Shown: positions 1 to 46,083 of the stretch, piece by piece
How positions within the stretch are numbered: the first letter of the stretch is position 1
How the letters are laid out: each line of letters starts with the position of its first letter
NCBI GenBank assembly: GCA_937891465.1
Contig: CALAHF010000124.1
Location: 1-46,083, forward strand
From: an uncultured Verrucomicrobiales bacterium
GTDB lineage: Bacteria; Verrucomicrobiota; Verrucomicrobiia; Verrucomicrobiales; DEV007
Direction of reading: 5' to 3'
DNA: 46,083 bases
Program-made: the position numbers and the translations under genes
The notes under the pieces: model-generated
What the model was told of the DNA's origin: nothing
Databases searched by the model: none
The model's input: the letters and a program-made list of their open reading frames with translations, nothing else

Positions 1-521
1 TCACCCACGGGGCCTGCGCGTCACGCCCGGGGATGTGTCACCCTGCAATTTTGGGGCGTCGCTTGAACAAGCCAATCATCAACCTCGGATTTTCCGGAAA
101 CGGGAAGATGGAGCCCGAAGTCGGGGCGTTACTTTGTGAACTCGATCCGGCGGTTTATGTGATCGATTGCCTGCCCAACATGACGGAAGTAGAAGTCGCA
201 AAGCGAACCGTTCCACTGGTCGAGCAGTTGCGCCGGGCTCGTCCCGAAACCCCGATCGTTTTGGTAGAAGATCGAACCTACGAATACGCGTGGATTCGCA
301 AATCCGCTCAAGAACGGCACAAAGGAAGTCGCGCAGCACTCATCCGTGCGTTCGACACACTCGTAGCCTCTGGTGTGAAAAAGCTTCATTATCTCGAAGG
401 CGCTGACTTGCTTGGAAAAGACGGAGACGGATCGACCGATGGGTCTCATCCCAACGATCTCGGGTTTGTCCGCCAATCCGATGCTTTTGAACCCGTTCTG
501 AAGAAAGCGCTCGGACTTTAG
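1..521 (+). CDS. SGNH/GDSL-type hydrolase, 5' end outside the window
   Basis: This is the C-terminal 172 residues of an SGNH hydrolase of the Lipase_GDSL_3-like group, probably a secreted or periplasmic carbohydrate esterase. The frame is open from base 3; the first visible residues (THGACASRPGM) look like the tail of the block I motif that carries the nucleophile Ser in this group, so the Ser itself lies just upstream. The ATG at 33 is internal, not a start. NLGFSGNG (block II), CLPNM (block III position) and DGSHPNDLGF (block V, with the catalytic Asp and His) are visible. The family is common in PVC and Bacteroidetes bacteria. The substrate cannot be told from the sequence. The gene is followed by 85 bases without features, then floA on the same strand. 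Confidence 0.85.
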   Translation, partial: THGACASRPGMCHPAILGRRLNKPIINLGFSGNGKMEPEVGALLCELDPAVYVIDCLPNMTEVEVAKRTVPLVEQLRRARPETPIVLVEDRTYEYAWIRKSAQERHKGSRAALIRAFDTLVASGVKKLHYLEGADLLGKDGDGSTDGSHPNDLGFVRQSDAFEPVLKKALGL

Positions 522-606
522 ATTCACTGCCCCGTAAGTTTCCAATTATTTCCTTTAAAACTCTGCTGATCTTCCTATTCTCATCTCCGAACCGACTTTT
601 TTACTT

Positions 607-1638
607 ATGAATTATCCTACTCTTGGAGCCATTATCCCTTTCTGGGCGATTGCGATTATCATCGTTGTCTCAGTCATCATTTTCCTGGTGTTAGCCAAAT
701 TTATTGGAATCTGGATTCGTGCCCGTGTTTCGAACGCCCCCGTTTCGATGTCTAACTTGATTGCTATGTGGCTTCGGAAGGTGCCGGTCGCAATGATTGT
801 TGATAGTCGGATCACGGCTTCGAAAGCAGGTTTGGAATTCTCAACAAACCAATTGGAAGCTCACTATCTTGCGGGCGGAAGCGTGGAACACACCGTTCTT
901 GCGCTGATCGCAGCTGACAAAGCAGAAATCCCACTTCCATACGATCGGGCATGCGCGATCGACCTTGCGGTTAAAGGAACCACCAAAACCGTTCTCGAAG
1001 CGGTCCGAACTTCCATTAATCCTGCGGTTATAGATTGCCCCGGTGGCGGCGGAAAGATTGATGCTGTAGCCCGTGACGGCATTCAGATTCGGGCACGTGC
1101 CCGGGTGACCGTTCGTTCAAATTTGGATCGATTCGTCGGTGGTGCGACCGAGGAAACAATCATTGCCCGAGTGAATGAAGGAATCGTGACATCTATTGGT
1201 TCAGCCTCTTCTCACAAGGACGTGCTGGAAAATCCCGATAACATTTCAAAGCGCGTTCTGGGAAAAGGACTCGATGCCAACACGGCTTTCGAGATCCTTT
1301 CGATTGATATCGCGGATGTTGATGTGGGTGAAAACATTGGTGCAACGCTTCAGAAATCTCAGGCGCAGGCCGATAAAGACGTTGCCCAGGCAAAAGCTGA
1401 GGTTCGACGCGCTGCTGCGGTTGCGACTGAGCAGGAAATGTCTGCCCGGACTCAAGAGATGCGCGCAAAACTCGTTGAAGCGGAGGCCCAGGTTCCCTTG
1501 GCGATTGCTGAAGCATTCCGCGCAGGAAACCTCGGTGTGATGGATTACGTGAAATACCGCAACGTCGTCGCAGACACTGATATGCGTGAAAGCATCGCAG
1601 GAGACGTCGCCGACGGTGAAGAAGACGAGGGACTTTAA
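607..1638 (+). CDS. floA: Flotillin-like protein FloA
   Basis: FloA is a membrane scaffold protein of bacterial lipid-raft-like functional microdomains. The 343 residues fit the family length. An N-terminal hydrophobic hairpin (about residues 8-37) is followed by the characteristic segments [12 protein letters not shown] and [17 protein letters not shown], an SPFH-type domain with the [15 protein letters not shown] segment, and an Ala/Glu-rich helical region (about 255-300, [17 protein letters not shown]) that forms the flotillin coiled coil. ATG 607 is preceded by a pyrimidine-rich tract (584-603) and no Shine-Dalgarno. A palindromic repeat begins 12 bases after the stop, and a small membrane protein gene follows on the same strand. 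Confidence 0.95.
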
Positions 1639-1650
1639 AAAGAACTTTTC

Positions 1651-1695
1651 ACGATCCAATAGGGTCTGATCGATGAATCAACCCTGTTGGGTCGT
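1651..1695 (+). repeat. 45-bp palindromic repeat, copy 1
   Basis: Left arm ACGATCCAATAGGGT at 1651-1665, a 15-base loop at 1666-1680, right arm ACCCTGTTGGGTCGT at 1681-1695. The arms pair over all 15 positions with two G-U wobbles. The loop CTGATCGATGAATCA sets the orientation as plus. It lies 12 bases after the floA stop codon and 18 bases before the likely start of the next gene. The flanks are T-rich before and AATTTT after. Confidence 0.9.
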
Positions 1696-1713
1696 AATTT
1701 TCCATTTTTTCCC

Positions 1714-2337
1714 ATGCTGATCAAAAGTGAAATCCCGTGGCACATCGTAGCGATTGTGTTCATCGCGTTCGCTTCGTGGGTATGGAATAAGTTTCAGGAA
1801 GTTGCGGCGGAAAGAAAACGTCGTCGTTTCCAGGAGGTGAAGCGCACCTACAACCAGCAGGAACGCAAGCAGAACCAAACTTCTACGCCACGAGCTCAAG
1901 CACCAGCACCACCCGCGAAGGCAAAGTCGCCGCTCCAGCAAATGATGGATGCAGTGTCGGGCAATGTTGAGGAAGTCCGCCAACAACAGGAATTGGCTGA
2001 AGCCCAACGCAAAGCCCGGTTGAAGCAACAGCAGCAAAGCCGGGCCCTGGCTGCCGCGCAGAATCGAGCGGAACCTCCGCCACCACTTCCTCGAAGACAG
2101 GATGAGCCGTTGAGAGTTCCACCGCCAATTCAGAATAAAAGAACGGCAGCAACGTCTGAATCGCCGGCGTTGCGAACTCCGGTCTTGCCGATAAAGCGCG
2201 GAATGGTCCGTCGTAAGAAACGTCGATCGGGAGTGCGAGCCCTGCTTCGGGGAAAAGATTCAATCCGTCAGGCTTTGATCGCTTCAGAAGTTCTTCACAA
2301 GCCGAAGGGGTTGGACGATCAAGCGGAAGATAGGTGA
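1714..2337 (+). CDS. Hypothetical membrane-anchored coiled-coil protein downstream of floA
   Basis: A 207-residue protein with one N-terminal membrane segment (about residues 7-23, HIVAIVFIAFASWVWN), then a long charged, Gln/Ala/Pro-rich region with coiled-coil character (residues about 85-120) and a basic C-terminal part (GMVRRKKRRSGVR). It ends with SIRQALIASEVLHKPKGLDD; similar 'RQAI..SEIL..P' tails occur in small PVC-group proteins. The ATG at 1714 was chosen over an upstream one at 1687, because the latter lies inside the palindromic repeat and would add a tail before the membrane helix. Position after floA suggests a link to membrane microdomains, but this is inference; the function is unknown. 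Confidence 0.7.
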   Translation: MLIKSEIPWHIVAIVFIAFASWVWNKFQEVAAERKRRRFQEVKRTYNQQERKQNQTSTPRAQAPAPPAKAKSPLQQMMDAVSGNVEEVRQQQELAEAQRKARLKQQQQSRALAAAQNRAEPPPPLPRRQDEPLRVPPPIQNKRTAATSESPALRTPVLPIKRGMVRRKKRRSGVRALLRGKDSIRQALIASEVLHKPKGLDDQAEDR

Positions 2338-2384
2338 GGGGAACGCAACTGCGCAGATAGCGCGCTACGCTTTAGAAAATGTTA

Positions 2385-2488
2385 GGGGCGATAACACCGG
2401 AAACTGAAACGGCCTCACCTAGTTAAAGCTGAGGCCTTTCCGTGTTCTCCCCCCCAGGGTCGAAAGTTGATGGAGTTCGTTTCCCTGG
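2385..2488 (+). ncRNA. Candidate structured RNA in the floA-yaaA gap
   Basis: The 352-base gap between 2338 and 2689 has no convincing ORF but contains a long interrupted hairpin. GGGG (2385-2388) pairs with CCCC (2449-2452); AACA (2393-2396) with TGTT (2443-2446); CGGAAA (2398-2403) with TTTCCG (2437-2442); a 7-base one-sided bulge (2404-2410); then GGCCTCA (2411-2417) with TGAGGCC (2430-2436). A second hairpin follows, CCAGGG (2454-2459) with CCCTGG (2483-2488). It matches none of the RNA families I know (not tmRNA, SRP, 6S or RNase P by eye). The inner 7-bp stem followed by TTTCC could alternatively be an imperfect terminator. Confidence 0.4.
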
Positions 2489-2689
2489 AGGCGCACGCCC
2501 CCCCCCAACATCACTTTCATACTAGGACGCGTTCGAGGCCAACGCCATTTAAATTGTGAAACACTTTTTGAGTCGCTCAACTGATTAGCGCTCTATGCGT
2601 TTGGGTTGCGCCTCGCCAAATTGGCAATGATGTTCGTATCCCATTGACACACCCCTTATCCAGCCAACCATTCTAATCAAAGTTCAATC

Positions 2690-3472
2690 ATGCTTGCTGT
2701 CATTTCCCCTGCCAAAACGCTCGACTACGAATCCCGATGTCCTGCGCACGATCCTTCTCAGCCTGAATTTCTCGATGAAGCCGGGGAAATCATCGGGGTG
2801 CTGAAGAAAAAGACCCGCCCTCAGCTTGGTGACCTGATGAGCATTTCTGAAAAGTTGGCGGACTTGAATTTTCAGCGCTACAAAGACTGGTCGCGCCCTT
2901 TTTCGGAAGACAATGCGCGTGCTGCGCTACTGGCTTTCAAGGGAGACGTTTACACCGGGTTCGATGTCGAGAATTACGGAAAACGCGACTTCAATTTTGC
3001 GCAAAAGCATCTTCGGATCCTTTCCGGGCTTTACGGACTGCTTCGGCCGCTGGATCTGATGCAACCGTATCGGCTTGAGATGGGAACCAAGCTAAAAACC
3101 AAACGGGGAGGGGATTTGTATGCCTTTTGGGACGAAAAAATCACCCACGCCGTCAACCGGGTCGTTGCTGACTCAAAGGGAAAAGCCCTCATCAACTTGG
3201 CGTCGAACGAATATTTCAAGTCGATCCGGCCAAAACTCCTCGAGTGTGATGTGATCACGCCTTCGTTCAAAGATTTGAAAAACGGGAAATACAAGATCAT
3301 CAGCTTTTTTGCCAAAAAGGCCCGAGGGATGATGTGTGACCATATGATTCGTAATCGGCTGACAAAACCAGAAGAGCTGAAATCCTTTGATCGAGCAGGT
3401 TACGCCTATAATGATGCGCTTAGTAAAGGCAATACGTGGGTTTTTACTCGCGATGAACCTCAAAGCGATTAA
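2690..3472 (+). CDS. yaaA: YaaA family peroxide stress protein
   Basis: A 260-residue cytoplasmic protein of the YaaA/DUF328 family, which in E. coli lowers intracellular free iron during hydrogen peroxide stress and limits DNA damage. The family signature is complete: ISPAKTLDYES at the N terminus, KGDVYTGFD near residue 90, a central LRILSGLYGLLRPLDLM, NLASNEYFK near 170, and the C-terminal AGYAYNDALSKGNTWVF. Length and ends match the family. The start ATG has no Shine-Dalgarno. The next gene on the same strand begins about 30-70 bases downstream. No peroxide-responsive operator was recognised. Confidence 0.95.
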   Translation: MLAVISPAKTLDYESRCPAHDPSQPEFLDEAGEIIGVLKKKTRPQLGDLMSISEKLADLNFQRYKDWSRPFSEDNARAALLAFKGDVYTGFDVENYGKRDFNFAQKHLRILSGLYGLLRPLDLMQPYRLEMGTKLKTKRGGDLYAFWDEKITHAVNRVVADSKGKALINLASNEYFKSIRPKLLECDVITPSFKDLKNGKYKIISFFAKKARGMMCDHMIRNRLTKPEELKSFDRAGYAYNDALSKGNTWVFTRDEPQSD

Positions 3473-3542
3473 TTTCAGATTTCCGAAAGGTTCTGTGGTT
3501 TCGATGTTGCTGACAGTGGTCTTTGCATGTTCCCTAGCGGCA

Positions 3543-4289
3543 ATGTTTTCCCGCCGGAAAATCGCTTTTGACCTTTTGGTAGTTAGCTCCCTGTGTCTTG
3601 CTGCATGTTTTGCGAATGCTCAGGAAGTGAAGGAGAATCCGTCGACCGATCCCGAAACCAAAGCGGTCGATGAGTCTGAAAAGGCTCCGGAAGTAGCGAC
3701 TCCGACAACCCCGGTTGTTTGGAGGGGGATCATGCAGAATGTATTAGTTGATCCCATGGCTCGATTGCCGTTTGGAGAATCCGAAACCCTCCGTGCCCCG
3801 ATTGCGGTTCATTTTCCGGCCCAGAAGTCATCAATCTGCTGGGACGCGAAAGCCTGCCGCTTGCTGTATGCGTGGAAGGGGGAGTTTTTGGCTCAAGACG
3901 CCACCACTCAAATCGCAATGCCAGCAGGAGAAATCGCCTACCTGGCAGCAGGGCCGGGTCCGTTTTCCGCGGCCGTCGGTGCGTATGGAAAGCCCAAGTA
4001 TTTTGGTTTCAAATTGATCGAAGGTGTTCCTGAATTCTATTACTCTGTAGGTCGCGTGGCCGTTCGGGAGCGGTTTTCATTCTCGGAGGATGCGGAAACG
4101 TTGATGCAGCATTTCGCAATCGATAACTCCGCAGGAGACGTCGTCATGACTATTCCAGAAGCATGGAAAAATCGGATTTCGACTGAAAAAGGAACCCTGA
4201 AGAATCGAATTCTGACCGTCAGTAAAAATGACGCGGCTGATTTCACCCTGAACTATTCGCTGATTCCTGATGAAACGCCTGCCGAATAG
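3543..4289 (+). CDS. Secreted protein resembling a segment of PVC-type dehydrogenase/heme-binding proteins
   Basis: A 248-residue exported protein. From ATG 3543 it has a basic N terminus (MFSRRK), a hydrophobic stretch and a cleavage-like site ANA-Q, that is, a Sec signal peptide. An upstream ATG at 3504 with a distant AAAGG is the alternative start; the frame also overlaps the end of yaaA. After an acidic, Pro/Thr-rich linker comes a region with SICWDAKACRLLYAWKG. This resembles the 'CxDxxxxRxxYAWxGgFL' segment found in large PVC-group secreted dehydrogenase/heme-binding proteins, here as a free-standing unit. No heme-binding CxxCH is present. Its stop overlaps the start of the next gene by 20 bases, indicating co-translation with that related secreted protein. 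Confidence 0.6.
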   Translation: MFSRRKIAFDLLVVSSLCLAACFANAQEVKENPSTDPETKAVDESEKAPEVATPTTPVVWRGIMQNVLVDPMARLPFGESETLRAPIAVHFPAQKSSICWDAKACRLLYAWKGEFLAQDATTQIAMPAGEIAYLAAGPGPFSAAVGAYGKPKYFGFKLIEGVPEFYYSVGRVAVRERFSFSEDAETLMQHFAIDNSAGDVVMTIPEAWKNRISTEKGTLKNRILTVSKNDAADFTLNYSLIPDETPAE

Positions 4290-5538
4290 TTTTTACGACC
4301 CAATAGGGTCTGTTCGACGAATCAACCCTGGTGGATCGTTTGTTGCGCTATGTCTGTTGGGAACCGCAGCCCCTGCTGATGAACCGGTGTGGACGATTCA
4401 GGATGGCAAGATCCTAAAGGACGACGTGGTGTTTGTTGAATCCGGTATCGAAGCTCCCGTTGGAATTCGTCCTGCAAAGAACGGGTCGGTCATCGTAGCG
4501 CAGCCGAATGAATTGACGCAAATTTTTGATGAAGATGGCGATGGCAAAGGCGATTTCTTTCAGGCACTCATTTCCGGACTGCATTTAGATCAGCACATCG
4601 TTTCTGGCCCTATGGTCAGCGCCGCCGGTGAGATCTACGTCGCAGTGGATCGAGCCGGGGAGATGGTCGATCTCATTTCATGGGCTCCAGGTAAAACGAG
4701 TCTGGTGCTTTCTCTGCCAAATACAGCTCGGAATCTGGCGATTGATGCTGATAGTCTGCTCGCGGCGATTGTTTCCAATAACGAAGGGGTTTGGATTGCG
4801 ACGGCTCAACTCCCAAAGCCTCCTGAGGCTGTTCCTGCACCAAAAGAAGGAGCGGAGCCTCCCTTGCGAGCCGTTCCGGTTGCTCCCCCAACGCTTGAAC
4901 CCGCTGTCCGCATCCCAAAATCTTTGGTAGGTGAGGGGAATACGATCTCCGATCTCGCATTTGCCAGCAATGGCGGCTTTCAGGTGACAATCTCCGATGG
5001 AAAAATTCTGAATGTGGCAGCGGCTCCGATCGACGGTCGCATTCAGGGAAGTGTGATTCCCGCTGTCGAAGACCCCGAGGTTTTTGCGGTGCAGGGTATT
5101 CAACTGAGAACTGATGGTTTTTCAATCGTCTTGAATCAGCCCATTGATCGAGGCGTGGGAGGCGTAGAACCGATTCCATTCCAGATTTTGTCCGGAAAAT
5201 TGATTGGTGAGATTCCGTTGGAACCCATTCCACTGCTGGATGCAATTATTGAACCGGACGGCAAGACGCTGAATCTTATTCCTGCCGCTCTTTTGCCTGA
5301 GCGTGACTATGTGTTTGATTTCAGCGCACTGAAAGCGGAAACAGGAGAGCCTTTAATCGCTGAGAAAGCAGCTTACACCGTCATTAAGATCCCGGTTCCG
5401 ACCGTGTTACCGCCTCTGATTGAAGGTGACATCATCGACGCTACGACCATTAAAGAGCCTGAGGTCGAGGTTGGTGGTGATGAGAAAAAATCTCCAGAAA
5501 CATCTAAAGGGAAGACCGATGCAGCGGTCGAAGAATAG
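4270..5538 (+). CDS. Secreted NHL/beta-propeller-like protein with Ig-like C-terminal domain (PVC type)
   Basis: A 422-residue exported protein that pairs with the preceding gene, overlapping it by 20 bases. Residues about 40-190 resemble the beta-propeller part of PVC membrane-bound dehydrogenases (GIEAPVGIRP, FDEDGDGKGDFF, VSAAGEIYVAVDRAG). Residues about 275-370 resemble their Ig-like domain (IQLRTDGFSIVLNQPID). The C terminus is acidic and low in complexity, and no CxxCH is present. The N terminus is odd: residues 9-24 are encoded by repeat copy 2, and the only ATG in frame is 4270. The repeat supplies the basic residues (VRRINPGGS) before the hydrophobic segment FVALCLLGTAAPA-DEP, so the signal peptide is partly repeat-derived. 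Possible role in extracellular polysaccharide or alcohol oxidation is inference only. Confidence 0.65.
   Translation: MKRLPNSFYDPIGSVRRINPGGSFVALCLLGTAAPADEPVWTIQDGKILKDDVVFVESGIEAPVGIRPAKNGSVIVAQPNELTQIFDEDGDGKGDFFQALISGLHLDQHIVSGPMVSAAGEIYVAVDRAGEMVDLISWAPGKTSLVLSLPNTARNLAIDADSLLAAIVSNNEGVWIATAQLPKPPEAVPAPKEGAEPPLRAVPVAPPTLEPAVRIPKSLVGEGNTISDLAFASNGGFQVTISDGKILNVAAAPIDGRIQGSVIPAVEDPEVFAVQGIQLRTDGFSIVLNQPIDRGVGGVEPIPFQILSGKLIGEIPLEPIPLLDAIIEPDGKTLNLIPAALLPERDYVFDFSALKAETGEPLIAEKAAYTVIKIPVPTVLPPLIEGDIIDATTIKEPEVEVGGDEKKSPETSKGKTDAAVEE
4295..4339 (+). repeat. 45-bp palindromic repeat, copy 2 (inside a coding region)
   Basis: Left arm ACGACCCAATAGGGT (4295-4309), loop CTGTTCGACGAATCA (4310-4324), right arm ACCCTGGTGGATCGT (4325-4339). 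The arms pair with two mismatches and one wobble. The orientation is plus. It begins 5 bases after the stop of the upstream secreted-protein gene but lies within the first 24 codons of the next gene, which has no other usable start. Confidence 0.88.
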
Positions 5539-5547
5539 AAGTAGAGA

Positions 5548-6219
5548 TCAATCCGTTTCAGAGGGCTCAAGCCGCCATGCTACGTATGACTTTGGAAAGA
5601 TCCACAGCAGTTGCTCGGTGATGATCTCGCAATCAGGAAACAATTCGGTCATCTGCTTTTTCGAAAGCAATCGGGTAAAGCGGATCGTTTCATCGACTTT
5701 TTCCTGAGACGGTTTTTGGATCCAGCCCCACGGCGTAAACCAGCGCAGCATTTTTCTCCGAACAGAAACCGGCAGCCAATGAACAAAGGGAGCCGGATAA
5801 TGTGGCTCAATGGGGTATTCTCCCGCGGGCGTCTGAATCCAGAGCTTCTTTCCCACTCGACGCACTTCCGATGCAAGCCGCACTTGATTTTGCCAATCCC
5901 CAACGTGTTCGATCACGGAATTCGAAAACAAAATATCATAGCTGCCATCAGGCTCCTTTAAGGCACAACCGTCACCAACGGTTGTAATGATGCGATGATC
6001 CGGGAACGCTTCGGCATCCCATTCGATCGGATGAATGCTCATGCAATCGATTCGCTCAGGAACTTGCGGCCCGGTCTTCCATGTCCTCGGATACCCGCCA
6101 ACATCGAGCACCAGATCGCTCGATTGAGGCTGAATCATCCCATCAAATTGATCCATTCGTTTCGCCCGCCAGATCTTAAAAATGTGAGAATAGAGCCGAT
6201 GGATGTTGATCGATGTCAT
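5548..6219 (-). CDS. Class I SAM-dependent methyltransferase
   Basis: A 223-residue protein of the Methyltransf_11/25-like group. The SAM-binding motif I is DLVLDVGGYPRTW (about residues 35-47). An acidic post-I strand, DGCALKEPDGSYD and the motif IV-like FSNSVIEHVGD follow, typical for small-molecule or glycan methyltransferases that often start with IEH/LEH segments. The C-terminal part has Trp-rich WFTPWGWIQKPS. Transcribed away from the large 6220-6863 gap; its start is preceded on the minus strand by CTCACCTCCATTTTTC, a pyrimidine-rich leader without Shine-Dalgarno. It is convergent with the preceding secreted-protein gene, with 9 bases between stops. The substrate is unknown. Confidence 0.8.
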   Translation of the reverse strand: MTSINIHRLYSHIFKIWRAKRMDQFDGMIQPQSSDLVLDVGGYPRTWKTGPQVPERIDCMSIHPIEWDAEAFPDHRIITTVGDGCALKEPDGSYDILFSNSVIEHVGDWQNQVRLASEVRRVGKKLWIQTPAGEYPIEPHYPAPFVHWLPVSVRRKMLRWFTPWGWIQKPSQEKVDETIRFTRLLSKKQMTELFPDCEIITEQLLWIFPKSYVAWRLEPSETD

Positions 6220-6863
6220 GAAAAATGGAGGTGAGGCTGCCTCACATTAGTTAATTTATCCTAAATATTGAATCGAGATATTTTTGAATGAAGAGAAACT
6301 GCCAAATTCTTCCGGCGGAAACGGACTTTGATCAGAGAGTTTTTCGAAATGCGCGCAAATCGCTCATTGGCTTTTATCGACAACGAACCCATTGCTTGGT
6401 TCTGAAATCAGGAAAGAGCCCTGGCTTGACGAAATTTCGGACTGGCGGGACGGTTTCCACAAAAGACGTCGAGAACTCAGATAGCCATTTTTTAAGTGGT
6501 GAAAAATAAGCGAAATGGGCTTGAAGCCCGCCAGGGAGTTCGTTCACATGGCCTCATGCGGATTTCAATTCGATACGTCCGAAAATTGCATGGGCTGATT
6601 TTTGCTGAAAAATAATGCAGGAAGAGCCACTGTATCTAGCTTCGCGGCGATGTGATCTTGCAAAAAATCACCGCTGCCAAACTTTCGCAAAAAAGCATAA
6701 TAAAAATAAAATTTTCGAAATAACGCAGTTCAAACTTGACCAAAGTCACACTTTCGCATCATCATTCAGATGAATTTGTGAAAAAAAGGCTTTTCCACCA
6801 CCATCAGACTGTGTTACGACAGTCAGACTGGTAGAAATGCCGTGAACAATTTGATTCATATTA
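6220..6863. other. 644-base intergenic region between divergent genes
   Basis: No convincing gene. A 73-codon open frame at 6288-6509 has no start signal and no recognisable protein features. The part nearest the outer-membrane transporter (6660-6780) is A/T-rich with runs of A and T, so promoters are expected there, but I could not place -35/-10 boxes confidently (a TTGACC occurs near 6737). Small palindromes: GGGCTT-G-AAGCCC near 6518-6530 and the hairpin at 6807-6824. Confidence 0.6.
6807..6824 (+). promoter_or_regulatory. Inverted repeat in the leader of the outer-membrane transporter gene
   Basis: GACTGT (6807-6812) and ACAGTC (6819-6824) form a perfect 6-bp inverted repeat around GTTACG, 39 bases before the ATG at 6864; a second TCAGACTG copy follows directly at 6823-6830. 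It could be an operator or a 5'-UTR hairpin affecting translation. Position and symmetry are the only evidence. Confidence 0.3.
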
Positions 6864-8693
6864 ATGATGATTGGAAAGAAACTCTCAACCGCTTGGGCAA
6901 TGACTGCGCTAATTACAGCGCCGTTCTTGGGCTATGCTCAGCAAACCATCACCGACCAGAATGGCACGGAGATACTGATCGATGCGCTTCCATTGGCAAC
7001 ACAAGGCCAAGTGATCGAAACGAAAGGCGTCATGGCCGGTGGCGGTGGCGAAGGTCCACTTCGCGTTGATGAACTGGGTCGCTTTTATCTTGATCCCGAT
7101 GGCAAGCAGGGACGTGTCAGCGAGCAGCTTCTTGTTGATCAGATGCTTGGAGTTGTTTTGGTTCCGCGCCCAGGCGATGTGAAAGCCGATGGCTGGCCTG
7201 GAGTTGAAGGGGTTTGGCACGATTTGGAAGAGCTTCCTTCAGAAGTAGGTGCAGTTTTCCAGGGCTACCTTTATCAGCCTGTTTCACTGGCATCTCTCGA
7301 CGAGATGGTTCGTGCAATCATTTTTGCTTACCGTGATGCGGGTCGTCCAGTAGTCGACGTTTTGCTTCCTGAGCAGGACATTACCTCAGGTGTTGTTCAG
7401 CTTGTGGTGATCGAGTCAGAGCTTGGTGGCGTTCGCGTTGAAGGTGTTGATTCGGAATACGAAGAATACCTCCGCAGTCAATTCCAAATCAAGAAAGGTG
7501 AAGTTATTCGCAGCGAAGAAGTGCTTCGTGACCTGACATGGTTGAACCGCAGCCCCTACCGCAAGGTCGATTTGATCTACTCTCCCGGTTATGAGTTCGG
7601 AACTTCAGACATCATTTTGAATGTCACTGAGTCCAAAAAAGCATGGTTCTACACCGGCTACGAGAATTCAGGAACAGAGCTTCTCGGTGAAGATCGTTAC
7701 ATCTTCGGTTTCAACTGGGGTGATGCATTTGGCCCGGACAAGTCGTTGAGCTATCAGTTCACAACCGATGCCGAAGTTGATACAGTGAAAGCGCACTCAG
7801 TCGTTTACACGCAGGGACTCCAGAATCGTCACTATCTCACGCTTCTCGGATCTTACGTCACGGTTGACGCTGACATCCCGGTGGGTGATGGATCATTCCT
7901 TAATAGCGGTGGAGAAAACTCACAATTTAGCGGTCGTTACGCGATTCCTCTTGCAGGAAAAGCCAATCGTCGCCGTGAGATTGATTTCGGATTTGATTAC
8001 AAATCAAACAACAACAACCTCGAGTTTGGTGGCGCTGAAGTATTCGATACTACCGTTGAAATCGCTCAGCTGACTGCAGGATACAAAACAACGATCCAAG
8101 GGCGTCGCGGAGTAACTCAAATTGATGCTCGCGGTTTTGTTTCTCCTGGAGACCTCACAAGTTTCAACAAAAACGAAGTGTTTGAGCAATCACGTGCCGG
8201 ATCATCTGCTGATTACCTTTACGCAACATTAGGCATCGAGCATCAGCACCGCCTCGGTGAAGACTGGTCTTTGCGGGTAAAAGGTCAGGGACAAGTTTCT
8301 AACAGCAACCTGCAGGCTTCTGAGCAGCTTGGTGCTGGCGGTTACGATACTGTTCGTGGTTTCGAGCAGCGCATTGCCCGGGCTGACGAAGGCTTCTGGG
8401 GAACAATCGAGCTTTACACTCCTGAGATTTCAGTGGGACGTATCTTTGACTGGGAAAATGAGACCGATTCACTTCGCCTCCTGACCTTCTTTGATTCGGC
8501 AACGCTTTCAAATGTGGATCGTCTTCCTGACGAGCCTAATCAGGTCGAGATGCAGTCTGTTGGTGCGGGTTTCCGTTGGAGCTACTCCGATTGGTTCCGT
8601 CTCCGCTTCGACTACGGTTATCCTGTAACCACTCAGAACATCGAAGTTGATGAGAGCGGTCGTTTCCACATCGGCGCGACAGCAAACTTCTAA
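6864..8693 (+). CDS. ShlB/FhaC/HecB-type outer-membrane transporter (two-partner secretion, TpsB)
   Basis: A 609-residue outer-membrane protein. The N terminus (MMIGKKLSTAWAMTALITAPFLGYA-Q) is a signal peptide. Residues about 30-140 form a Gly/Asp-rich plug or linker, then come POTRA-like segments (FAYRDAGRPVVDVLLPEQDITSGVVQL, split here as FAYRDAGRPVVDVLLP and EQDITSGVVQL; a ShlB-type POTRA_2 ending near residue 235). The rest is a beta-barrel with the conserved barrel-loop motif TVRGFEQ (VRGY/F of the Omp85/TpsB superfamily) and a C-terminal aromatic strand ending in Phe (FHIGATANF). In the family the barrel exports a large TpsA adhesin or hemolysin. No TpsA gene is adjacent, so this is either an orphan TpsB or a BamA-like assembly factor. 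It is monocistronic: long leader before it and a strong terminator after it. Confidence 0.82.
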   Translation: MMIGKKLSTAWAMTALITAPFLGYAQQTITDQNGTEILIDALPLATQGQVIETKGVMAGGGGEGPLRVDELGRFYLDPDGKQGRVSEQLLVDQMLGVVLVPRPGDVKADGWPGVEGVWHDLEELPSEVGAVFQGYLYQPVSLASLDEMVRAIIFAYRDAGRPVVDVLLPEQDITSGVVQLVVIESELGGVRVEGVDSEYEEYLRSQFQIKKGEVIRSEEVLRDLTWLNRSPYRKVDLIYSPGYEFGTSDIILNVTESKKAWFYTGYENSGTELLGEDRYIFGFNWGDAFGPDKSLSYQFTTDAEVDTVKAHSVVYTQGLQNRHYLTLLGSYVTVDADIPVGDGSFLNSGGENSQFSGRYAIPLAGKANRRREIDFGFDYKSNNNNLEFGGAEVFDTTVEIAQLTAGYKTTIQGRRGVTQIDARGFVSPGDLTSFNKNEVFEQSRAGSSADYLYATLGIEHQHRLGEDWSLRVKGQGQVSNSNLQASEQLGAGGYDTVRGFEQRIARADEGFWGTIELYTPEISVGRIFDWENETDSLRLLTFFDSATLSNVDRLPDEPNQVEMQSVGAGFRWSYSDWFRLRFDYGYPVTTQNIEVDESGRFHIGATANF

Positions 8694-8722
8694 TCGAGGT
8701 TTTTACTGAGATTTTACTTTTC

Positions 8723-8760
8723 AAAAACGGGCTTCGAAGTGATTCGGAGCCCGTTTTTTA
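8723..8760 (+). terminator. Rho-independent terminator after the TpsB-like gene
   Basis: AAAAACGGGCTTCG (8723-8736) pairs with CGGAGCCCGTTTTT (8745-8758), one G-U wobble, loop of 8 bases, followed by a T run. It begins 29 bases after the stop. The A run on the 5' side could also let it work on the minus strand. Confidence 0.9.
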
Positions 8761-8826
8761 TTAACCACGTTTCCCGTTCACCCATTCGATGATGGCGAAC
8801 CTAAAAAACTCCGGATAGTATTTCAA

Positions 8827-9675
8827 ATGGCCAACACATGCATTTATTGGGTGGTCGCACTTCGCTCGGAGGCTGAACCGATTATCCAACGGTTTAAGAT
8901 GAAGCTTTTTGCAAATCACCACGGGAAATCAGGATTCCCAATCTGGGAGAGCCAAAACGCCTCTGAAAGCGATGTAACACACCGTCTGGTATTGTGTGGA
9001 ATTGGGAAAATTAACGCCGCAGCGGCAGTCTCATGGCTTCAGGCTGTAACTAATGCAATGGATTGTGGTGCGGTGGCCTGGATCAATTTCGGAATTGCCG
9101 GACATCGCCAACGAACAATAGGCGAAGTCGTTCGCGCCAACAAAGTGACGGATGTTGCGACAGGTAAATCATGGTATCCGCCTGCCGCCTGGAAACGGAA
9201 GGTGGATTTGAAGGCCGCTCCATTACAAACCGTTGATGCGCCGACTTCGAATTATTCCGATGAAGATTACCTGATCGACATGGAATCGAGTGGAGTCTTT
9301 GCCGTAGCGTCGCGGTTTTCTTCGCTAGAGCTGATTCAATCAATCAAGGTCATTTCAGACAATGCAGAACATGCGATCGAAGGAATTACCAAAGAATCCG
9401 TCCGGGAGGCATGTAACGCAGCCCTTATAGAAATTGCGCCCTGGCTGGAAGCCTATATTGAAATTGCGCGCGAAGAATCATCTCGAATCGAAGCTCCGCC
9501 GCTGTATGAAACGTTGATTGGCTGCATCAGTTTTTCAGAAACGCAGAAACATCAGCTTCGTCGTATTCTGATTCGCCACCACGCTGTAGGGACCGATCTT
9601 CAGTGCGGCAGTCTAACGGCATTGAAGTCGGGGAGGGAAGTCATTGCCGCCCTCTCCGCTATTGTTGACGAATGA
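8827..9675 (+). CDS. Nucleoside phosphorylase family protein (MTA/SAH nucleosidase-like)
   Basis: A 282-residue cytoplasmic protein. Residues 1-200 match the PNP/UDP phosphorylase fold: VLCGIGKINAAAAVSWL (the family's G-x-G-K-x-xA segment), WINFGIAGH (phosphate/ribose loop), DMESSGVFAVASRF (the M-E ribose-binding motif) and VISDNAEH (base-binding Asp in a SDN variant). Related proteins act on hopanoid side-chain adenosylhopane or on methylthioadenosine/S-adenosylhomocysteine; I cannot choose between these. The C-terminal 80 residues after the fold are an extra helical extension. The gene is convergent with the next one, and their 3' ends overlap by 17 bases. Confidence 0.75.
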   Translation: MANTCIYWVVALRSEAEPIIQRFKMKLFANHHGKSGFPIWESQNASESDVTHRLVLCGIGKINAAAAVSWLQAVTNAMDCGAVAWINFGIAGHRQRTIGEVVRANKVTDVATGKSWYPPAAWKRKVDLKAAPLQTVDAPTSNYSDEDYLIDMESSGVFAVASRFSSLELIQSIKVISDNAEHAIEGITKESVREACNAALIEIAPWLEAYIEIAREESSRIEAPPLYETLIGCISFSETQKHQLRRILIRHHAVGTDLQCGSLTALKSGREVIAALSAIVDE

Positions 9676-10141
9676 CATTGGTCGGTACCATTCCCATCAT
9701 TTGCCCGAGCATTTCAGTGTCACTCAAACCCACTTGCGCAAGGATCTTCAAGACAAGCGAATGAGCCTTTGGAGAATCGTTCTGCCAGGCATGCATTTGA
9801 TTGATTTCATCCAGAGAGAATTTCCCCAGAAGAAAAACGAACCAATCCCGTTTTAATGCCTCTCGAGTCTCAGCCGGGACCGCCGCGACCATCGCAATCA
9901 ATTCATCAGGAGATCGTTCAGCTGAAAACGGGCTTGCTGCGAGCAGCGAGAACAGGAGCTGCGCCTCTTCGTATTGATTCAATACTTGCGCCAAAGCGAT
10001 CGTTTTGTTCCCTGCGGCCGGAACAGTGGGTTGTTGCGGCTGTGACGGAACGGCAGTTTGCGCCGTCACAGTGGTAACTGCACAATACAGAGTCGCTGCA
10101 AAAATAATGCTGAGCTGAAAAACCTGCCGAGTTCGGATCAT
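9659..10141 (-). CDS. Secreted hypothetical helical protein
   Basis: A 160-residue protein from the ATG at 10141. A signal peptide (MIRTRQVFQLSIIFAATLYC..VTA-Q) is followed by a Pro/Gln linker and a helical domain of about 110 residues (KTIALAQVLNQYEEAQLLFSL at its start, given here only as its first 20: KTIALAQVLNQYEEAQLLFS). The upstream start at 10213 would add a polar extension before the signal peptide, so it was rejected. No family recognised. It is divergent from the C39-like peptidase, sharing an approximately 70-base promoter gap, and tail-to-tail overlapping with the nucleoside phosphorylase gene. Confidence 0.65.
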   Translation of the reverse strand: MIRTRQVFQLSIIFAATLYCAVTTVTAQTAVPSQPQQPTVPAAGNKTIALAQVLNQYEEAQLLFSLLAASPFSAERSPDELIAMVAAVPAETREALKRDWFVFLLGKFSLDEINQMHAWQNDSPKAHSLVLKILAQVGLSDTEMLGQMMGMVPTNVIRQQ

Positions 10142-10212
10142 GGCGGCAATGGTGCGCGATAAACCGCAATTCGTCGAGCGGGTTTCAATGAATTTTCCCT
10201 TATTGCAAGCCA

Positions 10213-11451
10213 ATGGCAGCCGTTCTACGATGGGGCGTGAAAATCCGATTCACAGCCGTTCAATTCACTGCCATTGTCATGGCTTTCGGAGTATTTACGC
10301 CAAGCGGGTTCAGTCAGATTCGATTTCAAATCCCGGACCAGGCGTTTACGAAGGCTGACTTTTGGGAGGAATCAGCCTTCACCGGAGAATTCCTCACGAA
10401 AGAATCTCCCACTCACCACGCTTTGAAAGCATGGAGCGAGCGACCTGACGTATTCGAAGCGCCAACTCACGGCATTTGGGGGCGCTTCATCGATGACAAA
10501 TTGCTTTCATTGACTGTCTTATTTCTCGATTCAGGAACCCACTTCGGATATGTTCCAAAAGAAAATGTTGCAGAAACGGAAGTTTCTCACCGCAAGCGTT
10601 TTAAAGAGCTTTTCACCCAGGTTGATCAACGGGTTGAAGCAGGGCTCATTTCACTCTCAGAAGGTAAAAAGCCGACTGCTGTTTCCCTTGGGAAATCACC
10701 AATGCTGATGCAGGAGGTTCTAATTTATAAAACCGGCAATCTCTACGCCAGGCTCCACCGCGTAGATGAGCAATTGATCAAAGTGACGTGGTTTAAATCG
10801 TTGAAAGAGGCTCAAACCTGGGGTGAAATCAACGTAAGCCCAGATTTCTCAACGGCCGCAAAAAAGGAAAAAAACGGCGACTTCGTCATTTTCGGAATCC
10901 CGATTTTACCTCAAGGCGACCGGGCTTACTGCGGCGTATCAGCTCTGGCAATGGTGACCCAGTATTTAGGAGTGAGCGCAGAGACCGAGGATTACGCTGC
11001 TGCGGCTGGGATTCGCTACGGAAGCACCAAGGGATCGTTTATTCGTGAAGTTTACGACGCGGCCGCAGACGAAGCGGGTTTCAGGCTTGAGATTCTACCA
11101 ACTGTAAACGGGCAGGTGATCAAACAATCCATTAGCGCCGGAATTCCGATCGTAGTCTGGCGTCGTTGGAATCAGCAGCGGGATTTCTTGCATTCGGTAT
11201 TCCTGAAGAAATTCAAAAAGAATCCTGAATCCACGTTGCCCGAGCCCAGCGCAAATGATCGCGTGTCATGGCCAGATCAGAACAGTTACAACCACGCGTC
11301 AGTTATCACCGGATTCAACGCAGCGCGAAATGAAGTCATCTTTACCGAGAGCTGGAGCGAATCCGTCCGCAATCGCCGCATGCGACTCGAAGAGATGACT
11401 GAAACATCTTACGCAGCCTTTGTATTTCACCCAGGTGGTCCAAAGAAATAG
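10213..11451 (+). CDS. Secreted C39-like cysteine peptidase domain protein
   Basis: A 412-residue exported protein with a signal peptide (cleavage-like after PSGFSQ, residue about 35). Residues 36-225 are an N-terminal domain of unknown fold. The C-terminal half is a papain-like C39_2 domain: Gln234 and Cys240 in PQGDRAYCGVSALAMVTQ, and His361 in NHASVITGFN, with an acidic ESW segment after it. The ATP-transporter parts of bacteriocin C39 exporters are absent, so it is more likely a free periplasmic or extracellular peptidase or a transglutaminase-like hydrolase. GTG at 10237 is an alternative start. Divergent from the small secreted protein gene. Confidence 0.75.
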   Translation: MAAVLRWGVKIRFTAVQFTAIVMAFGVFTPSGFSQIRFQIPDQAFTKADFWEESAFTGEFLTKESPTHHALKAWSERPDVFEAPTHGIWGRFIDDKLLSLTVLFLDSGTHFGYVPKENVAETEVSHRKRFKELFTQVDQRVEAGLISLSEGKKPTAVSLGKSPMLMQEVLIYKTGNLYARLHRVDEQLIKVTWFKSLKEAQTWGEINVSPDFSTAAKKEKNGDFVIFGIPILPQGDRAYCGVSALAMVTQYLGVSAETEDYAAAAGIRYGSTKGSFIREVYDAAADEAGFRLEILPTVNGQVIKQSISAGIPIVVWRRWNQQRDFLHSVFLKKFKKNPESTLPEPSANDRVSWPDQNSYNHASVITGFNAARNEVIFTESWSESVRNRRMRLEEMTETSYAAFVFHPGGPKK

Positions 11452-11691
11452 AACTCAACACAGCTACAAGCCGATCCAACAATTCAAAAACGGGATAACA
11501 TTAACTTCTAACAATATATGTAATGCAAAATACAACATTGCGCTTTTTATGATAATTTACTTCTGCCTGCTGTGTGCGCGAGCCCCCTCTATTTGGTTTT
11601 TCGTTGTTGAGCGATGTTTGTTGATTTTAACCTATTAGATTAAAATTCTCATTTCCAGTGAGCCAATCGAACGGCTCCTCCTAAATTTACG

Positions 11692-12585
11692 TCACCCGCC
11701 ATTCGGCTTCAGGGCCGTCCCTGTCCAGCCCAGCTTTTGATGCAGCACATTGTAAAACGAACTGTCCGGCAATTGAATGAGCGGCAAATCAAACTCTGCA
11801 CGGCAAATGTGCACTTCAGCTCGAGAGCCAAACTCCGCAACCAATTGACCGTCAACCATCATCAGTAGATCGTCGCGCTGCTCGGGAACGCGAAGCTCAA
11901 TGGATCCACGATCACTCACCACGATCGGACGGTTCCCCAACGCATGGGGACAAACCGGAGTAAATGCAAACACCCCTGATTCCGGATCGACTAACGGGCC
12001 ACCCGCCGAAAGCGAGTAGGCGGTCGAACCCGTGGGTGTTGCGACAATCAAACCGTCTCCCGTGTAGCTGTTCATTGCCTGGTCGTTGATTCGAGCGTCG
12101 ATGTGCACCACGCGTGAATTTGCGGCACGACCGAGATTAATTTCGTTCAACGCAAAGTATTCCTGCCACTCACCGCCATCAATCCGCAGGCGCGCCTGAA
12201 TGATCGAGCGATTACTGATCGCGTAGGCACCATTCACCAGCGCTTCGACGAGAATTTCTGATTCGTCCGCAGCAGCGCAGGTCAAAAATCCGAGGGATCC
12301 TGTATTGATTGCTGCCAAAGGTTTCACCGCCGCTCCCAGTTGGCGGAAAACCCAGAGAAGCGTTCCGTCGCCGCCCAGCACTAGAATTCGCTCGGTTTTC
12401 TTAGCCAGCTCATCAATTGGCAGCACCTCGCAACAATCATCGCCCAGCATCTTCGCAGTCGGCGGATCCATCACTGGCGTGACGTTGTATTTTTTCAGGA
12501 GGTCCACCAACGCGACGAGGAGTGGCTTTCCCCGTTTTTTCATGGGGTTGGCAATCAATCCGATTGTCGGTGTTTTTTCTGGCAT
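11692..12585 (-). CDS. nadK: NAD kinase
   Basis: NadK phosphorylates NAD to NADP in the cytoplasm using ATP or polyphosphate. The 297 residues fit the family. The GGDGT motif is at residues 71-75 (ILVLGGDGTLLW), followed by NTGSLGFLT, the NE/D motif FALNEINLGR, and the YTGDGLIVATPTGSTAYSLSAGGP block that forms the substrate pocket (20-residue core TGDGLIVATPTGSTAYSLSA). It is followed by tlyA-side context: tlyA lies 18 bases upstream on the same strand, so the two form a tlyA-nadK operon, an arrangement known in several phyla. The 240-base gap at 11452-11691 is A/T-rich and shows no gene. Confidence 0.96.
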   Translation of the reverse strand: MPEKTPTIGLIANPMKKRGKPLLVALVDLLKKYNVTPVMDPPTAKMLGDDCCEVLPIDELAKKTERILVLGGDGTLLWVFRQLGAAVKPLAAINTGSLGFLTCAAADESEILVEALVNGAYAISNRSIIQARLRIDGGEWQEYFALNEINLGRAANSRVVHIDARINDQAMNSYTGDGLIVATPTGSTAYSLSAGGPLVDPESGVFAFTPVCPHALGNRPIVVSDRGSIELRVPEQRDDLLMMVDGQLVAEFGSRAEVHICRAEFDLPLIQLPDSSFYNVLHQKLGWTGTALKPNGG

Positions 12586-12603
12586 CGGTTGAATTTCGTC
12601 GAT

Positions 12604-13389
12604 TCAGGCCTCAGAATCAACCGGTGATTCTGATTTCAGCCACGCGAGAAACTCGATGTTTCCATCCGTCCCGCTAATGGCCGATTCAGTGACGCCACAC
12701 CATTTTATTCCCTCGGTTTTTTCAATGAAATCGTGAATTTTCTCCTTCGCCTGTTCATGCAATTCAGGATCGCGGACGATACCGCCCTTCCCGATCTGAT
12801 CCCGTCGCAGCTCGAATTGCGGCTTGATCAGACAAATGACATCGCCACCCGGCTTAAGAACCGAAAATGCCGGCGGTAGAATCAGGGTCAGCGAGATAAA
12901 TGAAACGTCCGTCACGACCAAATCGACTTTTTCAGGCAATTCATCGGGCTGCATGTGGCGAACATTGATCCCTTCACGACTGGTCACGCGATCATCATTG
13001 CGCAATTTCCAGGCAAGTTGATTGGTTCCTACATCAAATGCATAGACGTGTTTGGCGCCGCGTTGCAGCACGCAATCCGTAAAACCTCCCGTTGAGGATC
13101 CAATATCAAAAACAACTTTCCCTGCCGGATCGATTTCAAAGTGATCCAGCCCCTTCTCGATTTTCAAACCACCGCGACTGACGAACTTGGGCTTCGATTT
13201 CACTGTCAGCGAAATATCTTCCAGCACGTTAGCGCCTGGCTTTGGAGACTTCTGCTGGCCTTCAAGAACCACATCGCCCGCCAAAATAAGACGCTTTGCC
13301 TGTTCGCGGGAATCGCACAATCCCCGAGCTACCAGCAACTGATCCAATCGTATTTTTTTTGGGTTAGCAGACACGTTCCCACGAATCAA
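12604..13389 (-). CDS. tlyA: TlyA family 23S/16S rRNA 2'-O-methyltransferase
   Basis: TlyA methylates cytidines in rRNA at the ribose 2'-O (16S C1409 and, in the long type, 23S C1920). The protein has an N-terminal S4 RNA-binding domain (RLDQLLVARGLCDSREQAKR, about residues 13-70) and an FtsJ/RrmJ methyltransferase domain with FVSRGGLKIEKGL, SAM motif VFDIGSSTGGFTD, DVSFISL and LIKPQFE carrying the K-D-K catalytic set. The longest start is TTG at 13389, which lies in the left arm of repeat copy 3; GTG at 13374 is the more ordinary candidate and gives 256 residues. Operon with nadK downstream. Hemolytic activity reported for some homologues is not implied. Confidence 0.95.
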   Translation of the reverse strand: MIRGNVSANPKKIRLDQLLVARGLCDSREQAKRLILAGDVVLEGQQKSPKPGANVLEDISLTVKSKPKFVSRGGLKIEKGLDHFEIDPAGKVVFDIGSSTGGFTDCVLQRGAKHVYAFDVGTNQLAWKLRNDDRVTSREGINVRHMQPDELPEKVDLVVTDVSFISLTLILPPAFSVLKPGGDVICLIKPQFELRRDQIGKGGIVRDPELHEQAKEKIHDFIEKTEGIKWCGVTESAISGTDGNIEFLAWLKSESPVDSEA

Positions 13390-13425
13390 CAGGGTATGTT
13401 CGATGAATCAACCCTATTTGATCGT
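13381..13425 (+). repeat. 45-bp palindromic repeat, copy 3
   Basis: Left arm ACGAATCAACAGGGT (13381-13395), loop ATGTTCGATGAATCA (13396-13410), right arm ACCCTATTTGATCGT (13411-13425). The arms are more diverged than in copy 1 (three mismatches). The orientation is plus. It is the only full copy not placed after a stop codon: it overlaps the 5' end of tlyA (minus strand). The rest of the 13390-13700 gap holds no gene that I can support. Confidence 0.88.
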
Positions 13426-13700
13426 AGAGCTGGTCAGTTTTTAAAAAAGAGGCGGGCCCTGAAATCGGAGTCGAGTCAACTTTTGAGAGCGGCCTCCCGA
13501 ACGCTATTTGTTGGACTCCGAGTTTTGGGAGTCATGTCGATCGGCATCGGACGATCCCTCGCAATTTCCAGAAGTGAGAGAAATGGAACTTTGCCCCGTC
13601 TGATGAGTTTTGCGGGGCCGTTCAATTACTCAAATCCGCTGCACTTGGGAATGTCCTTGGTCGTTGATTCCTGAACGTCTCGCCCGATAGTCCCCGAATC

Positions 13701-14480
13701 ATGAGCACTGAGAATTCAAAAAGAGCATTCGTCACCGGCGGGAGCAAAGGTGTCGGGCGTGGAATTGCCTACGGGATGGCCGATGCAGGCTGGGACGTGG
13801 CGATCAATTACCACAGCGATCTCGCCGGCGCGGAAGAATCCAAAGTCGAAATCGAGAAACGCGGCCAGCGCTGCGTGATCGTTAGCGGAAATGTTGGCGT
13901 AAAATCTGATGTCGAAGCCATGTTTGCCACTTTGAAATCGGAATTTGGAGGGCTCGACTGCATGATCAATAATGCAGGTCGCCAAACTTTTGCGCCGCTG
14001 TTGGAATTAGCAGAGGATGATTGGGATAAAACCCTGAGCACCAATTTAAAAGGGACGTTTTTATGCACCCAGCAGGCGGGGCTTTTGATGCGAAATCAGG
14101 GCAGCGGTGGCTCAATAATCAACATCGGATCGGGCGCAAACAAACAGCCGTTTCTGAATTTGATCGATTACTGCGCTTCCAAAGGCGGCGTCGATCAACT
14201 GACTCGCGTAAGCGCCTGCGAACTGGGACAGTATGGAATTCGTGTGAACTGCGTGGCTCCTGGCGCGATCGAAATTGAGCGGACCAAAGAGGAATCGCCG
14301 AATTATGCGGAAACCTGGAGCGCGATCACCCCGATGGGGCGCGTGGGGAATCCGGAAGACATCGCGAATGTCGTCGCATTTTTAGCCAGTGATGCGGCCG
14401 CATTTACCACCGGCCAGACGGTTTATGTCGACGGTGGCTTGTGGACAAAAGCGCAATGGCCATACGAAATCGAAGCGTGA
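13701..14480 (+). CDS. Short-chain dehydrogenase/reductase (SDR), classical type
   Basis: A 259-residue NAD(P)-dependent oxidoreductase. The Rossmann motif TGGSKGVGRG is at residues 12-21, NNAG near 90, the catalytic Ser in IINIGSG near 142, and the YCASK catalytic Tyr/Lys near 156-160, with the C-terminal substrate loop ending in YVDGGLWTKAQWP. It resembles glucose 1-dehydrogenase and 3-oxoacyl-ACP reductase-like SDRs; the substrate cannot be assigned. The methyltransferase gene begins 2 bases after its stop, so the two are probably co-transcribed. Confidence 0.88.
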   Translation: MSTENSKRAFVTGGSKGVGRGIAYGMADAGWDVAINYHSDLAGAEESKVEIEKRGQRCVIVSGNVGVKSDVEAMFATLKSEFGGLDCMINNAGRQTFAPLLELAEDDWDKTLSTNLKGTFLCTQQAGLLMRNQGSGGSIINIGSGANKQPFLNLIDYCASKGGVDQLTRVSACELGQYGIRVNCVAPGAIEIERTKEESPNYAETWSAITPMGRVGNPEDIANVVAFLASDAAAFTTGQTVYVDGGLWTKAQWPYEIEA

Positions 14481-14482
14481 CC

Positions 14483-15109
14483 ATGGATTCTGAATCAAAA
14501 ACCGCCATGGATTGGGATCAGCATTATCAGGATAAGCACACCCCGTGGGACAAAGGATCCCCTGCCCCGCCGCTTTTGGAGTGGATCGCAGCAAATCCGG
14601 ACACACTCAGTGGTCGGATTCTGGTTCCCGGTTGCGGCGGTGGACATGACGTTCGGGCGCTCGCAGCCACGGGAATTGAAGACGTTTTGGGTTTCGACAT
14701 TTCCCCAGCGGCAATCACAGAAGCGAAATCTCATGAAGCTGCCGGATCAGAAACTTACAAAGCGGGCGACCTCTTTGATCTCAGTGAAGGCATGCTTGAT
14801 TCCTTCGATTGGATTTGGGAACACACCTGCTATTGCGCAATCGATCCCTCAATGCGGGATGAATATGTGAAATCGGCCTGGGAAACGCTTCGTCAAAACG
14901 CCCAGTTTCTCGGCGTGTTTTATCTCAATCCGTATGACGATGAGCACCAACCTAGCGGCGGGCCGCCTCACGGAACGACCGAAGATGAGATTCGGCAGCG
15001 ATTTGAAGGCAGCAGGAAATTTAAAATCATCGAATCCTACCAGCCGCAGCAATCCTATTCCGGCCGCGAAGGGCTGGAAGTTGTATTGCGCATGCGGCGG
15101 TTGGGATAA
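14483..15109 (+). CDS. TPMT-superfamily SAM-dependent methyltransferase
   Basis: A 208-residue soluble methyltransferase similar to the thiopurine/thiol methyltransferase (TPMT) superfamily. The N-terminal DWDQHYQDKHTPWDKGSPAP segment is typical of the family (W..Y....TPWD.G.P.P). Motif I is ILVPGCGGGHDVRALA, and WIWEHTCYCAIDPSMR is the conserved family stretch. The start at 14483 was chosen because it sits directly after the SDR stop and begins with MDSESK; an upstream ATG at 14441 lies inside the SDR gene. Members of this family methylate thiols, selenium, tellurium or halides in other organisms. The true substrate is unknown. Confidence 0.85.
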   Translation: MDSESKTAMDWDQHYQDKHTPWDKGSPAPPLLEWIAANPDTLSGRILVPGCGGGHDVRALAATGIEDVLGFDISPAAITEAKSHEAAGSETYKAGDLFDLSEGMLDSFDWIWEHTCYCAIDPSMRDEYVKSAWETLRQNAQFLGVFYLNPYDDEHQPSGGPPHGTTEDEIRQRFEGSRKFKIIESYQPQQSYSGREGLEVVLRMRRLG

Positions 15110-15129
15110 TTGATTCAACAAGTCTTCAG

Positions 15130-15510
15130 CTATTGCGGCGAATTTCCGCTTTCTGAGAAAATGGAGTTTTGGTCGACGTCAAAAACAGTGATCTCGTATT
15201 CTTTCGCGCCATGTTTTGCTAAAGTCTTTTTGATGTGTTCAATAATTTTCACATCAGCTTCACCTTTTTCGCCCTCATCTTTGCGGGCAATTTGAAATCT
15301 GGTATTTGATGAGGTGATTGCATCTCCAATCGAAAGGTTCAAAGTCGGTGCTGGCGTTCCTGGTGTTTCCAAAAGGGAATCGTCTAGCTGCGATGAAGAA
15401 TTGGGCGTGGAGACTTCATAAACAAGGAAACTAGTTTGCGAAAACTTTGAATTTGAACAGCCTACAAAGAAAATCGCCGTGACAATTAGAATTAGAATAC
15501 GTGGGCTCAT
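15130..15510 (-). CDS. Small hypothetical lipoprotein
   Basis: A 126-residue predicted lipoprotein. The signal peptide from ATG 15510 (MSPRILILIVTAIFFVGCSN) has the lipobox FVGC with Cys18. The mature part has a segment with IARKDEGEKGEADVKIIEHI and KEYEITVFDVDQN, suggesting a small alpha/beta domain. No family recognised. The first of the pair (minus strand) ends 21 bases upstream of its start; both precede nothing in common with sucAB on the same strand other than direction. Confidence 0.6.
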   Translation of the reverse strand: MSPRILILIVTAIFFVGCSNSKFSQTSFLVYEVSTPNSSSQLDDSLLETPGTPAPTLNLSIGDAITSSNTRFQIARKDEGEKGEADVKIIEHIKKTLAKHGAKEYEITVFDVDQNSIFSESGNSPQ

Positions 15511-15531
15511 TTCTAGCCGTCTTGAGGGCAC

Positions 15532-15927
15532 TTAATTTTCGTATTCAACATTGCCGTCGAAAAAAAATAACTCCGGTGATTTATCAGAGCCTCCTATTGG
15601 GTAAGATCCGTGTTCGGTAACCACCGTTGCGCCAGCTCGCCCGGAATCGAATTCAGCCTTCAATTCCGAATAGATAAGTCGCTCTAAGTTATCTACTTCT
15701 TTAGCGTTTGAGCGCTTAAGGAAGATGTAAAAAGAATCCACTCCCCGCCTGCTGCGATGGGTTATATCCCGCTTGGATATTTTGCTCAAAATCTTGCTGA
15801 CGCGCTTGGGGTCAACTTCCTTAGTGTTGACCAATACGATTGCATCATCACTCGAAACGTTGAATTTAGGCTGGCATGAGCACAGTAAGAGCAAGAGCGT
15901 GAAAGCAAATGTCAGCCTGGTTTTCAT
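15532..15927 (-). CDS. Small hypothetical lipoprotein
   Basis: A 131-residue predicted lipoprotein. From the ATG at 15927 the signal peptide MKTRLTFAFTLLLLLCSCQP carries a lipobox at Cys18 (Cys16 possible). The mature part (SSDDAIVLVNTKEVDPKRVS) looks like a small alpha/beta domain. It partly resembles the next protein in size and class, so the two may be a pair. It starts 17 bases after the sucB stop, on the same strand, so it could be read through from the sucA-sucB operon. Function unknown. Confidence 0.6.
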   Translation of the reverse strand: MKTRLTFAFTLLLLLCSCQPKFNVSSDDAIVLVNTKEVDPKRVSKILSKISKRDITHRSRRGVDSFYIFLKRSNAKEVDNLERLIYSELKAEFDSGRAGATVVTEHGSYPIGGSDKSPELFFFDGNVEYEN

Positions 15928-15943
15928 GTTACGTTCGCTACGA

Positions 15944-17176
15944 TTACACCCCAACCGCCAAGCGCTCGGGATCTTCGAGACATTCTTTGACGCGAATCAA
16001 GAACGTCACCGCTTCTTTTCCGTCTACCAAACGGTGATCGTAGCTGAGCGCCAAATACATCATCGGGCGAATCACGACTTCGCCGTCGATTGCCACGGGG
16101 CGCTGTTGAATCGTGTGCATTCCGAGAATTCCGCTTTGCGGTGGATTCAAAATCGGAGTGCTCAAGAGCGAACCGTAAACACCACCGTTTGAAATGGTAA
16201 ACACGCCGCCCTGCAAATCGCTCAGCTGAATCTTTCCATCTCGGGCTTTCCCTGCGTAATCAATGATGCTTTGCTCGATCTCGGCGAACGACTTTTCTTC
16301 GCAATCGCGAATCACAGGGACCATCAAACCTTTCTCGGTCCCAACAGCGACACCGATATCGTAGAAGTGATTCTGAATGATCTCACCGTCTTCGATTTGA
16401 CCATTGATCGAGGGCACCGCCTGCAATCCTTCGACCACGGCTTTGATGAAAAATGACATGAAGCCTAGCTTGGTCCCATGCTTGGAAACGAATGAGTCTT
16501 GAACCCGCTTGCGAAGCGCCATGATGTTGGTCATGTCGACTTCGTTGAACGTCGTCAGAATAGCGGCATTTTGCTGCGCGCTCACCAGATGATCGGCGAT
16601 TTTGCGACGAAGCGGCGACATCTTGTGCCGACTCGTGCGGCCAACTCTAGGGGCTTCAGTCGTTGCTGGTGCGGAACTCGCAGCTGGAGTTGAAGCAGCC
16701 AGTTTCGCAACTGAAGCACCTTCAGCGATGGCAAGGACGTCTTCTTTCGTTATTTTGCCGTTGGTGCCGGTTCCGGTTACAGAGGACAAATCGATCCCTT
16801 TGTCTTCTGCAATCTTCTTTGCAACCGGAGTCGCTTTCACATCATCATTTCCTGAAGTTGAGGCAGCCGGAGCAGGTGCTTCTGATTTCTCAGAACCGCC
16901 GTCCGCTGATCCCGTGGCGGTATCCGATCCCGCAGGCGCTTCGCCTTCTTCGATCAATGCGACCACAGCGCCGATATCAACTTCATCGCCTTCGCTGACC
17001 TGGTACTTCAGAATACCATCAAATCCGGCCGGTAACCCTTGCGAGACTTTGTCCGTCTCGAACGAAAGGATATCGTCATCTTTGGTTACATAGTCACCGT
17101 CATTTTTCAGCCATTCACTGATGGTTGCGGAGGTGATCGATTCGCCGACGGACGGCATCTTGATTTCGTTGGACAT
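15944..17176 (-). CDS. sucB: 2-oxoglutarate dehydrogenase E2, dihydrolipoyl succinyltransferase
   Basis: SucB transfers the succinyl group from E1 to CoA in the 2-oxoglutarate dehydrogenase complex (TCA cycle, cytoplasm). The 410 residues show the three family parts. The lipoyl domain has Lys43 in [13 protein letters not shown]; a linker rich in Ala/Pro/Ser follows; the peripheral E1/E3-binding domain ([20 protein letters not shown], about residues 116-150); and the catalytic domain ending in [13 protein letters not shown] with His381 and Asp385. The gene lies 43 bases after sucA, on the same strand. Its leader on the minus strand is pyrimidine-rich (CCTCTTACCTTTT). No lpd (E3) gene is nearby. 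Confidence 0.96.
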
Positions 17177-17219
17177 GACTTAAAAGGTAAGAGGTTCTAA
17201 AAATTCAAATTGAGGATGA

Positions 17220-20003
17220 TCAGACGTTAAATGCCTCTTCGACGAGCGCTTTTTGTTCGCGTTTATGAATCGCTTTGGAACCGGTCGACGTACTCGCTGC
17301 CGAACCGCGACCCGCGTAACGAACTTTGTGCTCAGTCAGCTTCTGGAGGCGCGGGCCAATGAATGACCACGCTCCCATATTCAAGGGTTCTTCCTGACAC
17401 CACACGATTTTGCTGGCCGCTTCGTATTTCTTCGCGAGCTCCTTCATTTTCTCGCGATGGTAAGGATAAAGCTGTTCCATCCGGACAATCGCGACATTCT
17501 CGATGTTGAGCCGTTTACGGTAGTCATCCAGATCGTAGAACACTTTTCCTGAGCAGAAGACAACCCGATCAATCCGATCCGGTTCACGAAGCTCCTCGAA
17601 ATCATCATCAATAATTTCCTGAAAAGACGTGCCTTCAGCCATCTCATCAAGTGATGACATACAAAGTGAATGATTCAAAAGACTCTTGGGAGTCATCAAA
17701 ATAAGTGGCTTCCGGATATCGTCCCGCACCATCTGGCGACGCAACACATGAAAATACTGAGCCGGCGTCGTCAGGTTACAAACCTGAATATTATTCTCGG
17801 CACAAAGCTGTAAAAATCGTTCCAATCGAGCTGAGCTGTGCTCTGGGCCCTGCCCTTCGTAACCGTGAGGCAACAGCATCACCAAATTGCTATTCCGCTG
17901 CCACTTAGACTCGGCAGAGGTAATGAACTGATCGATAATCACCTGCGCGCCATTCGCGAAATCACCAAACTGAGCCTCCCACAACGTGAGCATATCGTCC
18001 GTCATCAGCGAATACCCGTATTCAAACCCCAGAACAGCAAACTCAGACAACAGCGAATTGTAGACCCACAACTTAGCCGTTTGCCCCTCATCCATCCGAT
18101 TCAACGGCACATAACGATCGCGGGTTTCCGGATGATAAAGCACCACATGACGCTGAGCGAACGTTCCCCGACGACAATCCTGACCGGAAAGACGAACGTG
18201 CTGACCTTCTTTGATCAGGGTTCCGAACGCGAGCGACTCCGCAAATGCCCAGTTGATCCCCTCACCGGTTTCCATTGCCTTTTGACGAGGCCCGAGAAAA
18301 CGCTTGTCCAATTTGGCGTTGATCATGACCCCTGCCGGAACGCGGGAAATCTTAGTGCCGACTTCATCGAGCAACTCTCGTTTCACCCCGGTAGGAACCC
18401 GTTCGAAATTGAACGGAGGCTGAGCCGCGCCGACTGCGCCCGAATATTCATCACGATTACCCTTCTTCTCCGCTTCCTGAAGTTCAGATAGCTGCTGATC
18501 CATCTCAGCCCGGTAATCATCTTCAATAGCAGAAACCTCTTCGCGTGTGAAATCGCCAGCCGCCACCAATGCATTGCCAAAAACGGTCACCGGTGTGTCA
18601 TGCGCACGAATATTGCGATAGGATTTCGGTAATGTGAACGCAGGTTCATCCCCCTCGTTGTGTCCGTGGCGACGGTAGCAAACGATATCGAGAATGACAT
18701 CCAGCTTGAACGTATTGCGGAAATCCAATGCCAGCTCAGCCGCAAACATCACATCCAATGGCGAATCACCATTCACATGAAGGACCGGCGCATCAATCAT
18801 CTTGGCGACATCTGTGCAATACGCTGATGATCGAGCATCTTCCGGAGTCGTTGTAAAACCGACCTGATTGTTCACCACGATATGAATCGTTCCACCCGTG
18901 CGGTAACCGCCCAACTTCGATAAATTCAGCGTTTCAGCAACACTGCCCTGCCCTGCAAAGGCGGCATCTCCGTGTATCAAAATTGGCAAAATCGGAACGC
19001 GCTTCGAACCCGAATCGCGCAGATTGGGATCATTCGCACGTTGCCGCGCGCGGGCTTTCCCTTCAACCACAGCATTTACGGCTTCAAGGTGACTCGGGTT
19101 TGCGGCCAGGTGAATCCTGATTTCGTGACCCGAATTAGTCTTGCGCATGCTATCAAATCCCAGGTGGTATTTCACATCACCATCACCCGCGACCAGATTC
19201 GGGACATAGTTCTCCGAGAACTCATACAAAAGGATTTTCAGCGGCTTCTTTAGAAAATTCGCCAGAACATTCAAACGGCCGCGATGAGCCATTCCCATAA
19301 TGATTTCCTTCTGCTTCCGCTCGCCGGCGCGTTCCACGATCGCATTCAGCGCCACCATGAGAGATTCGCCTCCCTCAATCGAAAAACGCTTTTGCCCGAC
19401 GTATTTACGATGCAAAAATTCCTCAAAAGCCTCCGCATGAGTCAACCAGGTCAACGCATCTTCCTTCTTTTCCCGGGAAATATCAGGCTCCGACAGCCGG
19501 GCCTCGATCCGATCCCGCATCCAATGCCGCACATTTGGCTGGCTGATATGCATGAATTCATAACCGATCTTCCCACAGTAAATTGCTTCAAGCTGAGTAA
19601 TTAACTCCCTCAACCTCAATACTTTGCCGCTTTTGAAAAACTGAGTTGAAACATCCTCATCCAGATGAGCCACCTGAAATCCGAGCTCCTTTAAATTGAG
19701 CACCTCCGGCTCCGGCGGCGCTTCATCCAGCGGATTTACCCACGCTTTGGTGTGGCCCAACGTCCGGTAAGTGTAGACCAGCGTGACAATGCGCGCTCGA
19801 GTCGTCGTATCGAGCGAACTCGCAATTTCCGTTGCGGTGTTCGGAGCAGATTTGCCACCCTTCGGCGGCGTTGCCATCCCCAATTCAAAACCCTCGAAAA
19901 AACAAGCCCAGTCAGATTCGACAGAATCAGGGTCGGATTTCCATTCGGCGTATTTGCTATCAAGCAAATCAGCATTGGCGCGCGCGGCTATCGAAGAACT
20001 CAT
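17220..20003 (-). CDS. sucA: 2-oxoglutarate dehydrogenase E1 component
   Basis: SucA is the thiamine-diphosphate-dependent decarboxylase of the 2-oxoglutarate dehydrogenase complex. The ATG at 20003 gives 927 residues, the usual length. The N terminus (ANADLLDSKYAEWKSDPDSV) is the E2-interacting arm. Characteristic blocks are RFSIEGGESLMVAL, MGMAHRGRLNVLANF, HLAANPSHLEAVNAVVEGKA and HGDAAFAGQGSVAETLN, and the ThDP/Mg region GDSPLDVMFAAELALDFRNT with YRRHGHNEGDEP. The longer TTG start at 20006 adds one residue and is less likely. Operon: sucA-sucB. The minus-strand leader before the start is pyrimidine-rich (CACCGTCTCTTTTGTTC). Confidence 0.97.
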   Translation of the reverse strand: MSSSIAARANADLLDSKYAEWKSDPDSVESDWACFFEGFELGMATPPKGGKSAPNTATEIASSLDTTTRARIVTLVYTYRTLGHTKAWVNPLDEAPPEPEVLNLKELGFQVAHLDEDVSTQFFKSGKVLRLRELITQLEAIYCGKIGYEFMHISQPNVRHWMRDRIEARLSEPDISREKKEDALTWLTHAEAFEEFLHRKYVGQKRFSIEGGESLMVALNAIVERAGERKQKEIIMGMAHRGRLNVLANFLKKPLKILLYEFSENYVPNLVAGDGDVKYHLGFDSMRKTNSGHEIRIHLAANPSHLEAVNAVVEGKARARQRANDPNLRDSGSKRVPILPILIHGDAAFAGQGSVAETLNLSKLGGYRTGGTIHIVVNNQVGFTTTPEDARSSAYCTDVAKMIDAPVLHVNGDSPLDVMFAAELALDFRNTFKLDVILDIVCYRRHGHNEGDEPAFTLPKSYRNIRAHDTPVTVFGNALVAAGDFTREEVSAIEDDYRAEMDQQLSELQEAEKKGNRDEYSGAVGAAQPPFNFERVPTGVKRELLDEVGTKISRVPAGVMINAKLDKRFLGPRQKAMETGEGINWAFAESLAFGTLIKEGQHVRLSGQDCRRGTFAQRHVVLYHPETRDRYVPLNRMDEGQTAKLWVYNSLLSEFAVLGFEYGYSLMTDDMLTLWEAQFGDFANGAQVIIDQFITSAESKWQRNSNLVMLLPHGYEGQGPEHSSARLERFLQLCAENNIQVCNLTTPAQYFHVLRRQMVRDDIRKPLILMTPKSLLNHSLCMSSLDEMAEGTSFQEIIDDDFEELREPDRIDRVVFCSGKVFYDLDDYRKRLNIENVAIVRMEQLYPYHREKMKELAKKYEAASKIVWCQEEPLNMGAWSFIGPRLQKLTEHKVRYAGRGSAASTSTGSKAIHKREQKALVEEAFNV

Positions 20004-20188
20004 CAAAGATTATTGAACAAAAGAGACGGTGGAAACAGTCGCGGCAAAGTGACACATTTCGAGATTATTCTTCGAAGAATTTGTTAAAAATCACGACTTC
20101 AAGGCAATTGGGAGCGGAACTTGGAAATATCCTCCAATTGGACCGTCCAATTGGTCGCAAAAGGCAATCAATCACAACAAAGCGTTTT

Positions 20189-20233
20189 ACGTACCAACAG
20201 GGTTGGTTCATCGATCAGACACTGTTTGATCGA
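20189..20233 (-). repeat. 45-bp palindromic repeat, copy 4
   Basis: Left arm ACGTACCAACAGGGT (20189-20203), loop TGGTTCATCGATCAG (20204-20218), right arm ACACTGTTTGATCGA (20219-20233). The loop matches the reverse complement of the consensus loop, so the element points to the minus strand. It lies 33 bases past the end (20267) of the minus-strand lipoprotein remnant and about 185 bases upstream of sucA. Confidence 0.85.
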
Positions 20234-20266
20234 AATGTCGTCACGACAACAAGTGGCATATTGGAA

Positions 20267-20890
20267 TTACTTTTCCAGCTTGCACGCGCTCCCGCTGACG
20301 ACCCGCCCCCCCACTATTGCTGCCCCGTAGCAATAAGCCCACTTTGATAACACTTTGCCGTCAGGTGCGATCCTGCATTTGAAATACATCCCGTTCTTAT
20401 TGTAGAAGGCAAGGTCACTGTAACTGTATTTTCCTTGTACGAAGCAAATTCTCGCCGTTGGATTCGTGCCGTCGCAGTAAAAGAGAGCAGAAAGGGCACT
20501 GACTCCTTTATTGTTCTCAACAAGGTGACTCAGCTTCCCTTCGCTGTCATAATGAAACTCGTAATAATAGGATTTATCAGGCGGAACGGTAGGATCTCCC
20601 GCCTTTGCTTCCGTTGACGACCAGCCCTTCAGAACTGTGAGACGTTCCTGTGTGGTATTTGACCGAAGTAAGATCGGCTCCCGGGATACCTGTGTTTTTT
20701 TCGACTTTGGAAACGAATTCCTGCAGGTATCTAAGCGCTGACTCTTCAGATGGCTCGGGCTTTCCTGCAATAACCGTTTCCGCCTTTGCCGCAAGAAAGA
20801 CCGGTTTCGGCGTCACGTTTGGCGTTTCTTTACTGCAGCTAAACAGTGCCAGCAGCAGTATATTAATGTAACTGTAAATCCCTTTTTCAT
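20267..20890 (-). pseudogene. Lipoprotein gene with two frameshifts
   Basis: Read on the minus strand from ATG 20890, the frame begins MKKGFTVTLI and then breaks. Two bases further in, another frame gives ILLLALFSCSKETP, an ideal lipobox; removing a duplicated TA near 20855 would join them. This second frame runs to about residue 75 (FVSKVEKNTGIPGADLTSVK) and breaks again near 20650. The third frame (TTQERLTVLKGWSS, then YYYEFHYDSEGKLSHL and AFYNKNGMYFKCRIAPDGKVL) runs to the stop at 20267. The joined product would be a lipoprotein of about 205 residues with a C-terminal 'FYDxxG' beta-repeat flavour. It is either a recently decayed gene or two sequencing errors. No known family assigned. Confidence 0.65.
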
Positions 20891-21138
20891 ATTGAATTGC
20901 ATTATCACGGTCTTCTAGAATTACTTCGACGGCAACACCTTCTCAAGCGTCAGCAGGGATTTCTTTGTTGGACGCTCTAATCATGCCTGTCACAGCGGAA
21001 AGCGGGCGCTCGATAAGCGCCGCGGTTCCGTCCTTCGACTCCGGGCGGGTCAGACGTCTCCATCCAAGTGCTTATTTGGCGCATCTGGTTGACAAGCCTT
21101 CACCTGTTCTTATGCCACCTTGTTAGTCGTTCATTTAG
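20891..21138. other. Intergenic stretch without genes
   Basis: About 250 bases, GC-rich in the middle, with an imperfect palindrome centred on GGCGCT-CGATA-AGCGCC (about 21010-21027). No ORF, terminator or repeat copy was found. Confidence 0.5.
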
Positions 21139-21666
21139 TCATGGGTAGAAAGCGTAAATGCCGTGGGGCCGGGTGAACGCATCCGGGGGTTCTTCATCCA
21201 AAAGCCGTCCGTTGACATTGTAGGATTTAATTTCGTCTTTGAAGTCTAAATACTTCATCTGTGTCGCAGGAACGGCGGAAAAGTCACAGTTCGTAAACGT
21301 TGTCCACGGTCGATAGTTACCCATCACAAGGCGGACGTCTCTCAACGTGCAATTCACGAACGTCAGTTTCTCAATCTTGATGCCCTTGAAGTCTTCCAAA
21401 TCAATCGCTTCCTCCGTGTCCTTGACCAGAATCTGGACAGGCTCTCCGCCCCCGTAGTAATCGAGACCACTGCCACGAATCAGGCTTCCGATTGCGCCGG
21501 AAATACTGATGTCCCTGACCCTGTCGCCTGCCAGCGAGAACTCGCTATCGGGATAATGCGATCGAATCCTCCAGACTGCGTTCCCCCGCGTGAGTATGTA
21601 GCCCGCTGAAAACACAAGAACGACGAGTACCGCCAAAATCACTTTTCGAATTACCGGGCGCTTCAT
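21139..21666 (-). CDS. Hypothetical membrane-anchored protein
   Basis: A 175-residue protein with a basic N terminus and one membrane helix (residues about 8-25, ILAVLVVLVFSAGYIL), so a type II-like anchor or uncleaved signal. The rest is a soluble beta-rich domain with LTFVNCTLRDVRLVMGNYRP and TTFTNCDFSAV, giving a loose pentapeptide-repeat or beta-helix flavour. The C terminus ends in FTRPHGIYAFYP. No family recognised. It sits in the accessory patch between the frameshifted lipoprotein and a 51-codon gene. The 11-base motif ATTCCTTTAAC lies 13 bases before its start and also directly before the small upstream gene. Confidence 0.55.
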   Translation of the reverse strand: MKRPVIRKVILAVLVVLVFSAGYILTRGNAVWRIRSHYPDSEFSLAGDRVRDISISGAIGSLIRGSGLDYYGGGEPVQILVKDTEEAIDLEDFKGIKIEKLTFVNCTLRDVRLVMGNYRPWTTFTNCDFSAVPATQMKYLDFKDEIKSYNVNGRLLDEEPPDAFTRPHGIYAFYP

Positions 21667-21719
21667 TCAGTTGGACAACGTTAAAGGAATGGCGCGCCGG
21701 TGGGAAGCTCTGAATCTAA

Positions 21720-21875
21720 TCAAACGGCTTTCTCGGCGGCACCATCTCTAGCTTGTTCTGCTTCTTCTAATTCTGCTTTGATTGGTTCAGATAACTGACC
21801 TATTTGGATCCGGAAAAGTAAAACGTCGAGCGGTTCAATTTTCCGATTGAATTTTGAATGGCTAAAGCCCCTCAT
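21720..21875 (-). CDS. Small hypothetical protein of 51 residues
   Basis: A short minus-strand frame from ATG 21875 to TGA 21720. The product has a basic N terminus (MRGFSHSKFNRKIEPLDVLL) and an acidic helical C terminus (PIKAELEEAEQARDGAAEKA), which looks like genuine protein rather than random frame. There is no Shine-Dalgarno; ATTCCTTTAACA immediately precedes the start. The next minus-strand gene begins 54 bases further on. No homologue recognised. Confidence 0.4.
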   Translation of the reverse strand: MRGFSHSKFNRKIEPLDVLLFRIQIGQLSEPIKAELEEAEQARDGAAEKAV

Positions 21876-21899
21876 TGTTAAAGGAATCGAGAAATCACT

Positions 21900-23300
21900 T
21901 TGTGTTGCAGAAATAGCGTTCCCACCGAATCTGCGCGCGTCTTGAAACCATCCAAATTAACTTCCCGCTTGTGGCGTGCTGACTCCCCATTCCTGCCCAG
22001 ACCGATTGGTGGAAAAGTCTTTTACGGGTGGGTGATCGCGATTGTTTCGACGATTGGAGTGTTATTTTCAATCCCGGGGCAAACGATGGGATTCAGCGTC
22101 TTCACGGAAGTCCTCATGGAAAACTTGGGGCTTACCAGGGTTCAGTTGAGCTCCGCTTATTTTGCCGGCACAGTTGCTTCAGGGCTCACGCTTCCCGCGC
22201 TGGGACGGCTTTACGATTTCTGGGGCGGTCGCAAAATGGCGGTCATTTCGGCATTGATCACGGGCGTGGTTTTGTTTTATCTCGCAGTGACAAAGCAATT
22301 TGCGGCGTTTCTATCCTCGAACCTGCCTGACTCGTGGAGCCTCGCCGTTTCGTTCATCGTGATCGGACTTGGGTTTTACTTGATTCGGGCCTCGGCTCAA
22401 GGAGTGCTGACAATGAGTGCCCGAAATTTGATCGGGAAATGGTTCGATGTTCGGCGCGGACTGGTGTTTGCGATGGTTGGGATTGCCACCTCGTTTGGAT
22501 TTTCGTCGGCTCCGAAATTTCTCGACATGCTGATTCTGAAATTTAGCGCTGAAGGAGCTTGGATGATTCTCGGAATTCTCACGATCTGCGTGATGGCTCC
22601 CCTCGCCTGGTTTTTCTTCCGCGATTCGCCGGAAGATTGTGGGATGGAAATGGATGGAGGCAAGATTGTTACCAAAGGAAAAGAGAATCTCGACATGGTG
22701 ATTCATCGCGACTTTTCGCGCGCGGAAGCGGTCCGGACCTATTCATTCTGGCTATTCGCCCTGTCGTTTTCGTTTTTCTCGCTCTACTCAACGGCGTTCA
22801 CGTTTCACATTGTTTCGCTGGGTGAAGAATTTGGATTTAAAAAGGAATCGATGATCAGCCTGTTCATTCCGATGGCCGCAGTCAGTGTGGTGACGAGTTT
22901 GTTTTGTGGAGTGATCAATGCAAAGACCCGCCTGAAATGGCTGCTCGCAGGAATGAATTGCGGGGCCCTTCTCGGGGCAATCGGCTTGATGCGCCTTTCA
23001 GAGCCGGGAGGAATCGCGCTTTATGTAATTGGAAACGGCATTTGCGGCGGCTTCTTCGGATCGCTTTCAGGAATCGTTTGGCCTCGATTTTTTGGCCGCG
23101 AGCATCTCGGCGCGGTATCTGGCGTCAACATGAGTGCCATGGTGATCGCCAGTGGAATCGGTCCGCTTGTTTTTGCCCTCTCTGTGCAGGCAGCTGGTTC
23201 ATACAGCTGGGCACTTGCTGCCAGCGTTACGATTCCAGCACTCCTATTCTTTGGAAGCTTTTTTGCGGACAATCCGCAGCGGAAAAGGACTTCTGCTTAA
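21900..23300 (+). CDS. MFS transporter (OFA/monocarboxylate-transporter-like)
   Basis: An integral inner-membrane protein of up to 466 residues with 12 predicted helices in two halves. The first helix block begins KVFYGWVIAIVSTIGVLFSI, typical of the oxalate/formate antiporter (OFA) and MCT-type branch, which often starts with YGW. The loop after helix 2 contains the MFS motif A variant GRLYDFWGGRKM; the central cytoplasmic loop is FFRDSPEDCGMEMDGGK. No ATG exists near the 5' end: TTG 21900 or TTG 21942 are the candidate starts. It converges with the LptF/LptG-like gene, and the two stops overlap by 4 bases. Substrate unknown, possibly a small carboxylate. Confidence 0.8.
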   Translation: MCCRNSVPTESARVLKPSKLTSRLWRADSPFLPRPIGGKVFYGWVIAIVSTIGVLFSIPGQTMGFSVFTEVLMENLGLTRVQLSSAYFAGTVASGLTLPALGRLYDFWGGRKMAVISALITGVVLFYLAVTKQFAAFLSSNLPDSWSLAVSFIVIGLGFYLIRASAQGVLTMSARNLIGKWFDVRRGLVFAMVGIATSFGFSSAPKFLDMLILKFSAEGAWMILGILTICVMAPLAWFFFRDSPEDCGMEMDGGKIVTKGKENLDMVIHRDFSRAEAVRTYSFWLFALSFSFFSLYSTAFTFHIVSLGEEFGFKKESMISLFIPMAAVSVVTSLFCGVINAKTRLKWLLAGMNCGALLGAIGLMRLSEPGGIALYVIGNGICGGFFGSLSGIVWPRFFGREHLGAVSGVNMSAMVIASGIGPLVFALSVQAAGSYSWALAASVTIPALLFFGSFFADNPQRKRTSA

Positions 23301-25213
23301 AAAAGCGCGGTTTGCGCTCCGCAACTATTGTCGGACTTTCGGTCCTGTGGCGCAATTTCAGCGAGGGTTTCATCCAGCTCCTGCAACGCTTCGGAGTCAA
23401 GCACGCCATCAATGGCGCCAAGTGCTGGCGAGTTTCCGACCGAAACTGAATTTTGCTGAGCCGTAAAACTTGGCGTTCTCTTTGCCACCACCGACTTCCG
23501 GCGAAACGGTGCCATCAAGATCGTTTTCAATTTTGGCAACTCCCGATTCTGCGATCGGAACCAAAGCAACGCGACACCAACCGTAGCGAAAATGAGATTG
23601 TTTCCCCAGGCTGCGATCCATGCCGGGATAATCGTTGCTTGTCCAAGGGAAATCAGCGTTCCCCGCGTCACATACATCAGCGCAAAAATCACAATTGATG
23701 CAGCCACTCCACCCATGACACCGCGACGCGAATAGACAATTCCGAGCGGGGCAGAAACAAGTACCATCACAAAACACCAGAACGGTTCCGCAAAGGTATC
23801 CCACCAGTTGGTTAGAAACGGAGCGAGGTCCCGCTTGGTGTAATCGGAGTTTGATTTGAGATACATCGTTAGTGCAGGCAACCCGAGGTGCTCTGCATTC
23901 TGCGACGAACTCAGCACTTTCCAAGGGGTTTCCCGCCAGCCAGGCAGCCGCAATTTGTCGAACGATTGCACGCGCGGAACGCCGTTGTCGTCATAGGTAT
24001 AGGTTTTTCCTGCGTAAAGCCACCATTCCGGCGGCGCCATTCCGTGAAGCCATTTTGCGGTTCGGGCCTTCCAGATAATATCCGGCCGCCCGTCGTCACC
24101 CATTTGCCAGATAACGACTGACACCATTTTATCCTTCGCCAAATTCCGGGGAACCCGCCCAACAAACCAGGTACGATTATCCACTTCGTTCACGTGCATC
24201 CAGCCGAATTTGGCAACCTTGGAGGCGTCCCGACTGCCTGTTTTCTTATTCTTTTTGTCGAGCCGTTCCTGTTTGATCAATGCCAAAAGCGATTCCTTAT
24301 AGCCCACGGAATTCGGTCCCCATTCATACTTGAAAACCAACGAAACCAACACGCAGAGCAATCCAACGAGGAAGAAGGGGCGCAATACGCGCATCACGCT
24401 CCGCCCGGCTCCGATCATGCTGATCAGCTCATTCGAGGTCGACATTTTCCCCAATGAAAACAGAAGCGAGAGCAACAACGTCGCCGGCAGAACGAAGACA
24501 ATCACCATTGGCAGTTGAACGATATAAAACTTGAGAACCGTGCCCGCAGACGCCCCGGCAAGATCAGTAGCGTTGTTCAGGAGATCAAAAATGATGAAAA
24601 TCGAAACAAAAGCAGTCAAACAGAAGGCGAACGGCGTCAGGAAGTTCCGCATGACGTACTGATCCATGATGCTGGAACGGTAATTGAGCATGACCGCGAT
24701 GGGGAAACTGAGAATCAGCAAGCCAATGAGAATCAGCTTTCCAGCATAAGCCCACGAGGACGGCAGTTCTCCCGCCATCGCTTTGCCCATGATCCCAGAT
24801 TGGGTCACTGCAAAATCCGATGGCAACCACGCCACAAGCACTCCAAAAGCAGTGATCCAAAAAATAATCTTGGTCAGCCGAATCCGCTGCTCGTCAGTCA
24901 ACCGGGCCCGCAAGCGGAGACTGAGCAAGAAGGCAGACGCTACAATCAGCGCTCCTATTCCCTGAGTGATCGGAGCCACCTTCGTCGGGAGTTCATACGC
25001 GCCTGCTTTGCCGATTTCAATGAGAGCGGAAATTTCAGTCTCCGTCTCCTGGTAATCTTCCACTGTATTGAAAAAGAATGAGATCGTCGCCACTGCAACG
25101 AGCAGGATGAAAATCTGCACAGCCACCGCCTTTTGATCCGCACCTTCGAGGGCGGCAAGAGAAGAGTCCCGAACTCGAATCAGGAATTTTTTTGGCTTTG
25201 AAACGTGGGCCAT
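23297..25213 (-). CDS. LptF/LptG family permease with an extra N-terminal membrane module
   Basis: A YjgP/YjgQ-type permease of the LPS export ABC transporter (inner membrane). From ATG 25213 it has 638 residues, versus about 360 usual. Residues from about 185 match the family: SSIMDQYVMRNFLTPF (the conserved start of LptF/G), GKMSTSNELISMIGAG (ATPase coupling region), a periplasmic jellyroll part and C-terminal helices (VMVLVSAPLGIVYSRRGV). The first 185 residues form an added module with about four membrane helices (VQIFILLVAVATISFFF; LIVASAFLLSLRLRARL). The C-terminal 65 residues are a basic/polar tail. The pectate-lyase-like lipoprotein gene lies 60 bases upstream on the same strand. LptE is 3.6 kb away. 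Confidence 0.85.
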   Translation of the reverse strand: MAHVSKPKKFLIRVRDSSLAALEGADQKAVAVQIFILLVAVATISFFFNTVEDYQETETEISALIEIGKAGAYELPTKVAPITQGIGALIVASAFLLSLRLRARLTDEQRIRLTKIIFWITAFGVLVAWLPSDFAVTQSGIMGKAMAGELPSSWAYAGKLILIGLLILSFPIAVMLNYRSSIMDQYVMRNFLTPFAFCLTAFVSIFIIFDLLNNATDLAGASAGTVLKFYIVQLPMVIVFVLPATLLLSLLFSLGKMSTSNELISMIGAGRSVMRVLRPFFLVGLLCVLVSLVFKYEWGPNSVGYKESLLALIKQERLDKKNKKTGSRDASKVAKFGWMHVNEVDNRTWFVGRVPRNLAKDKMVSVVIWQMGDDGRPDIIWKARTAKWLHGMAPPEWWLYAGKTYTYDDNGVPRVQSFDKLRLPGWRETPWKVLSSSQNAEHLGLPALTMYLKSNSDYTKRDLAPFLTNWWDTFAEPFWCFVMVLVSAPLGIVYSRRGVMGGVAASIVIFALMYVTRGTLISLGQATIIPAWIAAWGNNLIFATVGVALLWFRSQNRELPKLKTILMAPFRRKSVVAKRTPSFTAQQNSVSVGNSPALGAIDGVLDSEALQELDETLAEIAPQDRKSDNSCGAQTALF

Positions 25214-25272
25214 TTGCGAAAACAGGGAAACTGGAGGAAAGCTAAGATACCTTAAATTAAATACCGGGGAAT

Positions 25273-26982
25273 TCAACGGGAAGCAGGATCACTTCTTAGC
25301 TGGGTGTAAATCACATTGTGATCAAACGTATACGCGGGATCAGAACTCTTAAGTTCGCAGGCAAAATAGGATGAGCTATCATAAAACACCGGCAGATCAT
25401 CACGCCGATTCAACAGAGAACCCGCCAGATGAAGCAGCGCCATTGATTCCGGCCGACTCACCCGGGTAAAGCGATAGTCTCCTTCCTGCTTAAAATAGCC
25501 GTTCGACATTCTGATTTTGATCAAATTATCAGCGATCACGCACGCGAGATCAAGAAAGCTGCGGTCTCCGGTAATTTCCTGAAGGTCGAGCAACCCGAAG
25601 ATGAATTCAGGATTACTCAGGTCTGTCTCAAAATTAAGCGCCCTACCCTCACCTTCCTCGCTGCCAATATCACCCAGACGATTTGCCTTGCCTATTTTCC
25701 TCGCCATTTCCCAAAGTTCAGGATGAGCCGTGCGATCGACTAGGGTTGCCGCTGCTGCATAGACGATAAAATAATCTGCGGCCGGCCATTGCCCGGAGAT
25801 AGAGCCTTTCGGCCCAAAATAACCGTCACGCGGCATTTCAGTTGCCGACAAATCGGTGCCATCCAAAAGCGTACGGCGCAATTTTCCAGTTGAGTCGTCG
25901 TAGGCGCTTCGCCCGATGCCCTCAAGATCTGCAATTGCCCATTTCAGAAATGAATCCCCTTTTTTTCCGAGGCGCTCAGCAAGGTGAATCTGAGTCAATA
26001 ATGGAGCTGCGAGGGAGTTGGGCTCAAACAAATGAGCTTCATCGACCACTTTTTCCGGAAATAGGTCTCCGAATTGTTCTTCTGCTCGATCCTTTGCCGG
26101 TCGAGTGAATTGATAGCCCCGCAAACCGGTCTTTGGGTCCGAAGTTTTTGCATACTGACCAGCGAGCCGCTCCGCCCATTGCAAGGCTGGCTTCTCTCCG
26201 TCGAGATCGTAAAGCATCGCTCCGGCGAAAAGGAGGTCACTTCCTGCATTCACAAACGTTCGCCCTTTTCCAATGTAACCGACGGGGCTATCCGCCGCGA
26301 AATCATGTTCCCAGACCGATTCATCAATCCGCTTGGGGCTCTCAACGCCGCCGTGGCGGTCAAAATCAAGCCGCTCCCACTCCCTCATATGGCATTCCCA
26401 AAATGCACGAATAAATCGGCGAGTTGCCTCTTCATCAATTTCCCACATCAAATCATAATAAGGGTAAGTCGCCTTCAATTCATGCACCGGGCTGCGCTTC
26501 TTCCCAAGCCAATGGTATCGCCGCCCTACCCATTCATCTCCCCTTGCATCATAAGCGGTGTGGCCTCCCCAATACATCAAGCCGTTTGGGGTCACTAAAT
26601 TTTCAAATCCAAATTGGACGGCAGAAACCGCAGCTTCTTTGTATTTAGGCTCCTCCGTCAGTTCAGTCAAACCAACCAGGGTTCGGAGCAGGTTTTGCTG
26701 ATTTGCCAGATTCGCGAGAACCCATTCGTGATGATCGTATTGCCACGTCACGGGCTCCAGCGTTTCCAGATTCACTCCATCCAGAAACAGTGGAGTCTCC
26801 TCGCCGTAACGATCCAGCGAATTTGCAAAAACCGTCTCGGCGTATTTCTCCAGAACGGAAAGATAGCGCGCTGCGGTTTCCTGATCCTCAGGAGAAACCG
26901 GACGGCGAGCTTCGCCGCAACTCTGGAGGAAGGCAGCGGAAAGCAAACAAAAAAGCAAGGCAGGTCGATGAAAACGTGACAT
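25273..26982 (-). CDS. Lipoprotein, six-hairpin glycosidase-like (pectate-lyase-annotated family)
   Basis: A 569-residue lipoprotein. The signal peptide from ATG 26982 ends in the lipobox LQSC with Cys22. The mature part has an alpha/alpha-toroid-type layout with RYGEETPLFLDGVNLETLEP, a motif seen in PVC-group secreted proteins annotated as pectate lyase, then NLVTPNGLMYWGGHTAYDA, MWEIDEEATRRFIRAFWECH and WNNN-poor, Trp/Tyr-rich segments. It likely processes polysaccharides on the cell surface, but the substrate is not determinable. The leader is pyrimidine-rich (CACCCTCTTCAATCCGTCTT). The lptF/lptG-like gene follows 60 bases downstream, and bamD-like lies divergently across a 321-base gap. 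Confidence 0.7.
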   Translation of the reverse strand: MSRFHRPALLFCLLSAAFLQSCGEARRPVSPEDQETAARYLSVLEKYAETVFANSLDRYGEETPLFLDGVNLETLEPVTWQYDHHEWVLANLANQQNLLRTLVGLTELTEEPKYKEAAVSAVQFGFENLVTPNGLMYWGGHTAYDARGDEWVGRRYHWLGKKRSPVHELKATYPYYDLMWEIDEEATRRFIRAFWECHMREWERLDFDRHGGVESPKRIDESVWEHDFAADSPVGYIGKGRTFVNAGSDLLFAGAMLYDLDGEKPALQWAERLAGQYAKTSDPKTGLRGYQFTRPAKDRAEEQFGDLFPEKVVDEAHLFEPNSLAAPLLTQIHLAERLGKKGDSFLKWAIADLEGIGRSAYDDSTGKLRRTLLDGTDLSATEMPRDGYFGPKGSISGQWPAADYFIVYAAAATLVDRTAHPELWEMARKIGKANRLGDIGSEEGEGRALNFETDLSNPEFIFGLLDLQEITGDRSFLDLACVIADNLIKIRMSNGYFKQEGDYRFTRVSRPESMALLHLAGSLLNRRDDLPVFYDSSSYFACELKSSDPAYTFDHNVIYTQLRSDPASR

Positions 26983-27303
26983 CAGAGGAAAGACGGATTG
27001 AAGAGGGTGAACTTAGGAGAAATAAGAATATGCAGGCAAAAGAACTTAAGTTTTTAAAATGTTCCACGGGGAATGTTTGAAAGTGCTGACTATTTTAAAA
27101 ATCTCACATTTCGTAAATATAGACATTTTTCAACTAATATTAAGGGAGTTAGCGATTAAAGTCACCGCGAGATCAGCATTTTTTAGTCGCACAACCTTAT
27201 CTCAGACTTGCAAAGTTTGTCAGAATTCGTTAAAAATCTCCTAAGAACACACACGGCACAGTCGTCCCAGTTGGGATGGCTTATCAACAAGCCAAATCGA
27301 GCA
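26983..27303. other. Divergent intergenic region, A/T-rich
   Basis: The 321 bases between the minus-strand lipoprotein and the plus-strand TPR gene are rich in A/T with several T and A runs, as expected for two divergent promoters, but no box could be placed with confidence (TTGCAA at 27208 with TTAAAA 16 bases later is one possibility). A 61-codon frame at 27059-27244 has no credible start signal. Confidence 0.45.
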
Positions 27304-28665
27304 ATGAAGAAAACTGAAACCCTATTTCACGCCCGTACCGGAGTGATCGCCTTGGCTGCGATTGCGACGGTGGGAATTTCGCACGACGCAAACGCTCAGG
27401 GATTTCTGGGCGGCCTTTTCAAAAAAAACAAGAAGAGCAATGCCGATGATGTCGCGACGGTGAATCCTCCGGGAACTGATACGCTTCCGACAACGACGGT
27501 TGAAAGTAATTCCAAGCGATCCAAGCCATCAAACCCGCGAACCGTTCTGACTTCAGGACAACTCAGTGCTCAGGAGGCGGCAGCCAGCCAAGTCCTGGCG
27601 AAAGCACAAGCAGAGGAAGGCGCCGCTAGCTATGGAAAAGCCTTTGGAACCTACAAGGGCCTTGTAAAAAGCTATCCACGGACGCAGTCAGCAGCTGAAG
27701 CTCAGTACAAAATGGGGGAAATGCGCCAAGCTGAAGGGAACGACAAAAAAGCGTTCGAGGAATATCAGGAGCTCATCACCGTCTATAAGAACAGCAAGCG
27801 TTTCACCGATGCATTAAATCGACAGTTTGGGATTGCTGAAAAACTTCGAGGGGCCACGAAAAAGGGGTTCGGTGGAATCGGAGCCGCCATTCAACCCTCT
27901 CGTTTGGTCGAAATGTTTCAACAAATCGCAAACAGCGCGCCTTATACGGATTTCGCACCGCGAGCCCTTTTGAATATTGGTTACATTCATTCAGAGCAGA
28001 GAGACCAAGCCCTCGCGATCATGGCATTTCAGCAGGTCGCCGATAGCTATCAGAATACGGATTTCGCCTCAGAGGCTCAGTTTCAGGTATTCAAACTCCG
28101 CGGGCAGATGGCGAAAAAGTCATTCAGCCCGGTCGAAGATAGAGCCCAGGAAGAAGCCGGAATGGATTTCGTAGGTAAAAACCCCGACGACAAACGAGCT
28201 TCTGATGTAAAGGCTGAGCTCGGTCAGATCGAGGACCGCAAACTTGATAAGCTCTTCAATATTGGTCGTTTTTACGAAAGTCGGGAACAATACAAATCTG
28301 CCGCCGTTTATTATCGAAAGATCGTGGAGCATCCTGGCTCCACCCGTTACAACGACGCCAAAGAGCGACTTTCTGCACTCACTGCGGTTGACCCCTCGTT
28401 GGCAACCGCCCCGCGTCCCGGTGTTATTGCGGTGGCCCCGCAACAGATCGCCCTTCCCGGCGAAGAACCTGCCGCGGCCCCAGAGAGCGGAAGCGGCGGA
28501 CTCAAAAAAATGTTTTCCGGATTTGGCAAGAAAGAAGAGGTCGCTGAAGAAGCATCCTATCTCGGGCCGCCTCCTCCAACAATCAAGACGAAGAAGCCCT
28601 CTATGCGGACCTCGAACGATAATGTGATCCCGATCCCGAATGATGACCCTGTTACCGGAAACTGA
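27304..28665 (+). CDS. BamD/YbgF-like secreted TPR protein
   Basis: A 453-residue exported protein. From ATG 27304 the signal peptide ends at HDANA-Q. A low-complexity linker is followed by tetratricopeptide-like units: YGKAFGTYKGLVKSYPRT, AEAQYKMGEMRQAEGNDKKA, ALLNIGYIHSEQRDQALAIM and KLFNIGRFYESREQYKSAAV, each with the pattern of outer-membrane assembly lipoprotein BamD (YfiO). No lipobox Cys is present, so it is not a classic lipoprotein. The C-terminal part is disordered (Pro/Gly/Ser and Lys-rich). It is followed by lptE, so this pair is likely an outer-membrane biogenesis unit. A possible terminator follows the stop. Confidence 0.72.
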   Translation: MKKTETLFHARTGVIALAAIATVGISHDANAQGFLGGLFKKNKKSNADDVATVNPPGTDTLPTTTVESNSKRSKPSNPRTVLTSGQLSAQEAAASQVLAKAQAEEGAASYGKAFGTYKGLVKSYPRTQSAAEAQYKMGEMRQAEGNDKKAFEEYQELITVYKNSKRFTDALNRQFGIAEKLRGATKKGFGGIGAAIQPSRLVEMFQQIANSAPYTDFAPRALLNIGYIHSEQRDQALAIMAFQQVADSYQNTDFASEAQFQVFKLRGQMAKKSFSPVEDRAQEEAGMDFVGKNPDDKRASDVKAELGQIEDRKLDKLFNIGRFYESREQYKSAAVYYRKIVEHPGSTRYNDAKERLSALTAVDPSLATAPRPGVIAVAPQQIALPGEEPAAAPESGSGGLKKMFSGFGKKEEVAEEASYLGPPPPTIKTKKPSMRTSNDNVIPIPNDDPVTGN

Positions 28666-28688
28666 TCATCCTTCCCGTCAAAACGCCC

Positions 28689-28714
28689 AAAACCTGACGA
28701 ATTCCGGTTTTTTT
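28689..28714 (+). terminator. Probable Rho-independent terminator after the BamD-like gene
   Basis: AAAACC (28689-28694) pairs with GGTTTT (28706-28711) around an 11-base loop, followed by a T run to 28714. It is a short stem, so modest in strength, 23 bases after the stop. Confidence 0.5.
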
Positions 28715-28776
28715 GGCCAGTTTAGTGATTTCAGCTCGACTTTTTTCGATGAAATGTTCACCTAGGCTTGCTATGC

Positions 28777-28820
28777 GGCAATCAATAGGGTAAAAATCAA
28801 AGTTTGCCTATTATCGACCA
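28777..28820 (+). repeat. Degenerate copy of the palindromic repeat (candidate)
   Basis: GGCAATCAATAGGGT (28777-28791) resembles the left arm, and GCCTATTATCGACC (28806-28819) the right arm (CCTATT then TCG), with about 14 bases between. The arms still pair through AATAGG and CCTATT. The middle does not match the consensus loop. It lies 25 bases before the lptE start and about 110 bases after the previous stop. Confidence 0.35.
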
Positions 28821-28845
28821 CCTGAAACCTTTTTGCCTCGGACCC

Positions 28846-29436
28846 ATGAAGAAAAACCTTCGTAAAGCGTTGCCATTGCTCGCGTTATTCCCTGCCCTTT
28901 TGATTCTCTCAAATTGCGCCGGATATCAGCTTGGATCCGTTAAGCCTGCTGCCTACAAAGAAGTAAACAGGATTTTCATTCCCACATTTGAAAACCAGAC
29001 GCTTGAGCCCCGTGCTTCGGCCGTGGTTACAAACGCAGTGATCAAGCGACTTCAGGCAGATGGAACGTTCGCTGTTTCTACCAAAGAAAGCGCCGACGCG
29101 GTTCTCGTTGGTAAAATCAAGCGCATCGAACGTCGCCAGTTGCGTGCAGCGCGCACCAACACTCTTAAAACTACAGAGTTAAACGTCTATATCGTTGTCG
29201 AGTGGTCACTTCAGGATCCAGTTACTGGTGAGAAAATCGATTACGCTGCGTCGCGCAACATCGATGACACCAACCGCGACTCGAGCACAAGCCTCCGCAA
29301 TCGCCCCGGTCGCGTAATTGGTCGCACTATCCAGTTTGTTGATCCAAACTTCCAGCTATCAGAGCGCAACGCAATTCCAGTTGCTGCCGAAGACGCTGCA
29401 AACATTCTCGTTTCGCAGCTTACTGAAGGTTGGTAA
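28846..29436 (+). CDS. lptE: LPS-assembly lipoprotein LptE-like
   Basis: A 196-residue outer-membrane lipoprotein. From ATG 28846 the signal peptide (MKKNLRKALPLLALFPALLI) ends with the lipobox LSNC, Cys24. The mature protein begins AGYQLGSVKPA, the standard 'CGYxL' opening of LptE, and continues with FIPTFENQTLEPRASAVVTN and DAVLVGKIKRIERRQLRAA, fitting the family. LptE plugs LptD for LPS transport to the surface. An upstream TTG at 28804 is less likely because it would place a tail before the signal peptide. The leader contains GAAACCTTTTT. rsmI follows 50 bases downstream. Confidence 0.85.
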   Translation: MKKNLRKALPLLALFPALLILSNCAGYQLGSVKPAAYKEVNRIFIPTFENQTLEPRASAVVTNAVIKRLQADGTFAVSTKESADAVLVGKIKRIERRQLRAARTNTLKTTELNVYIVVEWSLQDPVTGEKIDYAASRNIDDTNRDSSTSLRNRPGRVIGRTIQFVDPNFQLSERNAIPVAAEDAANILVSQLTEGW

Positions 29437-29486
29437 GAAAGAGTTCGGCTATCAAAACCGACTCCCATTCTGACCACGAAAATTCA

Positions 29487-30191
29487 ATGAGCGGCAATGC
29501 TCCCATTGCCGCGACATCAGGCCGCATCAGCCTGATCGCCTCCCCGATCGGGAATCTCGGCGACATCACCTATCGTGCTATTGAGCACTTGCACCTCGCG
29601 ACCGTGATCGCATGCGAGGACACAAGACACTCCCTTCGATTGCTGTCGCGCTATGAGATTTCCGGCAAGGAACTGATCTCCTGCCACGACCACAACGAAA
29701 AATTCCGCGCCGAACAACTTGCCGAACGGGCGCTGAATGGCGAAAAAATCGCACTTCTCACCGATGCCGGCACTCCTTCCGTTTCAGATCCCGGCTTTCG
29801 CGTTGCCAATGCCTGCCGAAAACTCGGGGTTCCTCTGGAAATTCTTCCGGGAGCGTCTGCCGTCCTCACGGGGCTGGTTGGCTCAGGTCTGCCGAGCGAC
29901 GCATTTCATTTTGAAGGTTTCCTGCCTGTGAAATCAGGGCGCAAAACCAGAGCACTTACCGAAGCGCTTGAACGATCGGCTACCAGCATCTTTTTCGAAT
30001 CCCCTCACCGCATTTCAAAAACGATCAAGCTTCTTGCCGATCTGGAGCCTGACCGTGAAATCTGCATCGCCCGCGAATTGACGAAGAAATTCGAAGAATA
30101 CATTCGTGATACTGCGGAAAATGTAGCTAAAGCCATTGAAGAACGGGTTTTGAAAGGAGAAGTAACACTGCTGATTGCCGGCAAGCGTTGA
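29487..30191 (+). CDS. rsmI: 16S rRNA (cytidine1402-2'-O)-methyltransferase
   Basis: RsmI methylates the ribose of C1402 in 16S rRNA, near the P site. From ATG 29487 it has 234 residues. The Tetrapyrrole_methylase fold is visible: LIASPIGNLGDITYRA, VIACEDTRHSLRLLSRY, LLTDAGTPSVSDPGF and LEILPGASAVLTGLVGSGLP (20-residue core), then FFESPHRISKT. The last two residues of note are the C-terminal KGEVTLLIAGK, the standard family ending. Its stop is followed 18 bases later by repeat copy 5 and then the sdhCAB operon. Confidence 0.95.
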   Translation: MSGNAPIAATSGRISLIASPIGNLGDITYRAIEHLHLATVIACEDTRHSLRLLSRYEISGKELISCHDHNEKFRAEQLAERALNGEKIALLTDAGTPSVSDPGFRVANACRKLGVPLEILPGASAVLTGLVGSGLPSDAFHFEGFLPVKSGRKTRALTEALERSATSIFFESPHRISKTIKLLADLEPDREICIARELTKKFEEYIRDTAENVAKAIEERVLKGEVTLLIAGKR

Positions 30192-30209
30192 TAGGTTGTT
30201 TTCAACGTC

Positions 30210-30254
30210 TCGATCCAACAGGCTTCATTCATCGAACAGCCCCTATTTGATCGC
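30210..30254 (-). repeat. 45-bp palindromic repeat, copy 5
   Basis: Left arm TCGATCCAACAGGCT (30210-30224), loop TCATTCATCGAACAG (30225-30239), right arm CCCCTATTTGATCGC (30240-30254). The loop matches the reverse complement of the consensus, so the orientation is minus, although it sits 18 bases after the plus-strand rsmI stop. It lies 99 bases before sdhC. Confidence 0.88.
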
Positions 30255-30352
30255 TTTTTGTCTTTTTCGCGTCTTTTGCACCCATCTCCTTGCTTTTGCG
30301 GCGCGTAATGGTTTAGAACTCCGAAACCTTTTTGTTCTCTGTTCAGTAATCA

Positions 30353-31108
30353 ATGAATTCTCTCGCGAACGCACTCGTTCAATTTTGGAAGTCCTCCGTC
30401 GGCAAGAAAATTATTGTCGCTTTGTCAGGAGCCATGTTGGTCCTCTTTCTTCTCGGTCACATGGCCGGTAATCTGTTGTTTTTCCAAGGTAAGGAGGATT
30501 TGAATGAATACGCCGCTTTTCTTCATCACATGCTTCACGGCTGGGGAATCTGGGGTGCTCGAATTGGCATTCTTGCTGCGTTCCTCGTCCACATCGTAGC
30601 TACCATTTCGCTAGTGAGATTGAATAAAGCGGCTCGTCAGAGCAAATATGCTTATGAGGAAACCAACGTAGCTTCGAAGAGTTCGCGAATCATGATCTGG
30701 TCAGGCCTCACCGTCTTGGCGTTTGTTGTCTTTCACATTCTTCACTTCACCGTTCGGGTCGACGAAAACCTGGCTGGCATGAAAGAAACGGTTGATGGCG
30801 TCGAGCGTCATGATGTCTACGCAATGGTTTCAGCTGGATTCAAAAACCCACTGGTCACCATTTTCTACATCATCGGCGTAACCCTTCTCTGCTCTCACCT
30901 CAGCCACGGAATTGCTTCGATTTTCCAAACCCTCGGACTCCGTTCCAAAAAGAGCCGGGGTTTGACCAAATCGATTGGTTTAGCCGTTTCAGTGGTTCTC
31001 TGGATCGGTTTTCTTGCAACACCAGTCTCAGTTCTACTGGGGATCAAAGACAAAGCAAAGGCAGCCGCCGTTGTAAAACCTGAACCCGTCCTGGTTTCCG
31101 AAAATTGA
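30353..31108 (+). CDS. sdhC: Succinate dehydrogenase cytochrome b558 subunit
   Basis: The membrane anchor of a b558-type succinate dehydrogenase (complex II), 251 residues with five predicted helices. Conserved His residues that bind heme or quinone are visible: LLGHMAGNLLFF, HHMLHGWGIWG, AAFLVHIVATISL, VFHILHFTVR and HLSHGIASIFQTLG. This type is shared by Bacteroidetes, Chlamydiae, Verrucomicrobia and Bacillus. It is the first gene of the sdhCAB operon, 46 bases before sdhA. The leader has ACTCCGAAACCTTTTT (30317-30333) and no Shine-Dalgarno. Confidence 0.95.
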   Translation: MNSLANALVQFWKSSVGKKIIVALSGAMLVLFLLGHMAGNLLFFQGKEDLNEYAAFLHHMLHGWGIWGARIGILAAFLVHIVATISLVRLNKAARQSKYAYEETNVASKSSRIMIWSGLTVLAFVVFHILHFTVRVDENLAGMKETVDGVERHDVYAMVSAGFKNPLVTIFYIIGVTLLCSHLSHGIASIFQTLGLRSKKSRGLTKSIGLAVSVVLWIGFLATPVSVLLGIKDKAKAAAVVKPEPVLVSEN

Positions 31109-31154
31109 TTTGTGAAACCTTCGAATTCTGACTCCCGACCCCTTTTTTATTACA

Positions 31155-33104
31155 ATGTCATCCAACGGCGACACACTCGATTCCAAAATTCCCGCAGGAC
31201 CAGTTGCGGACAAGTGGACCAATTTCAAAGACAAAGCCAAGCTGATCAACCCGGCAAATAAGCGGAAGTTTTCCGTGATTGTTGTGGGTTCCGGCCTGGC
31301 CGGCGGCTCAGCCGCAGCAACTCTCAGCGAGCTTGGCTATCAAGTGAAATGCTTTTGCTACCAGGACAGCCCTCGCCGTGCGCATTCGATTGCAGCTCAG
31401 GGTGGAATCAACGGGGCAAAGAATTACCAGAATGATGGTGACTCAGTTCATCGCCTCTTCTACGACACGATAAAAGGCGGGGACTTTCGTTCTCGTGAAG
31501 CAAACGTGCACCGACTTGCGGAGTGTAGCGTGAATATTATCGACCAGTGCGTCGCTCAGGGGGTTCCATTTGCTCGTGAATACGGTGGATTGCTTGCCAA
31601 CCGCTCATTTGGCGGTGCTCAGGTGAGTCGAACGTTTTACGCTCGCGGCCAGACGGGTCAGCAGCTTTTGATCGGTTGCTATCAGGCTTTGGAAAAAGAG
31701 ATCGATAGTGGTGGAGTCGAGATGTTTACCCGGACCGAGATGCTTGATCTGGTTCTTGTGAATGATCACGCCAAAGGAATTATCGTTCGGGATCTCAAAA
31801 CTGGTGAAATTTCGCGTCACGCGGCGGACGCCGTGATCCTTGCGACGGGTGGATACGGAAACGTTTTCTACCTTTCTACCAATGCGATGGGTTGCAATGT
31901 GATGGCCTCGTTCCGGGCGTGCAAACGGGGTGCTTACATGGCAAACCCATGCTACACGCAGATTCACCCGACTTGTATCCCGGTGAGTGGTGATTATCAG
32001 TCCAAATTGACGCTGATGTCTGAGTCACTCCGAAATGACGGCCGAATTTGGGTGCCTAAAACCAAGGAAGATGCTGCGGCGATCCGCGAGGGTAAGAAAA
32101 CCGCTGTAGACATCGCTGAAGACGATCGCGATTACTATTTGGAGCGGAAATACCCATCGTTTGGTAACCTGGCTCCACGTGATATTTCTTCCCGCTCAGC
32201 GAAGGAAGCCTGCGACGAAGGCCGCGGCGTCTCAACAACAGGCTTGGGAGTCTTTCTTGACTTCAGCGATGCAATCGAACGCCTCGGTGAAGATACGATC
32301 CGAGCTCGTTATGGAAACCTTTTCCAGATGTATGAGAAAATCTCCGGAGAGAACCCTTACCAGGTTCCCATGAAGATTTACCCAGCGGTTCACTACACGA
32401 TGGGCGGGCTTTGGGTGGATTACAATCTGATGTCGAACTTGAAAGGCCTGCACGTTCTTGGAGAAGCGAATTTCTCGGATCACGGTGCAAACCGTCTCGG
32501 TGCCTCCGCGCTGATGCAAGGGCTCGCAGATGGCTACTTCGTCATCCCCGCAACCCTTCCCGTTTACCTGGCAGAGGAAACTCCAGGCACGATCACCACT
32601 GACATGCCCGAATTTGATGCAGCGGAAAAAGACGTTACCGATCGCATCGAAAAACTGATGAACATCAAGGGTTCGCGTTCAGTCGATAGCTTTCACCGCG
32701 AACTCGGGCTTCTGGTCTGGGATAAATGCGGAATGGAACGCACCGAAGAAGGGCTCAAAGAGGCTCTCGAAAAGATTCCTGCAATCCGCAAAGCGTTTTG
32801 GGAAGATGTTCGCATCCCCGGTACGGCAGACGGTTTGAACATGGAACTCGAAAAGGCTGGTCGCGTGGCTGACTTTATCGACTTCGCCGAAGTCATGTGT
32901 CACGACGCCCTGGACCGAGAGGAATCTTGCGGTGGTCACTTCCGGGCTGAGCACCAATTCGATGATGGTGAAGCAAAGCGCCATGACGACGAATTCACTT
33001 ATGTTTCAGCATGGGAACATGCAGGTGCTGGCGAAAAGCCGATTTTACATAAAGAAATGCTCGAATTTGAAAGTGTCGAACTCAGCGTACGATCCTACAA
33101 ATAA
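31155..33104 (+). CDS. sdhA: Succinate dehydrogenase flavoprotein subunit
   Basis: SdhA oxidises succinate to fumarate with covalently bound FAD. The 649 residues are the length of the b558-type (Bacteroidetes/Verrucomicrobia) subfamily. FAD-binding [10 protein letters not shown] is at about residues 46-55; the flavinylation His is His77 in [11 protein letters not shown]; substrate-site blocks include [24 protein letters not shown] and [20 protein letters not shown]. The C terminus ([17 protein letters not shown]) fits. The leader ACTCCCGACCCCTTTTTT (31131-31148) again replaces a Shine-Dalgarno. sdhB begins 24 bases after its stop. Confidence 0.97.
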
Positions 33105-33128
33105 TTTTCCACGAAACCTTTTCCGAAG

Positions 33129-33881
33129 ATGAACTTCACACTTAAAGTCTGGCGTCAACCCAACCCAAGCGCCGAGGGTAAAATCGAAGTCTACGAAGCC
33201 AAGGACATTCCATCCGAAGCGTCGTTTCTCGAAATGCTCGATATCGTAAATACTGACATCATCGACAGTGGATCCGACCCGATTCACTTTGATCACGATT
33301 GTCGCGAAGGTATCTGCGGCATGTGCTCGCTGACCATCAACGGCGTCCCGCATGGCAAAGAAAATGCCGTGACAACGTGCCAGCTTCACATGCGGAAATT
33401 CAGAGATGGCGACACCATTTTCATCGAACCTTTTCGTGCAATGGCTTTCCCAATCGTGAAAGACCTCGTCGTTGACCGCAGTTCGTTTGACCGGATCATT
33501 GCTTCTGGTGGTTACATTTCTGTCCGCACAGGTTCAGCAGTTGATGCCAACGCGATTCCAATCGCAAAACCAGACGCAGACGATGCTTTTGATGCAGCTG
33601 CATGCATTGGTTGCGGCGCCTGCGTTGCTGCCTGCAAAAATGCCAGCGCGATGCTTTTCGTTGGCGCAAAGGCCGCTCACCTCAATCACCTTCCTCAAGG
33701 TCAGCCTGAGAAAGACTCCCGCACCCTTGCGATGGTCCGAACGATGGATGCTGAAGGATTCGGCAACTGCACCAACCAATACGAGTGCGAAGCCGTTTGC
33801 CCGAAAACGATCAGCGCGGACGTGATTGCAAAACTCAACCGCGACTACGCAGTGGCTGCGGTTAAAGAGGCGGTCAGCTAG
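33129..33881 (+). CDS. sdhB: Succinate dehydrogenase iron-sulfur subunit
   Basis: SdhB passes electrons from FAD to the membrane quinone site through three Fe-S clusters. In 250 residues: [2Fe-2S] ligands Cys58, Cys63, Cys66 and Cys84 ([15 protein letters not shown]); the first ferredoxin motif [12 protein letters not shown] with Cys159, Cys162, Cys165 and Cys169; and Cys214, Cys220 and Cys224 in [14 protein letters not shown], which together give [4Fe-4S] and [3Fe-4S] clusters. It closes the sdhCAB operon. Repeat copy 6 begins 6 bases after its stop. Confidence 0.97.
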
Positions 33882-33887
33882 GTTTTC

Positions 33888-33932
33888 ACGATCCAACTGG
33901 GTCTGTTCGCTGAACGGATACTGTTGCTTCGT
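33888..33932 (+). repeat. 45-bp palindromic repeat, copy 6
   Basis: Left arm ACGATCCAACTGGGT (33888-33902), loop CTGTTCGCTGAACGG (33903-33917), right arm ATACTGTTGCTTCGT (33918-33932). The orientation is plus, 6 bases after the sdhB stop. The right half, from TGAACGG onward, is the one shared with copy 7. Confidence 0.9.
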
Positions 33933-33975
33933 AAAAGAATGTAAGGCCCGTTTATTCGGAAGAGGCTCAAACTAG

Positions 33976-34260
33976 ATGAAACCAGGAACTGGTCTTCGAA
34001 AGGAAATCAGCCCTCGCTATCGGACGGCGATTATCGTTTTTGTCTGCCTCGAGATTTTACTCCTGGCATTTGGGTTACTGCTGTTTGATTTCGGCCAGTT
34101 ATTCAAGGTCACGCTAGCCTCATTAATCCCATTCGTATGGCTCACTTTCTGGATTGTTTGGAAGCGGCCGATGAACCCCACCAAAATCGATATTTTGTTC
34201 ATCCAGTATGGGCATTTGCTTTGCATCGTTGCAATTTTCGCGGTCGGCGCGTTTCGATAA
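33976..34260 (+). CDS. Small membrane protein, three helices
   Basis: A 94-residue protein with about three predicted membrane helices (TAIIVFVCLEILLLAFGLLL; LASLIPFVWLTFWIVW; QYGHLLCIVAIFAVGAF) and a basic N terminus (GLRKEISPRYR). No family recognised. Its stop codon abuts the ATG of the following DUF1801 gene with no gap, indicating a translationally coupled pair. Confidence 0.6.
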   Translation: MKPGTGLRKEISPRYRTAIIVFVCLEILLLAFGLLLFDFGQLFKVTLASLIPFVWLTFWIVWKRPMNPTKIDILFIQYGHLLCIVAIFAVGAFR

Positions 34261-34683
34261 ATGACCGCATTCACTGACACACAGGTCGAAATGGTTTTTC
34301 GAATGCTACCCGAACTATCGCGACGACGTCTGCTCGAACTTCGTGAACTGGTTTTTGACTTTTCTTCCAAACTTGGATTAGAGAATACCCATATTGAAGA
34401 AACCTTGAAATCGGGCGAACCCAGTTACCTTTCACCCAAGGGTTCAACAATTAGAGTGGGATGGAATGTAAAAGATCCCGATTTCTATCGACTGTTTTTC
34501 CACTGCCAGACGTCATTGATCGAGACGTTTCGGACGCTTTTTCCACATCTCGAATTCGAAGGGAATCGGGTGATCAGATTATCGGTTGCCGAAAATATCG
34601 AAGTCGCCGCCCTGCGAAAGTGCATCCAATTAGCGCTCACTTGCCATTCAGTGAAGCATTTGCCGCTTTTGGGATCTGATTGA
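34261..34683 (+). CDS. DUF1801 domain protein
   Basis: A 140-residue cytoplasmic protein of the DUF1801/YdhG-like superfamily. The family core is visible: a charged N-terminal helix (LPELSRRRLLELRELVFDFS), then KGSTIRVGWNVKDPDFYRLF with FHCQTSLIETFRTLFP and a final IQLALTCHSVKHLPLLG. Members include iron-chaperone-like proteins of unsettled function. It starts exactly at the stop of the small membrane protein gene, so the two are coupled. Convergent with aroD, 24 bases between stops. Confidence 0.8.
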   Translation: MTAFTDTQVEMVFRMLPELSRRRLLELRELVFDFSSKLGLENTHIEETLKSGEPSYLSPKGSTIRVGWNVKDPDFYRLFFHCQTSLIETFRTLFPHLEFEGNRVIRLSVAENIEVAALRKCIQLALTCHSVKHLPLLGSD

Positions 34684-34707
34684 GCTTTGAAATCGTCGAA
34701 TCGAAAC

Positions 34708-35418
34708 TCACGCCTTCGAGATCAACCGCTTCAATTCCTTCGCAGGCCATTGGCCGGGTGCGTTTTCGTGCTGAAGATAGCCGTAGTTGAGGCACGAACC
34801 AGTCGCAGCAAGCTCAATCCGCGACTCTCGGCCCAGCGGTCCCATTCCCATTGCGCTGATTAATTGGCCGGATTCGACAGTCTTCGACACGAATTCCGCC
34901 AATTCAGACAGCTGATCAGTTGTTTCAATAACCATCGCAAATTTCGCGATATCAATTCCCCGGTCTCTGCAAAAATCGACCTGTTTTCGAATTTCCTCGA
35001 GCGGGATCGGTTTTTCGAAATCGTGACTCGAACCCACAATCGGGCAAGAAAACTCTAATTTGGAAGCCAAATCATCAAACTGAGCAATCTCAACATCTAC
35101 AAGCGATGCAAAGCGCATGCACTTCGAAAGCAAATCAGCACGAACTTTGTTTTCAGCAAAGGCCTTAGCCACACCTCCTTCTGACGGATGCCGGGCAGTC
35201 AGAAGAACCGGCGCATGTAACCCTTTCATTAGGAGCATCGATTGAGCCAACTCCCCGAGTTCGTAGAAATTATCAATCCTGAATTCGAAAATATCCGCAA
35301 TATTCAAAAGCTCAGATTTACCCACATCCACCAAATCCATCAGAAATGCTAAATCGTCTGAGGTTGTGACAGTTGCGACTGTTTGAGGAGTTTTTAAATT
35401 TATTAAAAAATCTTTCAT
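34708..35418 (-). CDS. aroD: Type I 3-dehydroquinate dehydratase
   Basis: AroD dehydrates 3-dehydroquinate in the shikimate pathway through a Schiff-base lysine. The 236 residues fit the family. EFRIDNFYE (substrate Glu/Arg), LLTARHPSEGG, the catalytic His in IVGSSHDFEK, the Schiff-base Lys in IAKFAMVIETTDQ and the closing MGPLGRESRIELAATGS are all visible. Upstream of the start (35419-35488, plus-strand side) the DNA is unusually A/T-rich, probably a promoter region shared with the broken sugar transferase gene. Confidence 0.92.
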   Translation of the reverse strand: MKDFLINLKTPQTVATVTTSDDLAFLMDLVDVGKSELLNIADIFEFRIDNFYELGELAQSMLLMKGLHAPVLLTARHPSEGGVAKAFAENKVRADLLSKCMRFASLVDVEIAQFDDLASKLEFSCPIVGSSHDFEKPIPLEEIRKQVDFCRDRGIDIAKFAMVIETTDQLSELAEFVSKTVESGQLISAMGMGPLGRESRIELAATGSCLNYGYLQHENAPGQWPAKELKRLISKA

Positions 35419-35488
35419 TTCAGATGGAAAAAATTTAAAAAAATACTAAATTTATTAACAATTATTAAAATTTATAAAAACTAAACTA
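35419..35488. promoter_or_regulatory. Extremely A/T-rich divergent promoter region
   Basis: Seventy bases with very few G/C (runs such as AAAATTTAAAAAAATAC, TTTATTAACAATTATTAAAA) separate aroD from the broken sugar transferase start. No boxes can be assigned, but A/T content this high in an otherwise balanced window suggests a promoter or DNA-bending region for both divergent genes. Confidence 0.4.
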
Positions 35489-35876
35489 GTGAACCCGCGT
35501 TACGAAATCCAAATGAAGCTCGCGCAGTTTCTGGATGGCGTCATGCTTGGTGTCATTTTTTTGGTTAGCCCATACCGTGCTATTTGAATTCGGAGTCCGC
35601 ACTGAATTTCTTACAGAAATCCCCGAATTCACCCGCTTTTTCTGGCTTCTAGCCGTCATCATTCCGGTTTCTCCTATCGTGCTGGAGTTTCAGGGGTTTT
35701 ACAATCACCCGCTTCGCAAAAAATCGGGCGAGTCGCTTCGGCAAGTGACAGTGAGCCTCGTTTGGTTGGCATTGATTTTCGGGCTCTGCGTGATCTTCCT
35801 CAAATGGAGCGCTCAAAGTCGCTCAGTGATTCTTATTTTCCTCGGCCTCAGTGGCGTCCGCGTGCTGCATCATTAG
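35489..35876 (+). pseudogene. N-terminal remnant of an exopolysaccharide sugar transferase
   Basis: The first frame, from GTG 35489, reads VNPRYEIQMKLAQFLDGVML and breaks at a run of seven T (35556-35562). The second frame continues without loss as FWLAHTVLFEFGVRTEFLTE, followed by FFWLLAVIIPVSPIVLEFQG and LIFGLCVIFLKWSAQSRSVI. This is the N-terminal membrane part of a polyprenyl glycosylphosphotransferase of the type common in Opitutae EPS loci. The catalytic C-terminal bacterial sugar transferase domain is missing: the frame ends after GLSGVRVLHH. So the gene carries a homopolymer frameshift and a 3' truncation. It meets the amidoligase-like fragment tail to tail. Confidence 0.7.
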
Positions 35877-36227
35877 CCGCAAAAAGCACGCATCGTCACT
35901 CACGATCCGATACCAATCAGGCTGAGGCGGATGCTTTTGGTCGAGATCCTCCTGAAGAGTAAGGTCATCCACGCATTGAGCCAGCGTCTCACCTGCCTGA
36001 TCTTCAACGACAAACCCGAGCGTGAGGTTTTCGAAAAACGGCGTTCGCGCGGCCTTGCTGTTTTCGCCCTGTGGATGGAAAAAACGACGGACGCGACCAC
36101 CGAATTGTTCAGCAATCGCTTCCGCAAGATCTTTTCTGCTACGCCCCTTTGGATCCAGCTGCTCGATTTCAAACCCAATGCGACCGGGAGTTTCGAGTCT
36201 CTGAAGATTGGGCAAATCGGAATTCAT
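35823..36227 (-). CDS. Amidoligase-like N-terminal fragment (possibly truncated)
   Basis: A 134-residue protein beginning with RIGFEIEQLDPKGRSRKDLA, which resembles the opening of PVC/Opitutae amidoligase-type proteins (ATP-grasp-like, GFE[IL]E motif), then FGGRVRRFFHPQ and FENLTLGFVVEDQAGETLAQ and DDLTLQEDLDQKHPPQPDWY. Homologues continue further into catalytic parts, whereas this one stops after ATEAEENKNH, at the point where it overlaps the 3' end of the broken sugar transferase. I infer truncation by a deletion, but it might be a short family of its own. The assignment to the amidoligase group comes from memory of similar sequences and is uncertain. Confidence 0.45.
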   Translation of the reverse strand: MNSDLPNLQRLETPGRIGFEIEQLDPKGRSRKDLAEAIAEQFGGRVRRFFHPQGENSKAARTPFFENLTLGFVVEDQAGETLAQCVDDLTLQEDLDQKHPPQPDWYRIVSDDACFLRLMMQHADATEAEENKNH

Positions 36228-36788
36228 TTAGAGACGTGTCGCAGAGTTCAAAGCGGCTTTGATCACTTTATCGTGACCGCCGATCAGAAGGCGCGACATC
36301 GTCATTTTGGACTCCCGCGTATCTTCTGAGCCCCAATACCCAGCCAGAAGCTTAGCATCGTCATAGGTATAGCCACCATCGTCGAAATACGCAGGAAGAT
36401 TTTTGTCAGACTTCTTCAACGCCTCCGCCCGGGCATCGCGAACGATTTGATTTGAATCGTCTGCACTTAGGCTCCAAAGCTTTTGGCCCATAGTAATCTT
36501 GGCATCATACGGATCGCGTTGCTTCCAGTACTTAGCCAGCACCTTGGCGTCGCAATAATTGTAGCCAAAGTCTAAAAATTTGTTGGCAACCTGCTCCTTA
36601 GTCAGTTCAGCTTTAGCAGCCGGATCAATTCGACGCTGCTCCCGCAAATCCTGGGCTTGTAGTGGGTTTTGCATCGTGCTCAACAGCGTTAGCGACATCG
36701 CTGAAGTCGTGACGGCGGTGGCGATCCGCGCTTGAGTGTTTCCTTTTTGAGTCGTTTTTTTATCAATTTCGATCTTGGTTCCTCCCAT
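36228..36788 (-). CDS. Secreted protein with two tandem repeats
   Basis: A 186-residue protein from the ATG at 36788 with a signal peptide-like N terminus (ATAVTTSAMSLTLLSTMQNP then LQAQ-D). The mature part holds two related units of about 50 residues: FLDFGYNYCDAKVLAKYWKQ...ITMGQKLW and AYFDDGGYTYDDAKLLAGYW...MTMSRLLI, sharing 'GY-YxDAK-LA-YW'. No known family. A longer start at 36872 places a hydrophobic stretch before the signal peptide and was rejected. The end (stop) abuts the amidoligase fragment's start. Copy 7 of the repeat lies 130 bases upstream. Confidence 0.6.
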   Translation of the reverse strand: MGGTKIEIDKKTTQKGNTQARIATAVTTSAMSLTLLSTMQNPLQAQDLREQRRIDPAAKAELTKEQVANKFLDFGYNYCDAKVLAKYWKQRDPYDAKITMGQKLWSLSADDSNQIVRDARAEALKKSDKNLPAYFDDGGYTYDDAKLLAGYWGSEDTRESKMTMSRLLIGGHDKVIKAALNSATRL

Positions 36789-36922
36789 GCTTTGGGATTG
36801 GTTTTTTAACGCGGGTTCCGACAGGTCAATCGTATCGATGATGCAAAAAAGAACAAGCCAACTTTGTCCCAATTCCCATGCAATTCACAAACTGAAAGGG
36901 GCAATCGGGTCGCTTCCCATCA

Positions 36923-36962
36923 AAGAGAGTTGGGTCGTTGAACGGATACTGTTGCTTCGTAA
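36923..36962 (+). repeat. Half copy of the palindromic repeat, copy 7
   Basis: Only the right side is conserved: TGAACGGATACTGTTGCTTC and the following CGTAA (36939-36962) are identical, as a 24-base block, to the matching part of copy 6. The left arm is shortened or rearranged (GAGTTGGGTCG). It ends 10 bases from the stop of the minus-strand esterase gene. Confidence 0.75.
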
Positions 36963-36970
36963 CGCTCAGC

Positions 36971-37927
36971 TCACTTCCCAAAATTCCGATCGTGGAACTG
37001 CATCAGTTCTAGTCCCTTCTTCTTGTATATGTCAACCGTACTGTGAGGCGAATCCGGTGAAATCAGCTTTTCATAAGGAATCCCGAGCTCTTCGAGGTAT
37101 TCCATGAATTGCAGATTCGTCTCGTAATTAAACCCCGCTGTTCCCACCCAAATCATCGGCTTCAGCTTCGGGGCATCTTTGCGATCAGCATACACTTTAG
37201 CAAGATCCCAGGCGTTGTAGCCTTTTTCAAAAACCACGTTCTCGGATTCTTTGCCGTCGTTTTCCTGAATCGTCTTTTCAGGACCGTAGCCGGATCCGCC
37301 AGGGGCAGTGGAACCAAATAGCTCAGGATGCTTAAACATGATGCGCGTCGTTCCGCGACCGCCTTGAGAAAACCCCTGAATACCTCGTTTTTCGCGCGCT
37401 CCAAACGTCCGGTAGGTTTTATCAATGTGAGGAATCGTCTCGTTGATGAAGACATCTTCACCCATACCGATTTCTTTTTGCGGGTAATTGTACCAGCTCA
37501 TCGGACCACCATTCGGCCACACGTAGATCGTCGGCTGAATGTCTCCGGCTTCCATCGCCTTGTGGATGAAACTCGCGAGAGACACGCTTTTCCCCTCTCC
37601 TCCGGGACGGCCACCGTGCAGATGATAAACGACCGGGTATTTTTTGTCGGCGTTCTCGGGCGCTTGATACCCCGTCGGAAGGTAAACGTAGTAACCGACA
37701 TCGACGCTCATCGAGGCACTTTTAAAAGTCCCGTGAGACACATTGGGAAGCGTCCTCAGTTTCGATGCGGATACCGGAGAAACCCAGCTAAACGGCCCCG
37801 GAGGCGTTTTTTTCTTTTTCTTCGCTTTTGTTTTCTCGGCAGACTTTTTCGAATCCTGTGCAAGAACACTGTCCGGCGCGCAGAGCGCCAAGGCAAAGGC
37901 GAGAAATGAGATTGCAAATCGTTTCAT
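36971..37927 (-). CDS. Secreted alpha/beta-hydrolase esterase
   Basis: A 318-residue exported esterase of the enterochelin-esterase/feruloyl-esterase-like (Esterase D) superfamily. The signal peptide ends VLA-Q (about residue 24), followed by a Lys-rich linker. The nucleophile Ser187 is in GIQGFSQGGRG; the oxyanion stretch is VVYHLHGGRPGG (about 99-110); the closing DSPHSTVDIY holds the His. The FPS-type substrate is not evident; plant-cell-wall or siderophore esters are possible. The half repeat copy 7 lies just downstream of its stop. Confidence 0.82.
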   Translation of the reverse strand: MKRFAISFLAFALALCAPDSVLAQDSKKSAEKTKAKKKKKTPPGPFSWVSPVSASKLRTLPNVSHGTFKSASMSVDVGYYVYLPTGYQAPENADKKYPVVYHLHGGRPGGEGKSVSLASFIHKAMEAGDIQPTIYVWPNGGPMSWYNYPQKEIGMGEDVFINETIPHIDKTYRTFGAREKRGIQGFSQGGRGTTRIMFKHPELFGSTAPGGSGYGPEKTIQENDGKESENVVFEKGYNAWDLAKVYADRKDAPKLKPMIWVGTAGFNYETNLQFMEYLEELGIPYEKLISPDSPHSTVDIYKKKGLELMQFHDRNFGK

Positions 37928-38079
37928 AACCCGAACGGTATCAGGACTTCAGCGTCCGACAAATCCCCCGTTCGTGGCTGTTGTTCGACAAAGACATCGA
38001 TTTTTCCTCACGTTCCGATAAAAAATTCTGGAAATTGCTCTGCTTCGGACTAGCAAGGGCGCAATAAGGGTTTAGGATC

Positions 38080-40902
38080 GTGCCCCTTAAAAACTTTTGG
38101 ATGAGATCCTCCCGCCACAATCTCGAAAAAACCGATCCGAGCCAATTTGCGCCCGGTCAACGATGGATTAGTGAAACCCAGGCTGAGCTTGGGTTGGCGC
38201 TGATCGTCTCCTGCAATAACGCCCAGGTCCAAGCGCTTTTCCCGGCAACGGGAGAAACGATTACCTACGCAGCACGCTCCGCTCCGCTTCGTCGGGTCGC
38301 TTTTGAGCAAGGTGACAACATCAAAGACAACGACGGCAAAGCATTCACCGTTGCCTCGGTTCGCGAAGAAGAACAACGGCTGACCTACATCGATGCCGAT
38401 GGCAACGAGCTGCCGGAATCGAATTTGTCAGACACCCTAAGTGTTCAGCGTCCCGAACAACGTTTGCTCGCCGGAATCGCAGATGAACCAAAGGTCTGGG
38501 CACTGCGTCAGTCTGCTCTGCGAAACCTTTACGAAGGCCGCAGCAGTGATGTTCGCGGCCTCACTGGCGCGCGAGTATCATTGATTCCTCATCAGCTTTA
38601 CATCGCCAACGAAGTCGCCAATCGGAATGCTCCCCGCGTTTTACTGGCAGACGAAGTGGGTTTGGGTAAAACGATTGAAGCCTGCCTGATTTTACAGCGG
38701 CTTCACATGACAGGACGCGCCAACCGCATCCTCATTCTCGTTCCCGATGCGCTGGTCAACCAGTGGTTCGTTGAGCTCTATCGGAAATTCTCGATGTCGT
38801 TCGCGATTTTTGATGAAGAGCGCGCGCTCTCCATCGAAAACAGCGAAGGCGCGGCTAAAGGTGTGAACCCGTTTTATGACGACCAGCACATCATCTGCGC
38901 AACGTCATGGATCGCGAATAATCCGAAGCGCGCTGAACAGGCTGCTTCCGGTGGTTGGGATCTCACCATCGTTGATGAAGCTCATCACTTAGAATGGACC
39001 GTCGAAGAATCCAGCCCTGCCTACGATGCAGTGGCTGCGATTGCTGAACATTCAGAGGGAATGTTGTTGCTTACAGCGACGCCCGAACAGCTTGGTCGCG
39101 AAGGTCATTTTGCACGCCTCCGCTTGCTCGATCCCAATCGCTTTTCTGATCTCGATGAATTCATCGCTGAATCCGAGCGTTATCGTGAAGTTTCGAAGCT
39201 CGCTGATGCTCTCGATTCCGGAGAGGCGCTTTCCGAAGAGCTGAGCAATATAATGGCCGACCTCCTCGGGGATGAAGCCGTTGAATCACTCGAAAACGAC
39301 GACACGATTCAGCAACGCGCCATCTGGACGTCTGCTCTGGTAGACCTCCATGGTCCCGGTCGCGTCCTCTTTCGCAATCGCCGCACGGTGATGACGAATT
39401 TCCCGAAACGAATTGCTCATCTCGCTCCCTTGGAATCTGATTCAGCCAAGGCATTTGAAGCAAAAATCGATTGGCTCGCGGAATTCATTGTCAGCCTTGA
39501 AGTGGGTGAAAAAATTCTTCTAATCACAAAGACACAAGAACTTGTCGAGAAGATTGAAGCAGCGCTTCGCGAGAAAATCAGCGCGACTGCTGCGATGTTT
39601 CACGAAGGCCTCAGCCTTCTGCAGCGCGACAAAAACGCAGCCTGGTTTGCGGATGATATCGGCGGTGCCCGCATTTTGCTCTGTTCTGAAATTGGAAGTG
39701 AGGGCCGTAATTTTCAGTTCGCCCATCACCTCGTGCTTTTTGATCTTCCCGACGATCCCGGTCTTCTGGAGCAACGAATTGGTCGCCTTGATCGGATTGG
39801 TCAAACCAGCGACATTCACATTCACGTTCCGTTTATCGAAGGAACAGCTGAAGAGCTTTATGCTATGTGGTATCACCGTGGTCTCAACGCCTTTGAACAA
39901 ACGGTTCATGGCGGCGGCGCGATTTATCGCGAATTCCACGATGGGCTTCAAGCGCTTGTCGATGAGCCGGATGACAAACGCGATGCAGCCCTTCCGAAAC
40001 TGATTAAAAAGACGGCAGCTTTCAAAGTCAAAATTGATAAGCAGCTCGACGAAGGTCGAGATCACCTTCTCGAAATGAGTTCATTTGACCGGGATCAGGG
40101 CGAAGCCCTCAAATCACAAGTTGAAGAACTCGATGAAGATCAGCGGCTTGAACAGCTCATGATCAACTTGTGCGATCACTTTGGCGTCACCGTTGATGAC
40201 CTCGACGAGCGGAGTTATTTACTGCTTCCCGAGCACCTTTTCTCTGCCGAAGTTTTCCCGACTCTTCCCGAAGAGGGCATGTCGGTCACGTTTGATCGTG
40301 CCACTGCCCTTGCCCGCGAAGAACTCACATTCCTGTCAGCAGATCACCCGATGGTGATGAGCGCGATGGACAGTCTTCTCGCTTCTGATCGCGGAAACGC
40401 CGGCTTTTTCCGATTCGAAGGCGCTGGCGAACAACTTTTCATGGTTGAGATCGTGTGCATGCTTGAGTGCGTTGCCCCGGGTGAACTTCACGCTGATCGC
40501 TTTATGCCGCCGCAGCCGATTCGTCAGATCGTCGATCAAAAAGGACGCAACCGGACCGGTGATTTCTCGATCGAGAAAATCCGAAGCAACGGCCGCCCCG
40601 GACCGACCGAGTGGCTTCGCAGCAAAGCCGGCGCTCTCCGCGCTACCGTGCCGAAGCTGTTAGATGCCGCCGAGAATTCCTGCGCCGACATTGCCGAAAA
40701 CGTGCGTCATCGCGCGAAAAACGACATGAAGGATTACTTCGACGCTGAGATTCGTCGTCTGGAAACGTTGCAGGAAATGGAGCATCCGGTTCGCGACAGC
40801 GAGATCGAAGCTGCCAAGGCCCATCGCGAGTTGCTTGCCGACCATATTGACAACTCCCGATTGCGGATTGATTCGGTGCGTTTGCTCCTTGCGCTGAAAT
40901 AG
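38080..40902 (+). CDS. rapA: RNA polymerase-associated helicase-like protein RapA
   Basis: RapA (HepA) is a SWI2/SNF2 ATPase that recycles RNA polymerase after termination. In 940 residues, Walker A is LLADEVGLGKTIEA (about 188-201, Lys197) and motif II is DEAHHLEW with DEAH at 299-302. LLLTATPEQLGREGHF (motif III), IGSEGRNFQFAHHLV (motif V) and EQRIGRLDRIGQ (motif VI) follow. An N-terminal FAPGQRWISETQAELGLALI (20 residues) is the Tudor-like region of RapA. GTG 38080 is preferred: AAGGG sits 9 bases upstream, one of the few Shine-Dalgarno-like sites in the window; ATG 38101 is the alternative. Two repeat copies follow. Confidence 0.93.
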   Translation: MPLKNFWMRSSRHNLEKTDPSQFAPGQRWISETQAELGLALIVSCNNAQVQALFPATGETITYAARSAPLRRVAFEQGDNIKDNDGKAFTVASVREEEQRLTYIDADGNELPESNLSDTLSVQRPEQRLLAGIADEPKVWALRQSALRNLYEGRSSDVRGLTGARVSLIPHQLYIANEVANRNAPRVLLADEVGLGKTIEACLILQRLHMTGRANRILILVPDALVNQWFVELYRKFSMSFAIFDEERALSIENSEGAAKGVNPFYDDQHIICATSWIANNPKRAEQAASGGWDLTIVDEAHHLEWTVEESSPAYDAVAAIAEHSEGMLLLTATPEQLGREGHFARLRLLDPNRFSDLDEFIAESERYREVSKLADALDSGEALSEELSNIMADLLGDEAVESLENDDTIQQRAIWTSALVDLHGPGRVLFRNRRTVMTNFPKRIAHLAPLESDSAKAFEAKIDWLAEFIVSLEVGEKILLITKTQELVEKIEAALREKISATAAMFHEGLSLLQRDKNAAWFADDIGGARILLCSEIGSEGRNFQFAHHLVLFDLPDDPGLLEQRIGRLDRIGQTSDIHIHVPFIEGTAEELYAMWYHRGLNAFEQTVHGGGAIYREFHDGLQALVDEPDDKRDAALPKLIKKTAAFKVKIDKQLDEGRDHLLEMSSFDRDQGEALKSQVEELDEDQRLEQLMINLCDHFGVTVDDLDERSYLLLPEHLFSAEVFPTLPEEGMSVTFDRATALAREELTFLSADHPMVMSAMDSLLASDRGNAGFFRFEGAGEQLFMVEIVCMLECVAPGELHADRFMPPQPIRQIVDQKGRNRTGDFSIEKIRSNGRPGPTEWLRSKAGALRATVPKLLDAAENSCADIAENVRHRAKNDMKDYFDAEIRRLETLQEMEHPVRDSEIEAAKAHRELLADHIDNSRLRIDSVRLLLALK

Positions 40903-40908
40903 AATTTC

Positions 40909-40953
40909 ACGATCCAACAGGGTTGGATTGATGAACATACCCTATTGGTTCGT
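40909..40953 (+). repeat. 45-bp palindromic repeat, copy 8
   Basis: Left arm ACGATCCAACAGGGT (40909-40923), loop TGGATTGATGAACAT (40924-40938), right arm ACCCTATTGGTTCGT (40939-40953). The arms pair well. The loop fits either orientation equally, so the strand is nominal. It begins 6 bases after the rapA stop and is separated by 9 bases from copy 9. Confidence 0.9.
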
Positions 40954-40962
40954 AAAGCCATT

Positions 40963-41007
40963 TCGATCGCATAGGGTACGTTCGATGAATCAATAGGGGT
41001 AGTTCGT
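40963..41007 (+). repeat. 45-bp palindromic repeat, copy 9 (right arm altered)
   Basis: Left arm TCGATCGCATAGGGT (40963-40977), loop ACGTTCGATGAATCA (40978-40992), right arm ATAGGGGTAGTTCGT (40993-41007). The right arm's inner part reads like the inverse of the expected ACCCTAT, so pairing is lost there. Its end reaches the possible GTG start (41006) of the next gene. Confidence 0.75.
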
Positions 41008-41077
41008 GAGAAGGCTCCGTCAGTGGGCCTTTCGTCGGAAAATGCCTAGGAAAAATCCGGGTGCGGTGTCAAACCAG

Positions 41078-41416
41078 ATGATGAATTCTCGAATCCACCT
41101 CTCCCTATTCGCAATCGCCGCCACAAAAGTGCTTCCGGTAAATGCGAAATTTGAAAGCCTGAACGGTCTTGATCCCGGAGGAAGTTATATCTTCGATGTT
41201 TGGTCGGTTCGAATCCGGATGGATCGGCCAGACCGTTCTTCCTACGCGTTCCTGATTCGGCAACGCGTTGTCGGCAGTCGTGCTCTGCAGGAAGATGTGG
41301 CTCGCCTCGACAGCCATATCGATGTCGAAAATGTTGCGAGATGGGTCGGCGGTTACCGTATTTTGGATCGACAAAAAGAGCTGGTAGCCCGAATTTATAC
41401 CCGAATAGAAGAATAA
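41078..41416 (+). CDS. Hypothetical protein
   Basis: A 112-residue protein from the ATG at 41078 (or 41081); a GTG at 41006 is possible but overlaps repeat copy 9. The sequence begins MMNSRIHLSLFAIAATKVLP (weak signal-like stretch) and continues DVWSVRIRMDRPDRSSYAFL with a C-terminal DRQKELVARIYTRIEE. No family recognised. The base composition and dense open frame make it plausible but not certain. It is convergent with ppk1 with 4 bases between. Confidence 0.4.
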   Translation: MMNSRIHLSLFAIAATKVLPVNAKFESLNGLDPGGSYIFDVWSVRIRMDRPDRSSYAFLIRQRVVGSRALQEDVARLDSHIDVENVARWVGGYRILDRQKELVARIYTRIEE

Positions 41417-41420
41417 AAAA

Positions 41421-43469
41421 TTATCGCGCCGCGTTCCGCAGGTAATCCTCAATCACATACTGGGCACGGATTGGCTTCCCATCACTCTTCCGGTATTCGT
41501 TGGAAAGATCAGCGTCGAGAATCCGGGCCTTCACGTTGTCGGACCACTGAATTTCAAAATACTTAAAAAGCTGTTCCTTCAACTTTTTGTCGTAAATCGG
41601 AAAGACGGTTTCGATTCGGGAATCAAAATTACGCGGCAGGAAATCCGCCGAAGACAGGTAGACTTCGGGTTCCCCATCGTTTTCAAAAATCAGAAGTCGG
41701 GAGTGCTCAAGATACTTGTCGACGATACCAATCGCTTCGATCGATTCTCCCGGGCCATCCCCCGTGATCAGTGAAAACATGCTTCGCGCGATGATTCGAA
41801 TCTTCACACCCGCTTGTGACGCTTCGTAAAGCAATCCGACAACTTCTTCATCGGACAAATTATTAATTTTCAATGAAATACCGGCCTTTTTACCCGCTTT
41901 CGCAGCATCAATTTCTGCACGAATTTTCTTACGTATGAATACCCTCAATCCCACTGGAGCAGCAACGAGATGCTTCAAACGCGGTGGATGGTAGCTGCGT
42001 TCCGCAAATCGAAAAATTGCAGCAGCATCTTCTGCGATCTCCGGATGTGCCGTGAAGAGAAGGTGATCAGCAAAGATGCCCGTGGTGTCTTCATTGAAGT
42101 TTCCGGTTCCAAGAATCGTGTAGGCGCGATCGACACCATGCTCGCGGCGATTGATCAGCAAAAGCTTGGAGTGAACTTTCAGCCCGGGAACTCCTAGAAC
42201 TACACGAACACCCGCGGCGCGATATTCACTTGCCCAGGCGATGTTGGCCTCCTCATCGAAACGGGCTTGCGGCTCAACCAGAACGCTGACTTTTTTGCCA
42301 TTTCGAGCGGCTGCCATGAGAGCTTTTGCAACGCAGGACTTCTTCGCGAGACGATACTGCGTCATCTGAATGGTCTGCACAAACGGATCAATTGAAGCCT
42401 CCTGAAGCAAGTCGATGTAGAACCGAAACGGATGATACGGGATGTGAAGCAGCAAATCGCGTTTCCGGATTTTCGCGAAGATACTTTTTTTGTGGGATTT
42501 GCGGAATCCACGCGGAATGATCTCCTCGGTCGGAGGATTCTTTAAATCATCACGTCCAAACGACGGAAAGCTGAGGAGATCGCGCCGGTTATGATATTTC
42601 GCACCGGGATAAAGCTTCTCAGGCGCCGAAATATTGAGCTTCTTCAGCACCAAATTGAGGAAAGTCTTCGGGAAATTTGAATCGAAGTTTGCTCGTACAG
42701 GGAGTCCCTGTTGGCGGGCTTTCAAACCATCTTCAAGCTTTTCGTAAAACGATTCGGTAAAGTCATCATCGAATTCCAGCTCAGAATCTCGCGTGAACTT
42801 AATCGCATAAGATTCAAAGGTGTCATAGGGCAGCACCCCAAAAATTTCACCCAAGCCAAAGCGGATGATGTCATCCAAATACATAACCAACTGGGTTCTA
42901 CCTGATTTTGGAAGCGCAATGAAGCGCGGTAAGACCCCGGGAATTTCAATCAGTGAGTGAGCCGCCCTGCCCTTGCCATCAGCCTTGGTAAGACGAACTG
43001 CGAGATACATCGGAGCATCCCGCAGTTTCGGCGATTTGGCCGTATGCTTCAGCATGATGGGATTGATATGCGGGCTGACCTTTTCCCTGAAATATTTGAT
43101 CACATGAGAGTGAAGGCTTTTCGGCACTTGTTCTTCATTCACCACCCGAATTCCATTAGCCTCCAGATCAGCCATCGCGTTCCCGTAGGCAACGTTAAAA
43201 TCCTCTGCCTGCTCTCCAACGATCGTTGCGATGGTTTTCAACGTCACATTCGGATCCGGCATGTGAAGCGATTTCCACTGTTCCCCGAGAGATGCCAAAC
43301 GACGCAATGTCGCAACTCGCACTCGGAAGAATTCATCCATGTTCGAACTGTAAATTCCGAGGAACTTAATACGCTCCATGAGTGGGACATCAGACGAGGC
43401 CCCCTCTTGCAAAACACGCGCGTTAAACGACAACCAACTAATTTCTTTGCTGCGGAAAGGGATCTTCAT
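41421..43469 (-). CDS. ppk1: Polyphosphate kinase 1
   Basis: PPK1 polymerises the gamma phosphate of ATP into inorganic polyphosphate at the membrane. ATG 43469 gives 682 residues, the usual length. The N-terminal KEISWLSFNARVLQEG and SSNMDEFFRVRVATL are the family signature. Also visible are LLLHIPYHPFRFYIDLLQEA, VSVLVEPQARFDEEANIAWA, the phospho-His segment GVPGLKVHSKLLLINRR and TILGTGNFNEDTTGIF. A longer start at 43607 would overlap the PAP2 gene and was rejected. Operon: PAP2 phosphatase gene then ppk1 (87 bases between), suggesting phosphate/polyphosphate-related co-expression. The leader on the minus strand is pyrimidine-rich (ACTTCCGACTTCCCGAG). Confidence 0.95.
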   Translation of the reverse strand: MKIPFRSKEISWLSFNARVLQEGASSDVPLMERIKFLGIYSSNMDEFFRVRVATLRRLASLGEQWKSLHMPDPNVTLKTIATIVGEQAEDFNVAYGNAMADLEANGIRVVNEEQVPKSLHSHVIKYFREKVSPHINPIMLKHTAKSPKLRDAPMYLAVRLTKADGKGRAAHSLIEIPGVLPRFIALPKSGRTQLVMYLDDIIRFGLGEIFGVLPYDTFESYAIKFTRDSELEFDDDFTESFYEKLEDGLKARQQGLPVRANFDSNFPKTFLNLVLKKLNISAPEKLYPGAKYHNRRDLLSFPSFGRDDLKNPPTEEIIPRGFRKSHKKSIFAKIRKRDLLLHIPYHPFRFYIDLLQEASIDPFVQTIQMTQYRLAKKSCVAKALMAAARNGKKVSVLVEPQARFDEEANIAWASEYRAAGVRVVLGVPGLKVHSKLLLINRREHGVDRAYTILGTGNFNEDTTGIFADHLLFTAHPEIAEDAAAIFRFAERSYHPPRLKHLVAAPVGLRVFIRKKIRAEIDAAKAGKKAGISLKINNLSDEEVVGLLYEASQAGVKIRIIARSMFSLITGDGPGESIEAIGIVDKYLEHSRLLIFENDGEPEVYLSSADFLPRNFDSRIETVFPIYDKKLKEQLFKYFEIQWSDNVKARILDADLSNEYRKSDGKPIRAQYVIEDYLRNAAR

Positions 43470-43555
43470 TCGGGAATACTCGGGAAGTCGGAAGTTAGCC
43501 TTGATCGGCTTTTTTTCCAGTTTCCACTTTGTGAAATCCTCGGCACAAATTGTCC

Positions 43556-44932
43556 TTATTTGTCCAACGGCTGAAAAATCAATTCGCTCTCCGGCCCCCG
43601 CTTCCAATTCAATCGATATCCATGCGACTTTGATGGCACTGATTTGAAATAACTAATCTGACCATTCGTCTCGTCCTTGATCATCGATTCAAGATCGAAA
43701 AATGCCAGGACCGGCGCCCGACTCCCCAGCCTTCCGGTGACCTTCGCCCTCTCGGTAATCAGATCCAATTTTAGGGCTCGCGTTGTGTCGGGGAGCTCAA
43801 GAATAGCCTCCACATCAGCCACCTCGAGTTTGAAATACCGGACGCGATCCCACGGAATTGTGATGACGAGACGCTGATCGATTTCAGTCAGTTTACCGCT
43901 CCAGCGTTGATCATAGTGCAGCTTCAGCGTTCCGTCGTCTTCGATGGTTTCATCCAGCTGATCTGCGATTTTAGAAGTCGAAACTCCGTGTCCGACTGCT
44001 TCTCCCTGAATTGAAAACTCATCACCATCAACGATTTTCAAACTTCCGTAGACGACCTTCAGAGAAATCTTCAGATCGGTTTCCGGAGTCACCTCCGATA
44101 TAATGGTGTAGTCACGCTTCGCTGAATAGGGCGTCGCCAGCATGATCGCTGCGAATCCGCAAAGAATCGCGAATGCCCCGAGCAGCTTGATCTTCAGGGG
44201 GATTTTTCGCTTCTCTTGCTCCGTTTGCAAATCGAGCACCTCGCGATTCAGTCGCAGTAAATAGAACAAGCCCGCTGCCGAAAACCACGTCACGGCACCC
44301 GCCCAAACAACATCACTGGGAAAATGACCGCCCTGGAGAACCCGGGTGACTCCAATGAGAATTCCAAATCCTAATCCGACAGCAAGAGCGATCACCGACC
44401 AGGCTGGCCGGGCTTTTCGGAGCAGAAAATAGAACGCGAGGAAAAAGAATCCCATCGTTGCGTGGCCGCATGGGAATGACTTGCCATCACTGGTGAGATC
44501 AATCGTGAGCACTTGCTCAAACGCATTTCGGCCACCAAAAAGATCTACCTCACGGGGGCGCGGTCGGCCCCAGTTTTCTTTTAAAATCAGATTCGCAATG
44601 ATTCCCGCCGCAACGGCTGCGACGAGAAACACGAAGGCACTCGCCCTTCGATAACGCGCGAGTTTGGGGATTCCGAATCCCAGGACGAAGATCAGGACCG
44701 CAGCAATAGCCACGACCGCCGCCGGCATCGGACCAAAATCGTAGACCGCTTTCCAGAATGGAAGCTCTCCCGTTTTCCAGGAAAGCGACTCAGCATCGAA
44801 AGCACGAGCCTGAATTACAAGTTCACGATTTTCCGAAACCAAAAACCACGTCAATCCAAGTGTCACCAAAAGCGGTAACACCAAATCAAGTAGCAGCCAT
44901 TTCCAACGGATCGAAGACACGGTCTGAATCAA
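43556..44932 (-). CDS. PAP2-family phosphatase with C-terminal beta domain
   Basis: A 458-residue inner-membrane protein. The N-terminal half has six predicted helices and the three acid-phosphatase motifs: KENWGRPRPRE (Lys118 to Pro125), KSFPCGHATM (Ser152 to His157; the usual PSGH Ser is Cys here, a noteworthy variant) and RVLQGGHFPSDVV (Arg197, His203). It likely dephosphorylates a lipid such as undecaprenyl or phosphatidyl glycerol phosphate. The C-terminal half (from about 265) is a beta-rich domain (EFSIQGEAVGHGVSTSK; LVITIPWDRVRYFKLEVADV) similar to DUF4097/putative adhesin-type beta solenoids. The longest start is TTG 44932; GTG 44920 is an alternative. Operon with ppk1. Confidence 0.8.
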   Translation of the reverse strand: MIQTVSSIRWKWLLLDLVLPLLVTLGLTWFLVSENRELVIQARAFDAESLSWKTGELPFWKAVYDFGPMPAAVVAIAAVLIFVLGFGIPKLARYRRASAFVFLVAAVAAGIIANLILKENWGRPRPREVDLFGGRNAFEQVLTIDLTSDGKSFPCGHATMGFFFLAFYFLLRKARPAWSVIALAVGLGFGILIGVTRVLQGGHFPSDVVWAGAVTWFSAAGLFYLLRLNREVLDLQTEQEKRKIPLKIKLLGAFAILCGFAAIMLATPYSAKRDYTIISEVTPETDLKISLKVVYGSLKIVDGDEFSIQGEAVGHGVSTSKIADQLDETIEDDGTLKLHYDQRWSGKLTEIDQRLVITIPWDRVRYFKLEVADVEAILELPDTTRALKLDLITERAKVTGRLGSRAPVLAFFDLESMIKDETNGQISYFKSVPSKSHGYRLNWKRGPESELIFQPLDK

Positions 44933-44991
44933 CCCTCATGGGGTGAAAGTTGCAAAAACTTCCGTCACGGTTAGGCGAAAAACTTAATCTA

Positions 44992-45036
44992 ACGATCCAA
45001 CAGGGCCTGAACCATGAATCAACCCTGTTGCTTCGT
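44992..45036 (+). repeat. 45-bp palindromic repeat, copy 10
   Basis: Left arm ACGATCCAACAGGGC (44992-45006), loop CTGAACCATGAATCA (45007-45021), right arm ACCCTGTTGCTTCGT (45022-45036). The orientation is plus. It lies in the 183-base gap between the PAP2 gene start and the oxidoreductase stop, 79 bases from that stop. Confidence 0.88.
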
Positions 45037-45115
45037 TAAAAAAGCGCCGACGAGAGAGTACTTTGAAGGCGGGTTACCCCTGGTTTCAGAAATCCAATGA
45101 GATCTGACACTTGTC

Positions 45116-46083
45116 TCAACTCTCAAAAAACGGCGCGGCTTTCTCGTAATCCAGAGGAAGCTCAACGGCGCGCTTTTCGGCGGCCGAAATCTGCGCGGCC
45201 CATCCCAATTCGGCCACGGAGGCGGAATTCGCGAAACTGAGAAAGCTTTGCTCCCCTTTTTGAATGCTCTCTACGAAATGCGCCACGCAATGCTGCGTTT
45301 GATGATTCATCACGTCACCACTGTCAGGTGTCGTCGTATCGGCCGGCCACATGTATTGAATCGTTCCCTCGTGTAAACAACGATCCGGATCGAGCGGATA
45401 AATCCATTTCCGGTCTCCCACGGACTCCGACCAGAACCGGATCTTTTGCTTCCGGTCCAGGTAGCTGTCGAAAATCAGGCCACCTTTGGTGCCGTGGATG
45501 TTGTGATACGCATCATAGCCATTGGCCTGGTCGACATTTCCAAAGCAGAGTCCGGTTGCGCCATTGCTGAATTCGATATGCAAATTCCAGAGCGCTTCGA
45601 TCTCGAACGGGCGGGCGTGAACATCGGATTTGCTGGCGTAAACCCGAATCGGATGAGCGTCCTGCGCCGCCATGATGTTCACCATCGCCGAAAGGCTGTG
45701 TATGATCCCCATGCCGATCGCATCCCCCATTCGTTCAGCTGAAAGCTTCCAGACCTTGTCATCGGCAATGTTGATGGGGTGACGGTAGTTGATCTGGATC
45801 TGAGTAATCGTGCCGAAGTCCCCTCGCCTCGCCATGTCCTGAATCCGCGCTTCCAGCGTGTCGAAATTCATCAGGTAATCGACCATCGTGATCAACTCCG
45901 GATTTGCCTTTTCCAATTCAACCTGTTGGACAAATTCATCAAATTTCGTGGCACACGGTTTTTCGCAAAAGACGTGTTTTCCCGCTTTCATCGCCGCAAT
46001 GGCTTGCTGCCCGTGAGCCTCGTTCGTTGAGCAGAGGAAAACCGCCTCGATCGCCGGATTTTCCAGAATGTCTTCGAAACGGT
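45116..46083 (-). CDS. Gfo/Idh/MocA family oxidoreductase, 5' end outside the window
   Basis: A partial NAD(P)-dependent sugar oxidoreductase; the start lies beyond base 46083 on the minus strand. The frame is open to the window edge (RFEDILENPAIEAVFLCSTN at the left), so the ATG at 45991 (MKAGKHVFCEKP) is internal. GKHVFCEKP carries the conserved EKP catalytic-site Lys (about the usual position 95-100 of the family). MVDYLMNFD, the C-terminal alpha/beta domain GTIQYMWPADTTT and EALWNLHIEFSNGATGLCFG follow. Family members act on inositol, glucose, and many other sugars; the substrate is not determinable here. Confidence 0.88.
   Translation of the reverse strand, partial: RFEDILENPAIEAVFLCSTNEAHGQQAIAAMKAGKHVFCEKPCATKFDEFVQQVELEKANPELITMVDYLMNFDTLEARIQDMARRGDFGTITQIQINYRHPINIADDKVWKLSAERMGDAIGMGIIHSLSAMVNIMAAQDAHPIRVYASKSDVHARPFEIEALWNLHIEFSNGATGLCFGNVDQANGYDAYHNIHGTKGGLIFDSYLDRKQKIRFWSESVGDRKWIYPLDPDRCLHEGTIQYMWPADTTTPDSGDVMNHQTQHCVAHFVESIQKGEQSFLSFANSASVAELGWAAQISAAEKRAVELPLDYEKAAPFFES

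Follow-up and report, generated by a model that had tools for sequence, protein, structure and literature searches.

Can a mobile palindrome become the signal region of a secreted protein? The window analysed here, a 46,083-nucleotide stretch of DNA from an uncultured Verrucomicrobiales bacterium, raises this question through an open reading frame (ORF) of 422 codons (4270–5538, forward strand), which encodes a DUF7133-like (PF23500) predicted secreted protein with the signal peptide MKRLPNSFYDPIGSVRRINPGGSFVALCLLGTAAPA|DE, although the DUF7133 match is weak. A first-pass annotation had placed a palindromic repeat at codons 9 to 24 of this ORF and proposed its exaptation as part of the signal peptide. 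Alignment, a score of 61.5 bits (E = 1.3e-15 in its own genome) against covariance model R1 and the finding of zero copies in a reversed control place this repeat, copy 2 of a 45-nt family, exactly at 4295–4339 on the forward strand, with its two units at 4296–4316 and 4318–4338. Its translation reads YDPIGSVRRINPGGSF and stands directly ahead of VALCLLGTAAPA, which bears out the claim that the repeat codes for the residues in front of the hydrophobic segment. The family consensus has TGA, a stop, at the position of the CGA codon for Arg17 (4318–4320, forward strand), and a T>C change at repeat column 24, where C is present in 11 of 47 copies, keeps the frame of copy 2 open. Of 334 copies, 116 are free of stops in this reading frame.

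We examined whether translation through the repeat is compatible with export, judging signal peptides here and throughout from sequence and hydropathy, with start sites being predicted. As annotated, ATG 4270 opens the 422-codon ORF. The hydrophobic core and c-region, FVALCLLGTAAPA, span 4339–4377 on the forward strand with a hydropathy maximum of 2.34, and cleavage is predicted after Ala36. By inspection and hydropathy the ORF carries the elements of a Sec signal, namely an MKR...RR n-region, the core FVALCLLG and A-P-A at −3/−1. The annotation had also stated that no other in-frame start precedes the core; this is correct in that no ATG, GTG or TTG lies between ATG 4270 and the core, but a TTG at 4357 inside the core and a GTG at 4387 do exist. 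Starts later than ATG 4270 would destroy the predicted signal. When the flanks are joined without the 45 nt, the frame is kept and a compact signal peptide, MKRLPNSFFVALCLLGTAAPADE, is obtained, the ORF then starting with MKRLPNSFFVALCLLGTAAPADEP.

Comparison of orthologous starts, the check that the annotation had named, revealed ordinary signal peptides without the repeat. The orthologue in the same-genus genome G001 (42% identity) starts with MTRCLSACLLVSPLLTACFAAVAADLP and has no repeat in its ORF, while a repeat element lies about 43 nt ahead of its ATG, just past the stop of another gene; more distant homologues likewise have a plain signal peptide, for example MTRLYPLIIAIGILGTATAQE in G019. 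Because no alternative start retains the signal, homologues have repeat-free signal peptides at this place and the flanks join compactly, the assignment of the repeat to the n-region is well supported, and its layout recurs in other genes (see below). We put the probability that translation runs through copy 2 and makes it the n-region of the predicted signal peptide at roughly 0.8.

The repeat family is large and uniform. All 47 copies first collected are exactly 45 nt long (consensus from alignment A1, ACGATCCAACAGGGTnTGTTCGATGAATCAACCCTGTTGGATCGT), and the 45-mer is built of two inverted 21-nt units (CGAACCAACAGGGTTGGTTCG) with a spacing of 22 nt. A search of the own genome with covariance model R1 returned at least 150 copies. 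We counted 214 copies in 1.20 Mb and, in a wider sample of 1.90 Mb of fetched contigs (about a third of the genome), 334 copies, against none in the reversed sequence in both cases; this density implies about 1,000 copies per genome. Units form arrays of one to four, in which doublets show an extra step of 32 nt (54 nt start to start) or, rarely, 42 nt, as read in contigs C80, C97, C164, C163, C17, C165, C20, C19 and others of the own-genome sample and at 40909–41007 of the window. Doublets are common in the own genome, with 30 in 1.2 Mb, whereas the G001 sample has none.

Within the window, copy 1 (1651–1695) lies 12 nt past the stop of the FloA gene. Further forward-strand copies are found at 13381–13425 and 44992–45036, both intergenic, at 33888–33932, 6 nt past a stop, and as a tandem doublet at 40909–40953 and 40963–41007, also 6 nt past a stop; the reverse strand carries copies at 20189–20233 (intergenic) and 30210–30254 (18 nt past a stop). 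The window also encodes a ShlB/FhaC-type two-partner secretion transporter (6864–8693; PF03865). The palindrome can form a long hairpin (z = −6.0 for copy 1 and −2.6 for copy 2), and no Rfam 15 covariance model matched within the window at E ≤ 0.5. Several identities were considered and dropped. The hairpin is flanked by T-rich sequence before and A-rich sequence after it, which leaves an intrinsic terminator unsupported; in many copies the RYYYAAC core expected of an attC-like integron site is disrupted at its variable fifth base, as read from their sequences; and a phage-borne repeat was dropped because an exact-arm pattern had no match in viral contigs. As for the hallmarks of a MITE, inverted arms are present, the flanks hold no consistent target site duplication (TSD), and a non-exhaustive search found no parent element.

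Copies are strongly concentrated behind genes. Based on gene calls from our own 7-state model rather than a published caller, 41% of the 214 copies in 1.20 Mb begin 0–19 nt past a stop codon, compared with 1.9% for positions drawn at random and 11% for random positions between genes, and 17% lie wholly within called genes, compared with 86% of random 45-mers (first 440 kb). Copy 2 conforms to this pattern with respect to the upstream gene (3387–4289, forward strand), whose stop codon TAG (4287–4289) lies 5 nt ahead of the repeat and within the next ORF; it is the 20-nt overlap of the two genes that puts the family's ordinary place into the signal region of the second gene. The two genes are adjacent in several relatives. 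At most other signal-peptide copies, too, the preceding gene runs in the same direction and its stop faces the element, often within 70 nt.

These observations suggest how the locus may have arisen. A high-copy palindrome favouring the first ~20 nt past stop codons would have landed 5 nt past the upstream gene's stop. Since that gene shares its last 20 nt with the next ORF, the palindrome would have come to lie in frame between the start codon and the signal core of the latter. It would thereby have added 15 codons (45 = 3 × 15), free of stops through CGA in place of TGA. Synthesis and export of the protein would continue, now with an extended n-region whose core-proximal basic residues R16 and R17 would be repeat-derived. 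We hold this scheme of post-stop landing, in-frame n-region insertion and continued export to be probable as a whole, and we infer translation from ATG 4270, export, and insertion here rather than loss in the relatives.

An alternative is that the 45-mer is mainly a site acting at the DNA level, a pair of 21-nt operators for a putative DNA-binding protein, so that any overlap with coding sequence would be incidental. Such a protein is suggested by the unit spacings of 22, 32 and 42 nt, all close to whole helical turns. We addressed conservation by comparing two species across 172 reciprocal best pairs (median identity 71.6%). Nine post-stop copies were shared in these pairs, which is not beyond chance (P = 0.23) and argues against intergenic sites kept for binding. 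In-gene copies were shared more often, namely 5 of about 11, in the penicillin-binding protein PbpC, a HEAT-repeat protein, an ABC ATPase and two signal sequences. In PbpC the in-frame repeat occupies the matching codon position in both species (L239, at C164:102216, and L166:3695), and its nucleotide identity is 0.82 against 0.66 in the flanks, with few synonymous changes; this would fit a DNA site, two shared copies having been compared at the nucleotide level. We regard the DNA-site explanation as tentative.

The shared signal-sequence copies belong to a solute-binding lipoprotein and to the pair L205:6382 and C227:15588, of which the copy in G000 is weak. From the in-gene sharing, it seems that some segments encoded by the element, signal sequences among them, are older than the separation of the two species, although independent insertion at the identical spot may instead account for them. 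Not every in-gene copy looks like a clean insertion: in PanC (L264, C20:71066), PyrD (L135:12056), GlpD (C80:140528) and an ABC ATPase (C139:18336) the genes are nearly length-neutral relative to homologues, and the 15 codons appear to stand in for a variable segment instead of lengthening the protein. Another in-frame copy (L118:13008–13052) corresponds to residues 1109–1124 of DnaE, the replicative DNA polymerase, close to its C-terminus. N-terminal copies in PurB-, IlvD- and NUDIX-like genes (families named from sequence) were left aside, each of these genes having a better start downstream of the copy.

To return to copy 2 as part of a signal peptide, its arrangement is not unique. By inspection of the sampled third of the genome, we found about 18 loci with a copy in the signal sequence of another protein with predicted export, where it provides the n-region, the start codon or the hydrophobic core. 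The frame and layout of copy 2 recur in an unrelated gene at C204:36311 (MKTVLNTS[FEPTGSVHRTNPIASF]FAILLFASAAFGQ), in a PSCyt1/PSD1 protein (C204:75027), in a CrtC lipocalin with a doublet (C80:127587 plus 127641) and in the sister species at L233:6468 (MRFQKNRE[DESTGLVRRINRVGSF]FGLIGLLAAPAFSAE). The ATG lies inside the repeat at C97:136175, C105:18753, C139:13775 and C163:22807. Read-through 5' copies stand ahead of a hydrophobic segment in 13 of 19 cases, compared with 403 of 1161 background genes (35%; Fisher P = 0.003), in a small set restricted to ATG starts and with doublet members counted separately. In the paralogous secreted genes at C80:197709 and C163:77378 the repeat occupies the matching N-terminal place, and was probably duplicated along with the gene.

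At three loci the repeat itself forms the hydrophobic core: in an SASA esterase (C163:113552, MKFSRKLLK[TIQPFLFIVLTLLVR]ENGFAELK), in an NAGPA protein (C166:74901) and at C19:24645. The G001 orthologue of the esterase is 72% identical and has an ordinary core at that place. Among the 334 copies, each ranked for hydropathy in the respective frame, these three rank first, second and first, respectively, and C163:113552 and C166:74901 stand well apart from the third-ranked copy. Because the ranks were noticed post hoc and were not a planned test, they are suggestive. Together with the two orthologous pairs, these three copies make co-option better supported for the family than for copy 2, and we give repeated co-option of the family into signal sequences about even odds or better.

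For copy 2 itself, adaptive exaptation would mean that Arg16-Arg17 took over as the core-adjacent positive charge and was kept by selection. It is favoured by the location of the two arginines nearest the core, by the recurrence of the frame V-R/H-R-T/I-N-P..S-F ahead of the cores of unrelated proteins, and by the T>C change at 4318 that removes a stop. However, MKR at the gene start already provides basic residues, and the insertion is found in no close relative, the sister-species orthologue being without the repeat. Moreover, +1, the net charge of the copy 2 peptide, occurs more often than any other value among copies with this frame open; beyond the open frame that is required, copy 2 therefore shows no further sign of tuning. 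The first-pass annotation had seen coding constraint in more mismatched arms, an argument that proved wrong: in copy 2, 3 of the 15 pairs are mismatched, whereas the median for the 334 copies is 5 and 84% of them equal or exceed the count of copy 2; nor is the number of mismatches higher in copies within genes than in those between genes (P = 0.26). The impression probably came from the hairpin of copy 2, which is weaker than that of copy 1 (−17.7 versus −26.5 kcal/mol). Exaptation of copy 2 is thus unlikely in our view, and we give an insertion that is tolerated no lower odds than one co-opted adaptively.

It is quite improbable that copy 2 is extragenic, forming the 3' end of the upstream gene with the second gene starting at TTG 4357 or GTG 4387, as its place 5 nt past a stop, usual for the family, and the frequent misannotation of starts around N-terminal intragenic REPs that are really extragenic and non-coding (PMC3733652) might suggest, since these starts halve or remove a signal core where homologues have signal peptides, the frame from ATG 4270 is stop-free, and the overlap of ATG 4270 with the upstream gene is expected of a coupled pair kept in relatives.

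A translated palindrome brings known systems to mind. The Rickettsia palindromic elements (RPEs; Ogata et al. 2000), with Wolbachia equivalents reported in 2005, are 105–146 bp long, Rickettsia-specific and translated in many genes. Like them, the window family consists of hairpin palindromes that occur between genes and, in frame, within numerous unrelated coding sequences, as translated peptide inserts; unlike them, it is 45 nt long in all copies, has 21-nt units and resides in a Verrucomicrobiales host, and the RPE literature searched describes no signal-peptide role. GTAG/CGTC REP/BIME sequences are short, high-copy palindromes occurring as singletons and dimers, mostly less than 20 bp from ORF 3' ends and in some cases intragenic, and the verrucomicrobium O. 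terrae has the highest number of intragenic GTAG repeats (PMC3733652). The window family shares the extragenic location near ORF 3' ends, but its consensus, ACGATCCAACAGGGT...ACCCTGTTGGATCGT, lacks a GTAG or CGTC tag, and its unit spacing is fixed at 22/32 nt. A RAYT-driven REP was rejected, the single Y1_Tnp match in the 229-contig draft genome being degenerate, with an internal stop and no repeat at its locus. Lacking the tag, a RAYT and the RPE length, the family works like a protein-coding palindrome but is outside both RPEs and GTAG/CGTC REPs.

Closest in outcome is the Yersinia RU-2/YPAL repeat, a 168-bp mobile element that, in the exported protein YPO1552, codes for a portion of the predicted signal peptide (Delihas 2007, PMC2759123). 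Both are small mobile repeats contributing to predicted signal peptides; the accessible part of that source describes few such cases, whereas for the window family about 18 loci were counted in the sampled third of the genome, with further evidence from the sister species and from hydropathy. Correia/NEMIS elements and other MITE-ORF fusions resemble it as short, non-autonomous repeats fused in frame to genes, but are longer and have TIR/TSD signatures, while no TSD is definable here. Protein-coding palindromes (RPEs, intragenic REPs) and one MITE-derived signal peptide (Yersinia RU-2) are already known.

We propose, with the odds evenly balanced, that the repeat family supplies export signals systematically: it would serve dozens of secreted proteins per genome in two Verrucomicrobiales species by providing the start codon, the n-region or the core, and selection would reshape it after co-option. 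Such reshaping would have led from TIQQG-type peptides containing acidic residues to TIQPFLFIVLTLLVR and AIQQGVIVVLTLLFQ. Most palindromes known to code for protein are regarded as inserts that are tolerated, neutral or mildly harmful. Signal peptides are judged by composition and not by sequence, and the family may offer a concrete route from selfish or structural DNA to functional protein. Its many cases, with or without the repeat, in one or both species and in n-region or core, lend themselves to weighing tolerance against selection. If the family does act as a systematic source, the birth of signal peptides from repeats would become traceable in a dated series of cases.
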